Below, in pieces: positions 1 to 64,000 of a stretch of DNA of 64,000 bases. Below the pieces are notes generated by a model that made no database searches, was not told where the DNA came from, and saw only the letters and a program-made list of their open reading frames with translations. This stretch comes from a virus. Both the position numbers and the translations under genes were made by a program. The first letter of the stretch is position 1. Each line of letters begins with the position of its first letter. The stretch spans positions 1 through 64,000 of IMG/VR virus record IMGVR_UViG_3300032893_000763; one strand, written 5' to 3'.

Positions 1-793
1 TGATCGCGGCGAGTTCGTTGGCGAGCGCCTCGAACTCGCTGTGGCCCGTGACGACACCCTTGAGCGCCTTCACGGCGAGGTCGATCCGCTCCTTGTAGTT
101 CTTCGTGTGCTTGAAGGAGAAGATCACGCCCTGCCGCTTGGCCTGGCCCTCGGCCTGGCCCCGCGTGTTGGCGCAGACGATGCGCACGTCGGTGCCGCCG
201 AAGTTGAGAGCGCCGCCGCCGTCGTGCCGCCAGGTGGCGAAGATGTACGGGTAGACGAAGGAGTCATCGCCCGGCACCTGGAACGGGAAGTCGAGCCGCG
301 CGGTGACGAAGCACGAGGCTCCGTCTTCGAGCGTGCCGCCCGTCTCGTAGTTGATCCGCATGGTGCGGTTGAGGTTCTCGTCCGAGAGGATCTGATCGAG
401 GATGTCCCACGGGACTTCGTTCGGGATCGGCTCGTACGACGCGAGCACGTGGCGGATGGACTTGCCGTGGAGCGGGCCGGGCACGCCGTTGCGAAGCTGC
501 GTGATGACGAGGCCCTTGTCCTTCTCGGAGCGACGGTACGAGCGCCACTCGTAGAGGCCGGTGGGCTTGCCCTCCGACGTGAGCCGCTCGACGCGAACCA
601 TCGGGCCGACGTAGCTCTCGGGGTTGTCGATGATCCGGCCCTCGTCGCCCACGCACGTCTGCACGAGGCCGAAGTCGTGACCGGCGGCGACGAACGCGAC
701 CTCGCGGCCGGGGTACTCCTGGAAGATGTCGTTCTCCAGCCGGTGCCACGAGGGCGTCCGGTAGGTGAACAGCGAGTTGACGAGTGCGCTCAT
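1..793 (-). CDS. DUF932 / TIGR03299-type phage protein (partial, runs off left edge)
   Basis: At least 264 residues are visible; the C-terminus lies beyond the left edge. The protein begins MSALVNSLFTYRTPSWHRLE and contains the family's late motif FSFKHTKNYKERI, which places it in the DUF932 (phage/plasmid-like TIGR03299) family. Members occur in replication or early regions of actinophages; their biochemical role is not settled. The ATG at 793 follows a GAAGGAGGAAGGC ribosome site, and a sigma70-like promoter lies just upstream. As first gene after that promoter it probably heads the early genes lying further left. Confidence 0.8.
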   Translation of the reverse strand, partial: MSALVNSLFTYRTPSWHRLENDIFQEYPGREVAFVAAGHDFGLVQTCVGDEGRIIDNPESYVGPMVRVERLTSEGKPTGLYEWRSYRRSEKDKGLVITQLRNGVPGPLHGKSIRHVLASYEPIPNEVPWDILDQILSDENLNRTMRINYETGGTLEDGASCFVTARLDFPFQVPGDDSFVYPYIFATWRHDGGGALNFGGTDVRIVCANTRGQAEGQAKRQGVIFSFKHTKNYKERIDLAVKALKGVVTGHSEFEALANELAAI

Positions 794-809
794 GCCTTCC
801 TCCTTCTTC

Positions 810-860
810 GGTTTTAGATCCTGATGGCCGTATCGTAGCCACGGTTTAGAATCCTGTCAA
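810..860 (-). promoter_or_regulatory. Early promoter for the DUF932 gene with operator-like repeats
   Basis: Minus-strand TTGACA (855-860), 17-nt spacer, TACGAT (832-837). A GGTTTTAGATCC element (810-821) and a variant GGTTTAGAATCC (843-854) flank the -10 box. The same element recurs near two other early promoters, so it may be an operator. Confidence 0.75.
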
Positions 861-920
861 GAGGGAGCCACGATAGAGCTTCGGAGCCCGCATGGTTCCT
901 GCTATAGTGTCGCGCGACAG

Positions 921-1373
921 TTGACCGAATCTCCACAAAATGCGACGACGCTCCACGACCCGAACCGGCCCGTCGAAGGCCCGGCGGTCGTGTACGGGCT
1001 CGTCACCACCTTCGCGCCCGAGCGCATCGTGTACGTCGGTGCGACTGTGCAGCACCCCGCCGCCCGCATCGCCACCGGCACCTACCCCGTGAAGCGGGCC
1101 GAGATCCGGTACACCGTGCTGTGGGCCGGTGATCCCGAGGAGATGTTCGAGGCCGAGCGTGCGTGGATCGAGCGCCTCAGCCCGCCGTGGAACAGGAACG
1201 GCGGTGGAGGCGGGCGCGGCCACACGATAGACGTGGATCGCGCCGTCGCCCTCTACGAGGAGGGCTTGAGCGTGCGCCAGGTGGCGAAGCGTCTCGGGTG
1301 CCACCATGCCACAGTGGCCCGCGCCATCCCCGAGGCGCTGCGGCGCTCGGTAGGCGCGGGCCGGACTCGCTAG
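921..1373 (+). CDS. GIY-YIG-like endonuclease with C-terminal helix-turn-helix
   Basis: A 150-residue protein starting at TTG. Residues ~22-45 read VVYGLVTTFAPERIVYVGAT, matching the paired aromatic-Gly strands of GIY-YIG nucleases (Y..V and Y-V-G), followed by an E..WI..L segment and a terminal Asn. Residues ~105-140 (ALYEEGLSVRQVAKRLGCHH) form a helix-turn-helix like those used by free-standing phage homing endonucleases for DNA binding. It is the only plus-strand gene in the first 13 kb and overlaps the end of a convergent frameshifted gene, consistent with a selfish insertion. The start is uncertain; a TATAGT box (903-908) lies upstream. Confidence 0.7.
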   Translation: MTESPQNATTLHDPNRPVEGPAVVYGLVTTFAPERIVYVGATVQHPAARIATGTYPVKRAEIRYTVLWAGDPEEMFEAERAWIERLSPPWNRNGGGGGRGHTIDVDRAVALYEEGLSVRQVAKRLGCHHATVARAIPEALRRSVGAGRTR

Positions 1374-1664
1374 CGCGAGAAGATCGGCACGCAGACGTAG
1401 GCGTAGTCGCCCTCGTCGGGGCTCTCGCGCTCCGCGAGCCACTGCGCGAGCGTGGCCTCGGCGGCGAGCATCGCGCTCTCCTCCGAGTCGAACGGGCCCG
1501 ACGGCGTGCACGAGACGGTCGAACGCCTCGGCCTGGAGGTCGATCCACACGTAGACCCACCCGTCCGCTGCCTGGCCCCGAGCGCGGTCGAGCCGCGCGA
1601 GGAGGTCAACCACGTTGGAGGGCAAGCCCCCGCCGCCAGGGGCTTCCCCCATCACGCTACGCAT
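1370..1664 (-). pseudogene. Hypothetical gene interrupted by a frameshift
   Basis: The first part starts at ATG 1664, which overlaps the previous gene's stop, and reads coherently to ADGWVYVWIDLQAEAFDRLV. The coherent remainder, PFDSEESAMLAAEATLAQWL to YVCVPIFSR, lies in the +1 frame. The switch is near 1495-1505 (GTCGGGCCCGTTCG). Together they give about 97 residues of unknown function. Either a real one-base indel, a programmed +1 shift at GGGCCC, or a sequencing error explains it. Confidence 0.55.
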
Positions 1665-2001
1665 CGTCGCCACGGTCGCGCCGCTCATCGGCCTCGTGCG
1701 TCTGCTCCAGGAGTGCGACGACGATGCCACCCCGCTCTCTGACGCACAGAAGCGGAAGCTCTACGCCGCGTTCGACGCACAGGTGCACGACTTCCGGGTG
1801 GCGCTCGGAGTCCCTGACGCCGCCGTGCCGGTAGCGCGGGAGCAGGTGGTGTTGCTTGTGCAGCGTCTCACGCATCTCCCTCTGCTTGCGCACGAGGTAG
1901 ACGAGCAGCATGAGGTTCATGACGACCACCACGAAGGTGATCCCCGAACGCACGACCTCGTACCAATCCAGCGCCGTCCACGTGTTAGTTGAAATGACCA
2001 T
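1657..2001 (-). CDS. Small single-pass membrane protein
   Basis: 114 residues. A hydrophobic helix at about residues 18-38 (SGITFVVVVMNLMLLVYLV) is followed by a charged, His- and Glu-rich cytoplasmic tail. No family recognised. The ATG at 2001 lies downstream of GGAGTCACGG, and the stop overlaps the start of the next gene (ATGCGTAG), indicating translational coupling. Confidence 0.6.
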   Translation of the reverse strand: MVISTNTWTALDWYEVVRSGITFVVVVMNLMLLVYLVRKQREMRETLHKQHHLLPRYRHGGVRDSERHPEVVHLCVERGVELPLLCVRERGGIVVALLEQTHEADERRDRGDDA

Positions 2002-2087
2002 CCGTGACTCCTCTCGTTGGTTGATCCCGGCCCGCCTCCGATCACGAGGAGGGGAGGAGGATGAAGGCGGGCCGGAACCGTGCGAGG

Positions 2088-2867
2088 TCAGGCAGCGACC
2101 TCGGTCGCGCTCTCCATCACGTGCGAGAACCACGCGGCGGAGAACTCCATGATGTCGATGCCCGCGAGATGCGCGGCGTCGAGCGAGAGGCCGAGTACCT
2201 GCTCGACCGCCTGCGTGAGCGCCTTGCCGGGCAGCTTGTTGCGCACGGCGTCGTCGCGGAGCGCGGCGACCACCGGGCCGAGTTCCCGTCCGATGGACTG
2301 GACGGCCATGACGACGCCGAGCGACTCGTCCGCGACGTGCTGCTCGACCACACGCTCCGCCTGGACGAGCACCTGCGACGGGGAGAGTTCCTTCCCCTCC
2401 GCGATGACGCCGGTCGGCGTGGCAGTCGCGGGCGTTGCGGCGCGGCGCGGCTCCCTCGGCTCGGTGGGCGCGGGCGCGGGCCTCTCCTGCATGAGCCCGG
2501 CCTCCTGGAGCGCCTCCTTGGTGATCTTGGAGCGCCCATCCTCGACGCGGGCCGCGAACTCCTTGGCGACCCAATAGCGGATGGACACCTTGAACGACTC
2601 GCGCTCGTCGGGGTCGGGGATCGCGTTCTCGTACAGCGTGGCGATGGCCCCACGGTACTGCGGCGTCTCGCCCCGGTAGTCCGGCCTGCCGTCCTTCTCG
2701 AACGTGAGCCGGAGGTTGACGATGGCCTTGGCGATCTTCGCCATCGCCTTCTTCACATCGCCATACGAGGCGAACGCACGTGCAGCGTTGGCGACCGCCT
2801 GCTTCTGATGAGGGGTCAGGGACTCCTCGACGGTGGCCTCGGCTGCGGCTGCGGCTTCGGTTGTCAT
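2088..2867 (-). CDS. Hypothetical early protein, 259 aa
   Basis: No family recognised. It has an Ala/Glu-rich N-terminus, a basic helical middle (KKAMAKIAKAIVNLRLTFEK), a Pro/Ala-rich linker near residues 128-155 and a helical C-terminal half. The ATG at 2867 follows GAAGGAGG. It has its own promoter and a 19-bp inverted repeat in its 5' leader. The two-domain shape would suit a nucleic-acid-binding or replication accessory protein, but that is a guess. Confidence 0.65.
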   Translation of the reverse strand: MTTEAAAAAEATVEESLTPHQKQAVANAARAFASYGDVKKAMAKIAKAIVNLRLTFEKDGRPDYRGETPQYRGAIATLYENAIPDPDERESFKVSIRYWVAKEFAARVEDGRSKITKEALQEAGLMQERPAPAPTEPREPRRAATPATATPTGVIAEGKELSPSQVLVQAERVVEQHVADESLGVVMAVQSIGRELGPVVAALRDDAVRNKLPGKALTQAVEQVLGLSLDAAHLAGIDIMEFSAAWFSHVMESATEVAA

Positions 2868-2889
2868 GCTGTGCCTCCTTCGTTCCGGT

Positions 2890-2952
2890 AGCGTGAACTT
2901 TTCACGCTGCCTGGTTACTTGAAGGCTAAGCGACGACCGAAGGATCTGTCAA
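2890..2952 (-). promoter_or_regulatory. Promoter plus 19-bp inverted repeat in the leader
   Basis: Minus-strand TTGACA (2947-2952), 18-nt spacer, TAGCCT (2923-2928). Between this promoter and the ribosome site lies the palindrome AGCGTGAACTTTTCACGCT (2890-2908), a form of the dyad also found at 18,772 and 40,437. Confidence 0.7.
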
Positions 2953-2977
2953 GTGCGAGTTAGCTCGCTGCGAGGGA

Positions 2978-3268
2978 TTAGCAGGGAGTGGAGTAGCCCT
3001 CGCGGAGCCATGCCTCTGCGATGAGTTCCTCGCAGCGGTCGGCCGCACGTTGACGCTCCTTGCGCGAGTGCGAGTGCGCCCGGAGCGAGTGGACACAGAC
3101 AACGGCCGGATCGTCCGGCTGCTCGACTGCGAAGATGGAGAGCCCGCCAACTTGGAGACGGTTGGCCTCGGCCTTGAGCATGTCGCCCACAAGATCGTCG
3201 CCGTGCTCGTACTCGACTGCCGCAAGGTCGTTGATGTGGTGCACGACCCGATCCACTGTTCCGCTCAA
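2978..3268 (-). CDS. Hypothetical protein, 96 aa
   Basis: Acidic N-terminal half (VDRVVHHINDLAAVEYEHGD) and a basic helical C-terminal half with RKERQRAADRCEEL. No recognised domain. TTG start at 3268, eight bases after GAGGAGGT. Transcribed from its own promoter. Confidence 0.6.
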   Translation of the reverse strand: MSGTVDRVVHHINDLAAVEYEHGDDLVGDMLKAEANRLQVGGLSIFAVEQPDDPAVVCVHSLRAHSHSRKERQRAADRCEELIAEAWLREGYSTPC

Positions 3269-3312
3269 GACCCCGTACCTCCTCTGTTGTTGACCGCTGT
3301 CTTACAAGTTAC

Positions 3313-3342
3313 AAGTTATGTGACTTGCAGAGGTTCTGTCAA
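3313..3342 (-). promoter_or_regulatory. Sigma70-like promoter
   Basis: Minus-strand TTGACA (3337-3342), 18-nt spacer, TAACTT (3313-3318), upstream of the 96-aa gene ending at 2978. Confidence 0.7.
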
Positions 3343-3346
3343 GCTC

Positions 3347-3922
3347 TCAGTCCGAATATGACCCGTGCGAGTCATACGTCCAGGCGTCGGAGCCCGCGTC
3401 GAGGCGGGTACCGGCCACGGTGTCGATGAAGGCGTAGCCCTCCTCCAGCGGCCACGCGGCAGCCTCGGCCTCAGCCCACTCGTCCCACGACGTGCAGTAG
3501 GCTTCCTCGTCGCCCACGACACGCACGAGCGCGAAGCGCCCGGTCTTGAAGGTATCTGCCCCGACCGCCCCGGTGGCCTGCGGCGTTCCCTCCGCCTCCT
3601 GCTCGGGTACCTCTAGCGACGGGGCAGTCTCGTGGTCATCCGTGATGCAGCACGTCGGCGTGCAGTCCGCGCCACCGCAGATGAGGCAGCCGTACCGCTC
3701 GTGCTCCTCCGCGATGGTGCCGCCGAACTTCGGATCGAGCGCCTCCTCGGGCTCGGGGATCTCCAGTCCGGCAGCGCGGAGCACGCCCTTCGGCCGCACG
3801 CTGAGTGCGCCGTCGCGCTCGCGCTCGATGTCGGCGTAGGAGTCGGTGCACACGGTGCTCGTGCCGACGATCCGCCAGGAGTCGCCCGCGCCGTCGGTGA
3901 ACGTGAACGGGCCGGTCTTCAC
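3347..3922 (-). CDS. Hypothetical Cys-rich protein, 191 aa
   Basis: GTG start at 3922 overlaps the stop of the gene upstream (GTGA). A cysteine cluster near the middle (YGCLICGGADCTPTCC) could bind a metal; the rest is acidic. The C-terminal part (WDEWAEAEAAAWPLEEGYAF) looks folded but matches no family I know. Last gene of a tightly coupled minus-strand operon. Confidence 0.65.
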   Translation of the reverse strand: MKTGPFTFTDGAGDSWRIVGTSTVCTDSYADIERERDGALSVRPKGVLRAAGLEIPEPEEALDPKFGGTIAEEHERYGCLICGGADCTPTCCITDDHETAPSLEVPEQEAEGTPQATGAVGADTFKTGRFALVRVVGDEEAYCTSWDEWAEAEAAAWPLEEGYAFIDTVAGTRLDAGSDAWTYDSHGSYSD

Positions 3923-4308
3923 GGCTTGAACGGCTCGATGTGGATATGGACGGGGTAGTCCTGATGCGCGGAGCGGAGCATGTTCGCCATGTTGATCGCT
4001 CCTTGCGGATTCCATGAGTGGATCGTGACCTTCGGCGGGACAAGCCGGAGCGCGACCATCGCCCGCACGAGGTCGAGGCCCGTCTCCTCCGAGCGCCCGG
4101 CGAGGAAGATCGCGTGCGCTTGGTTGGGGTCGGCCTTCTGCATCTCGGCGTACGTCTCGGGCATCTCGATGTGGTCGAGGCCGAGGTCGTGGTCGAGCGA
4201 GCACTCCTCGATCTCCGTATGGAGCAGAAGCCGAACCGCCTCCTGGTTGGTGCGAGCCCACAGCCACCCCTCAGGAGCCGGGCGAATGTCGTCGTGCCAC
4301 AGCTTCAC
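3919..4308 (-). CDS. Cyclic-phosphate-processing receiver-like (cREC) domain protein
   Basis: 129 residues. The GTG start at 4308 overlaps the upstream stop. The N-terminus KLWHDDIRPAPEGWLWARTN and the later CSLDHDLGLD match the small receiver-like fold with an N-terminal acidic DD.RP.P.GW motif and an S-L-D-H-D-L-G loop, annotated in Pfam as cREC_REC. Family members were proposed computationally to act on cyclic phosphates in RNA repair or nucleotide signalling. That function is known for the family only by prediction. Confidence 0.7.
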   Translation of the reverse strand: MKLWHDDIRPAPEGWLWARTNQEAVRLLLHTEIEECSLDHDLGLDHIEMPETYAEMQKADPNQAHAIFLAGRSEETGLDLVRAMVALRLVPPKVTIHSWNPQGAINMANMLRSAHQDYPVHIHIEPFKP

Positions 4309-4526
4309 GAACGCCTCTTGAGCCTGCGCATCTCGCGGTTGCTCGGTGTGATGTTCGCGCCCTGCTTGCGCCCGCACCGGCAGGTGATGACGGAGACACG
4401 CTTGCCGTCGATCACGGCCGTGTAGAGCGTCTTCGGGTGCCGCCGTGCAGCGCAGTAGATCGCGTACAAGAAGTTCGGGAGCAGCTTCTCAACCACGGCG
4501 GACATCGCGGATTGTGGGTCTGTCAC
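4305..4526 (-). CDS. Hypothetical basic protein, 73 aa
   Basis: Basic C-terminus (SNREMRRLKRRS) and one CRCGRKQG turn. The stop overlaps the start of the cREC gene. No family recognised. Confidence 0.6.
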   Translation of the reverse strand: MTDPQSAMSAVVEKLLPNFLYAIYCAARRHPKTLYTAVIDGKRVSVITCRCGRKQGANITPSNREMRRLKRRS

Positions 4527-4741
4527 GGCTTGAGCACCTCCGCGCGGTTGATCTCGACCATGAACAGGTCGGGCGCACCTTCGGTGCCGATGACTAGCCA
4601 GCGATGGTCGCCCAACCAGATGAGCAAGTCACCTTCGCCAATCTCCTTGCGCAGCGCGCCCTCGATCCACTCGGCGTAGCCGTCGAGAACGGCATCCGCG
4701 CCCCACTCCGGCTTTTTTGCGGCCGACGGTTCGCGCTTCAC
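4523..4741 (-). CDS. Hypothetical protein, 72 aa
   Basis: GTG start at 4741 overlaps the stop of the 51-aa gene upstream. Contains a strand-rich core, DLLIWLGDHRWLVIGTEGAP. No recognised family. Confidence 0.55.
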   Translation of the reverse strand: MKREPSAAKKPEWGADAVLDGYAEWIEGALRKEIGEGDLLIWLGDHRWLVIGTEGAPDLFMVEINRAEVLKP

Positions 4742-4893
4742 TTCGCCACCACCTTGCCGCAGCGGCGGCACGTCTTGAGGATGCCCTTCGCGCCGATGTC
4801 CCATAGCGGAGGGGACACTCGGCGGATCTGCCAGTCATGCCGGAACGGCAGACATCTTTTCGCGGCCTCTGATGTGCGAGACGGGTCAGGCAT
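4738..4893 (-). CDS. Small CxxC protein, 51 aa
   Basis: Begins MPDPSRTSEAAKRC and ends TCRRCGKVVAK. One upstream Cys, one His and the CRRC pair could form a zinc knuckle. It links its neighbours by 4-8 bp overlaps at both ends, which supports it despite its size. Confidence 0.55.
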   Translation of the reverse strand: MPDPSRTSEAAKRCLPFRHDWQIRRVSPPLWDIGAKGILKTCRRCGKVVAK

Positions 4894-5050
4894 AGATCGT
4901 CACCGCCATCCGCGTCGGCTCCGTCGCCGTGTATCGACCCGGTTCCGCGTACAGCGCCGCAGTCGCGCGGGCAGGCTGCGCGGCGAGATCAGCCTTGGTC
5001 GGCTTCCGCTTCCTCGCGGCCGAGCGGTCGGGTGCGTTCAACGTCCCCAC
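4886..5050 (-). CDS. Hypothetical basic protein, 54 aa
   Basis: GTG start at 5050 lies inside the end of the 34-aa membrane gene. The protein is basic (RSAARKRKPTKADL) with a strand-forming C-terminus. The start is inferred from operon packing; function unknown. Confidence 0.45.
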   Translation of the reverse strand: MGTLNAPDRSAARKRKPTKADLAAQPARATAALYAEPGRYTATEPTRMAVTIYA

Positions 5051-5142
5051 CGTCGATCCACACGACGCCCCTGGACTGCGACGATGCCTACCGCGACGAG
5101 CGCGACGATGAGCACGACAGCGCAGACGATGTAGTCGAGCAT
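5038..5142 (-). CDS. Mini membrane protein, 34 aa
   Basis: One hydrophobic helix (IVCAVVLIVALVAVGIVAV) followed by a basic tail (GRRVDRRWGR), a typical inside-positive single-pass topology. Overlaps the next gene by 13 bp. Function unknown. Confidence 0.5.
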   Translation of the reverse strand: MLDYIVCAVVLIVALVAVGIVAVQGRRVDRRWGR

Positions 5143-5178
5143 CACGCACGACCCTTCGCGGCCTTGGAATGGTCTGAA

Positions 5179-5469
5179 TCAGCCGACACGCTCGACCTCC
5201 TGCCCGATGTTGCCGTTGTCGAGCCGGACGAGCTTGTGCGTCTCACGGTGGACGCGGTAGCCGTCGTTCCACAGCCGCTCGTAGAGATCGGCAGCGTGGG
5301 ACTCATCGTTCGCGTCGATGACGACCTTGTGCGTGGTCATCATCACGCGCTTGTTTGCGGCCTTATCTATGGGTTCGCTGCCCGAAGTCGGCGGAGGCAA
5401 AGGGGGAGCCTTACGACCGTTCGCGGCCTTGGAGGGGCCGCGATCACAACTCTGTCCGCTTTCAATCAT
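5179..5469 (-). CDS. Hypothetical protein, 96 aa
   Basis: ATG at 5469 overlaps the upstream stop (ATGA). The N-terminal ~40 residues are Pro/Ser/Lys-rich; the folded part starts around MMTTHKVVIDANDESHAADL. A TTGCAA-N17-TACAGT box ends 6 nt before the ATG, so a leaderless transcript is also possible. Confidence 0.6.
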   Translation of the reverse strand: MIESGQSCDRGPSKAANGRKAPPLPPPTSGSEPIDKAANKRVMMTTHKVVIDANDESHAADLYERLWNDGYRVHRETHKLVRLDNGNIGQEVERVG

Positions 5470-5750
5470 GCGCTTACTGTAGCCGAGCCGCTCCGAGTTT
5501 GCAAGTGCCGCCGCCCGCGCCCGGCACGGCGATCCACGCACGTACCGCACGCCTCGGTGTAGTTCGACTGCTCGGTGCCGCACTCGGAGCAGCGGGGCTC
5601 AACCTCGTGGATGCGCGACGGCATGAGGAAGTGTCCCTGCGTCCGAAGCTCGTGCAGGCGGCGGGACGTGCGCCGCGCGATGCGCTGCTTCGACTTGTTC
5701 GTCTCCACAGGCACCGCGCGGAATGAGTCCTTGGTGACGAACCTATGCAC
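5466..5750 (-). CDS. Zinc-ribbon protein, 94 aa
   Basis: GTG start at 5750. CSECGTEQSNYTEACGTC is a compact four-Cys zinc ribbon, flanked by basic segments (TNKSKQRIARRTSRRLHELR) that suggest nucleic-acid binding. Overlaps both neighbours. Partner and target unknown. Confidence 0.65.
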   Translation of the reverse strand: MHRFVTKDSFRAVPVETNKSKQRIARRTSRRLHELRTQGHFLMPSRIHEVEPRCSECGTEQSNYTEACGTCVDRRAGRGRRHLQTRSGSATVSA

Positions 5751-5916
5751 GCTTGATGGTGCGAGTGATCGCGGGCTCGGTGACGACGCCCTCCGTGCAG
5801 ATGCGGGCGAACCTCGGCCAGTTGAGCCGGAGCGTGCCGGGCCGACGAAGGCGTGCGAGCCGGACGTGCTTGACGCCGTGCTCCTTGCGGATGCTGCGAG
5901 CCTTGGTGGCGTTCAT
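5743..5916 (-). CDS. Small basic protein, 57 aa
   Basis: Sequence begins MNATKARSIRKEHGVKHVRL and is strongly basic. Both ends overlap neighbouring genes (TGATG at the start, 8 bp at the end). Possibly nucleic-acid binding; no family recognised. Confidence 0.55.
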   Translation of the reverse strand: MNATKARSIRKEHGVKHVRLARLRRPGTLRLNWPRFARICTEGVVTEPAITRTIKRA

Positions 5917-6266
5917 CAGAACTTCTTACCTCCCTCTGCCCTGCGGGCTTCGTGCGTGTGGTCGGCGCGGATCGCGTTGTACGCCCGCTTCTCTTGGTAC
6001 GCCCCTTCGAGGTCGTAGCCGTAGGCGTCGGCGTAGTCGAAGATGCGGATGAGCGCATCGGCAAGCTCGACCTCCGCCATGAGGCGGTGCGGCAGCTTGT
6101 CGTCCATCAGGCCCTTGCGCTCGCCCTCCATCGCCTCTGCGATCTCCGAGACGATGAGCATGAGAAGCTCGCCCCGGTTGCGCTGGATGGGCTCGCCCGT
6201 GACGACATCGACCCACCACTTGATGTTGTCGGCGTGCGACTGCGCCGCGTAGTCGTTGAGGTTCAC
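5916..6266 (-). CDS. MazG-like nucleotide pyrophosphohydrolase
   Basis: 116 residues, GTG start overlapping the upstream stop. The alpha-helical MazG pattern is visible: IVSEIAEAMEGERKG carries the first acidic helix and EVELADALIRIFDYA the second (ExxD). MazG-family enzymes hydrolyse NTPs or dNTPs to NMPs; phage copies are thought to tune nucleotide pools or alarmones. The metal ligands look intact, unlike those of the neighbouring paralogue. Confidence 0.75.
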   Translation of the reverse strand: MNLNDYAAQSHADNIKWWVDVVTGEPIQRNRGELLMLIVSEIAEAMEGERKGLMDDKLPHRLMAEVELADALIRIFDYADAYGYDLEGAYQEKRAYNAIRADHTHEARRAEGGKKF

Positions 6267-6550
6267 CTGCGGTTGTTGAGGTCGAGGTTCTCCTCGGCCA
6301 CGTCTTCGAGCGAGACGCCGAGTTCCGTGGCGCAGGCGGACACGTACCACAGCGCCTTGCCGATCTCGCGCTTGATCGTGGCCTGTGCGTCGGGCGTCAC
6401 GCCATCCTTCAAGAGTCCGAGCAGCGCCTCCGAGACGCTACCGGACGCGGCCGAGAGCCCCGCGACGGCGAACATGAAGCCGGGGTTGTCGCCCTGGCCG
6501 GGGTAGGTGGCCTGCTTGTCCTGCTCGTGCTGGTAGTCCTTGAACTCCAT
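6263..6550 (-). CDS. MazG-like paralogue, probably catalytically degenerate
   Basis: 95 residues. The N-terminus (YQHEQDKQATYPGQG) and KREIGKALWYVSACATELGV follow the MazG-like layout usually written ELGDxLWY. The expected GE.GE.xE helix reads GSVSEALLG and the ExxD helix reads EIGK, so two or more metal ligands are missing. It overlaps the intact MazG gene by 4 bp and may form an inactive subunit with it. Confidence 0.65.
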   Translation of the reverse strand: MEFKDYQHEQDKQATYPGQGDNPGFMFAVAGLSAASGSVSEALLGLLKDGVTPDAQATIKREIGKALWYVSACATELGVSLEDVAEENLDLNNRR

Positions 6551-6560
6551 ACGTTCCTCC

Positions 6561-9137
6561 TCAGACGATGTTGAGCGGTTCCTGGATGTGCAGCCCGTGG
6601 ATCAGTGCCGCGTGCAGCGGTGTGACCGAGCCCGGCCCCACCACGCCGTCGTGCGAAGTGATCTCCGGGTAACGCTCGCGGAAGTAGGCGAGCATCGCAC
6701 GGCTGCGGCCCGGAAGCTGGATGTCCACCTTCCGAGTCTCGATCAAGCCGACGAGTTCCTTGGCCCGCACCCACGTGCCGCGCCCCTCGCCGTCGGCCCA
6801 CACGGTCGGGTTGCCGTTGGCGTCCCGGATGCTGAGCCCCGCCTTGAGCGCCGACTCGTACACGTTCTCGGCGTTGTCGCCCGAGAGACTGCGCTCGCGG
6901 TAGCTGAGATCCATCTCCACCGGCAGGTCGGGAGCCGACTCCTCGCCGTGCAAGAGAGCGTCCGTGCAGAAGGCGCGGAGTGTGGCCCACCCGGCTTTGA
7001 GCACCTGTGCGTTGTAGATGGGCCGGTCTTCCGCCGGGGCGTAGTCGAGCGGCGGGAGTTCCGGGTTGGTGAGCAGGAAGGCGTGGAGCGCCCGCGCGAA
7101 GCCTTCGAGCGGCTTGTGCTTGATCGTGTTGAGCGCCGTCTTGTTCTGCCACGCCCGGCTCGGCGTGATGACTACGGTGCGGTCGCGCTCGCGGTCAAGC
7201 TCGAACGTGTCCTCGCCCGCCACGATGCACGGTGCCGTGACGCGGTACGTCTGGATCGTGAGGTCGGCCTGCCCGCGCTCCATCAGTCCGCCCGCGTACA
7301 GGTTCGGAATCGCGCCCTGGAACGTCTCGCGCGAGTCGCGGCGCGAGAGCCTCGTCCACTCGTCCACGAAGATCGGGATGGTGGTCGTGGACGCGAGCGT
7401 CTTGGCGAGCGCGAACGGGGTGATGGCCCCGAGGTCGCACGTGATGTTCGAGCCCATCAGACGCATCGCCCGATCCGCGAGCGTGGACTTGCCGACGCCG
7501 GACGAGCCGCCGATGAACAGGAGCGGGAAGTTCTGTACCTCGTGCCGCCGTGCACTGGCGACGAGCCACGCGAGCAGCGGGTGCATGACGCTGGAGTCGC
7601 TGAGGTTGAGGAAGGCGTCGAGCCACTCCCACTGGAACGGCTCGGTGCCGTGCGGGATCGGGAGCAGCACGCGGTCGGACACGTCCGTCGCGGACTTCCC
7701 GGTCGGTGCGTAGCGCCACGGAAGATCGCCCGCGTATTCTCCCTTCGGGTACACGACGGTCGGCCCGGCGAAGTGGTACTCCTCCGGCGGGAGATGCACG
7801 CCCACCTGCTCCGTCTGGAAGACCTCCGGCACGATGGCACCCTCGGCCTCGATGTACTCCGCGAGCAGCTTGCGGTCAGAGTCCGAGCCGGTGAAGATCA
7901 TCTCGTGCTTGTTCGCCCACTTGTTGAGCGCCTGCACGGTGGCGAGATCCGAGAGCCGGATGACAGTGCGCTCGCTCGTCGCACGCGAGTGCACGATGGC
8001 GTCGTAGCCGGGGTCTTCCCCGCCGACGAGCCGGGCGAGCGGCTCGACCCACCACGTCGTGACCGAGCGCAGTCCGCCGTTCTGTGTCGGGCGGATGTAG
8101 CCGCCGGGGGCCTGCGTCAGGTCGGCGGGCCGTTCGAGCGGGAGCTTCGCGTGCGTGAGCAGCGTCTTGATGCTCGGCCGAGCGGCGCGGAGGTCGCGGA
8201 GATGCGGCAGGGAGCAGACGCGAATGTCCGAGTGGCCGAAGCCGACGAGCGCCTCGATCCACCGCCGCGTGGCAGCTACGCCCGCGCGGTCAGGGTCGAA
8301 CGCGAGGTAGATCGTGCCGCCGCGTCCGAGGAAGTCGAGTTGCTCCTGCGTCGGCGGCTTCTGTGCGCCGGACGGAAGCGCGAACACGTCGAGCGGGATG
8401 CCTTCCTTGGCAGCCATGAAGCCCGCGAACACGCCGTCGGACTCGCCCTCGGTGAGCAGGCAGTCGCGGTAGCGGCGACCGAGCCAAGCGCCGTAGAGCG
8501 CCGTGTACTTGGAGCCCGGCAGGGACTCCTTGTGCTCGCCCGTGCGCACCTTGCAGCCGGTGATGTTCCCGGCTGCGTCCCAATGCGGCATGAGGATCGC
8601 GTTCGTGTCGGGGTCGAGGCCCCACCCCCACGTCGAGCGCAGGTACAAGTCCCACTCGTGCGCGAGCGTGGCCGAGTCCTCATTCGAGACGAACCCGAGG
8701 CGCAGCGCGAGCAGCCCGTCCTTCTCGACGGCGCGGTTCCGCGCGACGTTGACGCGGTTGATCCAATCGTCCGGCTGCGGGCGCTTCTCGCGCGGGATCG
8801 CAGCGGGCGCGACATAGCCCGGAGGCATCGACGCGAGGATGACCTGTGCGAACTCGACCGCCTGCGGGAACGTCATCCCCTTGGTGCGCCGGATGAGGTC
8901 GAAGATGTCGCCACCGAATCCGCACGGCTGGCACCACCACCGGACGATACCGTCGTCGCCGTCCCACAGGTAGAAGCTCTCGTGTTGATCGTCGTGGAAC
9001 GGGCAGTACGCTTCGCCGTTGGCGTCCAAGAACGGGCCGGGTGCGCCCTCGTCCGTGAGGTACTTCGCCACCGTGGTGATCGGCAGGCGAGCCCGCAGTT
9101 CGTCCTTGTCCGGGCCGAACAGGTCGGTGTCGCTCAA
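6561..9137 (-). CDS. Bifunctional primase-helicase
   Basis: 858 residues, TTG start at 9137 after GAGGAGGA. Domains in order: a CHC2-type zinc finger near residues 45-75 (CPFHDD and CQPCGFGG); a TOPRIM domain with LLTEGESDGVFAGF and IYLAFDPDRAG, supplying the Glu and DxD metal ligands; and a C-terminal P-loop ATPase with Walker A GGSSGVGKST and Walker B IPIFVDEW. This is a DnaG-type primase fused to a replicative-helicase-like ATPase, the central visible enzyme of the early arm, acting at the fork. Confidence 0.9.
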   Translation of the reverse strand: MSDTDLFGPDKDELRARLPITTVAKYLTDEGAPGPFLDANGEAYCPFHDDQHESFYLWDGDDGIVRWWCQPCGFGGDIFDLIRRTKGMTFPQAVEFAQVILASMPPGYVAPAAIPREKRPQPDDWINRVNVARNRAVEKDGLLALRLGFVSNEDSATLAHEWDLYLRSTWGWGLDPDTNAILMPHWDAAGNITGCKVRTGEHKESLPGSKYTALYGAWLGRRYRDCLLTEGESDGVFAGFMAAKEGIPLDVFALPSGAQKPPTQEQLDFLGRGGTIYLAFDPDRAGVAATRRWIEALVGFGHSDIRVCSLPHLRDLRAARPSIKTLLTHAKLPLERPADLTQAPGGYIRPTQNGGLRSVTTWWVEPLARLVGGEDPGYDAIVHSRATSERTVIRLSDLATVQALNKWANKHEMIFTGSDSDRKLLAEYIEAEGAIVPEVFQTEQVGVHLPPEEYHFAGPTVVYPKGEYAGDLPWRYAPTGKSATDVSDRVLLPIPHGTEPFQWEWLDAFLNLSDSSVMHPLLAWLVASARRHEVQNFPLLFIGGSSGVGKSTLADRAMRLMGSNITCDLGAITPFALAKTLASTTTIPIFVDEWTRLSRRDSRETFQGAIPNLYAGGLMERGQADLTIQTYRVTAPCIVAGEDTFELDRERDRTVVITPSRAWQNKTALNTIKHKPLEGFARALHAFLLTNPELPPLDYAPAEDRPIYNAQVLKAGWATLRAFCTDALLHGEESAPDLPVEMDLSYRERSLSGDNAENVYESALKAGLSIRDANGNPTVWADGEGRGTWVRAKELVGLIETRKVDIQLPGRSRAMLAYFRERYPEITSHDGVVGPGSVTPLHAALIHGLHIQEPLNIV

Positions 9138-9168
9138 GTCTTCTCCTCCTCGCTGGTAGTGAGGTTCG

Positions 9169-9190
9169 AGTGTAGCAGGGTTTTAGATCC
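9169..9190 (-). promoter_or_regulatory. Extended -10 promoter with GGTTTTAGATCC element
   Basis: Minus-strand TGCTACACT (-10 at 9169-9174) ahead of the primase-helicase gene. No clear -35 is seen, but the early-arm element GGTTTTAGATCC (9179-9190) sits where an activator or repressor could bind. Confidence 0.55.
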
Positions 9191-9212
9191 GGGGCCTCGT
9201 CAGCCCCGGATC
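9186..9212. other. Perfect 10-bp stem-loop
   Basis: GATCCGGGGC, 7-nt loop, GCCCCGGATC. It overlaps the stop of the 52-aa gene and abuts the GGTTTTAGATCC element. No U-tract follows on either strand, so it is either a U-less terminator or an operator. Confidence 0.5.
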
Positions 9213-9358
9213 ACGTCGATGAAGAAGACCTTGCCGTCGGCCTTCAACCTTGCAGCCTCGGCCTCCGCAGCCTTGGCGATGGCCGCTGCGAGCGCCTCGA
9301 CGCTCGCGGCCGACTCGGCCGCGAGCGCGATGGTGATGGTGACGCCGTACGTGCTCAT
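9200..9358 (-). CDS. Small Ala-rich helical protein, 52 aa
   Basis: Begins MSTYGVTITIALAAESAASV, then an Ala/Glu helix and KVFFIDVIRG. Starts by overlapping the stop of the gene upstream. Function unknown. Confidence 0.55.
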   Translation of the reverse strand: MSTYGVTITIALAAESAASVEALAAAIAKAAEAEAARLKADGKVFFIDVIRG

Positions 9359-9750
9359 GACTCGGGGTAGTGGTAGACGGTCGTGCTCTCGTCCGAGTCG
9401 CGGAACAGTGAATCCGCAGTGCGCCGGTCGATCTCCCGCTGGAGTTCGCGGCGTCCCTTCTCGGCAGCGTCCTCAAACGTGCGGCACTCGCCAGTGGCAA
9501 GGTACCGCTCGAAGCTCACGCGAGCACTCCACACGTCGAAGGTGAACTCGCCGTAAGCCTGGACGGCCCACTGCCACTTCTTCTTGATGAAGCGGAGGCG
9601 GAGCCGCAGGTCACCCTTGCACGGGCCGGGGTCGTACGAGCACGCCTGCGAGCCGTGGAGGAACTCCTCCGTCATCGCGGCGTCGATCTCGGTGGCGATG
9701 CTTTCGAGCGTCTGGACGTACGCCTTCTTCTTGCGCTTCTTCTTGCTCAT
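9355..9750 (-). CDS. Hypothetical protein, 131 aa
   Basis: Lys-rich start (MSKKKRKKKAYVQTL), an aromatic core (FIKKKWQWAVQAYGEFTFDV) and a charged helical C-terminus. ATG at 9750 follows AAGGAGGAAGGC. No recognised domain. Confidence 0.6.
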   Translation of the reverse strand: MSKKKRKKKAYVQTLESIATEIDAAMTEEFLHGSQACSYDPGPCKGDLRLRLRFIKKKWQWAVQAYGEFTFDVWSARVSFERYLATGECRTFEDAAEKGRRELQREIDRRTADSLFRDSDESTTVYHYPES

Positions 9751-10019
9751 GCCTTCCTCCTTGATCGCTTGACCCTGGCCCGGTCGGGCCGCATGTAGAT
9801 GCCGCGAGAGAGTAGCTCATCTTGGATCTCGCAGACGGTGATGGCAAGGTTCCACGTGTCGTCGGACTCGACCTCGAACGTGATGTGCGTTTCCGTCTCC
9901 GCACGCTTCGTCTCCTTGACGAAGCCGTAGCCGGTGAGCATCTCCTGCACGTCCTCGACGGCCTCGTTCGCGTCGTGGTAGAGATGGTGCTGGACGGTGA
10001 TCTCGTCCGTGTACTTCAC
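9747..10019 (-). CDS. Hypothetical protein, 90 aa
   Basis: Alternating strands and helices (NEAVEDVQEMLTGYGF, THITFEVESDDTWNLAITV) and a basic tail. Coupled to both neighbours by 4-bp overlaps. No family recognised. Confidence 0.6.
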   Translation of the reverse strand: MKYTDEITVQHHLYHDANEAVEDVQEMLTGYGFVKETKRAETETHITFEVESDDTWNLAITVCEIQDELLSRGIYMRPDRARVKRSRRKA

Positions 10020-10228
10020 GGTCGTGCGTCTCGATGGATGGACTTCTTGATGTCCGAGCGCAGGTTCTTGATCTCGCGCCAGTCGGACGGACTCGATGAG
10101 ACGACGGCCGCGAGCCCGCCGCGCTTGTTCAGGAGCTTGATGTGTCCGCCCTTCGTGTGAACGAGATCCAACTCAAACTCGGCAGCGAGTGCGCCGATCT
10201 CGCGGAGCCATTTCCGCTTAGCGGCCAC
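10016..10228 (-). CDS. HicA-like small protein
   Basis: 70 residues, GTG start. The core VHTKGGHIKLLNKRGGLAAV followed by SPSDWREIKNLRSDIKKSI resembles the small dsRBD-like HicA/YcfA fold, including the glycine-flanked His that is catalytic in HicA mRNA interferases. No HicB antitoxin is adjacent, so a toxin role is not established; a diverged RNA-binding protein is equally possible. Confidence 0.5.
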   Translation of the reverse strand: MAAKRKWLREIGALAAEFELDLVHTKGGHIKLLNKRGGLAAVVSSSPSDWREIKNLRSDIKKSIHRDARP

Positions 10229-10409
10229 GTTGTCTCCGCATCACAGCGTCGAGCGCGAGGCGGGCGTTCTCCATCTCCCGCTCGGCTTCGCGGTGCGCAC
10301 GTTGTGCAGCGCAGCGAGCGGCGTGCGCGACGTAGAGCTTGCGCTGCGCCTTGGAATACCGCTCGTGTGCCTTGCGGCTCTCAATGCTCATCTCCAGAGT
10401 CTCGGTCAT
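10218..10409 (-). CDS. Coiled-coil protein, 63 aa
   Basis: MTETLEMSIESRKAHERYSK followed by a long Arg/Glu/Ala helix (EAEREMENARLALDAVMRR). Overlaps the HicA-like gene by 11 bp. Probably an all-helical dimer; function unknown. Confidence 0.6.
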   Translation of the reverse strand: MTETLEMSIESRKAHERYSKAQRKLYVAHAARCAAQRAHREAEREMENARLALDAVMRRQRGR

Positions 10410-10750
10410 CCGAAGTCCCTCTGCGTCATCGGCACGACCTCGCGGTGGTGGCGGCGATGCACCTTCACGTCCGAGCGCGGGCGGCTCGTGATGCCTCCGG
10501 GATTCTGCTCGTGGACGTGGCGTTGCATCTCGCGCATCGCGTCCTCCAGCTTCGCACACCGTTGCACTAGCGAGTAGATCAGGTTGGCGGCGGCGATGGT
10601 ACCTCCGCCGTCGAGCGCCTTGAGGATGAGGTCGTAGTGGCTCGGCTCGCGGCTCTCGGTGACCGGGCGGCTCATCGGGCAGGATGCGTCGTGCATCCCC
10701 GGCAGCGAGTCCGGCCGCAGGGAGCACGTGCAGAAGACGGGCTCGCTCAT
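10406..10750 (-). CDS. Hypothetical Cys-containing protein, 114 aa
   Basis: N-terminal FCTCSLRPDSLPGMHDASCP could bind zinc; a helix (DLILKALDGGGTIAAANLIY) and a His/Arg-rich C-terminus follow. Overlaps neighbours at both ends. Confidence 0.6.
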   Translation of the reverse strand: MSEPVFCTCSLRPDSLPGMHDASCPMSRPVTESREPSHYDLILKALDGGGTIAAANLIYSLVQRCAKLEDAMREMQRHVHEQNPGGITSRPRSDVKVHRRHHREVVPMTQRDFG

Positions 10751-11028
10751 GACGAGGCCCTCGTGCCGATCTCGTACATCGCGCGAGCGACGGCGTTGGT
10801 GGCGAGGTCGTACTCGTTCGGCACGGCAAGGATCGCCTCGGTGACCTCGCGTGCGATCCGCAGGCCGACCGCCATGCCCTGAGCGTAGTTGTCTGCGTCG
10901 TTGAGGCTCGCACAGTTCCGGCAGAACTTGCCGTCGCGGAAGACCACGTACTCGATGTAGTCGTGGCACGCGAGCGTACGACTCACACGAGCCTCCATCG
11001 TCACGCCTTGCCCGTACTCGCGGATCAC
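10747..11028 (-). CDS. Hypothetical protein, 93 aa
   Basis: GTG start at 11,028 overlaps the previous stop. Contains CHDYIEYVVFRDGKFCRNC (Cys/His pairs suggesting a zinc site) and a long C-terminal helix ending in IGTRASS. No family recognised. Confidence 0.6.
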   Translation of the reverse strand: MIREYGQGVTMEARVSRTLACHDYIEYVVFRDGKFCRNCASLNDADNYAQGMAVGLRIAREVTEAILAVPNEYDLATNAVARAMYEIGTRASS

Positions 11029-11219
11029 CTTCGCATCTCCAACACGAGTTGCCCCGCCACGAGGCCGATGATGATGGCGAACGTCACGCCGAAGCCCCAA
11101 TCGAATCCGAGCAGGAGCGCCGGGCCGATCACGATAGCCATGACCACCGGCACACCCACGACGCACGCAGCGAGGATCACCGCGCACATCACGATGAACT
11201 CCTTGAGGAACTCGATCAT
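11025..11219 (-). CDS. Two-helix membrane protein, 64 aa
   Basis: Hydrophobic segments at about residues 8-32 (IVMCAVILAACVVGVPVVMA) and 42-60 (FGVTFAIIIGLVAGQLVL), then a basic end. Part of the overlapping small-gene operon. Function unknown. Confidence 0.65.
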   Translation of the reverse strand: MIEFLKEFIVMCAVILAACVVGVPVVMAIVIGPALLLGFDWGFGVTFAIIIGLVAGQLVLEMRR

Positions 11220-11407
11220 GACGTGGCCTCCACGAGCAGCACGGCCGAGAGCTTGACGGCCTCGTCCTTGGTGAGTGTGATCCCACACACCACGTCCTCC
11301 TCGCCGTAGAGCCCGGCATCCACACGGGACACCTGGAGAAGGAGCAGCCCGTCATCGGTGCGCTTGAGCGTGAGGCCCACGCCGTACATGTGCTCGATCT
11401 TGAACAT
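11216..11407 (-). CDS. Hypothetical protein, 63 aa
   Basis: Beta-rich: GVGLTLKRTDDGLLLLQVSR then EEDVVCGITLTKDEAVKLSA. The start overlaps the previous stop (TGATG). Unknown function. Confidence 0.55.
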   Translation of the reverse strand: MFKIEHMYGVGLTLKRTDDGLLLLQVSRVDAGLYGEEDVVCGITLTKDEAVKLSAVLLVEATS

Positions 11408-11664
11408 CAGCGCACCTTCCGCCAGAACGGGTGTGTGATCCGCCACGCGACGTTCAACACCCTGAACCGGGTGGCCTCGAAGAAGGAGACGTGCCCGAGC
11501 CGCTCGCGCAACGCCTCGGCGGAGAGGCTCCGTCCGAGCCCTTCCTCCTCCAGCATCCGCAGTGCGTTCCATGCATGGTGGCGGCTCATCGACTCGATGA
11601 GCAGAATCCGTCCTTCCGCTGTGATCCACGTCTCCATCTTCATGAGAGCCTCGTCCACAGGCAT
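11407..11664 (-). CDS. Hypothetical protein, 85 aa
   Basis: Helical; ILLIESMSRHHAWNALRMLE followed by RVLNVAWRITHPFWRKVR. Overlaps the gene upstream by 25 bp in another frame. Unknown function. Confidence 0.55.
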   Translation of the reverse strand: MPVDEALMKMETWITAEGRILLIESMSRHHAWNALRMLEEEGLGRSLSAEALRERLGHVSFFEATRFRVLNVAWRITHPFWRKVR

Positions 11665-12191
11665 GAGGAACGGTCAGCGTCCTTGCATGTGGAGGTCGGG
11701 GGCTCGTCCTGGATCACGACGTTGCCGTGCGGCGAGCACACCCACCGCGTCGGCTTCGGTGTGCCGAGGATGTCCTCCGAGAGCGCAGCGCCCGTGTTCT
11801 CGGGAGCGTAGCCCGAGAAGCGTGCCACGACCGTCGGGACTTCGTAGCCCTGCTCGGCCTGGAGCGCCATCTCCTCGATCTCTGCGTCCGTCAGGATGCG
11901 CCCGGACTTGGTGCGGTACACGACGTGCATCGGAGCCTGGAGCCGGTCGCGGAGCCCGTGGCCGAACTCGGGGATCGGGCGTGCGTCCTCGATCTCGGGA
12001 GCGGTGCGAACGGTCGGAGCGGTGCGGATGAAAACCCGCTCGGGCTCGATGCGCTCGACCGTCCAGATGATCTCCTGGACGCGGGTCGCGCGGACTCGAA
12101 CGTAGCCCTCTCCGAAGGCTTCGGCGTCGGCCGTTGCGTCCTGGAGCGCCCGGATCGCGGCCTGCGCGAGCGCCATCTCGTAGGTGCTCAT
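11640..12191 (-). CDS. Hypothetical protein, 183 aa
   Basis: Begins MSTYEMALAQAAIRALQDAT; contains an extended middle (WTVERIEPERVFIRTAPTVR) and a His/Cys-containing tail. No recognisable family. Start fixed by overlap with the previous stop. Confidence 0.6.
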   Translation of the reverse strand: MSTYEMALAQAAIRALQDATADAEAFGEGYVRVRATRVQEIIWTVERIEPERVFIRTAPTVRTAPEIEDARPIPEFGHGLRDRLQAPMHVVYRTKSGRILTDAEIEEMALQAEQGYEVPTVVARFSGYAPENTGAALSEDILGTPKPTRWVCSPHGNVVIQDEPPTSTCKDADRSSCLWTRLS

Positions 12192-12505
12192 CGCATCCTC
12201 TGCGAGATCATGGTGTAGACGGCCTCGGAGAGTTCCTCGCCCGTGTAGGCGTGGGGGCCGCGCACGAGCCGGTCGATGTCGCGGAGCAGTGCCCGGTTCG
12301 GGTCTTCCGCCTTCTCGGTCGGGCCACACGTGCGCTCGACCTCCTTGACAAAGCGGTCGAGTGCCGCGTGCGCCTCGTCCTCCGAACCCGTCTTGATGTC
12401 GAGGGTGATCCGGCCGGAGAGGTAGCTCTCCTCCGTCTGGATCGTGAGCCCCGACGGGAGCGTGAGGGCGATGGAGCCCGTGACTGTGGTCTTGAGCGGA
12501 GGCAT
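12188..12505 (-). CDS. Hypothetical protein, 105 aa
   Basis: An N-terminal beta segment (SIALTLPSGLTIQTEESYLS) precedes a helical C-terminus (DPNRALLRDIDRLVRGP). Starts at the TGATG overlap with the 41-aa gene. Unknown function. Confidence 0.6.
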   Translation of the reverse strand: MPPLKTTVTGSIALTLPSGLTIQTEESYLSGRITLDIKTGSEDEAHAALDRFVKEVERTCGPTEKAEDPNRALLRDIDRLVRGPHAYTGEELSEAVYTMISQRMR

Positions 12506-12630
12506 CAGATTGCCGCCTTGATGACCTGGAGCGCCTCGTAGAGGAACGCGAGAGCGCACATCAGGAGGAACGTGACCACTGCGAACGTCGCTGCGTACGC
12601 GATCACGTCGATGGGACGCGGGAGTCTCAC
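12505..12630 (-). CDS. Mini membrane protein, 41 aa
   Basis: GTG start; one long hydrophobic helix (AYAATFAVVTFLLMCALAFL). Overlaps both neighbours. Function unknown. Confidence 0.55.
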   Translation of the reverse strand: MRLPRPIDVIAYAATFAVVTFLLMCALAFLYEALQVIKAAI

Positions 12631-12923
12631 GGCTTGCTCCTTTCGGGTGTGTTGATGATGATGTTCGTGTTCTTGACCCACTGGCCGCTGCTCGTCTGCG
12701 CGAGGCAGGTGCCGGTGTCGAAGACGTAGAGCCGGACGTACTTCGTCCGGTAGCCGGTGTCGCGGCCCCAAGTGTTGCAGATGCCGTGGCCGACCGGGTA
12801 CGAGATGGCGAGCACGAGCCCGAGCACGATGGCTGCGATCCCGAGCACCGCTGCGATGATGAGGGCGATCACCCACACGCCTCGCAGGTCGCCCCGCCAG
12901 TCGAGGAAGATGCGCCGGAGCAT
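12627..12923 (-). CDS. Membrane protein, 98 aa
   Basis: Basic N-terminus (MLRRIFLDWRGDLRG), one long transmembrane stretch at residues ~17-42 (VWVIALIIAAVLGIAAIVLG) and a soluble C-terminal domain with two Cys that could form a disulfide. Probably N-in/C-out; unknown role. Confidence 0.65.
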   Translation of the reverse strand: MLRRIFLDWRGDLRGVWVIALIIAAVLGIAAIVLGLVLAISYPVGHGICNTWGRDTGYRTKYVRLYVFDTGTCLAQTSSGQWVKNTNIIINTPERSKP

Positions 12924-13123
12924 CAGAAGTCGTACACCCTCTCGCGCTCGACCTCGACGTAGATGACGCGAGCGCCGGGGATGATGGTCGTGGCTCCGTA
13001 GCGGTCGAGCACGACCGTCTCGTTCGTCCCGTCGTAGTCCTGCACGAGCTTGCCCATGAGGGTGTGCTGCCCGGTGCGTCCACCTTCCGCCACGACGGTG
13101 ACTCTCGTTCCTGCCTCGATCAT
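12923..13123 (-). CDS. Hypothetical small beta protein, 66 aa
   Basis: MIEAGTRVTVVAEGGRTGQH and TNETVVLDRYGATTIIPGAR suggest a small beta-barrel. ATG at 13,123 lies 6 nt after GAAGGAGG. It is the first gene of the leftward operon. Confidence 0.65.
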   Translation of the reverse strand: MIEAGTRVTVVAEGGRTGQHTLMGKLVQDYDGTNETVVLDRYGATTIIPGARVIYVEVERERVYDF

Positions 13124-13151
13124 GTGGTGCCTCCTTCTCGTTGGTGCGCGG

Positions 13152-13193
13152 AGCGTAGCACGGGCTCGGAGCGCCGTCCAGGGTTTTAGATCC
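13152..13193 (-). promoter_or_regulatory. Leftward early promoter
   Basis: Minus-strand TGGACG (13,175-13,180), 17-nt spacer, TACGCT (13,152-13,157). The early-arm element GGTTTTAGATCC (13,182-13,193) abuts the -35 box. Confidence 0.7.
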
Positions 13194-13480
13194 GATCCCT
13201 CGAACGAGTGAAACCCGAAACCGAGGCGAAACCGAGGCGAAACCGAGAGCCCGATGTGACTCAACCATGCCTCTTTCCTCCTCTCTACCATGATTTCAGG
13301 GTTTCATTGTAGATATACCTCTACGTGCGTGCGTGCGAGCGGCGATTTTCTAGGGCTTCCCGGTCGGTAGTACCCATTCTGAAACCGATGATCCTGAAAC
13401 ACCTGATTTCCCTGCAAACGGGCACTTTCCGGGCCTCTACGAAACCCGATCTAAAATCCGGGCCGGATCGGCGGTGGGCT
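13194..13480. repeat. Iteron-like GAAACC repeats in the divergent region (possible origin/control region)
   Basis: Tandem 11-bp units of GAAACCGAGGC at 13,208-13,251. More GAAACC/GGTTTC copies follow at ~13,302, 13,380, 13,395 and 13,440, and a reversed GATCTAAAATCC lies at 13,448. A GTAGA..TCTAC inverted repeat and GTGC repeats are near 13,311-13,335. No convincing gene is present between 13,124 and 13,681. Position between divergent arms suggests replication initiation or transcriptional control. Confidence 0.45.
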
Positions 13481-13629
13481 CCTACCGGGCCGCGCTCGCC
13501 CCTCCGTGACGCCTCACCGTCCCTCCGCCACGGCGTCTCCCGCCCGCGCTCGTGACATCGCGCAACCGCATGGTTGCGCTTTGCGAACGTCTGTTCGTAA
13601 CACGTCAGCGTACGGCGTCTGCTCGCGCG

Positions 13630-13681
13630 GTTCCCCCTTCCGGGGGATGTCGTGCGCCGGGCTCGGGCCGATACTGAGCAC
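13630..13681 (+). promoter_or_regulatory. Palindrome-GATAC promoter 1
   Basis: Palindromic box CCCCCTTCCGGGGGATG ends at 13,649; 32 nt later comes the start codon, immediately preceded by GCCGATACTGAGCAC. The GATACT acts as the -10 of a leaderless transcript. Confidence 0.75.
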
Positions 13682-13903
13682 ATGACTACTGGAACCTGGA
13701 GAGTCGCCCGAGTGTCCAACAAGACGGGTCGCACGCTCAAGGTCATCGACGGCGGCTTCCGCGAGCGGTGGATGGCCGAGGCGCTGGCAGCGGGCTTCGG
13801 CCCGGACAAGTCCACCCGCACGCGGATCGAAGTGCAGGCCGTCGGCTTCGTCAAGGCCGAGGCCGAGCGCCGCCGGATCACCCGCTCGGGGGATGCAGGC
13901 TAG
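13682..13903 (+). CDS. Hypothetical basic protein, 73 aa
   Basis: First gene of the rightward arm, leaderless from palindrome-GATAC promoter 1 (ATG 13,682). Basic sequence beginning MTTGTWRVARVSNKTGRTLK. The box of promoter 2 lies inside its 3' end, so the two genes may be expressed separately. No family recognised. Confidence 0.6.
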   Translation: MTTGTWRVARVSNKTGRTLKVIDGGFRERWMAEALAAGFGPDKSTRTRIEVQAVGFVKAEAERRRITRSGDAG

Positions 13904-13927
13904 CTCGCCTGCGCCGATACTGAGCAC
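13876..13927 (+). promoter_or_regulatory. Palindrome-GATAC promoter 2
   Basis: Box ATCACCCGCTCGGGGGATGC, 32-nt spacing, then GCCGATACTGAGCAC touching the ATG at 13,928. Overlaps the end of the preceding gene. A GCAGGC..GCCTGC hairpin lies between box and core. Confidence 0.75.
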
Positions 13928-14242
13928 ATGGCTTACACGCACATCATCCGAGGTCAGAAGATCCGGCAGGCCAGTCAACGGCGCTACATCGTCGTCGCGT
14001 GCAGGCCCGTCGCGGTCGAGGCTCGGCGTTGGGATCATCGCGCGGTCACCGTTGTGACCAGGGACGACGGCACCACGTACGAGCAGACCGGTGCGTACGT
14101 CCCCGAGACGTTGCAGCCGATCCCGGCGTACGTCGTCGGGCGCAGCGACAACGCCGAGACGGCGCGGAAGCGTGCAGCCCGGACGCGCATCACGGCCGGT
14201 TGGGTCGTGGTGTGGGACACCGTGACCGAGAGCGAGGTCTGA
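13928..14242 (+). CDS. Hypothetical protein, 104 aa
   Basis: Leaderless start at the GATAC core. Mixed basic sequence (HIIRGQKIRQASQRRYIVVA) ending in WVVVWDTVTESEV. Heads a run of overlapping small genes. Unknown. Confidence 0.6.
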   Translation: MAYTHIIRGQKIRQASQRRYIVVACRPVAVEARRWDHRAVTVVTRDDGTTYEQTGAYVPETLQPIPAYVVGRSDNAETARKRAARTRITAGWVVVWDTVTESEV

Positions 14243-14244
14243 GC

Positions 14245-14475
14245 ATGAAGTCCACAAAGTCCACACCGGCCACCACCCCCGTGCAGACTTGGCACTGCCT
14301 CGGGCGCGGTGAGCACTTCAACGCGGATCGTACCCTCTACGTCTCGCGCACGCGGGACGGGTGGGAGTACGGCGTCATCCTCGACGGCGTGCGCTACCGC
14401 GAGGGCGAGACGACGAGGCCCATCGGCCGCGCGAAGGTTCTGGCCGAAGCTGCCGACTGTCAGATGGTTCCGTGA
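14245..14475 (+). CDS. Hypothetical protein, 76 aa
   Basis: MKSTKSTPATTPVQTWHCLG, then a YVSRTRDGWEYGVILDGVRY beta segment. The stop overlaps the next GTG. Unknown function. Confidence 0.55.
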   Translation: MKSTKSTPATTPVQTWHCLGRGEHFNADRTLYVSRTRDGWEYGVILDGVRYREGETTRPIGRAKVLAEAADCQMVP

Positions 14476-14678
14476 GCGGCAAGTACGTCACCCCCGAGGT
14501 CGGCAGCACGTTCACCCTCGCGGGATGGACGTGGACGGTGACCGAGGTCGTGCGCGGTGGCCGGTCGTACTTCGCCTCGACGCCGCTGCCCGACGGGCGC
14601 GAGATGGTGCGCAAGTTCTCGGCGTGGGTCGGAGACGTGTACTACGGCGAGCCCGATCCCGAGGAGGACGAATCGTGA
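14472..14678 (+). CDS. Hypothetical small beta protein, 68 aa
   Basis: GTG start. Beta-rich (GSTFTLAGWTWTVTEVVRGG), acidic C-terminus. GTGA overlaps on both sides. Confidence 0.55.
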   Translation: MSGKYVTPEVGSTFTLAGWTWTVTEVVRGGRSYFASTPLPDGREMVRKFSAWVGDVYYGEPDPEEDES

Positions 14679-14956
14679 ACGGCACGGGCACCTACTACCG
14701 GCTGCGCATCTTCCCGGACGGGCGCATCGACCGTCCCGGCATCTACACACCGCGCGAGACGCGGGTAGTCGAGCGGACGAGCATGACCATCACCTTCAAG
14801 ATCCCCGGCCACACCTACTGGCGCGGCATCGGCCAGGCTCGCGGCTATGCGCCGGTCGAGTACGTCGTCTGTCGGATCATCGAGCACAGCGAGACGAGCC
14901 CGCGTGTTGAGGTCACAGGGCGCTATAGCGCGAACGAGTGGAGGGCTCGCGCATGA
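14675..14956 (+). CDS. Hypothetical protein, 93 aa
   Basis: GTG start at 14,675. Contains GTYYRLRIFPDGRIDRPGIY and a C-terminal beta segment. Coupled to both neighbours. Unknown function. Confidence 0.55.
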   Translation: MNGTGTYYRLRIFPDGRIDRPGIYTPRETRVVERTSMTITFKIPGHTYWRGIGQARGYAPVEYVVCRIIEHSETSPRVEVTGRYSANEWRARA

Positions 14957-15171
14957 AGCGTAAGCCTCCCGAGCAGCCCTTCGGCTCCAAGGGGCCGACG
15001 TTCCACGACCTGCGCCCTGGCGACCGCGTGCGTGTCGTCGGCACCGAGCGCACGGGCGTCGTCGTCTCGCGGTGCAAGCCTCGGCGCGACGGCTGGATCG
15101 TTCGATGGGACGAGCCGCTGTTCGGCGTCGAGCAGGGCCGCGTGGCTTGGGCTAACCTGGAGCCCGTATGA
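14953..15171 (+). CDS. Hypothetical protein, 72 aa
   Basis: ATG overlaps the previous stop. DLRPGDRVRVVGTERTGVVV and DGWIVRWDEPLFGVEQG suggest a KOW/SH3-like small barrel. No family named with confidence. Confidence 0.55.
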   Translation: MKRKPPEQPFGSKGPTFHDLRPGDRVRVVGTERTGVVVSRCKPRRDGWIVRWDEPLFGVEQGRVAWANLEPV

Positions 15172-15398
15172 AGCGGACGTACTTCCTCTCCTGCTTGGTG
15201 TGGGTCGATGGGCGCAACGTCCCTCGCTGCCACAGCTTCCACGCGGCCACGGACGCCGAGGCGCGGGTGCAGGCGCATCGCTTCCTCGCGTCGATACCCA
15301 AGCGCCCCTCGGCGGACGGGCTCAAGCCGGACACCGGCACGACCTCGCACGAGCGGATGACCTGCGTCTCCGAGCGGAAAGTTGGTCTGTGGGCGTGA
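15168..15398 (+). CDS. Hypothetical protein, 76 aa
   Basis: MKRTYFLSCLVWVDGRNVPR followed by a helix (ATDAEARVQAHRFLASIPKR). Overlaps both neighbours. Unknown function. Confidence 0.55.
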   Translation: MKRTYFLSCLVWVDGRNVPRCHSFHAATDAEARVQAHRFLASIPKRPSADGLKPDTGTTSHERMTCVSERKVGLWA

Positions 15399-15613
15399 GC
15401 AAGACCGCAGCCGAAGCCTTCGGGCCGGAGATCGCAGACGAGCTAGCGCGGTGGGCCATTGATGCGCTGTGCATGGTGCCGGTCAGCATCACCACAGCCA
15501 CGACCCGCCTCTCAGCACGACACGTGCGCGAGGGCCGCGAGATCCTCGACCGCGCTGGCGTCGATTGGCCCGCGCTCACCAAGGCGCACTTCGCATCTCG
15601 GCGGGCGTCATGA
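15395..15613 (+). CDS. Hypothetical helical protein, 72 aa
   Basis: GTG start. Two predicted helices (GPEIADELARWAIDAL; LSARHVREGREILDRAGVDW). Unknown function. Confidence 0.55.
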   Translation: MSKTAAEAFGPEIADELARWAIDALCMVPVSITTATTRLSARHVREGREILDRAGVDWPALTKAHFASRRAS

Positions 15614-16008
15614 GGCAGTGGTGGGAGCAGCCCGACCGGACGCGAATCTGCGGTCAGATCGCGCTCGCGGTCATCACCGGCTTGAGCGTCGAGCAGGCGA
15701 TTCGCCAGGTCGGCCACGAGCACGGCACTACCACACGGGTGCTCGCGCGGCACCTGCGAGCGTTCGGCTACGAGTGCGGCGACCGCTGCCGACGACGGGC
15801 TCGCAGTGAGATGCCCGACCTCGCGCTCGCACAGTTGCACTCGCCCAACTGGCGCGGTTGGCACTGGATCGTCGTAGACGACGGCGTGGTCTTCGATGGG
15901 CGCGAACGTCGGCGGCGGGCCGTCGGCCTGCGGGCGTACGAGTTCGATGCGTGGCGCTTCGACGGTGCGCGGATCACGAGCTACCTGGCGATCACTCCGC
16001 CCGCATGA
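15610..16008 (+). CDS. C39/papain-fold cysteine-peptidase-like protein
   Basis: 132 residues. RICGQIALAVITGLSVEQAI looks like the catalytic Cys at the head of a helix, as in C39-type peptidases, and RGWHWIVVDDGVVFDG supplies the H-W and aspartate-containing strand. A mid-protein TTRVLARHLRAFGYECG fits the same fold. No ABC transporter or leader-peptide gene adjoins it, so a substrate cannot be inferred. Active-site assignment is by pattern only. Confidence 0.55.
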   Translation: MRQWWEQPDRTRICGQIALAVITGLSVEQAIRQVGHEHGTTTRVLARHLRAFGYECGDRCRRRARSEMPDLALAQLHSPNWRGWHWIVVDDGVVFDGRERRRRAVGLRAYEFDAWRFDGARITSYLAITPPA

Positions 16009-16343
16009 GCGGCTGCGTCGGCCTGTGCTGCGTCGGCTTCGTGCTCTCGCCCACGCCGGAGAAGTTGGCCGCTGAGCCGGAGCGATTCGGGCCGGACGGG
16101 GCGTACATCCTGGACATGCTCATCGAGGTCGAGTCTCACGACGAGAACCGCCGCTTCAACTGCCGACACTTCGACTTCGCCACCTTCAAGTGCACGGCGT
16201 ACGAGTCGAGGCCGAAGATGTGCCGTGACCATCCGAGCTACGACCGAGGCTCGCGCTGCGATCACCACTGCGGCCTCCGCTACCGCAAGCCGCTTACGGT
16301 GCGATCGAGGATCGCGCCCGCTCTCTGGCGGGTCAACTGCTAG
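16005..16343 (+). CDS. YkgJ/CxxCxxCC-type metal-cluster protein
   Basis: 112 residues. CVGLCCVG near the N-terminus, then NCRHFDFATFKCTAYESRP and KMCRDHP match the YkgJ (UPF0153) family pattern of spaced cysteines with Y.SRP..C. Family proteins chelate zinc or iron; physiological role is unknown. C-terminal CDHHCGLRY may add ligands. Last gene of the 13.7-16.3 kb operon. Confidence 0.65.
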   Translation: MSGCVGLCCVGFVLSPTPEKLAAEPERFGPDGAYILDMLIEVESHDENRRFNCRHFDFATFKCTAYESRPKMCRDHPSYDRGSRCDHHCGLRYRKPLTVRSRIAPALWRVNC

Positions 16344-16505
16344 GCTGCGCGGCAGGGAACACGAGCACGGGTGCCCGCTGCCAAGCGGGGGAGAGCGAGG
16401 AGTGTGGCAGACTCCCGGCCCGAGCGAGTGGCGACGTAGTACGCCGCGACCAGGCCGGTGAGAATCCGGGGTCGAGAGGGGCGGCTCGTCTGCCCCTGCT
16501 ACACT
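16344..16505 (+). ncRNA. Candidate structured RNA or leader
   Basis: A 340-base gap without a gene starts here. A TAGGCT -10-like box (16,341-16,346) overlaps the preceding stop. The stretch holds several short inverted repeats, including GACC..GGTC around CCGG-TGAGAAT-CCGG near 16,451-16,481. Whether it is an independent RNA or a leader is not determined. Confidence 0.35.
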
Positions 16506-16635
16506 GCGTCGGCGTACCGGGTAAACCGCAAGCCCCCGTTAGGCGCTCAAGCCGGTGCGGATGGGTGAAGGCCGGTTGGCAGGTAGCGGCTACCCCCGAG
16601 CACGAGAGCCCCGGTGTGGTCATCGGGGCTCTCCA
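16500..16635 (+). ncRNA. Candidate small RNA with promoter and hairpin end
   Basis: A TGCTACACT extended -10 box (~16,498-16,506) precedes ~125 nt of non-coding sequence ending in a perfect stem, GAGAGCCCCG, 10-nt loop, CGGGGCTCTC (~16,604-16,633). The same -10 sequence precedes the tmRNA and another candidate RNA at 24.5 kb. No protein start or ORF fits. Confidence 0.5.
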
Positions 16636-16636
16636 C

Positions 16637-16665
16637 TTGCAGAGTCGGCGCAGCGTGTGTATGGT
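16637..16665 (+). promoter_or_regulatory. Sigma70-like promoter
   Basis: TTGCAG (16,637-16,642), 17-nt spacer, TATGGT (16,660-16,665), followed by an AACTTGGAGG ribosome site for the gene at 16,696. Confidence 0.7.
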
Positions 16666-16695
16666 GCGCTCGACCACACAAACTTGGAGGTACGC

Positions 16696-16986
16696 ATGAG
16701 CGACTTGAAATACACCGGCACCTACGCTCCCGGAGATCGCGTCGTCTGCACGTCGGACGACCTCGACGGCAGCTACGAGGGCGAGGAGGGCACGGTCATC
16801 AAGGTCTACCGGCAGGCGGGCGGCATCTTCGCGCCGGAGCGCAACGTCGAGATCGTCGTGTGGGACTGCGACGATTCGGACGACCACGCATCGACCGAGG
16901 CCGGGCGTGAGCTTCTCGCCAAGGCGTACGAGGCGGGCGATGTCTACGCCTCCTCGTCCGACGAGTTCTCCTTCGATGCGCTCTAG
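16696..16986 (+). CDS. Hypothetical acidic protein, 96 aa
   Basis: MSDLKYTGTYAPGDRVVCTS with EGEEGTVIKVYRQAGGIFAP looks like a small KOW/SH3-like barrel and is followed by an acidic tail (DCDDSDDHASTEAG). Ribosome site TTGGAGG lies 5 nt before the ATG. First gene of the next small-gene operon. Confidence 0.6.
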   Translation: MSDLKYTGTYAPGDRVVCTSDDLDGSYEGEEGTVIKVYRQAGGIFAPERNVEIVVWDCDDSDDHASTEAGRELLAKAYEAGDVYASSSDEFSFDAL

Positions 16987-17107
16987 GGCGTACTGGAAGT
17001 TCGTCGCGGGCTTCGGCGCTTCGGCGTTCGTCGCGCTCATGCTCTACCTCGCGTTCCTCGCGGTGGTCGCGTACGTGGCGATCCACTTCATCAGGAAGGA
17101 GTGGTAG
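16976..17107 (+). CDS. Mini membrane protein, 43 aa
   Basis: MRSRAYWKFVAGFG then a hydrophobic helix (VALMLYLAFLAVVAYVAI) and a basic end. Overlaps the previous gene by 11 bp. Confidence 0.55.
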   Translation: MRSRAYWKFVAGFGASAFVALMLYLAFLAVVAYVAIHFIRKEW

Positions 17108-17109
17108 CC

Positions 17110-17316
17110 GTGAGCGAGCGCCTCGACTTCAAGGCCGAGCGGACGGCACACGCCTACGAGGCCAAGGCGAACGAGATGATGGAGTGCGCCGAGGCCGGAA
17201 CGGCAGAGGCCGGATGGACGCCCATCTACATCGCGGCGGCACAGGTCTACGCCACGCTCGCGCTCGGGCAGCGTGTGCGCGAGAAGAACGTCAAGTCGTG
17301 GTTGGGCCGCGAATGA
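17110..17316 (+). CDS. Hypothetical helical protein, 68 aa
   Basis: GTG start after AGGAAGGA (an earlier GTG at 17,101 is possible). Helical, e.g. AERTAHAYEAKANEMMECAE. The stop overlaps the next ATG. Confidence 0.55.
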   Translation: MSERLDFKAERTAHAYEAKANEMMECAEAGTAEAGWTPIYIAAAQVYATLALGQRVREKNVKSWLGRE

Positions 17317-17519
17317 ACATCGACCGGCTCACCGTTCTGTGGAACACCGCTGCGCTCGCACGGATCACGCACGACATCCGCGTCAAGGAACTCCGCGATG
17401 CCGAGCCTCGGCTCGCACAGGCGAAGGCCGAGTGCATCGACTCGATGCGGGCCATCGAGGAGGAGAACAAGCGGATCGTCTTGGAGAAGCACGAGGCGTA
17501 CCGGCGGGAGTTCGCATGA
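17313..17519 (+). CDS. Coiled-coil protein, 68 aa
   Basis: Charged helix through most of its length (AECIDSMRAIEEENKRIVLE). Its last codons form the first copy of a 17-bp tandem duplication. Unknown function. Confidence 0.55.
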   Translation: MNIDRLTVLWNTAALARITHDIRVKELRDAEPRLAQAKAECIDSMRAIEEENKRIVLEKHEAYRREFA

Positions 17520-17537
17520 AGCGGGAGTTCGCATGAA
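17504..17537 (+). repeat. 17-bp tandem duplication
   Basis: GCGGGAGTTCGCATGAA occurs twice back to back. It inserts a second start, making a 6-codon ORF (MKREFA) between the flanking genes. A recent slippage duplication is the simplest explanation. Confidence 0.85.
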
Positions 17538-17622
17538 GCGCGAGGTCGCACTCTCCGTGCTCGCGGCCGTCGGTGCCTGCGTCGGCTTCTACAAGCTCAC
17601 GGCGTGGTTGGTGGATCGGTGA
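17533..17622 (+). CDS. Mini membrane peptide, 29 aa
   Basis: Sequence runs MKREVALSVLAAVGACVGFY to KLTAWLVDR: a short hydrophobic helix with charged ends. The stop overlaps the next GTG. Small but consistent with the operon's packing. Confidence 0.45.
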   Translation: MKREVALSVLAAVGACVGFYKLTAWLVDR

Positions 17623-17786
17623 GCCTGCCTCGCTATGAGGTCGAAGTGCAACTGCGCGGTGAGGGCTACTCTCGCCGCACCATCGTCGTCCACGCTCGCA
17701 GCGAGTCCGAGGCGAGGCGCAAGGCGCTGCTCGTCTATCAGTCGCGCCTCACGTCCCGCATCTTGTCCGAGGAGAAGGCAGCGTGA
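17619..17786 (+). CDS. Hypothetical protein, 55 aa
   Basis: GTG start. Strand-strand-helix order (RYEVEVQLRGEGYSRRTIVV then SESEARRKALLVYQSRLTSR), reminiscent of small RNA-binding folds. Unknown. Confidence 0.5.
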   Translation: MSLPRYEVEVQLRGEGYSRRTIVVHARSESEARRKALLVYQSRLTSRILSEEKAA

Positions 17787-17974
17787 GCCGGACACGTCTG
17801 GAGTTGATCGAGGCGAACATGGTGCCTCACTGCCCGTGCTGCGGTGCGGAGCCGGGCTCACCGTTCACGGGCAAGCGCACCGTGCTGTACGACACCGTGA
17901 AGCACGCTCTCACCTGTCCCGTCTTGCGGTTCGAGTCGGCACACGCTCTCTGGAAGGAGGCCGATCCGGCATGA
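17783..17974 (+). CDS. Small zinc-binding protein, 63 aa
   Basis: GTG start. HCPCCGAEPGSPF and a later HALTCPVL supply three to four potential zinc ligands. Overlaps both neighbours. Confidence 0.55.
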   Translation: MSRTRLELIEANMVPHCPCCGAEPGSPFTGKRTVLYDTVKHALTCPVLRFESAHALWKEADPA

Positions 17975-18264
17975 AGCTCAACGACTACGCCAAGCTCATG
18001 CAGATTCGCGGCTCGGAGATCGCGCACATCGACTCGCATCCTTCGCACGAGGCGCGGTTCAAGGCCGTCATCCAGGCGATCATCGACGCCGGTATCCACC
18101 CCGGCCCGCTCGCCATCGGCTACGCCCTGCCGAACAAGATCGGCAACGTGCGCAACCTCAATGGGCGCGAGTCCAAGTGGCGGCGCGAAGTGCTGGAGGC
18201 CAACGGCTTCGTGCAAGGTGAGTCCACAGGCGGACACGCCGGGTACTGGAGGAAGGTCGCATGA
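17971..18264 (+). CDS. Hypothetical protein, 97 aa
   Basis: A helical N-terminal half (FKAVIQAIIDAGIHPGPLAI) and a basic C-terminal half (NLNGRESKWRREVLEANGFV) resembling a winged-helix layout. Possible DNA-binding protein, not recognised. Confidence 0.55.
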   Translation: MKLNDYAKLMQIRGSEIAHIDSHPSHEARFKAVIQAIIDAGIHPGPLAIGYALPNKIGNVRNLNGRESKWRREVLEANGFVQGESTGGHAGYWRKVA

Positions 18265-18602
18265 AGCACGGCTCCCGCGAGTACATCCTCGACTCGGCGC
18301 TCGTGGCCGTCTCGAACGGCCTGCATCTCGACCTCGACCGCGTGAAGGCTCGGCGCGAGAAGCTCGCCAAGAAGGTGCAGCGTCTTCTTGAGCAGGAGCT
18401 TGCCATCGAGCGCAGCATCGCGGCGATCCACACCGTGCGCGGCGAGATCGTGCGCGGCAAGATCCTGCCCATCAAGCAGTGCGTCTCCGAGCGGTGCGAG
18501 TGCGACCCGCACGTCTGGACGGTGGATCGGGTGCACTTCTTCTGCGAGGGCCGCGAGGGCCGCACCGATCCGTTCGGCGGCGACTACGAGTCCACGCGAT
18601 GA
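18261..18602 (+). CDS. Coiled-coil/zinc protein, 113 aa
   Basis: Central coiled coil (RREKLAKKVQRLLEQELAIE) and a C-terminal Cys/His patch (CVSERCECDPHVW, FFCEG). Unknown function; overlapped at both ends. Confidence 0.6.
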   Translation: MKHGSREYILDSALVAVSNGLHLDLDRVKARREKLAKKVQRLLEQELAIERSIAAIHTVRGEIVRGKILPIKQCVSERCECDPHVWTVDRVHFFCEGREGRTDPFGGDYESTR

Positions 18603-18748
18603 CGACGCTCGGGTGGATCATCACGTGCGCCCTCATCGGGTTGGTCGTGGCCGGGCTCGTGGAGGGCTTCCGCTACCGCGACGAGGTTCTCGTGCTCGCG
18701 TCCGTCGTGCTCGGGGTGATCGTGACCATCCTCGTGACGCACGCATGA
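18599..18748 (+). CDS. Two-helix mini membrane protein, 49 aa
   Basis: LGWIITCALIGLVVAGLVEG and VLVLASVVLGVIVTILVTHA are two hydrophobic helices joined by a charged loop (FRYRDE). ATGA overlap with the previous gene. Confidence 0.55.
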   Translation: MTTLGWIITCALIGLVVAGLVEGFRYRDEVLVLASVVLGVIVTILVTHA

Positions 18749-18957
18749 ACGCCTACGGCGAGTTCCCGGTCAGCGTGAAAATCTCACGCTGCGCCAACGG
18801 CGAGACGCGGGAGGCCACGCTGCGCATCGGGGACGACGTGTACGGCGCGGCGTCGATCTTCCGCACACCCGAGGAGGGCGAGAGCGAGGCGGGCTTCCGG
18901 GCTCGCTGCTTCCGCGACCTCATCAAGGCCCTTGACGGGCCGAAGCGTGCCGACTAG
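18745..18957 (+). CDS. Hypothetical protein, 70 aa
   Basis: MNAYGEFPVSVKISRCANGE, then an acidic loop and helix. Its early codons contain the 19-bp dyad AGCGTGAAAATCTCACGCT (18,772-18,790). Unknown function. Confidence 0.55.
   Translation: MNAYGEFPVSVKISRCANGETREATLRIGDDVYGAASIFRTPEEGESEAGFRARCFRDLIKALDGPKRAD
18772..18790. promoter_or_regulatory. 19-bp inverted repeat (dyad copy 2)
   Basis: AGCGTGAAAATCTCACGCT, identical on the reverse complement to the copy at 40,437 and close to the one at 2890. Here it lies within a coding sequence. Confidence 0.5.
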
Positions 18958-18966
18958 GCTGCGGCC

Positions 18967-19107
18967 ATGAAGAACATCCTCTCAGACATCTTCGTGGTCG
19001 TGTTCCTCATCGCCATCGCGGCGCTCGGGATCGCGTGCACGTACTTCGGCGGCATCTTCGGCTTCGTCGCGTTCGTCCTTCTGCTCGCGGCGGTCAGCGG
19101 CAGGTGA
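18967..19107 (+). CDS. Mini membrane protein, 46 aa
   Basis: MKNILSDIFVVVFLIAIAAL and a second hydrophobic stretch (FGFVAFVLLLAAVSG). A TAGGCT -10 lies ~6 nt before the ATG, so it is probably leaderless, giving the tail of the operon its own promoter. Confidence 0.55.
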   Translation: MKNILSDIFVVVFLIAIAALGIACTYFGGIFGFVAFVLLLAAVSGR

Positions 19108-19298
19108 CGCACCAACAGCTTCTCGACGGGTACACCGAGGCCCGCCTCGCGGTCATCTACGAACGAAGCGGCGACTTTAGCCGCGACACGTGGCTGCTCT
19201 CGGACAAAGTGCGGGCGTATGCGCTCGCCAACGGACTGAGCGTGCCGATTGCGCTCATCGAGGCCGAGGCCGACAACCCGCGCGAGGTCGAGGAGTGA
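19104..19298 (+). CDS. Hypothetical protein, 64 aa
   Basis: GTG start. Helical (QLLDGYTEARLAVIYERSGD; KVRAYALANGLSVPIALIEA). Overlaps both neighbours. Confidence 0.5.
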   Translation: MTHQQLLDGYTEARLAVIYERSGDFSRDTWLLSDKVRAYALANGLSVPIALIEAEADNPREVEE

Positions 19299-19987
19299 GG
19301 CTGAGAAAGCGGGACTGGCTCGGGGCCGGAATCGTGGCTGCCCTCTCCGTCTTCATCGACGTGACCGTCTGGACGGTATCGTGGCCGTTCGGGCTTCTGC
19401 TTGGAGCCCTTCTGCTCAGCGTGGGCGTAGGCTTCGTGCGAGTCGAGCTTCCCGAGCGGCGGCAGAAGGAGGTCAAGCAGCATCATGCACGGGTGGCCGA
19501 GCTTGAGGAGTGGCACCGGCAGTTCGACCTCCACTACGAGTTCCTGGAGGAGAACTACCCCGAGGCCGTGGCGTACGCCGATGCGCACACCGGCCGTGCG
19601 CACAGGGCCGGTCGCCACAGGGCCGGTAGGGCCAGTCGGCCCGGTCGCCCTATCGAAGCGCCGCTCGCGCGGAACCACTCGCCCGTCCTTGAGTTGCACC
19701 ATCTCCGGCGCGGGATCGCCTCGGCTGTGAATGACCCGTACCTGCGCTGGATGTCGAGCCTCATCGCGCCGGAGCCGTTGACGGATGCCGAGTTCCGCGA
19801 GGCGCAGAAGGCGCTTGAGGCGGCGATCATCGACGGCTTCGCTACGCCCCCTCTCGTGCTCGGCAAGGGAGCGACCGTGGAGTTCATCGAGCCGCGTGGC
19901 GTCGTCAAGGCGTCGTACCTGGACGACGGCTTCCCGCCTGTGCCGAAGCTGCCCGAGCCGACGCTCCTTCCTGAGTGGCTCGCATGA
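19295..19987 (+). CDS. Membrane protein with RG-rich linker, 230 aa
   Basis: GTG start. A double-spanning hydrophobic region at residues ~8-50 (IVAALSVFIDVTVWTVSWPF; LLLGALLLSVGVGFV), a coiled coil to ~85, a low-complexity Arg/Gly/His linker encoded by GGCCGGT-type repeats, and a soluble C-terminal domain (PLTDAEFREAQKALEAAIID). In another frame the linker repeats read collagen-like GPVGPV, hinting at repeat expansion. Function unknown. Confidence 0.6.
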   Translation: MRLRKRDWLGAGIVAALSVFIDVTVWTVSWPFGLLLGALLLSVGVGFVRVELPERRQKEVKQHHARVAELEEWHRQFDLHYEFLEENYPEAVAYADAHTGRAHRAGRHRAGRASRPGRPIEAPLARNHSPVLELHHLRRGIASAVNDPYLRWMSSLIAPEPLTDAEFREAQKALEAAIIDGFATPPLVLGKGATVEFIEPRGVVKASYLDDGFPPVPKLPEPTLLPEWLA

Positions 19988-20193
19988 CGACCGTCGTGCA
20001 CGTTCGCATCCTGGACGGCTTCCAGGAGGGCCGCATCGGAGTGGTCGTGCCGAAGGAGGAACTCCCCGAGGCGATCCGCGAGAAGTGGGAGGTCGCGGTG
20101 GCGGTCGAGCACTACGCTATCCCCGGCATCCAGGTCGGCGTCTACGGCTACAACGGCGACGAGCTTGAGCTTATGCGGGCGGAGCAGGTGTGA
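19984..20193 (+). CDS. Hypothetical small beta protein, 69 aa
   Basis: MTTVVHVRILDGFQEGRIGV and VAVEHYAIPGIQVGVYGYNG; mostly strands. Coupled by overlaps. Confidence 0.55.
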   Translation: MTTVVHVRILDGFQEGRIGVVVPKEELPEAIREKWEVAVAVEHYAIPGIQVGVYGYNGDELELMRAEQV

Positions 20194-20363
20194 GCGCACT
20201 GCGCGATTGGGCGTGCGAGTGCACGTCGAGGCGCTGCCGGGAGCGGATCTACCTGACGACCCGCGAGTACGGTAGGCTCTCGGCGCTCGGGCGAGTGGTG
20301 ACGCCGGAGCACAAGGACGGCGAGGTCGTTGCCCGCGTGCGCACGGCGGTCGTGGTACGCTGA
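20190..20363 (+). CDS. Small Cys protein, 57 aa
   Basis: GTG start. CECTSRRCRERIYLTTREYG resembles a recurring small actinobacterial pattern (C.C...C.E.I.LT..EY) with a following GxVVTPEH turn. Function of that family is not known to me. Confidence 0.5.
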   Translation: MSALRDWACECTSRRCRERIYLTTREYGRLSALGRVVTPEHKDGEVVARVRTAVVVR

Positions 20364-20367
20364 GGCC

Positions 20368-20529
20368 GTGTCCGACCATCCTCTCGCGGGCGGGCCTCTG
20401 CGGCCCGATCAGGTTCGCTGCCCCGACGTGATCCCTCCGTGGATGACGCTCGCGGCCGACAACACCTTCCGCCTCTGCGGCATGTGCGGCGAGCGCATCC
20501 AGGACTGCGACTGCGCCGACGACTCCTAG
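20368..20529 (+). CDS. Small zinc-ribbon protein, 53 aa
   Basis: GTG start 6 nt after a TACGCT -10 box. Ends with CGMCGERIQDCDC, a zinc-knuckle-like cluster. Last gene of the operon. Confidence 0.5.
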   Translation: MSDHPLAGGPLRPDQVRCPDVIPPWMTLAADNTFRLCGMCGERIQDCDCADDS

Positions 20530-20622
20530 CCGGAGCATGAGGAAGGGAGAGACTCGACCTCCGGGGTGTGGCGGGTGAGCCACAGAAACTTGCTCTTGCT
20601 CCCGGTGGGAATCTCTCCCTAT
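20530..20622 (-). ncRNA. Structured small RNA driven by a palindrome-GATAC promoter
   Basis: No ORF fits. Minus-strand promoter 3 would start transcription at 20,622. The sequence then folds: GGGAGAGA pairs with TCTCTCCC (8 bp), enclosing CCGGG/CCCGG and TGTGGC/GCCACA hairpins, and a pyrimidine-rich stretch (CCCTTCCTC) follows. The match of promoter position to the base of the outer stem is the main support. Confidence 0.6.
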
Positions 20623-20675
20623 GCCCCAAGTATCGGCGGCTAGCCCGGACGGGGCAATCCCCCGTTCGAGTGGTT
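20623..20675 (-). promoter_or_regulatory. Palindrome-GATAC promoter 3 (minus strand)
   Basis: Reading on the minus strand: box CACTCGAACGGGGGATTG, 33 nt, then GCCGATACTTGGGGC followed by ATA instead of ATG. Transcribes the structured small RNA. Confidence 0.65.
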
Positions 20676-20694
20676 GCGCGATAGACTCGGAGAC

Positions 20695-23445
20695 GTGAGC
20701 AACGAGTACGATCTCCCGCCGATCCCCGGCGGCGGCATCTCCGGCGAGGAGGGCAACGTCCCCGGCTATACGTGGGGCGGCTCCGACGCGGGCCAGGCCG
20801 AACTCGAAGCCGCGAAGGCCGCGCTCGTCCACACGCCGCTCGGCGGCAAGCGCATCGACGGCCGTCCGCAGGCGCAAGGCTTCGCGGGCATCGGCAAGCA
20901 GGTCGAGGCCCCGGCACCGCCCGGTCAGCCCCCGACAAGCTCTCCCTTCGTGGAGAGCCATCTCATGCTTCCGCAGTCCGGCACCGACGCGGTGAACAGC
21001 GCGATCTCGACGCTCTACGACACCTACGGCGGCACGGTGCCCGCAGGCGCGGTCATCATGCTGAGCTACGTCGTCACCGACGGCAACGACGACCTCGTGG
21101 CCGACCCCGGCTACCAGGCGTTCCCTCCGCCGGAGGTCAGCCCGGTGGGCCGCTACGACCGTGCGATCCAGGACGCCTACGTCACGGGCGATCTCGGATG
21201 GGTGGACGGTCATGCCGTCGGATACGCCGCGTACAACTACACGGCGGATCAGATCGTGTACGTGGGTACAGTCTCCGTCGCCAACGAGGACGGCACCGTC
21301 ACGCTCGTGCCGGTCTACTCGACCGAGCCCGGCCTCGGCGCTTCGGGCGCGACCGGCGAGCCCATCGCAGGCCCCGGCCTGGAGTTCCCGCCTCCGGCGA
21401 CCACCGATCCGGCCACAGGCGAGAGCATCGCGGTGCAGGGCAGCCCGGTCTACGCGATGGGCACGCTCGCGGCGGACGCCCCGTACCTCTACAACGTCAT
21501 CGGGGATCTCCTCCCGAGCCAGGCGGGGCCGACCTACCCCGCGAGCGAGGCAGTCCTCATCGGTTGGATCTCCTCGTCCAACGCCGATGGCTTCACCGCA
21601 GGCACCTACTCCATGCTCGCGGCGGGCGACTCCGGCAACTACAGCTTCGGCAACTGCGCCATCGACTACGCGAACAACATCATCGCCTGGACGAAGCCGT
21701 CGCAGGCGGACGCCGTTGCTCCGTACGCCGGGTACGTCTCGATGATCTCCGTCCTCAACCCGGACGAGTCGATCACGAAAATCTACATCTTCGTCACGGA
21801 GCCGGGCATCGGCGTCGATGTGGCGGGCGACGGCACGGCGACCCCGGTGCACTACATCGACCAGGGCTTCACGGTGCATCCCGGCAACCCGATCACGGGT
21901 GCTCCGGCGACCACGACCACCGACTACTCGACGCTCACCATCAACGGGCCGGAGCCGTGGACGAACAACGTGCCCGACCCGCCCGACCCCACCAACCCGG
22001 ACAACACGCCGACGACACCTACCCCGGACAACGCCTACACGGACACCTTCACGTTCTCGTTCGATGACGGCGACAAGGTGCTGCCGTCGGCGCTGTGGTG
22101 GGCGGTCGAGTTGATCGTGGAGAAGATCCAGGGCGGCACGTCCGGTGTTCCGGGCGCGGCCCACATCGGCGTTGCGATCCCGTACATCCCCGACCCCACG
22201 GGCATCGCGGATCTCACGTGGCCGGACTTCGACCTCGCGGATGCCTGGGTCACGGATACGCCGTGGCTCTACGACAACGAGTTCATCTTCCCGACACAGG
22301 ACGACGCGAACGCCGACCCGAACGTGATGGCGACCAACTGGCCGACGGACACGAACATCGGGCCGCTCACGAGTAACCTGTGGGGCTATCTCGGCACGGT
22401 CAACAGCATCGCGTTCTTCTCGACGCTGCCGGGTGAGGCGGTCGTGCTCGACACGAGCGACCCTGCGAACCCCGTCCTGGAGCCCGACCCCAACTACACG
22501 ACCAACGACAACCAGGAGCAGGTCATCTATCAGACCGGCCTCTGGACGCCGACGGCGATCACAGGCGCAGGCGGGCCGTGGGCGGACTTCACGCTCGGGG
22601 CGCTCGCGGAGAACGGCAGCCTTCCGCACAGCACACTCGTGGTCAACCAGGGCGGCGGCTTGTTTGCCGACCTCACGCTCGACGGCTCGACCTCGAACAC
22701 CGTGCTCATCTCCCGGTGGGATACGAACGACGATCCGGGCGATGCGGTCATCGCAGACATCGGGGCCACCCCCAACGCCTTCGTGTGGACGCTCACCGAT
22801 GAGATCACGGCATCGGAGGCGGACACCTTCACGTTCTCGGACTGGCACAAGGTCTACTGGATTCCTGACGATCCGAACACGCCGGACGGCTCGGGCACGC
22901 TTTCCGCGTCGGGCACGAGCGATCAGTGGGTCGGCATGTCCGCCATCTTCACGGCGTCGGGCTCGAACGGCGACTCGACCCTCGGAGACAACCTGTTCCT
23001 GACGCACGCCGACCCGAACGCGAACCTTCCGTCGAACTGGACGTACGACCCGAGCACGGCGATGAGCGATCCGGGCAACGGCAAGATCCGCTTCTCCATC
23101 GCGGAGGACGCTCTCGCTGACAACGCCAACAACCTCGTGACGATTCAGATTGCGATTTCGGTGCACGACGTGGACGGCAACGATCAGACGGCGAACCTGC
23201 TCGGGAACATCAACTACGGCGAGACAGACCCCGGGCACGGCGAGGGCATGTCCGGCAACGATGGGATATGGGCGTGGGGGCCGGTGCACGGCACGAACGA
23301 CACGTCCGGTGTCGGCGTGACCTCGACCTACGTCTACGAGGATCACGGCTCGTGGCTCCTGTTCCAGATGGCCGACTACAGTCTTGCGGGCAGCATCGAC
23401 CACTCAGCGGGCGGCGTCGAAGTCGTAGCGGTGCCGGGAGCGTAG
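20695..23445 (+). CDS. Large putative virion protein, 916 aa
   Basis: Starts at GTG 20,695, 7 nt after TAGACT (20,682-20,687), so probably leaderless. Rich in Asp, Thr, Pro and Gly, almost free of Cys, with many beta-like segments (NEDGTVTLVPVYSTEPG) and a Pro/Thr hinge (PDPPDPTNPDNTPTTPTPDN). Repeated phrases such as DTFTFSFDDGDKV and ADTFTFSDWHKVYW suggest two related beta domains. Position ahead of the terminase and composition suggest a structural or adhesion protein; no family recognised. Confidence 0.7.
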   Translation: MSNEYDLPPIPGGGISGEEGNVPGYTWGGSDAGQAELEAAKAALVHTPLGGKRIDGRPQAQGFAGIGKQVEAPAPPGQPPTSSPFVESHLMLPQSGTDAVNSAISTLYDTYGGTVPAGAVIMLSYVVTDGNDDLVADPGYQAFPPPEVSPVGRYDRAIQDAYVTGDLGWVDGHAVGYAAYNYTADQIVYVGTVSVANEDGTVTLVPVYSTEPGLGASGATGEPIAGPGLEFPPPATTDPATGESIAVQGSPVYAMGTLAADAPYLYNVIGDLLPSQAGPTYPASEAVLIGWISSSNADGFTAGTYSMLAAGDSGNYSFGNCAIDYANNIIAWTKPSQADAVAPYAGYVSMISVLNPDESITKIYIFVTEPGIGVDVAGDGTATPVHYIDQGFTVHPGNPITGAPATTTTDYSTLTINGPEPWTNNVPDPPDPTNPDNTPTTPTPDNAYTDTFTFSFDDGDKVLPSALWWAVELIVEKIQGGTSGVPGAAHIGVAIPYIPDPTGIADLTWPDFDLADAWVTDTPWLYDNEFIFPTQDDANADPNVMATNWPTDTNIGPLTSNLWGYLGTVNSIAFFSTLPGEAVVLDTSDPANPVLEPDPNYTTNDNQEQVIYQTGLWTPTAITGAGGPWADFTLGALAENGSLPHSTLVVNQGGGLFADLTLDGSTSNTVLISRWDTNDDPGDAVIADIGATPNAFVWTLTDEITASEADTFTFSDWHKVYWIPDDPNTPDGSGTLSASGTSDQWVGMSAIFTASGSNGDSTLGDNLFLTHADPNANLPSNWTYDPSTAMSDPGNGKIRFSIAEDALADNANNLVTIQIAISVHDVDGNDQTANLLGNINYGETDPGHGEGMSGNDGIWAWGPVHGTNDTSGVGVTSTYVYEDHGSWLLFQMADYSLAGSIDHSAGGVEVVAVPGA

Positions 23446-23448
23446 ATC

Positions 23449-24390
23449 ATGGCCTTCGCGGATCGCAGACAGACGGGCCACATCGGCAACCCGAAGCGCA
23501 CGCTCACGTCGCGCAGCGCAGGCTCGGTGCCGGAGCGGTGGACGCTCGCCAACGCGGCGATGAAGCTCACCGCGCTCGGCAACAACTACTACGGCGACTG
23601 TGTGGTGGCCGCGTGGCTCCATCAGGCGCAGGCGCAGGCGTTCTACACCTACGGCGTCCACTACGATCCGGCCTCGCTGCCTGCGGGCCTCGATCAGCAC
23701 GGGCCGCGCAGCTTCACGGTCACCGGCTCCGGCGGCGCACACGTTCCGCTCCAGTCGGACATCTCCTCGTGGATCTCTCAGTACAGCCTCGGCGGCGAGG
23801 GCGACACAATCGTCACGTGGTGGGCGGCGAACTTCCCGAACATCATCAACACGCAGTGGAGCCCGGCCTACGCCGACGCCATGCGGATCTACCGGAACAC
23901 CCCGAACTACAAGATCGGGCCGAAGGAGGGCCGCTTCAACTCGGACGTGGCCTCGTACATCTCGACCAACGGCATCGGCACGCAGGGCTACCACCGGATC
24001 TACGCCGACGCCATCTCGACCACCCCGGATTCGGTCAAGCAGGCCATCTACTTCCTCGGCGGCGCGGTCATGGCGCTCAACCTGCCGGACTCGATCACGA
24101 AGCAGCGGTCGTGGCGGCTCGTCTCCGGCGCAGACGCCAAGCCGGGCGGCTTCGGCTCCCACGACGTGTACGCCATCGGCTACAGCCCGCAGGCGCTCTA
24201 CGTCGTCTCGTGGGGCAAGGTCATCCCGATCACGTGGGCGTTCTACTCGAAGTACATCGAGCAGGTGTGGGGCGCGGCCTCGATTGATTGGGTGAACTCG
24301 GTCACAGGTCAGACCCCCATCGGGGACACGTGGGCGCAGTTGCAGGCCCGCTTCAACGGCCAGTTCACCCACGTAGCGCAGGCGAGCTAA
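23449..24390 (+). CDS. Papain-like (C1-type) cysteine peptidase
   Basis: 313 residues. GNNYYGDCVVAAWLHQAQAQ carries the catalytic Cys after the oxyanion-hole region, and GGFGSHDVYAIGYSPQALYV plus the following VSWGKVIPIT supply the His and the W-G strand typical of papain-fold enzymes. The ATG lies 3 nt after the 916-aa gene, so the two are probably co-translated; it may process that protein or be a virion component that cleaves host surface protein. Both roles are inference. Confidence 0.7.
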   Translation: MAFADRRQTGHIGNPKRTLTSRSAGSVPERWTLANAAMKLTALGNNYYGDCVVAAWLHQAQAQAFYTYGVHYDPASLPAGLDQHGPRSFTVTGSGGAHVPLQSDISSWISQYSLGGEGDTIVTWWAANFPNIINTQWSPAYADAMRIYRNTPNYKIGPKEGRFNSDVASYISTNGIGTQGYHRIYADAISTTPDSVKQAIYFLGGAVMALNLPDSITKQRSWRLVSGADAKPGGFGSHDVYAIGYSPQALYVVSWGKVIPITWAFYSKYIEQVWGAASIDWVNSVTGQTPIGDTWAQLQARFNGQFTHVAQAS

Positions 24391-24495
24391 ATGAGCGCCG
24401 ACCTCGACCTCGGAGGCGCTCTCTCGAACGCGTCGGGCCTCGGCTCGGGCTTCGCAGGCGGTTCGTGGACGACCTCGGCGCTCGAACTCGGCTAG
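24391..24495 (+). CDS. Possible tiny protein, 34 aa
   Basis: ATG directly follows the peptidase stop; MSADLDLGGALSNASGLGSG is a Gly/Ser/Leu-rich sequence. Could be real or chance. Confidence 0.35.
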   Translation: MSADLDLGGALSNASGLGSGFAGGSWTTSALELG

Positions 24496-24501
24496 TCCTG
24501 C

Positions 24502-24665
24502 TACACTCCTCGGGTCAGGGCGCGCGGCCCCTTTATCCGGGGGCCATCGACGCGGAGAGGGATCTCCGTAGGGCGAGGCTGGATTGTCCGAGGACGCTCG
24601 GGCCGAGGCTTGACTGAGCACCTGACACCGGAGGCCGGGCCTAGTGCGGCCCGGCCTTTCCTTTC
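24502..24665 (+). ncRNA. Candidate ~150-nt non-coding RNA
   Basis: TGCTACACT extended -10 (TACACT 24,502-24,507), no ORF, and a strong intrinsic terminator at the end. GTCAGG (~24,516) can pair with CCTGAC (~24,621), enclosing GGCCCC/GGGGCC and GGAG/CTCC hairpins. It lies just upstream of the terminase genes, as packaging RNAs do in some phages, but there is no evidence for that role. Confidence 0.5.
24633..24660 (+). terminator. Intrinsic terminator
   Basis: Stem GGCCGGGCC / GGCCCGGCC with loop TAGTGC, then TTTCCTTTCC. Confidence 0.8.
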
Positions 24666-24669
24666 CAAC

Positions 24670-24698
24670 TTGCAAGCTCGCGCGGCCGGTGCTACTGT
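24670..24698 (+). promoter_or_regulatory. Sigma70-like promoter for a short RNA
   Basis: TTGCAA (24,670-24,675), 17-nt spacer, TACTGT (24,693-24,698). Confidence 0.7.
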
Positions 24699-24703
24699 GC
24701 GTT

Positions 24704-24785
24704 CGCAGCCCGCCGGTCACGGGTTGCATCGGGTGAAGGCAGCGCGGGCTCTCTGTCCAGGGGGAGCCCGCTGCGCCTTCTTCTG
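24704..24785 (+). ncRNA. Candidate ~80-nt non-coding RNA
   Basis: Lies between a good promoter and a terminator-like hairpin (GCAGC-GC-GGGCTC paired with GAGCCCGCTGC at 24,739-24,774) followed by GCCTTCTTCT. No ORF. Contains GGGTGAAGGC, also found in the candidate RNA at 16.56 kb. Confidence 0.5.
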
Positions 24786-24819
24786 ATGCGAACGGGTGTT
24801 CGCCTGCTAGACTCTGGAC

Positions 24820-25308
24820 ATGCCTCCGGCGAACACACGCCACGTCAAGGGCAGCCCCCTCACGCCGCACGTCAAGACGCGGGTGGCCGAGTTGATCGGC
24901 ATGGGGCTCTCGCATGTCGAAGCGGGCGGCGCTTGCAACGTCTCCGAGAAGTCCGTCGAGCGGATCTTGGTGGAGCCCGAGTACCGCAAGCTCGCGGACG
25001 ACATCAAGCAGCGGCACCGCACGTCGATGGGCGTCGAGGCGGCGCAGGCTGTGCGCGATCTCCTCACGGCGGTGGACAAGGACGGCAACCCCGACCTCGC
25101 CAAGCGGGCCAAGGGCGCGGAGTTGTACGCACGCAACCCCGAGAGGCTCGACGCTGTGGACGACGACGACGACGACACCGGGATGCTGCCGGGCGTAGTC
25201 TTACGCTTCCCGCACCCGAGCATCCCCGACGAAGCCGCGCCGGTCATCTTCACCGAGGACGATCTCGTCTCCGCCGAGGTCACGCTCACCTTCCGCACCG
25301 AGGGCTAA
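24820..25308 (+). CDS. terS: Terminase small subunit-like protein
   Basis: 162 residues. VAELIGMGLSHVEAGGACNV with SEKSVERILVEPEYRKLADD forms the N-terminal helix-turn-helix expected of TerS; a helical region and an acidic stretch (DDDDDD) follow. The ATG is 7 nt after TAGACT, hence probably leaderless. It directly precedes the large subunit (1-bp overlap). It should recognise phage DNA for packaging. Assignment rests on HTH plus position. Confidence 0.7.
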   Translation: MPPANTRHVKGSPLTPHVKTRVAELIGMGLSHVEAGGACNVSEKSVERILVEPEYRKLADDIKQRHRTSMGVEAAQAVRDLLTAVDKDGNPDLAKRAKGAELYARNPERLDAVDDDDDDTGMLPGVVLRFPHPSIPDEAAPVIFTEDDLVSAEVTLTFRTEG

Positions 25309-27047
25309 TGCTCGCGCACCTGTACGTGCGGTACGACGGGCTCGTGCTCGGCGCTTACGAGGGGCTTCCGCAGTCCCGCATCCACATCGCCTGGACGGAC
25401 GAGCAGGCGTACGAGTGGTGGGTTGATCTCGACCACGCGAGGCTGCCGGACGATCCGACCGAGGGACACGCGATCTCGGACGCCGGGCTCCGCACCCTCG
25501 CAGGCTCGTGCAGGCCCGGCGACATGGGCGAGGCCGAGGCGATGATGCGGCCGGGCGACGAGGACGGCGTGGAGCCCCCGCTCGGCTACAAGCTCGGGGA
25601 GAAGGGCCTGCGCTTCATCCGGTGCGCACACCCCGTCTACGGCTTCCGCGAGTTTCTCCGGGTGTGGCACTTCCTCGACCAAGACAACGGCAAGATCAAG
25701 CTGCTCGGGGAGAACCTCTGGCGGGGCCAGGAGCACTTCGTGCTCATGTGCCGGGAGAGCGACTGGATCTACTTCCTCAAGGCCCGTCAGCTTGGCGAGA
25801 CGACCATCGCCATCGCCTACGACGGGTGGGTCATGCGCTTCCGCACCGTGAACGCTCGCGTGCATCTCGTGGCTCGTACCGGCGACGACTCCAAGAACGA
25901 CCTCCTCAAGCCGCTCAAGGCAGGGCTCAAGGCGCTGCCGGAGGAGATGCTGCTCCCGGAGTTCGAGGACACGGCGCTCGCGTACACGCTCGACGGCGGC
26001 GAGGGCGACCGGCGCACAGCGCACGCCTACGCAGCGAAGGAGCCGGGGCGCGGCAAGACGTGCTCGCACCTGCATCTTGAGGAGTGGGCCGCGATGATGA
26101 AGACCTCGCCCGAGCTTCCGAAGAACGTGTGGGCCGCTGCCGAGCCGACCATCTCGAAGCACGGCGGCACGTGCCACATCCTCACGACCGGCGTCGGCCC
26201 CAACGGCTTCTACGCGGACACCTGGCGCAACTGCGAGGCTGGCACCGGCCAGTTGCTCGCGGCGTTCATCGGCGCGAAGGGCTCACGGCCCGAGTACACC
26301 GAGGAGTTCCTCGCCAAGAAGCGGGCTGAGCTTGCCGACGACGCCCGGTTCCGTCACGAGTACCCCGAGACATCCAAGGATGCGCTCGCGGGCGCGGGCG
26401 ACACGTTCTTCACGAGCTACGAGATCGACCACGCGAGCGAGTACGCTCGCGGGCTCGCGCAGCTTGGCTGCCCGCGCGAGAAGGGCGTGGCGATGTACCT
26501 CGACAAGCGCACCGGGCGGCTGCGCAAGCGCAAGTACGTCAAGGCGTGGGACATCGCAGGCCCGAAAGACGCGGCGACGAAGGGCCGCAAGCCGGATAAG
26601 GTCGTGGGCACCGTGCTCGACGTGACCGAGGAAGTGTGGGACGTGGTGGAGCAGGTTGTCTTCCAGGGCGAGGGCTACCCCATCACGGCCAAGCGGATCG
26701 AGTGGCTGGACGAGAAGTACACCGGACTCAACGTGATCGAGGACAACTCCGCAGGCGCGGCGGTACGCTCGTTCGTTCAGATCCCCGAGGAGCGGCTCAT
26801 CGGCTTCACGACCACCAATCAGTCCAAGCCCAAGATCATCAGCGAGTTGAAGTTCGGCGTCTCGGCGGGCACGATCAAGTGGAACGCCGACGAGTGCGCC
26901 GAACTCGACGCCGAGATGCGCTACTACAAGCTGGCGGACGAGGGCATCGCGCAGGACTGCGTGATGTCCCTCGCCATCGCCGTCCATCACGGCACCGAGG
27001 CAGCGGCCGAGAGCGGTGGCCGCGTGCTCGGCGTCGTACGGGTCTAG
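25308..27047 (+). CDS. terL: Terminase large subunit
   Basis: 579 residues. ATPase domain: FLKARQLGETTIAIAYDGWV (Walker A-like, with adenine-binding Gln) and CSHLHLEEWAAM (Walker B D/E box). The nuclease domain carries the RNase H-like acidic residues in VKAWDIAGPKD, LNVIEDNSAG and GIAQDCVMSLAIAV. It pumps DNA into the prohead and cuts concatemers. Upstream in-frame codons exist, but ATG 25,308 abuts the TerS stop. Confidence 0.9.
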   Translation: MLAHLYVRYDGLVLGAYEGLPQSRIHIAWTDEQAYEWWVDLDHARLPDDPTEGHAISDAGLRTLAGSCRPGDMGEAEAMMRPGDEDGVEPPLGYKLGEKGLRFIRCAHPVYGFREFLRVWHFLDQDNGKIKLLGENLWRGQEHFVLMCRESDWIYFLKARQLGETTIAIAYDGWVMRFRTVNARVHLVARTGDDSKNDLLKPLKAGLKALPEEMLLPEFEDTALAYTLDGGEGDRRTAHAYAAKEPGRGKTCSHLHLEEWAAMMKTSPELPKNVWAAAEPTISKHGGTCHILTTGVGPNGFYADTWRNCEAGTGQLLAAFIGAKGSRPEYTEEFLAKKRAELADDARFRHEYPETSKDALAGAGDTFFTSYEIDHASEYARGLAQLGCPREKGVAMYLDKRTGRLRKRKYVKAWDIAGPKDAATKGRKPDKVVGTVLDVTEEVWDVVEQVVFQGEGYPITAKRIEWLDEKYTGLNVIEDNSAGAAVRSFVQIPEERLIGFTTTNQSKPKIISELKFGVSAGTIKWNADECAELDAEMRYYKLADEGIAQDCVMSLAIAVHHGTEAAAESGGRVLGVVRV

Positions 27048-27304
27048 TACACCCGCACCTGCAAGCGCCGGGCTCCCCACTGCCGGGCTCTCCAGCACGA
27101 GGACATCCACAGGTCGATGTGGAGCCCCTTCACGGCGGAGCCGGTGTCGAGGGCCGTCCCACGGCCGTAGCCGGGGATGCGTAGGTGCGAGCGCATGGGC
27201 ACGACACGCGGATCGACCGCGACCGTGCCGTGCTTCACGTGCGTACCGAGGGCCGTCGTGCCTGCGAGGCAGTAGGCCGTCACGAGCATTGTGAGTGTGT
27301 GCAT
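27044..27304 (-). CDS. 3D-domain (MltA-like barrel) protein, putative lysis accessory
   Basis: 86 residues on the minus strand, convergent with terL. VTAYCLAGTTALGTHVKHGT, VAVDPRVVP and RGTALDTGSAVKGLHIDLW hold the three Asp of the 3D domain found in YabE/YocH and MltA-like peptidoglycan enzymes. A short hydrophobic N-terminus may be a signal. Transcribed leaderless from TTGACG-N18-TAGCAT, back to back with the lysozyme promoter. Confidence 0.75.
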   Translation of the reverse strand: MHTLTMLVTAYCLAGTTALGTHVKHGTVAVDPRVVPMRSHLRIPGYGRGTALDTGSAVKGLHIDLWMSSCWRARQWGARRLQVRVY

Positions 27305-27365
27305 CGGGCCATGCTAACGGACATACCAACTTTCCGTCAAGAGGGTTCCTGCTAGACTCTCAGGC
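27305..27365. promoter_or_regulatory. Divergent promoters: 3D-domain gene (-) and lysozyme (+)
   Basis: Minus: TTGACG, 18 nt, TAGCAT, then 6 nt to the ATG at 27,304. Plus: TAGACT ending ~7 nt before the ATG at 27,366, with a poor -35. Both are of leaderless type. Confidence 0.65.
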
Positions 27366-27857
27366 ATGAGCCTCCGCCTCCCCGCCCACCTGAGTACGAA
27401 GGGCGCGGAGTTCATCGGTGCGTTCGAGGGGTACCGGCAGTTCCCCTACAACGACGCGGTGAACAACGCGACCATCGGGTACGGGCACCTGCTCCACATC
27501 GGGCCGGTCACGGCGGCGGATAGGGCAAAGTACCCGAACGGGCTCTCGCGTGCGCAGGCTCTCAAGCTGCTCCAGGCAGACGCGGAGCACTGCGCAGCGT
27601 ACATCCGTACGATCACGCCCCGGATCAAGAACCAGGCCCGCTTCGACGCTCTCGTGAGCATCGCGTTCAACTGCGGCACGGGCGTCCTCTACCCCAACTC
27701 GACGCTCGGCTACGACCTGCGGCGTCCGGGGCGCGAGGGCGCGGCCGAAGCCTTCCTGCTCTATTGCCACGCCGGGGGCCAGGTGCTCCCCGGCCTCCTG
27801 CGCCGTCGGCAGGCCGAGAAGCGCATGTGGCTCTCGGGCGACTACTCCACCACGTAG
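27366..27857 (+). CDS. Endolysin, GH24-type lysozyme
   Basis: 163 residues. FIGAFEGYRQFPYNDAVNNA then TIGYGHLLHIG gives the GH24 (T4 lysozyme-like) catalytic Glu and E-D-T triad region; FDALVSIAFNCGTGVL is the conserved helix with the FN.G motif. It cleaves the glycan backbone of peptidoglycan during lysis. No signal peptide is visible, so it needs the neighbouring membrane protein or another holin. Confidence 0.9.
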   Translation: MSLRLPAHLSTKGAEFIGAFEGYRQFPYNDAVNNATIGYGHLLHIGPVTAADRAKYPNGLSRAQALKLLQADAEHCAAYIRTITPRIKNQARFDALVSIAFNCGTGVLYPNSTLGYDLRRPGREGAAEAFLLYCHAGGQVLPGLLRRRQAEKRMWLSGDYSTT

Positions 27858-27860
27858 GCC

Positions 27861-28130
27861 ATGCTCGCGGCCATGTGCCACTTCCCGCACCTGGCGTGGT
27901 GGGCGCAGTACCTCCACCCCGGTCAGCTTCGCACGCCGTGCGGCGGCTATTGGGCGTGGTCGGGCATCCTCTCCGACATCGGGGAGATCACGCTGCTCGG
28001 CTGCGTCATCGCGGCGTACCGGCACAAGAACTGCTACGTCAAGGGGTGCCCGTGGCTCGGCCACATCGACCCCGAGCACCACCACCCCGCCTGCCGCAAG
28101 CACCACTCGCACCGGCACAAGTTGTCCTGA
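27861..28130 (+). CDS. Membrane protein, holin candidate
   Basis: 89 residues, 3 nt after the lysozyme stop. A hydrophobic segment (GEITLLGCVIAAYRHKNCYV) precedes a Cys/His-rich tail (CYVKGCPWLGHIDPEHHHPA). The VKGC.x.G.H tail is a pattern I associate with a family of small actinophage membrane proteins near lysins. Holin function is inferred from size and position. Confidence 0.55.
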   Translation: MLAAMCHFPHLAWWAQYLHPGQLRTPCGGYWAWSGILSDIGEITLLGCVIAAYRHKNCYVKGCPWLGHIDPEHHHPACRKHHSHRHKLS

Positions 28131-28189
28131 AAACCGGACATCGAAGGCGGCGGCGGGTGCCCCCGCCTGGATTGTCCTGAAAACCGGAC
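28122..28189 (+). repeat. Two 18-bp direct repeats around a GC hairpin
   Basis: TTGTCCTGAAAACCGGAC occurs at 28,122-28,139 and 28,172-28,189, 50 bp apart. GGCGGG/CCCCCGCC lies between. The first copy overlaps the end of the holin candidate. Possibly an operator pair or a recombination remnant. Confidence 0.7.
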
Positions 28190-28227
28190 GCTGGACGGCT
28201 AGCTCCGCGCCTGCTAAGGTGCGGCTC

Positions 28228-28431
28228 GTGGCATACTTCAAGTTGGAACTCACAGGAGAGTCGGAGTCTCTCGACCGGATCGCCTCAGCGGCGCTCAGCG
28301 AGGCGGCGGAGATCCTGCGTGAGCAGGACGGCGACGAGCTTCGGGCGGGCATCGACGCGACCACGCTCTACTTCCGACCGCTCGCCCGCTTCAAGGGTGA
28401 GTTCACCTGGACGCCGGACGCCCCGCTGTGA
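28228..28431 (+). CDS. Hypothetical protein, 67 aa
   Basis: GTG start after TAAGGT (leaderless spacing). Helix-rich (SLDRIASAALSEAAEILREQ) then a beta tail. Unknown. Confidence 0.55.
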   Translation: MAYFKLELTGESESLDRIASAALSEAAEILREQDGDELRAGIDATTLYFRPLARFKGEFTWTPDAPL

Positions 28432-28685
28432 CGTACGACGCACGCCCCGGCGACCCGAAGGAGTGGCACATCCGCGACCTGGAGACGGGGTGGTTCGAGG
28501 TCAGCTACCGCGAGCCGCTCGACAACGGGCGCATGTCCACGAGGCTCGTCATCGCCAAGGTGTACTCGCTCGGGCGGGCGGAGATCGTCCGGGACGCCCT
28601 CATCGCCGCGTACGGCGGCAAGGTCTACGAGGCCCCGCGCAAGTCCGTGGGCGCACTCCGGCTCGTGGCGGATCTCGATGCGTGA
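28428..28685 (+). CDS. Hypothetical protein, 85 aa
   Basis: GTG start overlapping the previous stop. EWHIRDLETGWFEVSYREPL then ALIAAYGGKVYEAPRKSVGA. Unknown function; overlaps the methyltransferase start. Confidence 0.55.
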   Translation: MTYDARPGDPKEWHIRDLETGWFEVSYREPLDNGRMSTRLVIAKVYSLGRAEIVRDALIAAYGGKVYEAPRKSVGALRLVADLDA

Positions 28686-29472
28686 GATCACGCTCAAGAA
28701 CGGCCTGCGCTTCTGGACGCGGCCCGGCACGTCCGACCACAACTCCGCCATCGCGTGCGCACAGGAGGACGAGTACGGGCTCCAGGGCTACGGGCTCAAG
28801 GGCAAGCTCGTCTTCGACATCGGGGCGCACATCGGCGGCGTGGCGATCCTGGCGACCTACCTCGGTGCGTACGCCGTGGCCGTCGAGCCGGTGCCCGAGA
28901 ACGTCGAGATCATCCGCGCGAACGCGATGCTCAACGGCTTCGGAGTCCAGGTGCTCGCCGGGGCCGTCGGCACCGACATGATCTCCTACGGCTGGACGGG
29001 CGAGGGCCTGTGGGGCGAGGAGACGGGCGCGGTGCACTCGTTCATCGGGAACACCGGGCTCGGCCTGGAGCGCGAGGGCTACGTCCCGAGCAGGACGCTC
29101 GCAGTCAAGCGGTACACGCTCGAAGACATCGCGCGGCTCGTCGGCGTGACTCCCTACCTCGTCAAGCTCGACTGCGAGGGCGGCGAGTGGTCGGCGCTGG
29201 CCGAGCCCATCGCCAAGGAGATTCCCGTCCTCGTGGGCGAGTATCACGGGTGGGACGGAGCCTCCGTCGGCGCGGAGGAGTTCTTCGGCGCGACCGAGCG
29301 CATCCTCGACCTCATCGGGGACACGCACGAGGTCAACTTCCCGGACGATCAGGTCGGCAACGCGGCCGGGCACTTCGTCGCGCTAAGCGTTAGCGCGAGA
29401 AGTGCCTCGTCGCGGCGTGCTGCGCGACTGCCAGGCCGGTGTACCGGCGACCGTCCTCCGGGCCACCGATGA
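28678..29472 (+). CDS. FkbM-family methyltransferase
   Basis: 264 residues. KLVFDIGAHIGGVAILATYL (SAM-binding motif I) and AVAVEPVPENVEIIRANAML (motif II) are typical of FkbM/class I O-methyltransferases; LVKLDCEGGEW is the usual post-III motif. FkbM enzymes methylate sugars or small molecules. The last ~30 residues are basic, unlike the rest, and overlap the convergent minus-strand gene; the functional end may be near 29,395. It could act with the sugar cassette at 48-52 kb (inference). Confidence 0.75.
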   Translation: MREITLKNGLRFWTRPGTSDHNSAIACAQEDEYGLQGYGLKGKLVFDIGAHIGGVAILATYLGAYAVAVEPVPENVEIIRANAMLNGFGVQVLAGAVGTDMISYGWTGEGLWGEETGAVHSFIGNTGLGLEREGYVPSRTLAVKRYTLEDIARLVGVTPYLVKLDCEGGEWSALAEPIAKEIPVLVGEYHGWDGASVGAEEFFGATERILDLIGDTHEVNFPDDQVGNAAGHFVALSVSARSASSRRAARLPGRCTGDRPPGHR

Positions 29473-29602
29473 TCTCCCACGCCCAAGCGTTGCAGCGGTA
29501 GATGACCTCGATGCCGGAGATGTGCTGGTAGTGCTTCCGAGCGATGCGCTCCCACACGCCAGTGGTGACGGGGGAGAGGCGTCCGTAGCGGTCAGTGTTC
29601 AC
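29390..29602 (-). CDS. Hypothetical protein, 70 aa
   Basis: GTG start at 29,602. MNTDRYGRLSPVTTGVWERI (valine-coded start shown as Met) with an EVIYRCNAWAWEIIGGPEDG core. Second gene of a minus-strand pair under promoter 4; overlaps the tail of the methyltransferase by 83 bp. Unknown. Confidence 0.55.
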   Translation of the reverse strand: MNTDRYGRLSPVTTGVWERIARKHYQHISGIEVIYRCNAWAWEIIGGPEDGRRYTGLAVAQHAATRHFSR

Positions 29603-29610
29603 GGTGGCTC

Positions 29611-29772
29611 CTAGAAGATGTGGACGTTGGTGGTGATCCAGGTGACGGCGGCGACGACATCCGCGACGTGGCCGTGGCCGAAGCCCGGCGTCGGCGTGGT
29701 GATCGTCTCCAAGACTGCCTCGGCGCACGCGGTGAGGGCGGCTGCGAGGGAGAGGAGGAGTGCCTTGGTCAT
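29611..29772 (-). CDS. Small secreted or membrane protein, 53 aa
   Basis: MTKALLLSLAAALTACAEAV is signal-peptide-like, with ALTAC resembling a lipobox; the remainder ends in AAVTWITTNVHIF. Leaderless from palindrome-GATAC promoter 4. Possibly an exported lipoprotein-like peptide. Confidence 0.55.
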   Translation of the reverse strand: MTKALLLSLAAALTACAEAVLETITTPTPGFGHGHVADVVAAVTWITTNVHIF

Positions 29773-29824
29773 GTCCTAAGTATCGGCCTCCCAGGGTAAG
29801 AGGGCATCCCTCGGAAGGGTGAAA
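29773..29824 (-). promoter_or_regulatory. Palindrome-GATAC promoter 4 (minus strand)
   Basis: Minus strand: TTTCACCCTTCCGAGGGATG, 32 nt, GCCGATACTTAGGAC directly before ATG 29,772. Confidence 0.75.
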
Positions 29825-29876
29825 TGCTACTCTTGATGGGTCACAACTTGGACTGAGGAAGGGAGGGACAAACTAC

Positions 29877-30092
29877 ATGGCGAAGGCGAAGAAGACGCAG
29901 GCGGAGATCGTGCTCACGACCCTGGCTCGTCGCAAGACGGGCTTCACGGACGCGGAGTTGATCGAGGCCACCGGGATCACGTTCGCGGACACGATCCGCT
30001 CGACGCTCAAGCGTGCGGGCAAGGTCGTCGCGGTCGGCACCAAGACCGACAAGACGACGGGCCGCACCGTCAAGACGTGGGGCGTGGCGTAG
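29877..30092 (+). CDS. Small helix-turn-helix-like protein, 71 aa
   Basis: MAKAKKTQAEIVLTTLARRK, a winged-helix-like helix pair (FTDAELIEATGITFADTIRS) and a wing (GKVVAVGTKTDKTTGRTVKT). Ribosome site GAAGGGAGGGA; TGCTACTCT extended -10 upstream. Candidate DNA-binding regulator; target unknown. Confidence 0.6.
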   Translation: MAKAKKTQAEIVLTTLARRKTGFTDAELIEATGITFADTIRSTLKRAGKVVAVGTKTDKTTGRTVKTWGVA

Positions 30093-30168
30093 GCCCGCCC
30101 CCCCGCGCACGCACGGCTAGGCGATACGACCGTGTGGGAGTCAACAGGCCGATCTCCCCGGCCACCGA

Positions 30169-30194
30169 GAAGGGCTCCCCGGCGGGAGCCCTTC
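30169..30194. terminator. Bidirectional terminator hairpin
   Basis: GAAGGGCTCCC, loop CGGC, GGGAGCCCTTC, between the convergent genes ending at 30,092 and 30,196. Confidence 0.75.
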
Positions 30195-30195
30195 G

Positions 30196-30516
30196 CTATT
30201 CGGGCTCGTGGACGGCGGCAGCGAAGGCGAAGAAGTCGTCCATGATGCCCTCGATGGTGGGGTCGAGGAACTGCGCGAGCAGCTTCCCGTCCCGCGACCG
30301 GCGCACCTGCGAGGAGACGATCCTGCCTCCGACAAGCTCCTGCGCGAGGACGACGGCACCACGGTAGCTCGGGAGGCCCGTCACCGTCTTGCACGTCATG
30401 TCGTCGCGGAGGAACCGCACTGTGTAGTTGTCTGTCATGCCAGGGAGTCTCTCCGCGAGCGCCTCCTTCTTACGCCGGTTGCAGTCGGGGCAGTTGATCG
30501 GAAGGCGGATGTCCAC
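30196..30516 (-). CDS. Hypothetical protein with CPDC motif, 106 aa
   Basis: GTG start at 30,516 just after a TAGGGT -10 (leaderless). NCPDCNRRKKEALAERL is a half zinc knuckle, then DNYTVRFLRDDMTCKTVTGL and a helical C-terminus. An internal ATG (MTDNYTVRF) is an alternative start. Divergent from promoter 5, with which it shares the palindrome. Confidence 0.55.
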   Translation of the reverse strand: MDIRLPINCPDCNRRKKEALAERLPGMTDNYTVRFLRDDMTCKTVTGLPSYRGAVVLAQELVGGRIVSSQVRRSRDGKLLAQFLDPTIEGIMDDFFAFAAAVHEPE

Positions 30517-30518
30517 AA

Positions 30519-30570
30519 TATCACCCTATCGGGTGATGCACTCTTGGCGCAGACGGCCGATACTTGGGAC
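30519..30570 (+). promoter_or_regulatory. Palindrome-GATAC promoter 5
   Basis: ATCACCCTATCGGGTGAT (perfect arms), 32 nt, GCCGATACTTGGGAC before ATG 30,571. The same palindrome lies at the start of the divergent minus-strand gene. Confidence 0.8.
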
Positions 30571-30762
30571 ATGAGCTACACACCGATCAACACAATCCGC
30601 GTCAACGGCACCCTGTTCGTCATGAGCGAGCGCACGTTCAACGACGTGTGCGAGGGTGCGCGGCTGGCGCAGGCGGAGGCCACCGCGAAGGACGTGCGGA
30701 ACTCCGTCGAGGCCCCGACCATGTGGGGCGAGGAGATCGACCCTCGCCTCGGGAGGATCTAA
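30571..30762 (+). CDS. Hypothetical protein, 63 aa
   Basis: Leaderless from promoter 5. MSYTPINTIRVNGTLFVMSE then a helix (AEATAKDVRNSVEAP). The stop overlaps the next ATG. Unknown. Confidence 0.6.
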   Translation: MSYTPINTIRVNGTLFVMSERTFNDVCEGARLAQAEATAKDVRNSVEAPTMWGEEIDPRLGRI

Positions 30763-30986
30763 TGGCACCGACCGTGAACAACCTCGGCGGCAAGATGTAC
30801 GGCGACGGCGAGTACGTGTGCGAGTTCGAGAACGCCTCGTCCGACCTCTGCCCGACCACCGCTCTCCTGCTCTCCCCCTCGGGGCAGTGCTACACGACGC
30901 CCCTCCAGTCGGACGAGCAGGCCAACATCGCCACCGCCCGCAAGCTCATCCTCATCGTGCGGGCGAAGGAAGGAGCACTCTCGTGA
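30762..30986 (+). CDS. Hypothetical protein, 74 aa
   Basis: GDGEYVCEFENASSDLCPTT and a C-terminal helix (ANIATARKLILIVRAKEG). Coupled on both sides. Confidence 0.55.
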   Translation: MAPTVNNLGGKMYGDGEYVCEFENASSDLCPTTALLLSPSGQCYTTPLQSDEQANIATARKLILIVRAKEGALS

Positions 30987-31552
30987 ACGACGAGACGACA
31001 CACGCAGTCTTCGCCACCACGCACCAACACGAGCGAGTCCGCGTGTCGGACGCCCTCGGCTGGCGCGAGGCACAGCGAGAGTGGCAGCGGCTCGACCTGC
31101 TTCGGCTCGCCGGGCTCATGCCGCACGTCAAGCACCTGGAGGTTCGCTCGACGGACGATCCCGGCTACATCTCGGCCCGGCTCTCGTTCCTGCACCGCAG
31201 GCCCGTGCTCAAGGGCTCGCGCGGCTACGCCGACTCCAAGGGGTCGGGGTGGGGCAACGAGTACACCGGCAAGGAGAAGGCGGCTCGCAAGGCGTGGAGC
31301 CTGTTCGCGCCGACGTTCCGCGCATCGTGGGACAAGGATCGGGACAAGTTCCGCCGGTCGCAGGGCAAGGCCCCGCTCATGGAGCGCACGGGCGTGCAGG
31401 GCTCGGGCGGCTGGTACTACTGGCCGAACGGCACCACGGCAGCACAGGGCCTCTCCTCGCTCGCCACGCTGTGCGAGCGGCGCGGGCTCATCGTCCAGGG
31501 CCTCAACGACAAGTGGTTCGCTCTCGACTTGAGCGAGCCGGAAGGAGTCTGA
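30983..31552 (+). CDS. Hypothetical protein, 189 aa
   Basis: GTG start. The N-terminal half has WREAQREWQRLDLLRLAGL; the C-terminal half holds WYYWPNGTTAAQGLSSLATL and ends in an acidic tail. No family recognised. Confidence 0.6.
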   Translation: MNDETTHAVFATTHQHERVRVSDALGWREAQREWQRLDLLRLAGLMPHVKHLEVRSTDDPGYISARLSFLHRRPVLKGSRGYADSKGSGWGNEYTGKEKAARKAWSLFAPTFRASWDKDRDKFRRSQGKAPLMERTGVQGSGGWYYWPNGTTAAQGLSSLATLCERRGLIVQGLNDKWFALDLSEPEGV

Positions 31553-31553
31553 C

Positions 31554-31772
31554 ATGAAGCGCAGCCGGTTCCAAGCGTTGTTCAACGACTGCCCCGGTGC
31601 AGTGCTCGGCTCCGGGCCGGAGATGTCCAACCCTGGCCGCATCATCGTGGAGTCCGAGGACTCCGTGCGGGCCATCGAGTACATGCGCACCAAGACCAAG
31701 ATGCTCCGCATCGAGCCGCACACGCGGTGGTGCGAGGGCATCGTCATCGTCTTCGACTGGAAGGAGAACTGA
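31554..31772 (+). CDS. Hypothetical protein, 72 aa
   Basis: MKRSRFQALFNDCPGAVLGS, then IIVESEDSVRAIEYMRTKTK; alpha/beta. ATG 1 nt after the previous stop. Confidence 0.55.
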   Translation: MKRSRFQALFNDCPGAVLGSGPEMSNPGRIIVESEDSVRAIEYMRTKTKMLRIEPHTRWCEGIVIVFDWKEN

Positions 31773-31773
31773 G

Positions 31774-31965
31774 ATGGGCGACGAACTTCCGATCTACGTC
31801 CACGTCCGCACCGGCTCGCGTGAGTGGCAGTACCGCTTCACGCAGGGCGTCGGCATCGAGCGCCGGTACTACCGGCAGGCGACCCTCAAGTGGAGCAAGT
31901 GGGAGCCCGAGCCGAACTCCAGCGTCTCGGACGCGGTGCTCACGCTCATGGTCGAGATGCGCTAG
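31774..31965 (+). CDS. Hypothetical protein, 63 aa
   Basis: MGDELPIYVHVRTGSREWQY, aromatic- and Trp-rich. GAAGGAGA ribosome site upstream. Convergent with the minus-strand gene ending at 31,962. Confidence 0.55.
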   Translation: MGDELPIYVHVRTGSREWQYRFTQGVGIERRYYRQATLKWSKWEPEPNSSVSDAVLTLMVEMR

Positions 31966-32618
31966 CCGAACAGGCGCTTCCAGAAGCCGGGGCTCTCTAC
32001 GGGCTCCGGCTTCTGTGCGGGCTCTACGATGTAGCGCGGGAAGTCGAGGCGCTCGAAGCCCTGGCCCATGTGCTCCGCGAGCACCACGAGCCCGCGTGCG
32101 AGCCCGTCGAGCCGCTCCAGGACTTCGGCGTGCTGCTCGTGCATGTCCCGAGCCACGGCCGCGATCAGGGCCTCCAGGGCCTCGGTGTCGAGCCCCTCGA
32201 CCACGGAGGGGTCGAACGTCTCAAGCTTCGGGCCGTAGTCCTTCTCGACCAACTCCTCCCCGAGGTCGAACTCGTCCTCGGCCTCTGCCTCGGCCTCATC
32301 ACCGACCTCGAAGGGCTCGTCGGCGTCGGCGGCTTCGCGGGTGCCCGGCTGCGTGCCGGTGTAGTCCGTGTAGTCCATCTCGACCACCACGCCCGCCGCC
32401 TCGGCCGATCCCCGGAAGGAGCGACGGCCGCGAGCTTCGGCAGCTTGTGCCGACCGGCCCACACCGACGCCTTCGAGATTGTCGGCCGCGCCCGGCTGCC
32501 TGCCGTGGATCACACGCTCTCCGGGCTTGTGCGGGTCTACCTCGCCCGCAAGCACGAGTGCCCTGCGCTTGGCCTGGATACGGGCCGTGAGGTCTTGACT
32601 CTCTGCGTCCAGTCCCAT
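31962..32618 (-). CDS. Acidic hypothetical protein, 218 aa
   Basis: ATG at 32,618 lies 7 nt after TACACT, hence leaderless. Basic N-terminus (LTARIQAKRRALVLAGEVD), long acidic middle (VGDEAEAEAEDEFDLGEELV), helical coiled coil (ARDMHEQHAEVLERLDGLAR) and C-terminal FWKRLFG that could be amphipathic. On the opposite strand from the structural genes. No family recognised. Confidence 0.6.
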   Translation of the reverse strand: MGLDAESQDLTARIQAKRRALVLAGEVDPHKPGERVIHGRQPGAADNLEGVGVGRSAQAAEARGRRSFRGSAEAAGVVVEMDYTDYTGTQPGTREAADADEPFEVGDEAEAEAEDEFDLGEELVEKDYGPKLETFDPSVVEGLDTEALEALIAAVARDMHEQHAEVLERLDGLARGLVVLAEHMGQGFERLDFPRYIVEPAQKPEPVESPGFWKRLFG

Positions 32619-32670
32619 GCCGGAAGTGTACCAGGCGTTCAACTCGGCCCGCTTCGGCTAGAATCGGGGC

Positions 32671-33774
32671 ATGAAGGTGATGATGCTCCTCAACGAGGAC
32701 GGGCAGCCCTGCGCCTACCACTTCGGCCCGGAAGGCACCGTCTTCCGCTTCTCCGCAGACGACGCCGACGCACAGGCAATCGCGTTCACCAAGGCTGTGA
32801 ACGACGGCATCGAGCGCGGAGAGGAGATCGAGGGCGAGGCTGCGCTCCAGGTGGCCGAGGTCATCAAGGAGGCTGCGGCTGGCACCGTCGTCTGGAACGG
32901 CGAGGACGGCCTCAACGACTGGCGCGACGACATCCAGGCTTCGCTTCCGCGCGACTCGTCCGGCTCCGGCCCCTACGCCGAGATCGGCGGCACCTACAGC
33001 TTCTACGTCGAGGACATCTCGCGCGACGGCACCAAGGCCCTCGTCTGCGGATGGGGCAGCGGCCAGTCCGAACACTACGTCGTCCCGATCACGGTCAACG
33101 CCGAGGGCGAGCCCTGCGCCGCGCCGAAGGACAAGTGGGTCAAGGTCGAGGAGCAGTACGTCGCCACGCTCAAGGCCGGGCGCAAGTTCTCCTCGAAGCA
33201 CCTGGAGGCGATGAAGACGGCGCATGAGGCGCTCGGCAAGCTCATCGCCGTCGGGGACGCCGAGCGCGAGGCTCCGGCCAACGAGAAGGGTGACGAGCCC
33301 ACCGAGAAGTCCGCGCTCGCGTACACGGTCGAGAAGGCGAACAGCGCGATGCGCTACACGCTCGGCCCGTTGTACGCTCCGATGCGCGAGGACGCCCACA
33401 AGGAGTGGATCGAGGCGGACGAGTTGCAGAAGTCCGTCCACGACTTCGTGCGCGACTCGGCCGAAAATGGTCGGCGCATCAACCTCCAGCACGGCGACCT
33501 CGGAGACATCCAGTGCGGCGAGTGGGTCGAGTGCCTGGCGTGGCCGTACGAGCACACGATCAAGGTGCGCAACGCCGCAGGCGAGGAGCACGAGGTCGAG
33601 ATGCCTGCGGGCACCGTCTACCTCGGGGTCGTGTGGGACGAGGAGTATTGGGACGTGGAGAAGTCCCGCCCGAAGGGCATCGACGGCTACTCCCTCGGCG
33701 GTCGCGCGATGAAGGTGCGCGGGACGAGCGAGGCGCTCAAGTCGATGGGCTACAAGGTTCAGAAGACCGCCTAG
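32671..33774 (+). CDS. XkdF-like putative prohead protease
   Basis: 367 residues. ATG 6 nt after TAGAAT (leaderless). The C-terminal half (LYAPMREDAHKEWIEADELQ, RRINLQHGDLGDI, TVYLGVVWDEEYWDVEKS, GYSLGGRAMKVRG) follows the XkdF family layout: D/E..H and a GxSLGG turn. XkdF proteins are proposed serine proteases of the assembling prohead. The N-terminal ~180 residues are extra and not recognised. Confidence 0.7.
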   Translation: MKVMMLLNEDGQPCAYHFGPEGTVFRFSADDADAQAIAFTKAVNDGIERGEEIEGEAALQVAEVIKEAAAGTVVWNGEDGLNDWRDDIQASLPRDSSGSGPYAEIGGTYSFYVEDISRDGTKALVCGWGSGQSEHYVVPITVNAEGEPCAAPKDKWVKVEEQYVATLKAGRKFSSKHLEAMKTAHEALGKLIAVGDAEREAPANEKGDEPTEKSALAYTVEKANSAMRYTLGPLYAPMREDAHKEWIEADELQKSVHDFVRDSAENGRRINLQHGDLGDIQCGEWVECLAWPYEHTIKVRNAAGEEHEVEMPAGTVYLGVVWDEEYWDVEKSRPKGIDGYSLGGRAMKVRGTSEALKSMGYKVQKTA

Positions 33775-33778
33775 TGGC

Positions 33779-34078
33779 ATGGCTCCGGGAGACGAGAACC
33801 TCACAGTGAGTCTTCTCCGCGCGGAGATCCGCGCGGCCCGCGCTGAGGATCGCAACGAGTTCTTCATGGAACTCGACAAGAGACTCAAGCCGGTGCACGA
33901 CCACATCGCCGCGATCAATCGGGGCGAGTTCACGGACGGCTTCAAGGCCGGAATCCTCCGCGTCGTCGGAGAGCAGGTCGTCAGCCGGTGGACGATGAAG
34001 GCGAACAAGGCCGTCGTCTACACCGCCATCGTGGCGCTCGCTACGCTCGCCACCAACATCGCTCTCATCGTCCACTAG
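33779..34078 (+). CDS. Small C-terminally anchored protein, 99 aa
   Basis: A charged coiled-coil N-terminal two-thirds (LLRAEIRAARAEDRNEFFME) followed by one transmembrane helix (VVYTAIVALATLATNIALIV). A second holin candidate or membrane accessory; unknown. Confidence 0.6.
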   Translation: MAPGDENLTVSLLRAEIRAARAEDRNEFFMELDKRLKPVHDHIAAINRGEFTDGFKAGILRVVGEQVVSRWTMKANKAVVYTAIVALATLATNIALIVH

Positions 34079-34087
34079 GCTCCCGCC

Positions 34088-34438
34088 ATGTCGGCCAGGG
34101 TGTGCGACCGCTGCTCCGTCCGGTGGCCGAAGGGCGAGGAGTTCAAGAAGTGCCCCGGCTGCGGGCGCAACACGCAGTTCCGCGTGCACATCGAGGCGGA
34201 GGACGGGTGGGAGGATCGCTACCTCGACGCTCAGCGGGCGAATAGCGCCATGCCTGCCGTCGAGTCCCGCACCGACGCCGACCGGCTCGACCGCTTCCAG
34301 AAGGCCGGGCTCGACCTCGCGCGGGCGCTGGAGTTCGCCGGGAACCGGCACGTGGATCTCTCGCTGTTCGAGCGCCTCCGGGGGCAGGGGTGCCCGCTGG
34401 AGACTGCCGTCGAGATCGTCGGCCCGATAGACTCCTAG
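34088..34438 (+). CDS. Zinc-ribbon protein, 116 aa
   Basis: VCDRCSVRWPKGEEFKKCPGCG is a classical zinc ribbon; the C-terminal half is helical (GLDLARALEFAGNRHVDLSL). Leaderless after TAGGCT. Homologous-looking small zinc-ribbon proteins are common beside phage structural genes; role unknown. Confidence 0.65.
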   Translation: MSARVCDRCSVRWPKGEEFKKCPGCGRNTQFRVHIEAEDGWEDRYLDAQRANSAMPAVESRTDADRLDRFQKAGLDLARALEFAGNRHVDLSLFERLRGQGCPLETAVEIVGPIDS

Positions 34439-34440
34439 AC

Positions 34441-34818
34441 GTGAGCCGGACTGAGATCCCCGTCTACGCGGTCAACCGCGTAGCCTACGAGCCGTACGAC
34501 GCCGTGAACGGCGATCCGACCAACGGCATGTACTTCGCGGACAACGGCGGCTACACGTGGCTGGAGATCGACAACCCCGGCTCGCTGCCGATCACCGTCG
34601 GCGCGGTCGTCTCGGTGGACGCGGTGGACGACATCGTGATCCCGGACAAGGAGATCGAGGTCGATCCCGGCTCGGCCGTGCACTTCGGCCCGTTCCCGAA
34701 GAAGTGGTACTCGCAGCCCGACCTCTCGGTCTACTTCGAGGTCGATCCCGACGGGGTGTACGGCGATGAAGGCACGTGCCTCACGTTCTCCGCCTACGAA
34801 CTCTCCAGCGTGATCTAA
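34441..34818 (+). CDS. Beta-rich small structural protein, 125 aa
   Basis: GTG start after TAGACT (leaderless). Strand-rich with DNPGSLPITVGAVVSVDAVD and GSAVHFGPFPKKWYSQPDL. Composition fits a head decoration or appendage protein; not recognised. Confidence 0.55.
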   Translation: MSRTEIPVYAVNRVAYEPYDAVNGDPTNGMYFADNGGYTWLEIDNPGSLPITVGAVVSVDAVDDIVIPDKEIEVDPGSAVHFGPFPKKWYSQPDLSVYFEVDPDGVYGDEGTCLTFSAYELSSVI

Positions 34819-35351
34819 TGGGCTACGCTCCGGTCACGCTCATCAAGACTCCGCCTGCCGATCCGGTCGCTGGCACGTCGCTCACCGTCCTGGACGACAC
34901 GGGCGACCGCTACCCGGCGACTCCGTTCACCGGCCTCGTCTTCCCGCTCCAGACCATCCCCACCATCGGCGTGAACGCCGAGGAGGTCACGGTCACGGAG
35001 GTCGAGGGCGACACGCTCACCATCGTGCGTGGTGACTCGCCCATCGCCATCACGTCGGGCCTCCAGTTGTGGGCGACTCGCACGCAGACGAACTACGACA
35101 ACGGCGCAACCGTGACGCTCTCGCAGGACTTCCCGGACACCGACACGACCGTCTACCTCATGCTGCGCACACCGCAGGGCGAGGTCGGCCGCTACGGGAC
35201 GGCGCTCTCCTCCGTGGACGGCGAGGGTGTGACGACGTACAGCTTCGAGTTCGTCGTCAACGAGTCCGGCCAGTGGTACTACGGGTGGGCGAGCGATCAG
35301 CGTGTCGAGCCCGAGCAGGACTTCTACGTCCGGTTCTCCGAGGTTCTGTAG
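34818..35351 (+). CDS. Putative tail or head appendage protein, 177 aa
   Basis: The N-terminal part (GTSLTVLDDTGDRYPATPFT; EVTVTEVEGDTLTIVRGDSP) resembles short beta domains common in phage virion proteins; the second half ends in an Ig-like segment (YSFEFVVNESGQWYYGWASD). Overlaps both neighbours by 1 bp. Likely structural. Confidence 0.6.
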   Translation: MGYAPVTLIKTPPADPVAGTSLTVLDDTGDRYPATPFTGLVFPLQTIPTIGVNAEEVTVTEVEGDTLTIVRGDSPIAITSGLQLWATRTQTNYDNGATVTLSQDFPDTDTTVYLMLRTPQGEVGRYGTALSSVDGEGVTTYSFEFVVNESGQWYYGWASDQRVEPEQDFYVRFSEVL

Positions 35352-35869
35352 TGCCGCTCCCGCCCGGAGCAGACGAGTTCTCCCCGCCGGTCGGCGCTCC
35401 CTTCCCCGAAGGGATCGTGGTGCTCGGCGTGCCGGGGCCTGCCGGTGAAGGCGGCGGCGGATCGCTCAACGGCATCTCCAACCCGTCTGCCGGAATCCTG
35501 GAGGGTGTCCACGGAGGCGAGCTTCGGTTCTCGGACGAGAATGGTGCCGTGACGCTCCAGTCCGCCGGAGGCAGCGGTGTCGCCCTCGTTGACCCGAGCG
35601 GTGGAGAGATCCAGGTCAAGGGAGACGGCACCGTCTGGATTCACGCCACGGACGAGGACATCGTGGTCGAGGTCGGCGGCGGTGGCGAGTTCATCGTCGG
35701 CGGCACGGCAGGAGACAACCCCGCCAACATGAAGCTCCGCGTCAACGGGCGCGGCGTCGGCTTCTACGGCAACGACGCCATCGACCAACCGACCGTATCG
35801 GCCACCCCGAACGCACAGGACGTGGTTGACGCCCTCGTGGCGCTCGGGCTCGTGACGCAGGCGTCGTAG
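35351..35869 (+). CDS. Putative short tail-fibre/appendage protein, 172 aa
   Basis: GTG start. Gly/Ala-rich beta repeats (GGELRFSDENGAVTLQSAGG; GDGTVWIHATDEDIVVEVGG) and a C-terminal GNDAIDQPTVSATPNAQDVV then DALVALGLVTQ, an ending I associate with small trimeric phage appendages. Probably virion surface. Confidence 0.6.
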   Translation: MPLPPGADEFSPPVGAPFPEGIVVLGVPGPAGEGGGGSLNGISNPSAGILEGVHGGELRFSDENGAVTLQSAGGSGVALVDPSGGEIQVKGDGTVWIHATDEDIVVEVGGGGEFIVGGTAGDNPANMKLRVNGRGVGFYGNDAIDQPTVSATPNAQDVVDALVALGLVTQAS

Positions 35870-35886
35870 GGCGCTAGAATCCTGAC

Positions 35887-36120
35887 ATGGCCGCGTACAC
35901 GATCATCAACGGCACGGACTCGCAGTTGTCGAACGTGGACGGCTCCTCGACCAACGTGGACGCCCACACGTACAAGGATGGCGTGACGCTCGACTCGTCG
36001 CACCTGACGACGCTGCTCACCACGGCCGGGGTCGCAGTCGTGAAGGATCTCACCGGGGTCGCGGACGCCACGCAGAAGAAGCGCATCATCGCGGTCGCGT
36101 CCCTCTACGCCTCGACGTAG
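35887..36120 (+). CDS. Hypothetical protein, 77 aa
   Basis: ATG 6 nt after TAGAAT (leaderless). Ser/Thr-rich N-terminal half and a helical C-terminus (ATQKKRIIAVASLYAST). Small virion or accessory protein; unknown. Confidence 0.6.
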   Translation: MAAYTIINGTDSQLSNVDGSSTNVDAHTYKDGVTLDSSHLTTLLTTAGVAVVKDLTGVADATQKKRIIAVASLYAST

Positions 36121-36123
36121 CGC

Positions 36124-36294
36124 ATGTTCTACGCCATCACAGGAGCCGTGCTCGGCACCTACGAGGCGGTGGCAGTTACGACCAAGCGGGTGCCCACCGT
36201 GAGCGCCTGGAGCGCCCGGCGTCGGCACACGAGAGTGCTGGCCGTGGCGTGGGCTCTCGGGCTCGCGGTGCACCTGGCGAGGCACAAGCCGTGA
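36124..36294 (+). CDS. Small membrane protein, 56 aa
   Basis: MFYAITGAVLGTYEAVAVTT, TKRVPTVSAWSARRR and a C-terminal hydrophobic helix (VLAVAWALGLAVHL). The AxTTKR.PT motif followed by a helix recurs in small actinophage membrane proteins near structural genes. Unknown role. Confidence 0.6.
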   Translation: MFYAITGAVLGTYEAVAVTTKRVPTVSAWSARRRHTRVLAVAWALGLAVHLARHKP

Positions 36295-36422
36295 GCGACA
36301 AGCACAAGCACGAGCACAAGCCCGAGCTTGAAAAGGACGAGGAGGAAGTCAAGCCCGAGCTTGAACTCAACGACGCCGAGAAGGCGTTGGAGGAGCTTCT
36401 CGTGGAGGGCGACTTCTCCTAA
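36291..36422 (+). CDS. Small acidic repeat protein, 43 aa
   Basis: GTG start. VSDKHKHEHKPELEKDEEEV; two KPELE repeats, highly charged. Overlaps the previous stop. Confidence 0.45.
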   Translation: MSDKHKHEHKPELEKDEEEVKPELELNDAEKALEELLVEGDFS

Positions 36423-36430
36423 GAACCACT

Positions 36431-36462
36431 ACGGCCCCCGGACTCGATGCACCGGGGGCCGT
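36431..36462 (+). terminator. Terminator hairpin
   Basis: ACGGCCCCCGG, 10-nt loop, CCGGGGGCCGT, followed by CTTGG. Ends the plus-strand operon facing the minus-strand block. Confidence 0.7.
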
Positions 36463-36496
36463 CTTGGCGGGGGAGGGGGCTACCGGCCCCGCAAGC

Positions 36497-36769
36497 TCAT
36501 CGGTAGTTGGAGAGCGTCTCGCGCTCCCACGCTGCGACCTCCAGGCATCCGCCGGGGTCGTCGTGGATCGCGCAGCGGCGGCAGTAGCCGCACGGCTTCG
36601 GGGGGTGGCGCTTGACGAAGCCGACGCTCATGCACTGGAAGGTGTCCGAGCCGATCACGAGCAGGTCACCGACGCTCATGCTCGGGAGCCGGTAGCCGAT
36701 GGCCTCAAGCCGGTCGGCGTCGGCCTCGGTCACGCGGTTGAAGAACCGGAAGGCGTCCTCGGGGCTCAT
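36497..36769 (-). CDS. Hypothetical Cys-containing protein, 90 aa
   Basis: MSPEDAFRFFNRVTEADADR, SMSVGDLLVIGSDTFQCMSV and a zinc-like CGYCRRCAIHDDPGGC. Starts inside the stop of the 36-aa ORF. In-frame codons continue upstream without a start, so the two may be one frameshifted gene. Confidence 0.55.
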   Translation of the reverse strand: MSPEDAFRFFNRVTEADADRLEAIGYRLPSMSVGDLLVIGSDTFQCMSVGFVKRHPPKPCGYCRRCAIHDDPGGCLEVAAWERETLSNYR

Positions 36770-36876
36770 CGCCGGGAGGGAGCCGCTCCACTCGGTCGCC
36801 CGCGTGGGGCGGCCTCCTGGATGCGCGAGGCAATCGCGGAGACGACAGTGATGTGGGTGTTCTGTGAAGTGGTCAT
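36766..36876 (-). CDS. Short ORF under promoter 6, 36 aa
   Basis: MTTSQNTHITVVSAIASRIQ then a basic end. Leaderless from palindrome-GATAC promoter 6. May be the N-terminus of the 90-aa gene separated by a frameshift. Confidence 0.45.
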   Translation of the reverse strand: MTTSQNTHITVVSAIASRIQEAAPRGRPSGAAPSRR

Positions 36877-36930
36877 GTTCACAGTATCGGCCATATTCAC
36901 AGGTGTTGTGAATCACCCGAAAGAGTGAAG
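36877..36930 (-). promoter_or_regulatory. Palindrome-GATAC promoter 6 (minus strand)
   Basis: Minus strand: CACTCTTTCGGGTGATTC, 34 nt, GGCCGATACTGTGAAC directly before ATG 36,876. Confidence 0.7.
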
Positions 36931-36937
36931 ATGCGGC

Positions 36938-37004
36938 GGCGCGGAGCGGGCCTCGAACCCGCAACCTCCGATGCCTCGGGCTCTACCTCTTGAGCTACCC
37001 GCCC
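36938..37004 (-). tRNA. tRNA-like element with truncated anticodon arm
   Basis: D-arm GCTC-AAGAGGTA-GAGC, T-arm GCGGG-TTCGAGG-CCCGC and a 7-bp acceptor (one G.G mismatch, one G.U) are clear, but the anticodon arm is only CCGA-GGCA-TCGG plus AGGTT. The element is 67 nt instead of ~73-76. It therefore cannot present a normal 7-nt anticodon loop. Outside it, GCGGCG/CGCCGC extends the stem. Either a decayed elongator tRNA or a tRNA mimic. Confidence 0.55.
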
Positions 37005-37059
37005 GCCGCGTGCCGGTTGCACCCCGGCGGCGTCAGCCGGGAAGGAACCGGAAACCCTA

Positions 37060-37385
37060 TGGAGCCGGTGGGAATCGAACCCACGTCCGAACAGGTGGTG
37101 CGCTGGAAGTTGATAGCAGCTTCTTGGGGGCATGTGCCCTCCACCAGGGCAGCCGTCTCTCCGGCTCCGTAGTCCGCTCGTCTCTCCGAGCCGTCCTTCG
37201 CGTGGTGCCCTACGCGAACGAGGGAGCGAAGGCCGGGGACGCAGGCACGAGGCCCTTGATCCACGACTTCGCCGCGACGATCAGCTTGGTGATCGCACTT
37301 GACGTTGCCCTCCGGGCCGGTGCGGTAGGCCGCAACCCGCTGCCTTCTCACGTCCGTTCCTATCCGTCGAAGCCAGGTCGGCCCC
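37060..37385 (-). ncRNA. ssrA: tmRNA (ssrA)
   Basis: 5' end GGGGCCGACCTGGCTTCGAC and 3' end ACGTGGGTTCGATTCCCACC then GGCTCCA form the tRNA-like domain, with a 7-bp acceptor containing the G3.U70 alanine identity pair. A T-arm GTGGG-TTCGATT-CCCAC is present and CCA is not encoded. A tag frame runs from GCG at 37,296 to TAG at 37,210: 28 residues beginning AITKLIVAAK and ending FAPSFA. A TGCTACACT box ends 7 nt before the 5' end. tmRNA rescues stalled ribosomes and tags products for proteolysis. Confidence 0.9.
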
Positions 37386-37392
37386 GCGAGAG

Positions 37393-37400
37393 AGTGTAGC
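37393..37400 (-). promoter_or_regulatory. tmRNA promoter (-10)
   Basis: Extended -10 TGcTACACT (TACACT 37,393-37,398, minus strand), placing transcription start at the mature tmRNA 5' end. No good -35. Confidence 0.65.
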
Positions 37401-37404
37401 ACCC

Positions 37405-38186
37405 TCACGGGAGCCCCCGGCTCGATCTCAAGCGCATCTCCCTCTGTGCTGTGGTAGGTGCGGGCGTCGTGTGCGGCAGACTTGAAGCGAGTGGACTAGA
37501 GAGTCCGATGCTCCGTCGTCTCTACCACTCTACGGTTTTAGTCGAGGGCTCGCCGTACGCCCCCTTCCTCCCGCGTTACTCCGCCACACCGTCTAGGCGA
37601 TGCGCCATTCCGCGCCTACCATCGAGGTCTAAAGCGATGCACCAAGCGGGAGCGCAGCACCACGGCTCGCGTGCGCCGCGACTAGTGACACGTCGAAGGG
37701 AACTCTGCAAGCCCTGAGTGGCTCGCTTCCAATCGGTGTGCGACCTCGTACGTCCGTGCTGGCCGGGCTCCCGCTTGATTCCTACGAGACTTCCTCAAGT
37801 GTCCGCCACGCCGTCCTCTCTCGCCTACCCTACCCGTTCGTGCGCACTCCCGGTTACTCTCGGCTTGAGACTCTGACGCTTTACTGTTTCACTCGCCCGT
37901 ACGCCTCATCCTCGTACACCCTTCGTTCAGGGGTCGCCCTCGGTCTTCGCTGCTAGCCGGGGTCGTGGTCGTTAGCCGTCAGGGGTGTAGTCAACGGTGT
38001 GCTGGACGGTACCTCGCAGTGGCGGGCACTGGAGGAAGTCTCGTGAGTCTTCATCCGCGCGACCGTAGTCTGCTCCTTCGCGGTGGAGACAAGTGATAGA
38101 GGGGAGTTCCGCCTTCCGGCCAGTTTCCCGTATCCGCTTGCAAGCACATCATCGGGCCGAAGCCCCAAGCCTGCAATCCCTCGTAC
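37405..38186 (-). ncRNA. Candidate large structured RNA (~780 nt, GOLLD/ROOL-like context)
   Basis: No protein-like reading frame or ribosome site here. On the minus strand it starts after TTGACG-N18-TAGGAT and ends before the tmRNA promoter. Local folds include GGGC-UUCG-GCCC (38,155-38,166), CAGTG-GCGGG-CACTG (38,017-38,031), a 12-bp bulged stem (37,489-37,530), TAGGCG/CGCCTA (37,594-37,618) and GCC-GGAA-GGC. Purine-rich internal loops (GGGAAACTGG, GAGTGAAACAGTAAAG) are rRNA-like. GOLLD and ROOL RNAs are of this size and occur near phage tRNA genes; family membership is untested. Confidence 0.6.
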
Positions 38187-38191
38187 GAGTG

Positions 38192-38221
38192 ATCCTACTG
38201 GATTCGGGAAGGTTCCGTCAA
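38192..38221 (-). promoter_or_regulatory. Sigma70-like promoter for the large RNA
   Basis: Minus-strand TTGACG (38,216-38,221), 18-nt spacer, TAGGAT (38,192-38,197). It overlaps the stop of the phosphoesterase gene. Confidence 0.7.
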
Positions 38222-38781
38222 GAGAGCGGGCAGACGTTGCCGACCTGCACGGGCTTGTAGTCCGTGATCTCCACGCAGACGTTGATGTACGTCTTGCCGG
38301 GGATGAGATGGCCGTCGTGCTCGGTCGGGTCGTTCGAGGGCCGCATGATGTTCTGATGCGTGTGGCCGTGGATGTTCGTGTGCCACCACTCGACGCCGAT
38401 GCCGGTCGAGCCGCGAGACGGGCCGGGGAACTCGACGGAGATCGGCCGGTGCGTGAAGGCCACGCCCTTGCGGATGAACTCGGGGATGATGGTGAAGCCC
38501 GCCTTGGCGTAGAGGTCGCTCTCGGGCTTGTCATGGTTGCCGAGGATCAGGTACTTGCGGCCGGGCAGGCGCGAGACGACGGCAGCCCACCGCTCGGGGT
38601 TGCCCTGCTTGCCCATGAACACGTCTCCGAGATGGAGGATGTCGTCCTCCTCGCCCACGTACTTGATCCAGTTCGAGAGCATGATGACCTCGTGGCTCTC
38701 GGGCCGCGCCTGGAACTTGATGATGTTCTTGTGGCCGAAGTGCGTGTCCGAGATGAGCCACGTGCGGTTGGCGATCTTCAC
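38218..38781 (-). CDS. Calcineurin-like metallophosphoesterase
   Basis: 187 residues, GTG start 6 nt after TAGGCT (leaderless). Contains the family metal motifs in order: TWLISDTHFGHKNI (D.H), DDILHLGDVFMGK (GD), YLILGNHDKPES (GNHD), AFTHRPIS and NIHGHTHQN (GHTH). Phage enzymes of this type hydrolyse phosphodiesters such as 2',3'-cyclic nucleotides or RNA ends. Position between the large RNA and the sortase may be coincidental. Confidence 0.85.
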   Translation of the reverse strand: MKIANRTWLISDTHFGHKNIIKFQARPESHEVIMLSNWIKYVGEEDDILHLGDVFMGKQGNPERWAAVVSRLPGRKYLILGNHDKPESDLYAKAGFTIIPEFIRKGVAFTHRPISVEFPGPSRGSTGIGVEWWHTNIHGHTHQNIMRPSNDPTEHDGHLIPGKTYINVCVEITDYKPVQVGNVCPLS

Positions 38782-38790
38782 ACCCCTAGC

Positions 38791-39231
38791 CTAGCGCATA
38801 GGCTGCGCGAAGACCACGAGGCGGTACGTCGCCGTGAACGGCGGGGTGCAGGTCGTGAGCACGAGACGTTCGTGCCCGACATCTTGAAGGGGCGCTGCGT
38901 CCGTCGGCGCGATGACTTCGCTGCCTGTGACGGAGTACGCCGTGGTACGTCCGGCGACTCGCAGGAAGATGCGAGCGCCTCGACGCAGGCGGTCGAGGAA
39001 GCGGAAGGGGCCATGTCCGCCGAATCCAGGCACAGGCGTCACCCGGTGTCCAGCGATGGCGATGGTGCAAGCGCATCCGGGCCGTCCCGATCCGGGGTAG
39101 AAGCCGGGGCCGTGCGCGAGCACGGACTCCCCCACACCCTCCCGCACAACGGTGCGGATGCCGAGCGCCGGAATCGTGAGCACCGGAGCCGGTGCAACGA
39201 TGGCGGGAGGGGTGGGAGGAGTCGCGTGCAT
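38791..39231 (-). CDS. Sortase (compact, class E/D-like)
   Basis: 146 residues, 4 nt after the collagen-like gene. IPALGIRTVVREGVGESVLA opens the sortase barrel; IAIAGHRVTP carries the catalytic His, LVLTTCTPPF the catalytic Cys and TYRLVVFAQ the Arg. There is no N-terminal signal or membrane anchor, only a Pro-rich lead (MHATPPTPPAIVAPAPVLTI). Sortases cleave LPxTG/LAxTG-type signals and join proteins to cell wall or pili. Export is unexplained. Confidence 0.85.
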   Translation of the reverse strand: MHATPPTPPAIVAPAPVLTIPALGIRTVVREGVGESVLAHGPGFYPGSGRPGCACTIAIAGHRVTPVPGFGGHGPFRFLDRLRRGARIFLRVAGRTTAYSVTGSEVIAPTDAAPLQDVGHERLVLTTCTPPFTATYRLVVFAQPMR

Positions 39232-39235
39232 CGAG

Positions 39236-40414
39236 CTACTTGGTGTAGGCCAGCTTCTTCGGCTTCTTCGCCTTCGGCTTGGCCTTGGCCTTCGCAGCCG
39301 TCACCGGCTTCTGCGCGACCGGGTGCCACGCCTGTGCCGTCTCGGGCTTGACGCAGACGAGCGCCCCCGCGAGGTTGAGCGTGAACACGTAGCCGACCGG
39401 CGGCGCAGACTGCACGCCGTCGATGTTGACGCAGATGTCCGGCGTCGTGCCGTCAGCACCGGCAGGCCCGGCAGGCCCCTGCGGCCCGGCAGGCCCGGCA
39501 GGCCCGGCAGGCCCGGCAGGCCCCTGCGGGCCAGTTGCGCCCGTAGCGCCCGTCGCGCCGTTGGAGCCGTTGGCACCCGGAGCGCCGTCCTGGCCGTTCT
39601 GGCCGGGGCAGACGACCGTCGGATCACCGATGTTCTCGTCACCGTTGACGACCTGGATCACGGCACAGCCGCTCTCATCGGTCGAGACGACGACGCTGTT
39701 CCCGTTCTGGCCGGGAGCGCCCTGCGGGCCGGTGTCACCGGGCACGCCCTGCGCACCGTCCTGTCCGTTCGCGCCGTTGGAGCCGTTGCAAACGAACTGT
39801 TGATCGACCCGCTCACCCGAGGCGTCGTACACCTGGATCGCAACTCCGCCCGTCGTGGCGCAGACATCGCCACCCTCACCGGGGCCGAACGTCACGGTGG
39901 TCACCGTGTCGCCGTTCGTCCCGTTGGTGCCGTTCGTCCCGTTGGTGCCGTTGGTGCCCGGTGCGCCCTGCGGCCCGGCAGGCCCCTGCGGCCCGGCAGG
40001 CCCCTGCGGCCCCTGCGGCCCCTGCGGCCCCTGCGGCCCCTGTGCCCCGCACGAGGTCATCGTGGTCGTGCCGTACGAGGCCGACCCCGAGTTACCGTCG
40101 CGTGTGGAACCGGAAGTCCACGAAGCCGAGGCCGCGAGCTTGTCCCCGTTCACGAGCGTCAGCGAGATGGTGTCCGTCGCGCTTGAACCCGTGAAGGAGA
40201 ACTGCTTGGTCACGGCGGAGCCGCCGTTGACCGTGTAGGACTCGGTGATCGTGTTCTTGCCGCCGTTGCCCGACCCATGCGAATCGAACGCAGCGTACGA
40301 GTAGGTCAGGGTCGTACAGTCGTACGTGATCGTGCCGTTGTGCGCCGAAGCCACAGCGGCGAACACGCCAAACGCAGCGATGACCGCTGCGATGGTACCC
40401 ATCAACTTCTTCAT
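39236..40414 (-). CDS. Secreted collagen-like protein with C-terminal LAYTK
   Basis: 392 residues. Signal peptide [20 protein letters not shown] then VASA; a Cys-containing beta domain (residues ~25-120); three Gly-X-Y tracts ([51 protein letters not shown]) separated by small Cys-rich domains; and a Lys/Ala/Pro-rich tail ending KKLAYTK. LAYT resembles the LAxTG signal of class E sortases, but the Gly is Lys and no membrane segment follows. Ribosome site GAAGGAGG. Confidence 0.85.
39463..40040. repeat. 9-bp collagen-codon minisatellites
   Basis: Tandem GGCCCGGCA / GGCCCCTGC units at ~39,463-39,531 and ~39,970-40,040, and GTTCGTCCC/GTTGGTGCC units at ~39,915-39,960. Such arrays are prone to length change and thus to antigenic or length variation of the protein. 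Confidence 0.7.
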
Positions 40415-40436
40415 ATCCGTACCTCCTTCATCGGTT

Positions 40437-40496
40437 AGCGTGAGATTTTCACGCTCCGCACTTACAAGTTTAGAAGACTCGGGTAGGTCTTGTCCA
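40437..40496 (-). promoter_or_regulatory. Promoter and 19-bp dyad ahead of the collagen-like gene
   Basis: Minus-strand TGGACA (40,491-40,496), 18-nt spacer, TAAACT (40,467-40,472). The palindrome at 40,437-40,455 (AGCGTGAAAATCTCACGCT on the minus strand) lies in the leader, the same arrangement as at 2.9 kb. Confidence 0.7.
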
Positions 40497-40504
40497 GAGG
40501 GTTC

Positions 40505-40729
40505 CTAGACGAGAGCCTCCCGGTACTTCTCTGAGTACAGCGTGGGGTGCTCGATGGCATCGAGCGCCTTCTCGCGCGGGACATCGAACTCGTCCAGCAC
40601 GACCTTGCCGTCACCTGCGATGACCGCGAGGCGAACGGTAGCAGTCGAGGACGCCACGATGTCGATGTGGAAACCGACACCGCGCGGGCTCACGAAGATT
40701 CTGTCTTCGGCGTTCAACTCCTTCCTCAT
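40505..40729 (-). CDS. Hypothetical protein, 74 aa
   Basis: MRKELNAEDRIFVSPRGVGF, VRLAVIAGDGKVVLDEFDVP; alpha/beta. Overlaps the upstream gene by 4 bp. Unknown. Confidence 0.55.
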   Translation of the reverse strand: MRKELNAEDRIFVSPRGVGFHIDIVASSTATVRLAVIAGDGKVVLDEFDVPREKALDAIEHPTLYSEKYREALV

Positions 40730-41079
40730 GCACTCCTCCTCCTCTCGGCTGCGAGGCGAGCCTCGTAGCGGGCCACCATGTCACGGTAGTCGTCCTCGCA
40801 GATGGTGCCGATGTGGCGAGTGAGGAGATCCTTGGCCTGCTCCAGCGAGCAGGTGAGAAGCGCGATCCGGTTGCGGGTGCGATCCGTCATGACTGCCACC
40901 GCCGCGATGATCGTGCTCGGGCGCATCGGGTGGATGCGGCCATCGTGAAGCTCGACATCCCACAGCGTGCCGACGGCGCGGGGGCCGATGACGGTGCAGG
41001 TGCCGTAGGAGTTCTGGAACGTCATGCCGGGATACACGCGGCTCGCGTTCGGGTCTTGGACATAATGTGAAGTGGTCAT
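40726..41079 (-). CDS. Hypothetical protein, 117 aa
   Basis: MTTSHYVQDPNASRVYPGMT, a beta barrel-like core (YGTCTVIGPRAVGTLWDVEL) and a C-terminal coiled coil (CEDDYRDMVARYEARLAAER). The start is placed 32 nt after a degenerate palindrome; a longer form from 41,115 is possible. Unknown. Confidence 0.55.
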   Translation of the reverse strand: MTTSHYVQDPNASRVYPGMTFQNSYGTCTVIGPRAVGTLWDVELHDGRIHPMRPSTIIAAVAVMTDRTRNRIALLTCSLEQAKDLLTRHIGTICEDDYRDMVARYEARLAAERRRSA

Positions 41080-41131
41080 GGCCTCATCATCGTCTACGCC
41101 GAGGAGAACGTCCACCCCTCGTTCGAGTGAA
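41080..41131 (-). promoter_or_regulatory. Degenerate palindrome-GATAC promoter 12 (minus strand)
   Basis: Minus-strand CACTCGAACGAGGGGTGG lies 32 nt before the ATG, and GACGATGATGAGGCC replaces the GATAC core. Spacing fits, but the core is weak. Confidence 0.4.
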
Positions 41132-41168
41132 CTGGCGCAGACGCAGGGGCTCCGCTACACTCCTGCGC

Positions 41169-41282
41169 ATGAGACTCGTCCGCTACTTCCAGAACCGCCG
41201 GGCCGTGAAGCGGCAGCTTCGGCTCCTCGCCCGGACGCTCGAAGTCGCCCTCGCGCGGCCCTCCGATCCGAGGGGCTCGTGA
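41169..41282 (+). CDS. Small basic protein, 37 aa
   Basis: MRLVRYFQNRRAVKRQLRLL, amphipathic and strongly basic. ATG 7 nt after TACACT (leaderless). The stop overlaps the next ATG. Confidence 0.5.
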   Translation: MRLVRYFQNRRAVKRQLRLLARTLEVALARPSDPRGS

Positions 41283-41362
41283 TGGCCGTCTTCTCCGTGA
41301 AGGATCTCAAGGTCGTCAGCATCTTCCAGGTCGGCCAGAAGAAGGGCGGCAAGAAGAAGTGA
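41282..41362 (+). CDS. Mini peptide, 26 aa
   Basis: MAVFSVKDLKVVSIFQVGQK with a Lys/Gly tail. Coupled to both neighbours by overlaps; otherwise unsupported. Confidence 0.4.
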   Translation: MAVFSVKDLKVVSIFQVGQKKGGKKK

Positions 41363-41631
41363 GCATCTCCGTCTCCGAGCGCAGCGAGCCGAAGCCGCCG
41401 TCGAGCGTGCGTGACGGTGCCGAGGCGCGGAAGAAGCGGCAGCGCGAGGCAGCCGACGTGCTGCGCGAGCGCAAGGACAACCCGGTCGAGCGCCGCGTGC
41501 GTGTGGCGCAGTCGCGCATCACCTTCTCCAAGGTGAGCCCGGCGACACTGCGCGAGTGCACCGAGTGCGGGCGTGAGAACTGGCGGTGGCTCACCGAGTG
41601 CCCCGGCTGCGGCACGCCCGTAGATGTCTGA
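41359..41631 (+). CDS. Zinc-ribbon protein, 90 aa
   Basis: GTG start. Basic helical N-terminal part (EARKKRQREAADVLRERKDN) then LRECTECGRENWRWLTECPG and CGTPVDV, a four-Cys ribbon. Probably nucleic-acid binding. Confidence 0.6.
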   Translation: MSISVSERSEPKPPSSVRDGAEARKKRQREAADVLRERKDNPVERRVRVAQSRITFSKVSPATLRECTECGRENWRWLTECPGCGTPVDV

Positions 41632-41920
41632 CGACACGCAGGTGTGGGACGGCGTTCCCCGTCTCTACCTCTCGCGGGATCAACTGTTCTGGCTCTACTC
41701 GTTCGTCCCGCAGTGGCGCGGTCGTGCAGTCGGCCCGCTCGTCCCGTTCGCACACGGAGAGCGTGTGCACTTCTCCGTCGAGGCGATCTTCCGGCCGACC
41801 AAGGAGGAGGCCGAGGAGGCGATGTGGTACCACGTCGAGAACGCTTGCAAGCACGAAGGCATGGCGTACGATCAGGAGCAGTGGACGCTCTATGATCTCC
41901 GTCTTGTCGGAGGGTGCTAG
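41624..41920 (+). CDS. Hypothetical protein, 98 aa
   Basis: MSDDTQVWDGVPRLYLSRDQ, aromatic core and a helical EEAEEAMWYHVENACKHEGM. Overlaps the zinc-ribbon gene by 8 bp. Unknown. Confidence 0.55.
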   Translation: MSDDTQVWDGVPRLYLSRDQLFWLYSFVPQWRGRAVGPLVPFAHGERVHFSVEAIFRPTKEEAEEAMWYHVENACKHEGMAYDQEQWTLYDLRLVGGC

Positions 41921-42011
41921 ACTTGTACTGTTCCCCCGGCGGAGCGGAGCGCGACAACGGCAGATGCCATACGGCCCGCCCGCCGGGGGACTCTACGGAG
42001 GAGGAGGAGAC

Positions 42012-42383
42012 TTGATCGAGGAGCCGAGCATCGTTCTGCACGACACGGCCAAGCTGCTCATGCGTGGCCGCTGCGTCGAGGCCGACGCCCGCGACTCGCA
42101 GGGCCGTCCCGTCTTCCCGACCGAGAAGTCCGCAGTCGCATGGAGCGTGACCGGGGCGCTGCTCAAGGCGGCACGCGAGGCGACCGGCCGCTGCTTCCTC
42201 GACGCCCTGCGCGGGCTCGCGCTCGCGGTCGGAGCCGAGGTCGCATCTCCGCGTGACTGGCCGGAGTCCGAGACGCCCGTGATCGCGCGGCGTCTGTGCG
42301 AGCAGGTGTGGGAGTTCGAGGACGGCGCGAGTAACGCAGCGGTCTTCGAGATGATCGAGCGTGCGCTCGAACACGTGAACTGA
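42012..42383 (+). CDS. DUF6197-like protein, 123 aa
   Basis: TTG start chosen because GGAGGAGGAGA lies just upstream (an ATG at 41,964 would add 16 residues). VLHDTAKLLMRGRCVEADAR, CFLDALRGLALAVG and helical C-terminus match the general layout of the actinobacterial DUF6197 family (LHDAA.LL...GW...A.D..GR). Function unknown. Confidence 0.5.
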   Translation: MIEEPSIVLHDTAKLLMRGRCVEADARDSQGRPVFPTEKSAVAWSVTGALLKAAREATGRCFLDALRGLALAVGAEVASPRDWPESETPVIARRLCEQVWEFEDGASNAAVFEMIERALEHVN

Positions 42384-42384
42384 G

Positions 42385-42436
42385 AATCACCCTTCCGGGG
42401 GATGGCCCCCTCTGCGCCAAGGCCGATACTTGGGGC
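42385..42436 (+). promoter_or_regulatory. Palindrome-GATAC promoter 7
   Basis: AATCACCCTTCCGGGGGATG, 32 nt, GGCCGATACTTGGGGC before ATG 42,437. Best match to the consensus. Confidence 0.8.
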
Positions 42437-42793
42437 ATGAAGACTTCCCCCGATACGAAGGAGAGCGCAGTGCTCACCATCACGCATCCGGTGGATCTCC
42501 GCGAGATCCAGAAGTGCATGACCGAGTTCATCGGCTACGGCGGAATCCGCGTCGTGACGCAGCACGTCTCGTTCGGCAAGGTTGCGACCGAGGATGTGCT
42601 CTCGGGCAAGGCGACCGCCATCGAGGTCACCGCGACCTCCGACGGGCGCGGCTACATCGCTGCCTGGCACAACGAGGCCACCGACGGCCCGTTCTCGGAC
42701 GAGTCCGTGTACGTCGAGCGGTACTCGGCTCGGGGCCGCGAGTTCCACGGCTTCATCGACTCCGTGAGCCGGAAGATCGTGCAGACGGGCTAG
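42437..42793 (+). CDS. Hypothetical protein, 118 aa
   Basis: Leaderless from promoter 7. MKTSPDTKESAVLTITHPVD, RVVTQHVSFGKVATEDVLSG and a beta C-terminus. No family recognised. Confidence 0.6.
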   Translation: MKTSPDTKESAVLTITHPVDLREIQKCMTEFIGYGGIRVVTQHVSFGKVATEDVLSGKATAIEVTATSDGRGYIAAWHNEATDGPFSDESVYVERYSARGREFHGFIDSVSRKIVQTG

Positions 42794-43395
42794 TGCAAGT
42801 CTGGATGAACGGAGTAGCGATGCAGGTCAAGGATGCAGACGTGCGGATCAAGGAGACGTACAGCATCGCGGACGCGGCGGAGGTCATGGGCCTCCGCCTT
42901 CCCGTGCGGGTCGAGCTACACACCGAACTTCCCGGCGGCTCGAAGGCCGGGTACATCGGGGTCGTCGGAGGCACACACCGCATCCGTATTCGCGTCGGCA
43001 AGCAGAAGCTCCCGAAGGTCGGTACGTGGGTCGCCCTCGGCGGTACCGGCTCCGAGTCCCTCTGGCACGAGCTTACGCACGCCTGGCAGTGCGAGCGCGA
43101 CTTCGGCGGCTCCTCCAAGGCAGCGTTCGAGTTCTACGCCGAGGACATCAAGAAGCGGCTCAAGGAAGTCGGCGTCGAGCTTCGGCCCGAGGACTTCGGA
43201 CATCTCGGCATGAGGATCACCGAGGAGCGCGAAGTGAGCAAGCGGATGTTCGGGCGTAGCATCTCCCCGACGTGGGATGCGTACGAGGCAAGCCCGTGGG
43301 AGGTCGAGGCCCGCTCGATGGCCGCGAGTCTCGGGAGCATCACGCTCAAGTTCCCGGTCAGCGCCAAGACCCGCCGGGACGCGAACATCACGTAG
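42793..43395 (+). CDS. Putative zinc metallopeptidase (zincin)
   Basis: GTG start adjoining the previous stop (ATG 42,805 is an alternative); ~200 residues. LWHELTHAWQCERDFGGSSK supplies the HExxH zinc-binding and catalytic motif; a later Glu-rich helix could give the third ligand. The N-terminal part is beta-rich. No signal peptide, so it may act in the infected cell. Substrate unknown. Confidence 0.65.
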   Translation: MQVWMNGVAMQVKDADVRIKETYSIADAAEVMGLRLPVRVELHTELPGGSKAGYIGVVGGTHRIRIRVGKQKLPKVGTWVALGGTGSESLWHELTHAWQCERDFGGSSKAAFEFYAEDIKKRLKEVGVELRPEDFGHLGMRITEEREVSKRMFGRSISPTWDAYEASPWEVEARSMAASLGSITLKFPVSAKTRRDANIT

Positions 43396-43445
43396 ATCCC
43401 CCGGAAGGGGGATGCCCCGAGACGAGCCTGGCCGATACTTAGGAC
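43395..43445 (+). promoter_or_regulatory. Palindrome-GATAC promoter 8
   Basis: GATCCCCCGGAAGGGGGATG (perfect 8-bp arms), 31 nt, GGCCGATACTTAGGAC before ATG 43,446. Confidence 0.8.
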
Positions 43446-44303
43446 ATGACCACGAAGCCCAACGCATACGAGTCCGAGATCGACACGCAGCTTGCCGACC
43501 TCTACGGGCAGGCGCAGAAGGCCGCGAGCTACATCCGCTCGTCGGCCAGTTCGCTCGCGTCGGCGCTCGGCTACAAGCGGGGCGACAAGATCCCGTTGAC
43601 CTCCGAGCTTCTCATCGAGGCCGAAGCCAACGACCACCCGAACGTGCGCACCACCGTTCGCAGCATCGAGCGCCTCAGCGCCGAACTCGCTGCGATCCGC
43701 GAGCAGGAGAAGCCGCTTGAGGCCAAGTACAACGAGCGGCGCTGGAGCCGGTTCTTCCTCTGCACCGCGCACGGCGGGCACATCCACTCCACGATGTCGT
43801 GCTCGACCACGTACGCGAGCACCGAGTTCTCCTGGCTCCCCGAGTTGTCCGGCCTCACCGAGGCCGAGGCAGTCGAGGAGTACGGCGCGATCCTCTGCAC
43901 CGTCTGCTACCCCACGGCTCCGGTCGAGTGGACGGCGGGCGTGAACAAGAAGGTCGCAGCCGAGAAGGCCGCACGCGACGAGGCCAAGGCAGCCCGCGCA
44001 GCCGAGAAAGCCGCGAAGGCGATCACCGCCCCGGACGGATCGCGGCTCGTCATCGACGGGTGGAATCACATCGCCACCCTCGTCACCGCACAGCGCGAAC
44101 TCGTCAACGCCCTCACCGAGGTCAAGGTGTGGGACACGATGTACGCCGACCACGCCAACTACCAGGACGTGCGCGGCAAGTACAGCGCCAACGCCATGCT
44201 CCTCGCGGAGGCCATCGCAGCGAAGACCGGCACGCCGGTCGAGCAGGTCACCGCCGAGGCGCAGGCGAAGGCGGACAAGAAGTTCAAGAAGGACTACTCG
44301 TAA
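43446..44303 (+). CDS. Hypothetical protein, 285 aa, Cys/His-containing
   Basis: Leaderless from promoter 8. Helical N-terminal third; a central block (RWSRFFLCTAHGGHIHSTMS; AILCTVCYPTAPVEW) with paired Cys and His that probably binds zinc; then an Ala/Lys coiled coil (KAARDEAKAARAAEKAAKAI). I associate the central block with a widespread actinophage hypothetical family; function unknown. Confidence 0.65.
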   Translation: MTTKPNAYESEIDTQLADLYGQAQKAASYIRSSASSLASALGYKRGDKIPLTSELLIEAEANDHPNVRTTVRSIERLSAELAAIREQEKPLEAKYNERRWSRFFLCTAHGGHIHSTMSCSTTYASTEFSWLPELSGLTEAEAVEEYGAILCTVCYPTAPVEWTAGVNKKVAAEKAARDEAKAARAAEKAAKAITAPDGSRLVIDGWNHIATLVTAQRELVNALTEVKVWDTMYADHANYQDVRGKYSANAMLLAEAIAAKTGTPVEQVTAEAQAKADKKFKKDYS

Positions 44304-44313
44304 AGGAGGCAGC

Positions 44314-44835
44314 ATGAAGATCGGAGACGTTGAGATCGGCAAGGAGTACGGGGCGCTCGACGCTCCGCGCTCGGGGCGCTACGGACGCACGATCCCGCGC
44401 CAGGTCAAGGCGCTGGAGATCGTCACCGTGGAGGAGACGCGGTACCACGGGTACACGAGCGGCAGCACCAAGGTGAACAAGCGCAGGGTCAAGGTCGAGT
44501 TCCTCGACGGCACCGAGGAGGAGTTGCGCGGGTACCGCTACGACGCCATCAAGAAGGCCGCTCGTGGTGCCACACTCGTGATCGAGGCCCGGCAGCTTGT
44601 CGCTCCGTGGTCGGAGCTTCGCGGCGACATCCTCGCTCGGCAGCGCGAGGAGGAGAAGCGCATCGCCATCGAGGAGGCGCTCTCGGCTCGGCTCAAGGCG
44701 CTCGGCTTCAAGATCGAGTGGGGTGTGTGCTCCATCCGGGTGCGGGGTCAGCGCATGGAGGTCGAGTTCTCGGACAAGGCCGTCGAGAAGATCCTCACCC
44801 TGGCCGAGGCCGGGAAGGAGGCGCTCGGTGGCTAA
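44314..44835 (+). CDS. Hypothetical protein, 173 aa
   Basis: MKIGDVEIGKEYGALDAPRS, a small barrel-like N-terminus and a helical middle (ARQREEEKRIAIEEALSARL). AAAGGAGGC ribosome site. Unknown. Confidence 0.6.
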   Translation: MKIGDVEIGKEYGALDAPRSGRYGRTIPRQVKALEIVTVEETRYHGYTSGSTKVNKRRVKVEFLDGTEEELRGYRYDAIKKAARGATLVIEARQLVAPWSELRGDILARQREEEKRIAIEEALSARLKALGFKIEWGVCSIRVRGQRMEVEFSDKAVEKILTLAEAGKEALGG

Positions 44836-45163
44836 GGGCAACCCCGATTCGGTCGAGCAGTGGGCTCCGATGTTCCTCCGCTACTACAAGGAGGAGCAGA
44901 TTCTCAACCCTACGTTCGCCATCACCTTCGACCACTGCAAGCTGTGCGACGACGGCCCGATCCACAACACCGTCGAGCACCTGCGGGAGCACAAGAAGGA
45001 ACTCCGCTCGTACCAGGCGCGGCGTGCCTCCGAGGCCCGCAAGAAGTCTCTCGCCGGGCTCGCCGCTGCCCGGAAGGAGAAGCAGATGGCGAAGTCGGCC
45101 ACCGACGCGGCGGACGTGATCGCCAACCTCGACAACTACCCGAAGGAGGACGAAGATGCGTAA
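44828..45163 (+). CDS. Hypothetical protein, 111 aa
   Basis: GTG start. FDHCKLCDDGPIHNTVEHLR (C..C...H...H) looks like a single zinc finger, followed by a basic coiled coil. Unknown partner. Confidence 0.55.
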   Translation: MAKGNPDSVEQWAPMFLRYYKEEQILNPTFAITFDHCKLCDDGPIHNTVEHLREHKKELRSYQARRASEARKKSLAGLAAARKEKQMAKSATDAADVIANLDNYPKEDEDA

Positions 45164-45374
45164 GACTCACAAGGACGTGCGCGACATCTCGCAGGGCGGG
45201 ACGGGCGTACCCGTGCCGACCTACCTCCTCACCTTCAAGGGCGAGACGCTCCGCGTCGTCACCCGGATGATCGAGGCGCTGGAGTGGTTGCGCCACCCCT
45301 ACCGGCAGTCGCCTCAGTACGCCTGCTACGTGCTCATCGACGGCGAGCAGCGCGAGGTCTGCCGAAACCGCTAA
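45156..45374 (+). CDS. Hypothetical protein, 72 aa
   Basis: MRKTHKDVRDISQGGTGVPV, FKGETLRVVTRMIEALEWLR. Overlaps the previous gene by 8 bp. Unknown. Confidence 0.55.
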   Translation: MRKTHKDVRDISQGGTGVPVPTYLLTFKGETLRVVTRMIEALEWLRHPYRQSPQYACYVLIDGEQREVCRNR

Positions 45375-45397
45375 CCTGCGAGGACAAGGAGAAGCCC

Positions 45398-45598
45398 ATG
45401 CCGAGATACAACATCGAGATCGAGGCCGTCATCGACGCCGACAACGAGCAGCACGCGGACGCTCTCGCCACCCTCATCACGGGGATGGCCGAGGCCAAGT
45501 ACGGCCCGTTCGCAGGCCCCCCGGCAGGCATCAACGCCGTCGTGGCCCGCTGCGATGTCGCCGTCGTCATCGAGAAGACACCCACGGAGGCGCTGTGA
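45398..45598 (+). CDS. Hypothetical protein, 66 aa
   Basis: MPRYNIEIEAVIDADNEQHA, ferredoxin-like strand-helix-strand. AAGGAGAAG ribosome site. The stop overlaps the next GTG. Confidence 0.55.
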   Translation: MPRYNIEIEAVIDADNEQHADALATLITGMAEAKYGPFAGPPAGINAVVARCDVAVVIEKTPTEAL

Positions 45599-45846
45599 GC
45601 GAGCACGAAGTGGAGGCGGGTCACGTGCCCGACCTCCTTCCGGCGGTCGTCCACCACTACTTCCCCGTCAAGGGCGGGGTCGAGGCGAACGGGGATGGCA
45701 CCGTCACGTTCCACTTCTTCACGAAGCACCTGGAGATCGTGGACATCACGATCCCCGGCGAAGCTGCGGCGGCGCTGCGCGAGGAGATCCCGGCGTCAAG
45801 CGGGATTCTGACACCGCCCGCACCCCGCATCATCGTCCCGAGCTAA
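45595..45846 (+). CDS. Hypothetical protein, 83 aa
   Basis: GTG start. VVHHYFPVKGGVEANGDGTV and HLEIVDITIPGEAAAALREE. Unknown. Last gene before the scaffold-capsid operon. Confidence 0.55.
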   Translation: MSEHEVEAGHVPDLLPAVVHHYFPVKGGVEANGDGTVTFHFFTKHLEIVDITIPGEAAAALREEIPASSGILTPPAPRIIVPS

Positions 45847-45855
45847 CGCTTCCCG

Positions 45856-45882
45856 CGCCGAGGGGCTATACTCCCCTCGGCG
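45856..45882. terminator. Terminator-like perfect hairpin
   Basis: CGCCGAGGGG, loop CTATACT, CCCCTCGGCG. Separates the accessory genes from the capsid operon; the loop contains a TATACT hexamer. Confidence 0.65.
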
Positions 45883-45898
45883 TCAGCGTGCCCGCGTT

Positions 45899-45928
45899 TT
45901 GATGGATTTCGCGCGACGGCGATAGAGT
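45899..45928 (+). promoter_or_regulatory. Promoter of the scaffold-capsid operon
   Basis: TTGATG (45,899-45,904), 18-nt spacer, TAGAGT (45,923-45,928), 10 nt before the ATG at 45,939. Confidence 0.65.
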
Positions 45929-45938
45929 CTCGGGTGAA

Positions 45939-46805
45939 ATGGAGCAGACGAAGCTCGACTCCCTCCTCATCTCCGAGGTCAGTGGCGTGGACGATCCCGC
46001 GAACCAACTGCCCGGATGGATGGTCACCAAGGCGGCAGGCGGAAACGCTGCCGACCTTCTGCTCGTTCTTGCGAACGAGATGGAGGCGCTCACGAAGGCG
46101 AGCACCACCAAGGAGCCGTACGGCAACGTGGAGTACGCCGACCCCGGCTATCAGAAGGACGGCAAGAAGCGGTACCCGCTCGACACCGAGGAGCACATCC
46201 GTGCGGCTTGGTCGTACATCAACGCCGAGGACAACGCCGCTCTCTACACCGCTGAGCAGCTTGCCGAGGTCAAGGGCAAGATCAAGGCCGCGATGAAGAA
46301 GATCGGTGCGGAGGTCGAGGAGGACACGTCGAAGGCTGCGTCGGACTCCGAATCCATAGTGGCGCGGATCAAGGGGATTCTCTCCTTGGGCTCGCCCATC
46401 GAGAAGGGAATCGAGATGGAGAAGGACGAACTTCTCGCGGTTCTCGCGGATCGTGACGAGGCGCTTGCCAAGTCGATCAGCGAGGCCGTCGCAGAGGCCG
46501 TCTCCAAGTCGGTTGCCCCCGCCGAGGGCGAGGGCACCGGAGAGGAGACTCCTGCGGCAGAGGCGGCTCCGGCCGTCGATGTCGAGGGCGTGACCAAGGC
46601 TGCGGTCGAGGCCGCAGTTGCCGAGGTCGAGTCCAAGTACAACGAGATCCTGGAGAAGGCTCTCGACCGCATCGAGACGCTGGAGCAGCGCCTCGGCGTG
46701 GCGGCACGCAAGTCGCTCGACGGACAGGAGTCCGGCGAGGGCGAGCCCGTCACCAAGTCCACCCCCGACCTCGGTGATGCCATCGCTGCCGCGTTCACGC
46801 GGTAG
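45939..46805 (+). CDS. Capsid assembly scaffold-like protein (DUF6582-type domain)
   Basis: 288 residues. An N-terminal SEVSGVDDPANQLPG motif like XkdF-associated proteins, then KEPYGNVEYADPGYQKDGKK and RYPLDTEEHIRAAWSYINAE of the DUF6582 type. A long acidic Ala/Glu coiled coil follows (VEAAVAEVESKYNEILEKAL). Directly upstream of the major capsid gene; composition and place suit a scaffold. Confidence 0.7.
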   Translation: MEQTKLDSLLISEVSGVDDPANQLPGWMVTKAAGGNAADLLLVLANEMEALTKASTTKEPYGNVEYADPGYQKDGKKRYPLDTEEHIRAAWSYINAEDNAALYTAEQLAEVKGKIKAAMKKIGAEVEEDTSKAASDSESIVARIKGILSLGSPIEKGIEMEKDELLAVLADRDEALAKSISEAVAEAVSKSVAPAEGEGTGEETPAAEAAPAVDVEGVTKAAVEAAVAEVESKYNEILEKALDRIETLEQRLGVAARKSLDGQESGEGEPVTKSTPDLGDAIAAAFTR

Positions 46806-46852
46806 TAGGGCGGAACAGAGAGTCACGAGAGAGAAAGGCAAGGCGAAGCAAC

Positions 46853-47866
46853 ATGCTTAGCACAGAGGAACTGCTCCGCAAGGCCGTCCTCTCCGCGACC
46901 GATGGCACCGCTGGCGCTCCGGCGAACAGCAACGGTGACTTCGGGGGTAGCGGCGAGGCGGCTCTCAGCATCGAGCAGGTCACGCAGTTCATCGAACTGA
47001 TGGCTGCGCAGCAGGTCATGCTCTCCGAGGCGCAGACGAAGACGAGTTCCGCTGCAAAGTGGAACGAGTCGATCCTCGACATGAACGGCCGCATCATGAA
47101 GCCGGGCATCGAGGCCACTCGTCTCACGGAGGGTCAGCGGCGCAAGCCGAACACGGGCATCGTGGAGATCAGCACCGTCCTCGGACGTGCGGAGATCCCG
47201 GTGTCCGACGAGACGCTGGAGGACAACGTGGCGGGCGCGAGCATCGTCGCGTCGATCCAGCGCCTCATCGCGGATCAGGCGGGCTTCGACATCGAGGATC
47301 TGTTCGTCAACGGCGACACCCTCTCTGCCGATCCCTGGCTGGCCCTCGCGGACGGCTGGCTCAAGCAGGCCGTGGTTGGCAAGGTCGGCGCAGGTCGCGC
47401 GACCCCCAACACGTTCTCGGCCGCTTCCTTCGGCAAGGACTACCAGGCCATCTTCAAGAAGATGCTCCAGTCCATGCCGAAGCGGTACCTCCGCAACCTC
47501 AAGGTGAACGGGCGCTTCTACGTGCCGGTGACCCTGGAGCAGGCGTGGCGGGACATCCTGGCGAGCCGTGTCGGCCCGCTCGGTGACCTCTCGCTCACGC
47601 AGTCGCAGGATCTCACGTACCAGGGTGTCAAGGTCGTCCCGGCCCCGTCGTTCGACGCGGGCATCGCGGAGGACGACACCTGCACGATCCTGCTCTCGGC
47701 CAACTCGAACCTCTACGCCGGTTACCACCGCGCCATGAAGTTCGAGACGTTCCGCGATCCCCGCGAGGGGGCCACGTCGTTCATCATCACGTGCCGTGTC
47801 GATCCGCAGGTCGCGGTCATCGACGCCACCGTGACGGCGACCGCCGTGGACGTGAGCATCGACTAG
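46853..47866 (+). CDS. Major capsid protein, HK97-like
   Basis: 337 residues. IVEISTVLGRAEIPVSDETL and DNVAGASIVASIQRLIADQA look like the E-loop/spine region; DIEDLFVNGDT, YLRNLKVNGRFYVPVTLEQA and FRDPREGATSFIITCRVDPQ correspond to the A- and P-domains of HK97-fold coat proteins. Preceded by the scaffold and a GAGAGAAAGG ribosome site. It builds the icosahedral head. Confidence 0.85.
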   Translation: MLSTEELLRKAVLSATDGTAGAPANSNGDFGGSGEAALSIEQVTQFIELMAAQQVMLSEAQTKTSSAAKWNESILDMNGRIMKPGIEATRLTEGQRRKPNTGIVEISTVLGRAEIPVSDETLEDNVAGASIVASIQRLIADQAGFDIEDLFVNGDTLSADPWLALADGWLKQAVVGKVGAGRATPNTFSAASFGKDYQAIFKKMLQSMPKRYLRNLKVNGRFYVPVTLEQAWRDILASRVGPLGDLSLTQSQDLTYQGVKVVPAPSFDAGIAEDDTCTILLSANSNLYAGYHRAMKFETFRDPREGATSFIITCRVDPQVAVIDATVTATAVDVSID

Positions 47867-47883
47867 GAACGGAGGAGACGGCG

Positions 47884-48129
47884 ATGGCACACAACGTGAC
47901 ACGCACGTATCAGGTGGCGGCGCAGCCGTGGGTGGTCTGGACGACGAACAATGACCTCCACGCCTTCCTCGCTTCCCTGAACGGTGCCGGAGCCTCCGAT
48001 CTCGGTTCGGTCGAGGAGACGCTCGCGCTTTGGGCAGTGCAGGTACCGGATTCGACGGAGACGGATGCAGGCACCGCCTACATCGTCTCGTCGGAGACGT
48101 ACAAGCGTGTCCAGGCGGGTCGCTACTAG
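47884..48129 (+). CDS. Small head protein, 81 aa
   Basis: MAHNVTRTYQVAAQPWVVWT, ending ETDAGTAYIVSSETYKRVQA. 17 nt after the capsid gene with a GGAGGAGAC ribosome site. Possibly a head decoration protein; not recognised. Confidence 0.55.
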   Translation: MAHNVTRTYQVAAQPWVVWTTNNDLHAFLASLNGAGASDLGSVEETLALWAVQVPDSTETDAGTAYIVSSETYKRVQAGRY

Positions 48130-48157
48130 GCCACCCGGTCACCACGTGCAACGTCTG

Positions 48158-48183
48158 GAGAGGCCCCCGCAAGGGGGCCTCTC
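48158..48183 (+). terminator. Terminator of the capsid operon
   Basis: GAGAGGCCCCC, GCAA tetraloop, GGGGGCCTCTC, then TCGTTCTTGT. Confidence 0.8.
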
Positions 48184-48207
48184 TCGTTCTTGTGCTATCT
48201 TCCTCGA

Positions 48208-48282
48208 AGCGGGATGGAGCAGCCCGGAGTGCTCGCCGGTTTCATACGCCGGAGGTCGTGGGTTCAAGTCCCACTCCCGCCA
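48208..48282 (+). tRNA. tRNA-Met (CAT), initiator-like
   Basis: 75 nt. Acceptor AGCGGGA/TCCCGCC with an unpaired A1.C72, D-arm GAGC-AGCCCGGAGT-GCTC giving A11:U24, anticodon arm CCGGT-TTCATAC-GCCGG with U33 and A37, variable AGGTC, T-arm GTGGG-TTCAAGT-CCCAC, discriminator A. CCA not encoded. The 1-72 mismatch and A11:U24 are bacterial initiator features, but only two of the three anticodon-stem G:C pairs are present. Sits right after the capsid terminator. Confidence 0.85.
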
Positions 48283-48291
48283 TCAAGGACA

Positions 48292-49683
48292 ATGGATGAC
48301 CAGGCTCACACGCAGACAGATGAAGTGCCCGGAGTGTCAGAAGCCGGTGCTAGTGCTGGCCCCGGCGGAGACGCCGCTGCCGGAGCTTCTCTTGTCCGCG
48401 ACATGCTCGCCGGGGCATCACGCAGCCCCGAAGACGGAGCACAAGCGCAACCCGTTGAAGGCGAGCAAGAAGAAGTAGAGGATGTCCTGTGGCACTCCAA
48501 CGCTCCGTGGGTTGGAACCGGCTACGGGATGCAGACTGCCTTGTTCGCTCCGCGCATCCAGCGCGACCTCGGGCATAAGGTAGGCTTCTCGGCGTTCTTC
48601 GGGCTCCGGGGCAAGACGCTCGGGTGGGTCGATCCCTCGACCAACCTCCCGTTCCAGGTCTACCCCGCCGGGCGCGACAACCACGGCAACGACGTGCTCG
48701 TGGCGCACTACCGGCACTTCACGCAGGGCCGTCCGGGCTTCTGCGTCTTCCTCTCCGACCCGTGGGTGCTTCGCGCGGAGATCGCTGCGCAGCTTCCCAT
48801 GCTCGCGTGGTGCCCGGTCGATCACGACCCCGTGATCCCGCAGACGGTCGAGTGGTTCGCTCGCGGTGGTGCGCTGCCTGTGGCGATGTCGCGCTTCGGC
48901 CAGGAGCAGATGCAGGCCGCAGGGCTCAAGCAGGTGCAGTACGTCCCGCACGGCTTCGACCCCAACGTCTTCAAGCCCGCCGACCGCAAGGAGACTCGCA
49001 AGGTGCTGAGCCTCCCGCGCGATGCGTTCCTCGTCGGCATGGTCGCGGCCAACCTCGGGCAGCCGAGCCGCAAGGCGTTCTCGCAGGCGCTCATGGCGTA
49101 CTCGATCTTCCACAAGCGCCACCCCGACTCGGCGCTCTACCTGCACACGATGATGGAGCACCCCATCGGGGAAGACCTCCCGGCCATGTGCGATGCGCTC
49201 GACATCCGCCCCTACGCGGCCGATCCGTACGGCTTCGTGATCGGTGCTCCGGCCGCTCTCGTGAACGCCGTCCACAACTCGCTGGATGTGCTTCTCGCTC
49301 CGTCGTGCGGTGAAGGTTTCGGCGTCCCCCTGCTCGAAGCCCAGGCGTGCGGCACGCCGGTCATCACCACCAACTTCTCCGCGAGCCCCGAGGTCGCCCC
49401 CGCGAGCGTCGGGAACTGGAACGTCGAGGGCCAGTTGCAGTGGACGAACTTCAAGTCGTGGCAGATGACCCCGAACATCGAGGCCATCGTCGCGGCGCTG
49501 GAGGAGGCGTACGCCGAGTCGGCCGAGGAGCGGCAGGCGCGGCGTGTGTCCGTCTATCAGCACGCACAGGGCTATCGCGCCGACGACATCGTGCAGACGT
49601 ACTGGAAGCCGACCTTCGAGGCGGCTCGCGCGGAGTTCGCGTGGCGCAAGAAGCGGATGCGCCGGTTCGTGCCGAATGGCTAA
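48292..49683 (+). CDS. Glycosyltransferase (GT4-like)
   Basis: 463 residues from ATG 48,292. The conserved part starts DVLWHSNAPWVGTGYGMQTA; VPHGFDPNVFKP is the usual inter-domain segment; LLAPSCGEGFGVPLLEAQAC and GTPVITTNFSASPEV carry the GT4 E.x7.E nucleotide-sugar motif. The first ~64 residues are acidic, low-complexity and overlap a zinc-ribbon ORF, so translation may really begin later at a non-standard codon. Probably modifies virion or host glycans. Confidence 0.85.
   Translation: MDDQAHTQTDEVPGVSEAGASAGPGGDAAAGASLVRDMLAGASRSPEDGAQAQPVEGEQEEVEDVLWHSNAPWVGTGYGMQTALFAPRIQRDLGHKVGFSAFFGLRGKTLGWVDPSTNLPFQVYPAGRDNHGNDVLVAHYRHFTQGRPGFCVFLSDPWVLRAEIAAQLPMLAWCPVDHDPVIPQTVEWFARGGALPVAMSRFGQEQMQAAGLKQVQYVPHGFDPNVFKPADRKETRKVLSLPRDAFLVGMVAANLGQPSRKAFSQALMAYSIFHKRHPDSALYLHTMMEHPIGEDLPAMCDALDIRPYAADPYGFVIGAPAALVNAVHNSLDVLLAPSCGEGFGVPLLEAQACGTPVITTNFSASPEVAPASVGNWNVEGQLQWTNFKSWQMTPNIEAIVAALEEAYAESAEERQARRVSVYQHAQGYRADDIVQTYWKPTFEAARAEFAWRKKRMRRFVPNG
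48296..48478 (+). CDS. Zinc-ribbon ORF overlapping the glycosyltransferase start, 60 aa
   Basis: MTRLTRRQMKCPECQKPVLV, CSPGHHAAP and a Lys-rich end. The CPEC..C..H pattern resembles small actinophage zinc ribbons. Its ATG is 4 nt from the glycosyltransferase ATG in another frame; one of the two starts may be wrong. Confidence 0.5.
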   Translation: MTRLTRRQMKCPECQKPVLVLAPAETPLPELLLSATCSPGHHAAPKTEHKRNPLKASKKK

Positions 49684-50707
49684 GCGTGTCCTCCTCTGCC
49701 TCTCGCACTCCATCGAGGAGTTCGATCAGCTTCGGCTCCTGACGTGGAAGGGCTACGAGGTCGCATCCATCGGCGGCTACATCGACCCCGCCCACCCGCA
49801 CGACGACAAGCGCCCGGCCCTGGCGACCGTGCCGTGCGTCCCCGAGGTCAAGGAGGCCGTGGATGCGCTCGGCACCGACGACAACCTCGGGGCGGCGCAG
49901 GAGTGCATCCCCGAGGGCGTGCTGGAGTGGCTCGGCTCCGACGGCATCATCATCTACCACCACTACCTCCGTCGGCTGTTCGGGCAGTGGGATCACCTGC
50001 GCGACTGGCGCTCCGCCGGAGGCCGCGTCGTGTGGCGCACCGTCGGCCAGTCCACCGAGGCGAATGAGCGCGAGGCGGCACAGTACCGCGCCGACGGCCT
50101 GGAGGTCGTGCGCTACTCCCCGAAGGAGCGCAACATCCCCGGATTCGCGGGCGAGGACGCCCTCATCCGCTTCTACAAGGACGCCGCAGAGTGGCACGGC
50201 TGGACGGGCGAGGACGCCGTGGTCATCAACATCACGCAGCACTTGCTCCGACGCGGAGCCTTCTGCGGCTACGACTTCTGGAGCGAGGCGACCGCCGGAC
50301 TTCCCGCTACGCCGCTCGGCCCCGGCTCCGAGGAGATCGGCGGGCCTGGCGCGATGCCGCTCGACACGATGAAGCTGTGGCTCCAGCGGGCGCGGGCGTA
50401 CCTCTACACAGGCACGCAGCCCGCGAGCTACACGCTCGGGTTCATCGAGGCCATGCTCACCGGCACGCCGGTCGTCAGCATCGGCCCCTCGCACATGCGC
50501 AACTTCCCGTACGGGCCGCTCCTGTTCGAGGGCCATGAGCTTGCCGAGGTCTGGAGCGACGATCCGGCCAAGGCCCGTGACATGCTCGCGGCGCTGCTCG
50601 CGGACGCCGACCTCGCTCGCCAGGTGTCCGAGCACCAACAGGCGAAGGCTCGCAGTCTGTTCAGCGCCGAGGCCGTGGGCGAGGCTTGGGCCTCGTTCCT
50701 CGGATGA
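49676..50707 (+). CDS. Glycosyltransferase-like protein, 343 aa
   Basis: MAKRVLLCLSHSIEEFDQLR (Rossmann start), GRVVWRTVGQSTEANE, and LYTGTQPASYTLGFIEAMLT with GTPVVSIGPS, the GT-B C-terminal nucleotide-sugar region. Overlaps the upstream glycosyltransferase by 8 bp. Donor and acceptor unknown. Confidence 0.75.
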   Translation: MAKRVLLCLSHSIEEFDQLRLLTWKGYEVASIGGYIDPAHPHDDKRPALATVPCVPEVKEAVDALGTDDNLGAAQECIPEGVLEWLGSDGIIIYHHYLRRLFGQWDHLRDWRSAGGRVVWRTVGQSTEANEREAAQYRADGLEVVRYSPKERNIPGFAGEDALIRFYKDAAEWHGWTGEDAVVINITQHLLRRGAFCGYDFWSEATAGLPATPLGPGSEEIGGPGAMPLDTMKLWLQRARAYLYTGTQPASYTLGFIEAMLTGTPVVSIGPSHMRNFPYGPLLFEGHELAEVWSDDPAKARDMLAALLADADLARQVSEHQQAKARSLFSAEAVGEAWASFLG

Positions 50708-51294
50708 AGGCCCTCGTCCTCGTAGCGCACCCGGACGACGAGACGATCTTCGCCGGGGGAGCGATGCTCTCTAGTCCCGAGATGGAGTGGTCGATCCAGT
50801 GCGTGACGTACTCGGCCGAGAGCGAGCGCGGTAGAGAGTTCTACGCTGCGGTGGATGGCTTCCGCAAGGCGGGCGTCAACATCGGCTTGACGGAGATGCT
50901 CCGGCAGCGCGATCCCGAGGGCGGCGTCATCCCGGCGAGTGTCTACCTCCAGTGGGAGAAGGCCATCCGCGCACACCGCGTGGACGCCGACATCGTGTTC
51001 ACGCACAACCGCCTCGGGGACTACGGCCACCCGCACCACATGGCGGTCAACTCCATCGCGCGGTCGATCTACGGGGGCCGCGTCCCGATGTGCGAGTTCT
51101 TCTACCCCGGCCTCACCGGGGTGGGGTTCCAGCACGGTGGGCACTCGCGGCTGCGTTGTCAGGACACCCGGAAGCTGGACATCTTCAAGGCCGCGTACGG
51201 GCACCGCCTGGACGGGCTCATGTACCATCTCCCTGAGATGATGAACTTCCTGCTCATCGAGTGCGACGAGAGGCACGCTTGCGTATCCTCGTAG
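50704..51294 (+). CDS. PIG-L/LmbE-family deacetylase
   Basis: 196 residues. KALVLVAHPDDETIFAGGAM has the zinc motif AHPDD and IVFTHNRLGDYGHPHHMAVN the second (HPHH). PIG-L enzymes remove acetyl groups from N-acetylglucosamine conjugates. Between glycosyltransferases, it probably deacetylates the sugar they install. Confidence 0.85.
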   Translation: MKALVLVAHPDDETIFAGGAMLSSPEMEWSIQCVTYSAESERGREFYAAVDGFRKAGVNIGLTEMLRQRDPEGGVIPASVYLQWEKAIRAHRVDADIVFTHNRLGDYGHPHHMAVNSIARSIYGGRVPMCEFFYPGLTGVGFQHGGHSRLRCQDTRKLDIFKAAYGHRLDGLMYHLPEMMNFLLIECDERHACVSS

Positions 51295-52292
51295 ACCGAC
51301 ACCACGCCGACCTCCTCTACTCGCTCCAACGGCTGTTCGAGGATCGGCTCAGGATGAATCTCTACATCCCCATCGGGCACGAGTGGTGGGCCGAGGGCTA
51401 CTGGCAGTTCGGCAGGGTGTTCGGAGACAACCGGCTCGCACAACAGTACCTCGCCCTCCGCGAGGGAGAGTTCCAGGACGCGGGCTCGCATTACGTCACC
51501 TTCGACTCGTCGCACCCGGACAAGCGCATCCGCGCCGTGACCCGCGAGCAGTTCCGCGCGATGGAGTGGGACTTCGTGATGCCGTCCGTGCAGGAGAACC
51601 AGCGCGGCTACCATCGGCTCGCGCAGGAGGTCGGCGCACGCTACCTCTACCAAGTCGGGAACACGGGGCAACACATCGACTGGACGCTCGACCCCCTCGT
51701 GCTCAACACGAGCGAGGCCAAGATCCCCGAGGGCAAGGGTGTGACGATCCATCAGGAGATCGACTCGACGGTGGGGGCGTTCCGCTACCGGCCCGCGATC
51801 CTCGGCAACCCGCGCATCGTCCGCTCGTTCGTCAACGCCTTCGACCGGCTCCCCGGCTACACCGGATTCCTCCAGACGGAGCAGGCGCTCCCGGACTGGC
51901 GCTTCACGGTGCACGGGCACTTCGGCAGGGACGGCAACATCAACCCCGTCGCAGCGATGGGTGAGATGATGTCGAGCGCCGGATGGGGGTGGCACGACAA
52001 GCCGGTGGGTGATGGCTTCGGGCACGTCATCCACTCGTGGGCAGCCGTCGGCCGTCCGCTCATCGGGAGGGCGTGCTTCTACAAGGGCAAGCTGGCCGAG
52101 CCCTTCTGGACGCCCGAGACGAGCATCGACACGACGGGCCGCTCCTTGTCTGATGTCGTCCGGCTCATGGACGAGATCGCCTGCGACACCGGCAGGCACG
52201 CCGCGATGTGCGCCGCGATTCGCGCGACGTTCGACCGGCTCGTGGACTACCCGGCCGAGGCCGAGGCCGTCCGCACTCTCCTCGGAATCTAA
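51279..52292 (+). CDS. Putative glycosyltransferase, 337 aa
   Basis: TTG start overlapping the deacetylase end (GTG 51,261 possible). RILVDRHHADLLYSLQRLFE opens a Rossmann-like domain; FLQTEQALPDWRFTVHGHFG and WGWHDKPVGDGFGHVIHSWA form a GT-B-like second domain. Last gene of the sugar cassette. Assignment by layout and context. Confidence 0.65.
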   Translation: MRILVDRHHADLLYSLQRLFEDRLRMNLYIPIGHEWWAEGYWQFGRVFGDNRLAQQYLALREGEFQDAGSHYVTFDSSHPDKRIRAVTREQFRAMEWDFVMPSVQENQRGYHRLAQEVGARYLYQVGNTGQHIDWTLDPLVLNTSEAKIPEGKGVTIHQEIDSTVGAFRYRPAILGNPRIVRSFVNAFDRLPGYTGFLQTEQALPDWRFTVHGHFGRDGNINPVAAMGEMMSSAGWGWHDKPVGDGFGHVIHSWAAVGRPLIGRACFYKGKLAEPFWTPETSIDTTGRSLSDVVRLMDEIACDTGRHAAMCAAIRATFDRLVDYPAEAEAVRTLLGI

Positions 52293-52322
52293 CGATTCAC
52301 GCTCCTTTCGTTAGAAAGTAAA

Positions 52323-52375
52323 GCTCACCCTTTCGGGGGATTCCGTTAGCTTGTGCTCGGGTCGATACTTGGGAC
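52323..52375 (+). promoter_or_regulatory. Palindrome-GATAC promoter 9
   Basis: CTCACCCTTTCGGGGGATTC, ~33 nt, GTCGATACTTGGGAC before ATG 52,376. Confidence 0.75.
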
Positions 52376-52588
52376 ATGACCAAGACACAAGCCACATACA
52401 CCGACGGCATGGGCTTCACCGATGACGAGTGGGAGCGCATGTGGAACTCCGAGACGGCGACCTCGACCGTGCACCGCGCGAGCGACGACGACGAGGACGC
52501 TTGGCAGGAAGCGTACGACCGGCACTTCGCCGCGAATGGCGACGAGGACGCGGCCATCGACTACGCCGACGCGAAGGTCTACGGCTAG
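52376..52588 (+). CDS. Hypothetical acidic protein, 70 aa
   Basis: Leaderless from promoter 9. MTKTQATYTDGMGFTDDEWE and ASDDDEDAWQEAYDRHFAAN. Unknown. Confidence 0.6.
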   Translation: MTKTQATYTDGMGFTDDEWERMWNSETATSTVHRASDDDEDAWQEAYDRHFAANGDEDAAIDYADAKVYG

Positions 52589-52590
52589 TC

Positions 52591-52794
52591 ATGATCGAGG
52601 TCATCCTCTTTCAGAACGACCGCCAGGTGGCGAGCGCGGAAGCGGACACGGCGGAAGACGCCGTGTTCGCCGCTCGCACAATCTGGCGCGAGCACGAGCA
52701 GGCCAACCGCTACCAAGGCGTGACCCGCGCGATGCGTGCGGTCTTCTACGTGGACGGCACTCTCGTCCGCATGGTCGAAGGGAGACTCCCCTAA
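52591..52794 (+). CDS. Hypothetical protein, 67 aa
   Basis: MIEVILFQNDRQVASAEADT, a helix, then FYVDGTLVRMVEG. Unknown; the stop overlaps the next ATG. Confidence 0.55.
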   Translation: MIEVILFQNDRQVASAEADTAEDAVFAARTIWREHEQANRYQGVTRAMRAVFYVDGTLVRMVEGRLP

Positions 52795-52922
52795 TGCCCG
52801 TCCCCGGCTTCCCCTACCCCTACCTCATCGACTGCGGCGAGGACGACGAGCCCGAGTACGACTTCAACGCGGCCGACCTCTACGATGACTTCGAGCCGCT
52901 GGAGGACTACGATGCCGAGTAG
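52794..52922 (+). CDS. Small acidic protein, 42 aa
   Basis: MPVPGFPYPYLIDCGEDDEP and a Asp/Glu/Tyr-rich remainder. Overlaps both neighbours. Confidence 0.45.
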   Translation: MPVPGFPYPYLIDCGEDDEPEYDFNAADLYDDFEPLEDYDAE

Positions 52923-53088
52923 CTTCCCGACGATCATCGTCCCCGGCCGCAAGCTCACGAGCGCCGAGTGCTTGGCGAAGGCCGAGGAGACGAAGGCGGA
53001 CATCGAACGCTGCTACGCGGGCGAGACACGCGACCATCTCGTCAAGGAGTACATCGGATGGCTCCGCCTTGCGAAGGAGCGAGCGTGA
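52912..53088 (+). CDS. Hypothetical helical protein, 58 aa
   Basis: MPSSFPTIIVPGRKLTSAEC then a charged helix (EETKADIERCYAGETRDHLV). Unknown. Confidence 0.5.
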   Translation: MPSSFPTIIVPGRKLTSAECLAKAEETKADIERCYAGETRDHLVKEYIGWLRLAKERA

Positions 53089-53219
53089 AGCCCCGGCCCG
53101 AGATCGGCTCCGAGAACTGGCTCCGCGAGCAACTCGCCAAGGGGCTCGGCCCCGACGAGCGCGACCGGCCGAATCCCCCTTCCGGGGGAGGCGGTCGAGG
53201 CGCGGGTGGCCGATACTAG
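53085..53219 (+). CDS. Small protein, 44 aa
   Basis: GTG start. VKPRPEIGSENWLREQLAKG then a Gly/Pro-rich tail encoded across the box of promoter 10. Confidence 0.4.
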   Translation: MKPRPEIGSENWLREQLAKGLGPDERDRPNPPSGGGGRGAGGRY

Positions 53220-53223
53220 GTAC
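53172..53223 (+). promoter_or_regulatory. Palindrome-GATAC promoter 10
   Basis: AATCCCCCTTCCGGGGGAGG, 32 nt, GGCCGATACTAGGTAC before ATG 53,224. Overlaps the end of the preceding ORF. Confidence 0.75.
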
Positions 53224-53517
53224 ATGAGCAACTCACACACCCCCACCTTCCGCGTCGAGTTCTCCGGCGTCATCGTCCTCACCGGCACCGAGGCCAAGCG
53301 TGTCTCGTACACCCCGGCCGCGTGGGACTGCAAGCAGTCCGGCAAGCCTTCCGACGAGACGCTCGCCACGTACGTCCGTGGCGTCGAGGACTCCACCCTC
53401 CCCGGTGGCGTCAACGAGCATCTCGGCGTGACCCGCATCTCCCGCGCCAAGGTCGTCCGGCAGTCCACGGACGAGGTTGTCGCCACCTACGGCGCTCCCA
53501 CCTTCCAGGTCATCTAA
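53224..53517 (+). CDS. Hypothetical beta-rich protein, 97 aa
   Basis: Leaderless from promoter 10. MSNSHTPTFRVEFSGVIVLT, RISRAKVVRQSTDEVVATYG. Unknown. Confidence 0.6.
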   Translation: MSNSHTPTFRVEFSGVIVLTGTEAKRVSYTPAAWDCKQSGKPSDETLATYVRGVEDSTLPGGVNEHLGVTRISRAKVVRQSTDEVVATYGAPTFQVI

Positions 53518-53547
53518 CCCTCCTCCTCCTCCTCCTCAGATGACCGC

Positions 53548-53569
53548 TCCGAGGCCCGCTCCGGCGGGC
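53548..53569 (+). terminator. Terminator hairpin
   Basis: GAGGCCCGC, TCCG loop, GCGGGCCTC; ends the accessory cassette before the connector genes. Confidence 0.7.
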
Positions 53570-53599
53570 CTCTCCGCGTCCGGGTGCTAGAATCAGGGC

Positions 53600-53830
53600 A
53601 TGGCACTCGTCACGAAGGTCGTGTCGCTGGACGACACCGGCAAGGGAGACATCACCGTCGCCCCGATGTTCTACGTCGGCTCCAAGGGCGCAGCGGGCGT
53701 CACCAACGACGGCGATGCGCTCGGCACGGCGCTCCTGACCCCGAGCACCGCTCGCTTCGTGGTCGGAGACATCCACGTCTACGGCGGTGCCGCAGACGGG
53801 GAGTGCTCCCTGTACTTCATCCAGGACTAG
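53600..53830 (+). CDS. Small structural protein, 76 aa
   Basis: ATG 6 nt after TAGAAT (53,584-53,589), leaderless. MALVTKVVSLDDTGKGDITV, Gly-rich middle and IHVYGGAADGECSLYFIQD. Probably a small virion protein; unknown. Confidence 0.55.
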   Translation: MALVTKVVSLDDTGKGDITVAPMFYVGSKGAAGVTNDGDALGTALLTPSTARFVVGDIHVYGGAADGECSLYFIQD

Positions 53831-53833
53831 CCC

Positions 53834-54397
53834 TTGCCTTGGTTGGTCGTCCTCGGGACGGGCTCGTGGTGTGACCCTGCCGTCTCCCGGCAGACGTTCC
53901 GCGCCTCCTACTGCAAGAAGAAGGGCACCGGCTACAAGGTCGAGGAGGACATCGCGGAGGCGGCTCGGGCCACCGGCTATTGGTGGCTCCAGGTCTACCC
54001 CGACGAGATGGAGCCCGAGCTTGACGTGAGCGATCCCTCCGGCCCGCTCACGCTCGAAGACGTGAAGACCGGGCTCGCCCCCGGCGTCCGGCTCCAGGTG
54101 ATCGAGGGAGGCGGAGAGCCCGAGGAGGAGTACCAAGACCCCGAGGCCCCGCCGCTGGAGCACGCCTGCCAGTGGTGCCCGCGCCGCTTCCCCTCGTCCG
54201 GCGCTCTCGGGCGGCACGTCGAGTTCGAGCACACCCTCGCGCACGAGGCCGACATCGCCGCGAGCATCGAGCACCACCGCAAGCGCATGGCGGAGAAGAC
54301 CGCGCTCCGGCGGCTGGAGGACTACGACGAGCCTCTGCCTCCGTGGGAGCGCGAGGCCGTCGAGCAGGGGCCGACGATCCCGCCGGAGGTAGAATAG
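53834..54397 (+). CDS. C2H2 zinc-finger-containing protein, 187 aa
   Basis: TTG start 3 nt after the previous stop. Contains HACQWCPRRFPSSGALGRHV then EFEH, a near-canonical C2H2 finger (C..C.x12.H.x4.H) around residues 110-135; an acidic segment and a charged helical C-terminus follow. C2H2 fingers are unusual in phage connector operons. DNA binding is plausible but unproven. Confidence 0.65.
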   Translation: MPWLVVLGTGSWCDPAVSRQTFRASYCKKKGTGYKVEEDIAEAARATGYWWLQVYPDEMEPELDVSDPSGPLTLEDVKTGLAPGVRLQVIEGGGEPEEEYQDPEAPPLEHACQWCPRRFPSSGALGRHVEFEHTLAHEADIAASIEHHRKRMAEKTALRRLEDYDEPLPPWEREAVEQGPTIPPEVE

Positions 54398-54401
54398 GGT
54401 C

Positions 54402-55058
54402 ATGCCTCAGAAGCTCGCCTCTCTGGAGGATGTCAACCGCATCCTCGGCTACAACACCGGGGACGACACCGGCCGGGACGCGAAGATCCGCGCCGAGCTT
54501 GCGGCCGTTGAGTCGTGGGCCGACACGGCCCTCTGGAACATCAGCGCCGAGGGGCCGAACGTCGAGTCGTACTTCGACGTGTACGAGGACGGCACTCTCT
54601 ACCTGCCTGCGGGCGACCTCACCGTCACCAAGGTGAAGATCATCCCGTACGCCGCAGGTGATGACTCGTTCTACTACATCTACGTCAACTCGGAGGCCGG
54701 GAGCCTCGGGGGCTACGACCTCGATGACCAGGGCCGTCTCTATCTCCGGCCGATGCGCACCGTCACCCCGTTCGAGGGCGCTCGGGCCGACCGGCTCATG
54801 AAGGTCTACGCTCGCGTGGACGTGCACTACATCGGCACGGGCGTCGTGCCTCGTGCCGTCACCGAGGGCATCGCCTTCCTCGCAGCGGGCTACCACGCCT
54901 ACGGGCCGAAGGCGCTGGAGGCCATCAAGTCCGAGAAGATCGGGGACTACAGCTACACGCTCGCGGGCGTGTCCGGCGACGAGGAGCTTCCGTACATCCG
55001 CCAGGCGTACTTCTTCCTGAACAGGTACATGCGGACGATGCGTGTTCGGATGTGCTAA
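54402..55058 (+). CDS. Head-tail adaptor (gp6-like connector)
   Basis: 218 residues. ATG a few bases after TAGAAT. The start LEDVNRILGYNTGDDTGRDA and the helical AELAAVESWADTALW match gp6-type adaptors, with a larger beta insertion (LYLPAGDLTVTKVKIIPYAA) than usual. It should bind below the portal in the neck. Confidence 0.65.
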   Translation: MPQKLASLEDVNRILGYNTGDDTGRDAKIRAELAAVESWADTALWNISAEGPNVESYFDVYEDGTLYLPAGDLTVTKVKIIPYAAGDDSFYYIYVNSEAGSLGGYDLDDQGRLYLRPMRTVTPFEGARADRLMKVYARVDVHYIGTGVVPRAVTEGIAFLAAGYHAYGPKALEAIKSEKIGDYSYTLAGVSGDEELPYIRQAYFFLNRYMRTMRVRMC

Positions 55059-55478
55059 GTGAGCTTCTCGCGGCTCCTCATTCACAAGCTGGAGGTCTAC
55101 CGGCGGGAGAAGGACGGCGATGGCAACCCGCTCGTGGATCGGTTCGGGCAGGAGTTGTCGATCAACCCGCGCGATCATCAGGTGGACGGCGAGACGCTCG
55201 TCCACACCTACCCCTGCCGTGCGTACATGAAGTCCGGGGGCCTGCTCATGAATGAGCGGATGGTGGACACATTCGAGCGGTACTTCGTCGTCTACACCGA
55301 CGTGGACGTGGACATCCGCGAGGACGACGCCCTCCGGTGCATGGGCGTGGACGGCCACATCATCTTCGGGCTCCTCAAGATCAAGGACTCTGAGACGAAG
55401 TACGACTCACGCGGCCCGCACCACTGCGAGTTCACCGTGTGGGAGCAGGCCGGGCCGGGCCTGGCCGCAGGAGTCTAG
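55059..55478 (+). CDS. Head-tail stopper-like protein
   Basis: 139 residues, GTG start abutting the adaptor. FSRLLIHKLEVYRREKDGDG, DGETLVHTYPCRAYMKSG and FGLLKIKDSETKYDSRGPHH follow the small beta-barrel stopper (gp16/Pfam head-tail joining) layout, in the expected order. Assignment by shape and position. Confidence 0.6.
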   Translation: MSFSRLLIHKLEVYRREKDGDGNPLVDRFGQELSINPRDHQVDGETLVHTYPCRAYMKSGGLLMNERMVDTFERYFVVYTDVDVDIREDDALRCMGVDGHIIFGLLKIKDSETKYDSRGPHHCEFTVWEQAGPGLAAGV

Positions 55479-55480
55479 GC

Positions 55481-55894
55481 GTGGCGATGGTAGCCCGCTC
55501 ATGGGAGGGCCTCGGGATCGCGCAGAAGATCGACCGCGCAGGAGGCCGTGCCATCGTCGGCATCGGGCTCGCGGCAGCGGTCGAGACGAAGCGGGTCACA
55601 CACCGGCTCACCGGCACGCTCATGCGCTCGGTGCACGTGGCCCCGATTGGGGAGTACCACGACAGCGACGAGGACGAGGCTCACACCGCCGACCTCATGC
55701 TCACCGCCGAGAACCTCCACGCCACGCAGACGCCTATCGGCCAGGTGGTCGAGGTCGGCTCGTGGATCTCCTACGCCTGCGTCGAGTGGGTCGGCCGGAT
55801 GCACCCCGGCGTGACGCAGGGCATCGAGATGGTGCGTGGCGGGCGCTCGGATGCTATCGTGGCTCAAGCGTTCCGCGAGGAAGGACTCCTGTAG
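55481..55894 (+). CDS. HK97 gp10-like minor neck protein
   Basis: 137 residues, GTG start. An alpha/beta pattern with LAAAVETKRVTHRLTGTLMR, SVHVAP and WVGRMHPGVTQGIEMVRGG, as in gp10-like proteins between stopper and tail terminator. Confidence 0.6.
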   Translation: MAMVARSWEGLGIAQKIDRAGGRAIVGIGLAAAVETKRVTHRLTGTLMRSVHVAPIGEYHDSDEDEAHTADLMLTAENLHATQTPIGQVVEVGSWISYACVEWVGRMHPGVTQGIEMVRGGRSDAIVAQAFREEGLL

Positions 55895-56374
55895 ATGCCG
55901 TCCGGCTTGCCCCCCATCTCACCCGCCGAGCTTACCCGCGACCTCATCACGCGGTACGGCGAGGTCATCGTCAACGAGGGCTACACCGTCAAGGTCGGCC
56001 CGGCGAACGACACCGAGCAACAGGCGGGCGTCATCTCGCTCATGTCGGCGGGCCTGCCGATGATCGAGAAGTACGCCCCGCTCCAGTGGTACCGGGCGCA
56101 GGCGCGGTGTCTCGCGGGCGACCTCGCCACCGCCGACCTGCTCGCGCAGGCAGTGCAACGCGACGTGCACGGGCGCGGACGCAGCCTGTGCTTCCAGACG
56201 GCGAACCCGGCGTACCCGGACGACACCGGCCAGTGGTTCCTCATCCACATGGCGAACATCACCGTCGGCCCGTCGATGCACTACGACTCGCCCGAGACGT
56301 GGGAGACGCTCATGTTCGCGGAGTTGATGATCGGGAACGTGCCGGTGGCGACCGGCCCCGAATACCCCTTCTAG
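55895..56374 (+). CDS. Tail terminator-like protein
   Basis: 159 residues, starting right after the gp10-like stop. Contains LQWYRAQARCLAGDLATADL and GRSLCFQTANPAYPDDTGQW; ends ELMIGNVPVATGP. Order in the connector cluster suggests a tail-completion protein; the sequence match is weak. Confidence 0.55.
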   Translation: MPSGLPPISPAELTRDLITRYGEVIVNEGYTVKVGPANDTEQQAGVISLMSAGLPMIEKYAPLQWYRAQARCLAGDLATADLLAQAVQRDVHGRGRSLCFQTANPAYPDDTGQWFLIHMANITVGPSMHYDSPETWETLMFAELMIGNVPVATGPEYPF

Positions 56375-56412
56375 GGGATGCGCCCGGCGTATCGAGTACC
56401 GATACTCGATAC
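56361..56412 (+). promoter_or_regulatory. Palindrome-GATAC promoter 11
   Basis: ATACCCCTTCTAGGGGATGC, 32 nt, ACCGATACTCGATAC before ATG 56,413. The box overlaps the preceding stop codon. Confidence 0.75.
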
Positions 56413-56661
56413 ATGAAGGCAATCACCCCGAAGGAGACGAACTCGATGGCACGCATGATGGACTTGCTCCCCTCCGGCGCAGGCAACTCGCTCGCGCTCG
56501 TTGACCTGATTCAGCGCCGCGTCCGCGAGTCGGACGCCCCCAACGCCGACACCGCGCTCAACGACCGGCTCGTGGGTTGCGCCCGGTACCTCGGCATCTC
56601 CGACGAGGACATCAAGGACGCACTTCTCTCCGATCAGATGCTCGTCATCTACGAGCCCTAG
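56413..56661 (+). CDS. Hypothetical protein, 82 aa
   Basis: Leaderless from promoter 11. MKAITPKETNSMARMMDLLP, then helices (SLALVDLIQRRVRESDA; LGISDEDIKDALLSDQMLVI). An accessory insert inside the connector-tail operon. Unknown. Confidence 0.6.
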   Translation: MKAITPKETNSMARMMDLLPSGAGNSLALVDLIQRRVRESDAPNADTALNDRLVGCARYLGISDEDIKDALLSDQMLVIYEP

Positions 56662-56730
56662 ACCGCGCGGGCCGACAGTCCGCTAAGGACGGGAGAGGCA
56701 GGGGACTCGATAGTCCATCCCGTCGCCCGA

Positions 56731-56752
56731 GAGCCCCGCGAGAGCGGGGCTC
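56731..56752. terminator. Terminator-like hairpin
   Basis: GAGCCCCGC, GAGA loop, GCGGGGCTC. Two TTCCGGGGAACC repeats follow at ~56,761 and ~56,790. Confidence 0.65.
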
Positions 56753-56760
56753 GTCGCGTC

Positions 56761-56804
56761 TTCCGGGGAACCTCGTGTGTTGCGTACACCCTTTTCCGGG
56801 GAAC
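56761..56804. repeat. Two TTCCGGGGAACC repeats (possible operator)
   Basis: TTCCGGGGAACC twice, about 30 bp apart, downstream of the minus-strand HTH gene and upstream of nothing else coded on plus. Could be its own operator or part of a terminator region. Confidence 0.4.
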
Positions 56805-56815
56805 CCCGTCGCGTT

Positions 56816-56992
56816 CTATGCAGAAGACGACGGACGCCCCGGCCGACGCATCTCAACTCCGGCGGCGTGCAGATGCTTGAGCACCGTCGTGCGTGAGCAG
56901 CGCAGATGTCGAGCCGTCCGGCGTGTCGAGCCATAGAACGTGTACCACTTGATGATGAGCTTCGTGTGCTCGGGATCGAGGCTGCGCGGCAT
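56816..56992 (-). CDS. Small helix-turn-helix protein, 58 aa
   Basis: MPRSLDPEHTKLIIKWYTFY, then STRRTARHLRCSRTTVLKHL, a resolvase/Fis-type helix-turn-helix, and a basic end (MRRPGRPSSSA). TACCAT lies 6 nt before the ATG (leaderless). An isolated minus-strand regulator-like gene inside the late region. Confidence 0.6.
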   Translation of the reverse strand: MPRSLDPEHTKLIIKWYTFYGSTRRTARHLRCSRTTVLKHLHAAGVEMRRPGRPSSSA

Positions 56993-57049
56993 GAGGAAAT
57001 GGTACAGGAATGTCAGGCGGACGGGAGAGGGGGCTACCCTCTGTGTGAC

Positions 57050-57427
57050 ATGGCGACTCCGTACCCCACGCAGCCCGACGACGCGGGCACCGCGCTTCTG
57101 TTCCCGCCGCACGACGGCGTGTACGCGGGCGATGTCTCGGCCCCGGATCTCTCGAAGGCCGCGTCGGCGCTGTACTTCGGTGACGAGTCCCGCTGGCCCG
57201 CGACGGACGGCGGCTCCATCGTGCCGCTCCCGACGCACATGGTGGACTCGCCGGACGCTGCGGCGCTCGCCAACTACATCGCGCAGAACCTCCCGCTCGG
57301 CGCGGCCGACACGTGGGGCCATCAGGCTGCCCCGGTCACGGAGCACGCTCCGTACGTGAACCCGGCCAACTGCGTCGAGCCGGACGCCGTGTACGCACTC
57401 AACTGGCTGTACGACCACGCTCTCTAG
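57050..57427 (+). CDS. Hypothetical structural protein, 125 aa
   Basis: MATPYPTQPDDAGTALLFPP, rich in Pro/Ala/Asp; ends ANCVEPDAVYALNWLYDHAL. Lies 4 nt before the tail-tube gene. A TACCCT box is upstream. Unknown. Confidence 0.55.
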   Translation: MATPYPTQPDDAGTALLFPPHDGVYAGDVSAPDLSKAASALYFGDESRWPATDGGSIVPLPTHMVDSPDAAALANYIAQNLPLGAADTWGHQAAPVTEHAPYVNPANCVEPDAVYALNWLYDHAL

Positions 57428-57431
57428 GCCG

Positions 57432-58022
57432 ATGGCGAACACCGCCCCTTACGAGATCCTGGCCGGGCCGCTCGACGTGTACTTCTCGGCAACCGGCACC
57501 GCCTTCCCTGGCATCGGCGTCACGGACGAAGCGATCAAGGAGGGTGGTACCTGGACGTACGTCGGCTACACCGAAGGGGGCGTGAAGGTGGCCCATCCCC
57601 AAACGATTGTCGAGTTGAGGGCGGATCAAGTCACAGGGCCTATCAAGGCCGTCCGCTCCGAGGAGGGCCTGGAGATCACCTTCGACCTGGCGAGTCTTAC
57701 GCTCGAAAACTACGCTCTTGCGCTGAACCAGGCCATCGCAGGCCCGGACATCAGCACCCCCGGCGAGAAGTCGCTGCCGCTCTATCGCGGTGGCTTCCAG
57801 GTCGAGACGCTCTCGCTCCTCTGCCGCCAGGGCCATCTCTCGCCGTACGGCGACGAGGCGCTCCAGTTCGAGGTTCCGGTTTGCTTCAACGAGGGCAGCC
57901 CGGAGGACACCTTCACGAAGGACAACAAGGCCGTTTTGTCTGTGAGTTTTCACGCCTTGGTCGATCCGAACCGTTCGAGCGACACCGAGGCGTTCGGTCG
58001 CGTCCGCGCGGCCACCCCGTAA
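57432..58022 (+). CDS. Major tail (tube) protein
   Basis: 196 residues. Beta-rich with GPLDVYFSATGTAFPGIGVT, TEGGVKVAHPQTIVELRADQ and an C-terminal SVSFHALVDPNRSS. The order (neck genes, this, chaperones, tape measure) and the VxxP...IEVRADQ-like stretch are typical of siphovirus tube subunits. Confidence 0.8.
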   Translation: MANTAPYEILAGPLDVYFSATGTAFPGIGVTDEAIKEGGTWTYVGYTEGGVKVAHPQTIVELRADQVTGPIKAVRSEEGLEITFDLASLTLENYALALNQAIAGPDISTPGEKSLPLYRGGFQVETLSLLCRQGHLSPYGDEALQFEVPVCFNEGSPEDTFTKDNKAVLSVSFHALVDPNRSSDTEAFGRVRAATP

Positions 58023-58067
58023 CCACCCACCCCTAGCCCGCGAGGGCAACGACGGAGGCACGGCCAC

Positions 58068-58247
58068 TTGGCGCAGCCCGACCACATCGAGATCAACGCC
58101 ACTCCGGCACGGAGACTCGTCAAGCGGGCGATGCGCGACCTGGACGAGGCCAACAAGGAACTCGCCCGGCTCGAAGCTCGGGTGCAGGAGTTGGAGGCTC
58201 GGCTCGCAGCCGAGTACGGCATCTCGATCATCAAGGAGAAGACATGA
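58068..58247 (+). CDS. Coiled-coil protein, 59 aa
   Basis: TTG start after GACGGAGGC. LAQPDHIEINATPARRLVKR then DLDEANKELARLEARVQELE, a strong coiled coil. Overlaps the chaperone ATG by 4 bp. Possibly a tail assembly factor. Confidence 0.5.
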   Translation: MAQPDHIEINATPARRLVKRAMRDLDEANKELARLEARVQELEARLAAEYGISIIKEKT

Positions 58248-58603
58248 CGGACTACGCACTCAGCTTCACCACTTCCCTCTCGCCCACCAAGAAGTTCCTC
58301 GTGGACGGCGAGGAGTTCGACCTGCTCGGGCTCGACCATCTCTCCGACGAGGAGGAGGCCGAGGTCATGGCGCTGTTCGCGCGGTTCAACCTGCTCCAGG
58401 AGGAACTCGCCATGACGGCGAACGTCGAGAAGGGCAAGGGCGTGGCCGCGAAGATCCAGACGGCGCGGCTCGCCATCGTCTGCAAGCTCACGTCCCTCAC
58501 GCCCGAGGTCGCCGCGAAGCTCTCGCTGCCGCAGGTGACGAAGCTCATGGAAACCATCGAGGCAGAGATCGAGGCGAAGGTCGAGTCCGAGGGTGGCGAG
58601 TAA
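58244..58603 (+). CDS. Tail assembly chaperone, first frame
   Basis: 119 residues. FLVDGEEFDLLGLDHLSDEE and a helical C-terminus, between the tube and tape measure genes as expected. It overlaps the next ORF by 11 bp; no obvious slippery heptamer is seen in the overlap. Confidence 0.65.
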   Translation: MTDYALSFTTSLSPTKKFLVDGEEFDLLGLDHLSDEEEAEVMALFARFNLLQEELAMTANVEKGKGVAAKIQTARLAIVCKLTSLTPEVAAKLSLPQVTKLMETIEAEIEAKVESEGGE

Positions 58604-58919
58604 GCGAGTCACCCTCCGGGACTACCCGCGTCTGACGCGGTTCTACGGCATCCCGCCGAAGGACTTGGCGCGGATGCCCAAGGCGCTCGTACGCATCTAC
58701 GCCGAGGAGCTTCCGATCCTCCAGGCCGAGGAGATGCTGCTCGCCTTCCTGGCGTCCGAGATGCCCTACCTCGACACGAAGGAGCACCACCGGATCAAGG
58801 CCCGGTTCATGTTCCTCGCAGGGATCGAGGAGGAGGTCGAGCGTCTCGATCCGAACAGCGACGAGGGCAAGGCCAAGGCGGCGGCTCTCGGTATCGGCGT
58901 CAACACCGACCGGGGATAG
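58593..58919 (+). CDS. Tail assembly chaperone, second frame
   Basis: 108 residues, GTG start in the overlap. VTLRDYPRLTRFYGIPPKDL and AEELPILQAEEMLLAFLASE resemble the downstream chaperone segment. In many siphoviruses this is made as a frameshift fusion; here an independent start is also possible. Confidence 0.65.
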   Translation: MASKRVTLRDYPRLTRFYGIPPKDLARMPKALVRIYAEELPILQAEEMLLAFLASEMPYLDTKEHHRIKARFMFLAGIEEEVERLDPNSDEGKAKAAALGIGVNTDRG

Positions 58920-58931
58920 AGTCCTAGTACG

Positions 58932-61307
58932 ATGCCCGAACTCGGCAAGGCCACATACGAACTCATCTTCAACACGTCGCAGGTGGCGAAGATGGCACAG
59001 GCCGAGGCCGTCGTGGTGGACACGACGGACTCGATGGCGTCTGCGACCGCCGAGGCCGACGCCACGTTCGCGCGGCTCGGCGCTCAGACGGGCGTCATGG
59101 CCCGCGACCTGGAGGCGAGTCTCGGCGCGGCTGCCGAGGCGTCCAACGCCTTCGCCGCTGCCACCGAGCGAGCGGCTGCTCGCGCGGGCATGGCCGTGAA
59201 GACGGCGACGGCAGAGTCAGAGGGTGCCATCGCTCGCTTCGGGAAGATCGGCGGCGGCATGGGGCAGATGCTCGGGCTCGGCGCGGCGTACTTCTTCGTC
59301 AAGGGCGGGCTCGACTGGATGAAGTCCGCACAGCAAGGGTGGCTCGGGATCAAGAACGCGATCCAGGCGACCGGCGGGGTGGCGGGCGTCACCGCGCAGG
59401 ATGCCTCGAAGCTCTCCGATCAGATCACCAACCTGACCGGCAACACCCGTGGGGCGAACTTGCAGATGGAGCAGATGCTCCTCCGCTTCGACAACCTGCG
59501 CAACATGGGCACGTCCAAGACCAACATCTTCGACCGGGCCGGAATGATGGTCGAGAACATCGCCACGGTCACGCAGCGCAGCACGCGGATGATCGCGCTC
59601 GCGCTCGGCAAGACCCTGCAAGACCCGGCCAACAACCTGAACTCGCTCGGCCGTGCGGGCATCCGCTTCAACAAGACGCAACAGGACATGGTGAAGAACA
59701 TCCAGGCGGGCACGCAGTCCTTCCAGGGGTACACCGGAGTCCTCGGTGCGCAGCTTTACGTCCTCCAACAGCTTCACCGCTACAACGGTGCGGCTGCCGC
59801 GCAGGAGGGCTCGCTCACGGTGCAGTGGAACAAGGCCAAGGACGCCATCGACAAGTCGGCGGCGTCGATCCTCAAGGGCTTCCTGCCGACGCTCATAAGT
59901 CTCGGCCGCAACCTGGCGAGCGTGGCGGGCCTGCTCGCGCACCACACAACGCTGCTCAAGGATCTCATCGAGGCGTACGTGCTGGCGAAGGGCGCGGCGT
60001 TCGCGTTCAACACCGCGATGAAGCTCGGCAACCTGCTCACCACGATCACGTCCCTCGGGAAGCTCAAGACGGCGCTGTTCGGTGTTCGTGCGGCGGAGAC
60101 GGCGACCGCTGGAGAGGCGGGCGCGATGGATGCGGCGATGCTCGCCAACCCCGTCGGCGCTATCCTCATCGGCCTCGCCGCCCTTGGCGCGGGCTTCTAC
60201 GAACTCTACAAGCACGTCAAGGCCGTGCGCGACATGGCGAACGCCACGTGGGACACGCTCAAGCATGGCGCGAAGATCGTCACGGGCGGCGGCATGAAGA
60301 ACCCGCTCAACTGGCTGCCGGGCCTCGGCAAGTACATCGGCAACGAGACGTACAACGCGGTCAACGGTAAGGACAACACCCCGAGCAGCGCAGGCACCGG
60401 CCTCTCCCCGAAGTTCATCGCACAGCTTCGTGCACGGTATCAGGCGTGGATCGCAGGAGGCGTCCCGACCAAGGACGCGATCCAGTCGCTCATGAACATG
60501 TACCCCGGACTCACCGAGACGGACGTGTCCGTCATCACTGGAGCGAAGCACGCCGAGATGCACAAGGGTGCGCGGAAGAAGCCGAAGCCCCCGCACACGC
60601 CGAGCAACAACCTGCTTACGAACACGAGTGGGAACTTCCTCTCCCCACAGTTGCAGCTTGCCGAGGCCAAGGCAGGATTCACCAAGTCCACCAAGGACGA
60701 CATCGCGGTGTGGAAGCAGGAGGAGACGTATCTGTTCAACCTGCTCAAGACGAAGAAGCTGAGCATGGCGACCAAGACGGCACTCTGGACGCAGTTGGAT
60801 TCGATCCAGGCGAACATCGAGAACGCACAGAAGGCGCTTGCGAAGAAGCTCGGCAAGTACACCGGGCTCGTCCCGCTGCCGATGGCCGAGGCGTATCAGA
60901 AGGCGCTCCAGGACAACAACCTCAAGAAGCAGATCGCCGTGCTCAAGCAGGAGGAGACGTACCTCCAGAAGCTCGTCAACGCCCACAAGCTCCACGGGGC
61001 CAAGCAGCTTGCGGCGATGAAGGAACTCACCAAGGTGAAGAAGGATCTCGCGGCGGCGATCAAGAAGGAGGCCAACGCTCAGGACGCGACCAAGAATGAG
61101 TTGCAGGCGTTCATGGACACCCGTGGGTCGTTCTTCTCCGAGTTCGCGTCGAGTGTCTTCCACGCAGGCCCGAACGGGATGGAGACGGGCTCGGCGTCCA
61201 CTGCGGCGATCACGAAGAACATCAGTCAGACCAACCACTTCAACGAGATGCCCAAGGATCGCTTCGCGCTCGGGCGCGAGATGGCCCGTGCGGCGGCGGC
61301 GGTGTAA
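58932..61307 (+). CDS. Tape measure protein
   Basis: 791 residues, one of the two longest proteins in the window. Ala-rich N-terminal coiled coil, hydrophobic stretches (MLGLGAAYFFVKGGLDWMKS; NPVGAILIGLAALGAGFYEL) and long helical C-terminal coils (AVLKQEETYLQKLVNAHKL). It sets tail length and is ejected with DNA. 791 residues would predict a tail of roughly 110-120 nm by the usual 1.5 angstrom per residue rule. Confidence 0.9.
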   Translation: MPELGKATYELIFNTSQVAKMAQAEAVVVDTTDSMASATAEADATFARLGAQTGVMARDLEASLGAAAEASNAFAAATERAAARAGMAVKTATAESEGAIARFGKIGGGMGQMLGLGAAYFFVKGGLDWMKSAQQGWLGIKNAIQATGGVAGVTAQDASKLSDQITNLTGNTRGANLQMEQMLLRFDNLRNMGTSKTNIFDRAGMMVENIATVTQRSTRMIALALGKTLQDPANNLNSLGRAGIRFNKTQQDMVKNIQAGTQSFQGYTGVLGAQLYVLQQLHRYNGAAAAQEGSLTVQWNKAKDAIDKSAASILKGFLPTLISLGRNLASVAGLLAHHTTLLKDLIEAYVLAKGAAFAFNTAMKLGNLLTTITSLGKLKTALFGVRAAETATAGEAGAMDAAMLANPVGAILIGLAALGAGFYELYKHVKAVRDMANATWDTLKHGAKIVTGGGMKNPLNWLPGLGKYIGNETYNAVNGKDNTPSSAGTGLSPKFIAQLRARYQAWIAGGVPTKDAIQSLMNMYPGLTETDVSVITGAKHAEMHKGARKKPKPPHTPSNNLLTNTSGNFLSPQLQLAEAKAGFTKSTKDDIAVWKQEETYLFNLLKTKKLSMATKTALWTQLDSIQANIENAQKALAKKLGKYTGLVPLPMAEAYQKALQDNNLKKQIAVLKQEETYLQKLVNAHKLHGAKQLAAMKELTKVKKDLAAAIKKEANAQDATKNELQAFMDTRGSFFSEFASSVFHAGPNGMETGSASTAAITKNISQTNHFNEMPKDRFALGREMARAAAAV

Positions 61308-61310
61308 AGC

Positions 61311-62264
61311 GTGGACATCGGAATCCCCATGAGCCTCTACACTCCCCTCGGGGAGATCGTGTTCAACGACCTCTCGGGTGACGCGACGAGCGCGAGCCTC
61401 GCTGGCCTCGGCGGCAATATCTGGCCCGGCCCCGGCGTCGTGCCCGCGTCCGTCTCGGCGGGGTGGAACGCCACCGGACTCCCGGCGGGCAACGGCTACC
61501 TCATGCAGTTCGCGTCCGGGATGCACGGCGGCGCGGTGCGCAACCCGGTGGACAACCGGCCGCACAAGCACGGCGGCATCATTCACAAGTTCTACTCCGG
61601 CCCCAAGTATTTCACCCTCCAGGGCCTCGTGGTCGGGGACACGCCGGAGATCCGCCAGGTGCTCTACGACTACCTGGCCGGGTGGGTCTTCTCCGCGATG
61701 CAGACGGACTGCCGCTTCTTCTTCAAGCCTCCGGGCCAGGCCACTCGCTTCAAGACGGTGCGCAACTACGATGCCACCGAGATCGTCGGCCCGCAGGGTA
61801 CGGCGGGCGCATCGCCGGACAACATCGCAGCGCCGAAGGAGTACACCGCGCAGTTCGTCTCGGTCAACCCGTTCTCGTACACGTACAGCGAGCGTGACAA
61901 CGGCGTCTACGAAGACGTGCCCACGATCTACGGCGGCGGCTCGGTGTTCATCCCGAACGAAGGCACCGCCGACACCTGGCCGGTCATCGAGGTCTACGCC
62001 CCGCCGTCGTCCAGCTTCCTCGCATCCTTCACGCTCGACAACGGCACGTACCAAGTCGAGTGGGCGGGCAACGTCGCCCACGGCCACTACGTCGAGGTTG
62101 ACATGTTCAACGAGACGATGTATATGGACGGGAACTCGACCAACGAACTCGGTGGGCTCAACGATCAGTCCGACTTCTGGAGCATCCCTCCGGGCGGGTG
62201 CACGGTGTCCGTCACCCCCGGTGCCCATCACATCGTGGTCAAGTCCAACGACGCTTGGGTCTAA
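61311..62264 (+). CDS. Distal tail protein (Dit-like)
   Basis: 317 residues, GTG start. N-terminal LYTPLGEIVFNDLSGDATSA, FYSGPKYFTLQGLVVGDTPE and a C-terminal galectin-like beta domain (WPVIEVYAPPSSSFLASFTL). First gene after the tape measure, as in siphovirus baseplates. Confidence 0.75.
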   Translation: MDIGIPMSLYTPLGEIVFNDLSGDATSASLAGLGGNIWPGPGVVPASVSAGWNATGLPAGNGYLMQFASGMHGGAVRNPVDNRPHKHGGIIHKFYSGPKYFTLQGLVVGDTPEIRQVLYDYLAGWVFSAMQTDCRFFFKPPGQATRFKTVRNYDATEIVGPQGTAGASPDNIAAPKEYTAQFVSVNPFSYTYSERDNGVYEDVPTIYGGGSVFIPNEGTADTWPVIEVYAPPSSSFLASFTLDNGTYQVEWAGNVAHGHYVEVDMFNETMYMDGNSTNELGGLNDQSDFWSIPPGGCTVSVTPGAHHIVVKSNDAWV

Positions 62265-62267
62265 GCC

Positions 62268-63476
62268 GTGGGCTCCCCGATCTACGCACCCGTAGAGTGG
62301 CGGTTCACGATCATGGCCCCGGTCGGCGCGGGCTCGTGGAAGAAGGTGTCGATCCTCACCCATCTCGCGGACAACATCGAGCTTCTCTATCAGTTGAACC
62401 GGAGCGCCATGCTCACGTTCACCGTCCCGAGCGACCATCCGCAGGTGAACATCCCGCACACGGACGGGCTCCCGTACCTCGCGGCTGGCCCGCGTTGGGT
62501 GCTCGGGTGGCGCAAGTCTCCCTCCTCGCTCGCTCCGTCTCCGGGTGGGTGGGAGTTGAAGTACGCCGGACGTGTGTGGTCGGTGCAGGATCAGGGCGAC
62601 GGCGACACGTCGAAGACGATGGTCACGTGCTTCGACGCACTCAAGCACCTGGAGAAGCGCATCGTGCGCTCGGCCGACGGCGACTTCCGCAAGCAGGTGC
62701 GGTGGTGGGGCTCGCCGCGCGGAGATGCGACCTACGACTCCATCATCCTCGACATGATCGAGCGCACGCAGACGCTCGTCGGCACCTGCCGCATCGACAC
62801 GACGGGCGGGCATTGGGTCACGTGCGGCGAGTCCACCGTCGGCTTCGATCAGGCGTACGTTCTGCCGTCGATCATCCGGCTCACGGACACCGGCAACATC
62901 GACCTCGACCCGACGCCGCTCGACGGCTCCGACAACGACTTCCTCCGCCTCGGCGCACTCCCCCGCCTCGGGACGGACAAGCCGAGCATCATCCTCGGCT
63001 ACGCTGCGCCTCCGCGCCGCGCAGTCAACTTCGACCGGACGACGACGCTCGACAACCTGGCGAACTCCGTCTACCTGTTCGGCAAGTCGAACAAGGGGCA
63101 CTTGGTCAATCAGTTCGACGCGGACTCGCAGGCGATCTACGACATCTTCGAGGACGTAACGGTCGTGTCCAACGTGGAGCACGTTGACCTGCTCACGGCA
63201 CTGGCCGAGGAGGAGATTTTCCTGCGCAAGTCGCCGCACGATCTCGTGTCCATCACGCCGACCCCCGAGGACTCGCCGCGCTTCTTCAACGAGTACGGCA
63301 TCGGAGACTCGATCTACCTCAAGGCGTCCAAGCCCGCGACCGGCACGACGTTCCCCGACACCCGTGACACGCTCTCCGGGCTCCAGCGGGTCTACGGTGC
63401 GAAGCTCAGCGTGAGCACGGAGTACGGCGAGGCCGTCTCGGAGCTTGTCGCCTCTGCACAGGCGGAGTCGAGCTAA
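62268..63476 (+). CDS. Tail-tip hub protein (Tal-like)
   Basis: 402 residues, GTG start. WELKYAGRVWSVQDQGDGDT and FDALKHLEKRIVR follow the gp27/Tal-like beta-barrel pattern, then a helical and beta C-terminus. Second gene after the tape measure; it forms the tail tip and may bear adhesins. Confidence 0.7.
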   Translation: MGSPIYAPVEWRFTIMAPVGAGSWKKVSILTHLADNIELLYQLNRSAMLTFTVPSDHPQVNIPHTDGLPYLAAGPRWVLGWRKSPSSLAPSPGGWELKYAGRVWSVQDQGDGDTSKTMVTCFDALKHLEKRIVRSADGDFRKQVRWWGSPRGDATYDSIILDMIERTQTLVGTCRIDTTGGHWVTCGESTVGFDQAYVLPSIIRLTDTGNIDLDPTPLDGSDNDFLRLGALPRLGTDKPSIILGYAAPPRRAVNFDRTTTLDNLANSVYLFGKSNKGHLVNQFDADSQAIYDIFEDVTVVSNVEHVDLLTALAEEEIFLRKSPHDLVSITPTPEDSPRFFNEYGIGDSIYLKASKPATGTTFPDTRDTLSGLQRVYGAKLSVSTEYGEAVSELVASAQAESS

Positions 63477-64000
63477 TGGCGCAGAACCAGCGCAGGACGA
63501 CCGTCCACACGAAGGTGTGGGGCGAGCACGACACCCGTATTCGCGGTGTGGAGACTCGCGCCGACGGCGAGTGGATCTACGTCGGCACGTACCCCGGCGA
63601 CGACAACACGACGCCGGACTCTCCTCCGTTCGAGAACGGGTGGGCGAACATCGGCTCGGGCAACGTGCCGCTGCGCTTCCGCTGGCTCCTCTCGGGCACC
63701 ATCGAGATCGAGGGCGAGATCAGCGGCGGCTCCGTCGGCACGGTGGTCTTCACGCTCCCCATCGGCTTCCGCCCGGACTACAAGCAGCACCCCGTCGGCG
63801 GCGACGGCTTCGACAACTTCATCCTGTGGGAGGTCGATACCGACGGCTCCGTGTCCATCGTCGGCCACGGCTCGACCGGCCCCACAGGCCCCACCGGCTC
63901 GGTAGGCCCGGCCGGAGCCACAGGCCCGGCGGGCGCGACCGGCCCTACCGGCCCTACGGGGCCGAGCGGCCCGAGCGGCTCTCCGGGTGGCCCCACGGGG
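63476..64000 (+). CDS. Collagen-repeat tail fibre (partial at right edge)
   Basis: At least 175 residues. N-terminal domain (MAQNQRRTTVHTKVWGEHDT) with beta strands (IEGEISGGSVGTVVFTLPIG), then Gly-X-Y repeats from about residue 135 (GPTGPTGSVGPAGATGPAGA) running off the end. Likely a trimeric receptor-binding fibre; the receptor domain is outside the window. Confidence 0.8.
   Translation, partial: MAQNQRRTTVHTKVWGEHDTRIRGVETRADGEWIYVGTYPGDDNTTPDSPPFENGWANIGSGNVPLRFRWLLSGTIEIEGEISGGSVGTVVFTLPIGFRPDYKQHPVGGDGFDNFILWEVDTDGSVSIVGHGSTGPTGPTGSVGPAGATGPAGATGPTGPTGPSGPSGSPGGPTG

Follow-up and report, generated by a model that had tools for sequence, protein, structure and literature searches.

Small RNAs of actinobacterial phages turn up in RNA-seq data, but few have been assigned to a defined regulatory switch. 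Among the cluster A mycobacteriophages (L5, D29, StarStuff), a non-coding Pleft RNA and an intergenic 63-64 RNA have been described; the Pleft RNA is ~500 nt long, is processed to 100-400 nt, is very abundant, and is controlled by the repressor (PMC5712189). Cluster K phages carry start-associated sequences (SAS, GGGATAGGAGCCC), to which the ESAS adds 17-bp imperfect repeats and a variable spacer (PMC3203893). In Deinococcus-Thermus, leaderless genes adjacent to a -10 box are served by ordinary host promoters (PMC12340547).

The locus considered here lies in the 93,768-base record of an uncultured phage; the window, the 64,000-nucleotide stretch that was analysed, comprises its bases 1-64,000. 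No near match to the record was found among 50,697 phage records. Two large relatives in IMG/VR were reached via their capsid and terminase proteins: G001 (92,362 bases, capsid 92% identical) and G002 (89,259 bases, capsid 62% identical). A capsid profile search returned no relatives beyond these. Genes were called with a simple codon-usage script rather than a trained gene finder. This script missed two short genes at 20190-20529, both of which we read by eye, and its rough calls give a median intergenic gap of 3 bp in the phage genome. A stretch of 1.76 kb from 63763 to the end of the window and on to record base 65525 holds no called gene and has a GC content of 0.82-0.86 in parts (90-base windows). 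Two conserved blocks, 29888-30100 and 32256-32399, were first taken for non-coding RNA and then rejected, as both fall inside called genes.

A palindrome-GATACT promoter family in three related phages

By reading every GATACT in the 93.8 kb, we found 12 promoter copies of one design in the phage genome. Each consists of an 18-bp palindrome (consensus ~ATCMCCC-N4-GGGKGAT, centred at about -42.5 to -43), ~21 bases, GATACT (usually after GCC), and then six bases. The -10 box of the family, gccGATACT, is placed at -12 to -7, six bases before +1. ATG occupies the exact +1 place in 11 of the 12 copies and opens frames of 36 to 301 codons; messages from these copies would be leaderless, with the A of ATG as their first base. 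Class II activators sit near -42.5 in bacterial promoters, and because the centre of the palindrome falls at this place, we infer that the promoters are of an activator type. The same design recurs in both relatives. G001 has five copies, all five with ATG after the six bases, and G002 uses GATAAT, with ATG at +1 in four copies; another operator-GATAAT copy in G002, at 71278, has no ATG at +1 and heads a gene with a Shine-Dalgarno site. The promoter pattern was not found when searched in GTDB genomes. This family, common to three related uncultured phages, is a firmer result than the RNA discussed below.

The phage also has a second, plainer class of leaderless starts, with TAGA[AC]T or a similar box followed by six or seven bases and no palindrome. 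In a loose count over both classes, 35 of 164 called genes have a -10-like box at the right distance, against a baseline of 4.6% for all ATG and GTG triplets.

Operator palindromes occur in other settings as well. Those at 13195-13212 (minus strand) and, in G001, at 64448-64465 (minus strand) lie upstream of leadered genes, with no GATACT box at the family spacing, and possibly serve repression or autoregulation by the same regulator. Within the palindrome at 30520-30537 lies TAGGGT, a -10-like box that belongs to a divergent gene on the minus strand with GTG at 30516; a regulator bound at this site might switch on one gene while blocking the other.

One more operator lies near a phage tmRNA gene. 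The region 36770-38217, 1.45 kb without called genes, opens on the minus strand with the near-perfect operator ATCACTCGTACGAGGGAT (38193-38176), which is followed by GATGAT at family spacing, but by no ATG; its start would fall at ~38141. The tmRNA gene (37060-37385, minus strand) was called by ARAGORN, scores 46.7 bits against Rfam RF00023 (cut-off 47), and has its own -10-like TACACT just upstream. The ~750 nt before it are possibly an unknown non-coding RNA. G001 likewise has an operator (5640, minus strand) upstream of its tmRNA, a counterpart at 4982-5309 (minus strand) that is 78% identical, scores 29.8 bits, and was missed by ARAGORN. A tRNA-like sequence at 36938-37004 (minus strand) scores 28.4 bits, under the Rfam cut-off of 29, and was not called by ARAGORN.

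The leftward copy and its neighbours

One family copy faces left in a 165-bp gap (20530-20694) that holds a hairpin, this promoter, its operator, a rightward -10 box, and little else (Table 1). The core of the leftward copy, GATACTtggggc, scores 18.2 bits and has gccGATACT six bases before +1. The operator is centred at about -43.5 from the predicted start, and the palindrome offset of -40 lies within the -38 to -41 of the other copies. Its right arm is perfect and its left arm departs once from ATC[AC]C[CT]C; 12 of the 18 bases match the consensus, and its 14.0 bits are the lowest of the 12. Using matrices built from the other 11 copies, core and operator together reach 32.2 bits, a value attained by none of 100 first-order Markov genomes (best, 22.6 bits), while the other family copies score 37 to 50 bits. 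The leftward copy is a genuine member of the family, but the weakest one, owing to the imperfect left arm of its operator. The first-pass annotation had assigned the RNA to the same regulon, and this assignment is well supported by the operator and the -10 box.

That annotation had also held that no protein starts at this copy, which we could confirm. The codon at +1 is ATA (20622-20620), as against ATG in the other 11 copies. The frame that begins with this ATA stays open for 355 codons against four plus-strand genes; its GC content by codon position is 0.70/0.62/0.74, compared with 0.64/0.46/0.90 in phage genes. Given this GC pattern and the antisense overlap with four genes, we rejected a minus-strand protein initiated at ATA or GTG. 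Judged by its sequence, the locus thus has the two attributes of a gene for a small non-coding phage RNA, a promoter of its own and no ORF.

The rightward and leftward promoters diverge from a shared operator, located at ~-39 to -21 relative to where the 916-aa gene starts. A single bound regulator could switch on the RNA and impede the 916-aa gene. Neither neighbouring protein could be assigned: the 53-aa protein had no Pfam match, the 916-aa protein had no Pfam or PHROG match, and searches with the latter in viral and phage collections found nothing. The 916-aa gene does have a partial homologue in G001 (79929-80522, 36% over ~200 aa). The corresponding gene start in G001 reads TCGATAGACT-CGATGT-ATG, with a -10 box plus six bases before the ATG. 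At this start in G001 there is no gap, the upstream frame runs past, and neither operator nor hairpin occurs; only one of the two phages thus has the cassette.

Table 1. Features in and around the gap that contains the leftward promoter copy.
Feature	Position	Strand	Remarks
Upstream gene, 53 aa, Cys-rich	20368..20529	+	preceded by TACGCT + 6 nt
Candidate small RNA, ~79-85 nt	20544..20622	-	3' end predicted
Predicted transcription start, A20622	20622..20622	-	placed by family spacing
-10 box gccGATACT, at -12 to -7	20629..20637	-	GATACT at 20634-20629
Operator palindrome ACCACTC-GAAC-GGGGGAT, 18 bp	20657..20674	-	read directly from the sequence
Rightward -10 box TAGACT (20682-20687) + 7 nt + GTG (20695)	20682..20697	+	leaderless-type promoter
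Downstream gene, 916 aa	20695..23445	+	partial homologue in G001

A branched hairpin at the predicted start

A 77-nt branched hairpin starts 2 bases past the predicted start. The parts of the candidate RNA are a 12-bp outer helix, inner helices, the asymmetric loop AGCAAGAGCAAGUUUC, and a terminal hairpin, UGUGGC-UCACCC-GCCACA. The outer helix pairs 20620-20609 with 20544-20555, including one G-U, and is followed by 2 bp (CC/GG) and then 5 bp (CCGGG/CCCGG). Enclosed by these helices are a solid 6-bp hairpin (20584-20567, UCACCC loop) and a marginal 2-bp hairpin (pair probability 0.73); all pair probabilities are near 1 except in this weak hairpin and in two end pairs. The first-pass annotation had described an 8-bp stem that encloses two further stems and whose base coincides with the predicted start. 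The outer helix proved to be longer, and one of the two inner stems is solid while the other is marginal. The coincidence held to within 2 bases of +1; the 93 nt from the start to the neighbouring gene leave a 77-nt hairpin ~17 possible offsets, so this near-coincidence is worth only ~1 in 6. The RNA had further been called antisense, which is right for its orientation; the hairpin itself is intergenic, and only a transcript that read through it would be antisense to the upstream genes.

The first 90 nt from 20622 fold with -41.4 kcal/mol, compared with -14.6 to -31.0 kcal/mol for the other eleven family transcripts. Compared with shuffled sequences, z is -5.1 on the minus strand and -2.7 on the plus strand, and 0.5% of GC-matched genome windows fold equally well. 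From 40,000 random 90-nt starts, 87 fold as well with a comparable stem (at least 8 bp, begun by the third base, and closed at least 60 nt away). The plus strand of the hairpin folds nearly as well as the minus strand, at -40.6 kcal/mol, and the strand assignment consequently rests on the promoter and not on the fold.

Eight other gaps hold hairpins with z of -3.6 to -6.0 and have no family promoter pointing at them; by the same mononucleotide-shuffle measure, the hairpin at the leftward promoter has z = -4.8. Most of the eight are long and nearly perfect, with small loops, and resemble terminators. A strong gap hairpin is ordinary in this phage, and the one at the leftward promoter stands out by its branches and interruptions and by having a promoter aimed at it. 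The gene at 24820 is preceded by a very strong ~64-nt hairpin (24721-24800; z -6.0, -50.4 kcal/mol), which is probably a terminator or another structured element. On neither strand is the hairpin at the leftward promoter followed by a T-run of the kind that marks intrinsic terminators, a test that does not cover terminators without a T-run. The 3' end of the RNA is therefore a guess.

Searches for relatives of the RNA gave no results. Rfam matched nothing in the region at the gathering score or up to E = 5, blastn against phages and plasmids found no homologue, and neither blastn nor a one-sequence covariance model found the RNA in the genomes of the relatives. Exact promoter-plus-RNA patterns were not found in IMG/VR. 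For the 16-nt loop and the tail, no exact complement of at least 13 nt exists elsewhere in the phage. A tRNA or tmRNA remnant at the hairpin was considered and rejected, as ARAGORN called neither.

Proposed mechanism and alternative explanations

The likeliest single explanation, towards which we lean on balance, is a small, stable and structured non-coding RNA of ~80-85 nt, made from the minus strand by the family promoter; a role as regulatory RNA is plausible. A dimeric regulator would bind the palindrome, which lies directly before a -10 box (GATACT) deviating from TAnnnT, and would recruit RNA polymerase as class II activators do, so that transcription would begin at A20622. The RNA would fold to a branched rod whose closing helix may protect it and help to end transcription near 20540, and a target could be met at the exposed 16-nt loop, the UCACCC loop, or the C/U-rich tail. 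The same bound operator, ~30 bp upstream of the divergent gene start, may reduce the rightward promoter during RNA synthesis.

We favour this small RNA because the promoter family is real, the leftward copy scores ~10 bits above the best simulation, its fold exceeds those of the other eleven transcripts, the ATA frame is non-coding, and the 165-bp gap stands in a tightly packed genome and has no equivalent in G001. The case is weakened by the missing homologue, the comparable hairpins elsewhere, the poorest left arm in the family, the lack of a T-run, and the plus-strand fold. In the main rival, the hairpin is mainly the terminator of a plus-strand operon (genes at ~13.7-20.5 kb) ahead of the 916-aa gene promoter, and the leftward transcript is short, terminated, and unimportant. 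Hairpins of equal strength do lie ahead of plus-strand genes (24721-24800, 16599-16678, 48125-48204, and 56677-56756 are examples), the foot of the stem is 14 nt past the stop codon of the 53-aa gene at 20529, and the plus-strand folding energy fits a terminator. However, most of the other hairpins are long near-perfect helices, whereas the hairpin at the leftward promoter has interruptions, a branched form, and an asymmetric loop of 16 nt. A terminator would also leave unexplained why a well-preserved -10 box and operator are aimed at the hairpin, and the T-run is lacking, so we consider this rival unlikely.

If transcription instead passed through the hairpin, a longer antisense RNA would run into the upstream plus-strand genes (20529 to ~19300) and damp them when the regulator is active. 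The orientation and position of the promoter would suit such an RNA, as would the lack of a recognisable T-tract terminator, but a strong hairpin stands less than 80 nt from the start, no end is marked further down, and the GC pattern of the long open frame on the minus strand is not that of a gene; we regard this as improbable. It is also distinctly improbable, in our judgement, that the leftward copy is a decayed duplicate which has lost its small gene, with ATG changed to ATA and the left operator arm eroding. The copy shares 82% over 44 nt, including GATACTTGGGGCAT, with the copy at 42425, and its operator is the weakest in the family. Yet the similarity of the two full promoters, though the highest, is within the range for copy pairs, the -10 core shows no decay (18.2 bits), and the sequence beyond the start is not random but unusually rich in structure. 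Finally, the operator might serve only the rightward 916-aa promoter, with the leftward -10 box being fortuitous. Its position relative to the rightward start would allow this, and the palindrome at 30520-30537 is an operator shared in a similar way, overlapping a divergent gene's -10 box. Because the leftward core box has both the sequence and the spacing of the family, and G001 has retained the rightward -10 box but has no operator there, we judge this very improbable.

A wider extension of the small RNA reading is that an activator-controlled regulon includes non-coding RNAs (the ~80-nt RNA and possibly the ~750-nt RNA ahead of the tmRNA) in addition to leaderless small genes, and that the operator shared by the ~80-nt RNA and the 916-aa gene silences the divergent promoter of the latter during RNA synthesis. 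Taken as a whole, this extension is rather doubtful.

Comparison with known systems

The promoter family resembles the cluster K start-associated sequences but is distinct from them. As with SAS and ESAS, a short repeated motif stands directly in front of many phage genes, in most cases with the same orientation and partly with upstream inverted repeats (PMC3203893); here, however, there is an 18-bp palindrome at a fixed distance, a -10 box, and a leaderless ATG at +1. The Deinococcus-Thermus leaderless genes similarly have a -10 box and then a start codon at fixed spacing (PMC12340547), whereas the phage family adds a palindromic operator and the leftward copy has no start codon.

As a phage gene for a short structured RNA, the candidate resembles the phage-encoded small regulatory RNAs that have been reviewed (PMC12197685). 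It shares more with the cluster A RNAs, which are also phage-encoded in high-GC actinobacterial phages, have no ORF and no known function, and are transcribed leftward from a defined phage promoter, there Pleft (PMC5712189). Unlike the Pleft RNA, our candidate is predicted to be ~80 nt long, and it has no sequence match in the phage collection. The RNA would join a known kind, the small RNAs of phages, of which those of the cluster A mycobacteriophages are an example. If real, it would be a phage RNA tied to an identifiable operator, with the same regulator governing eleven proteins and one RNA.
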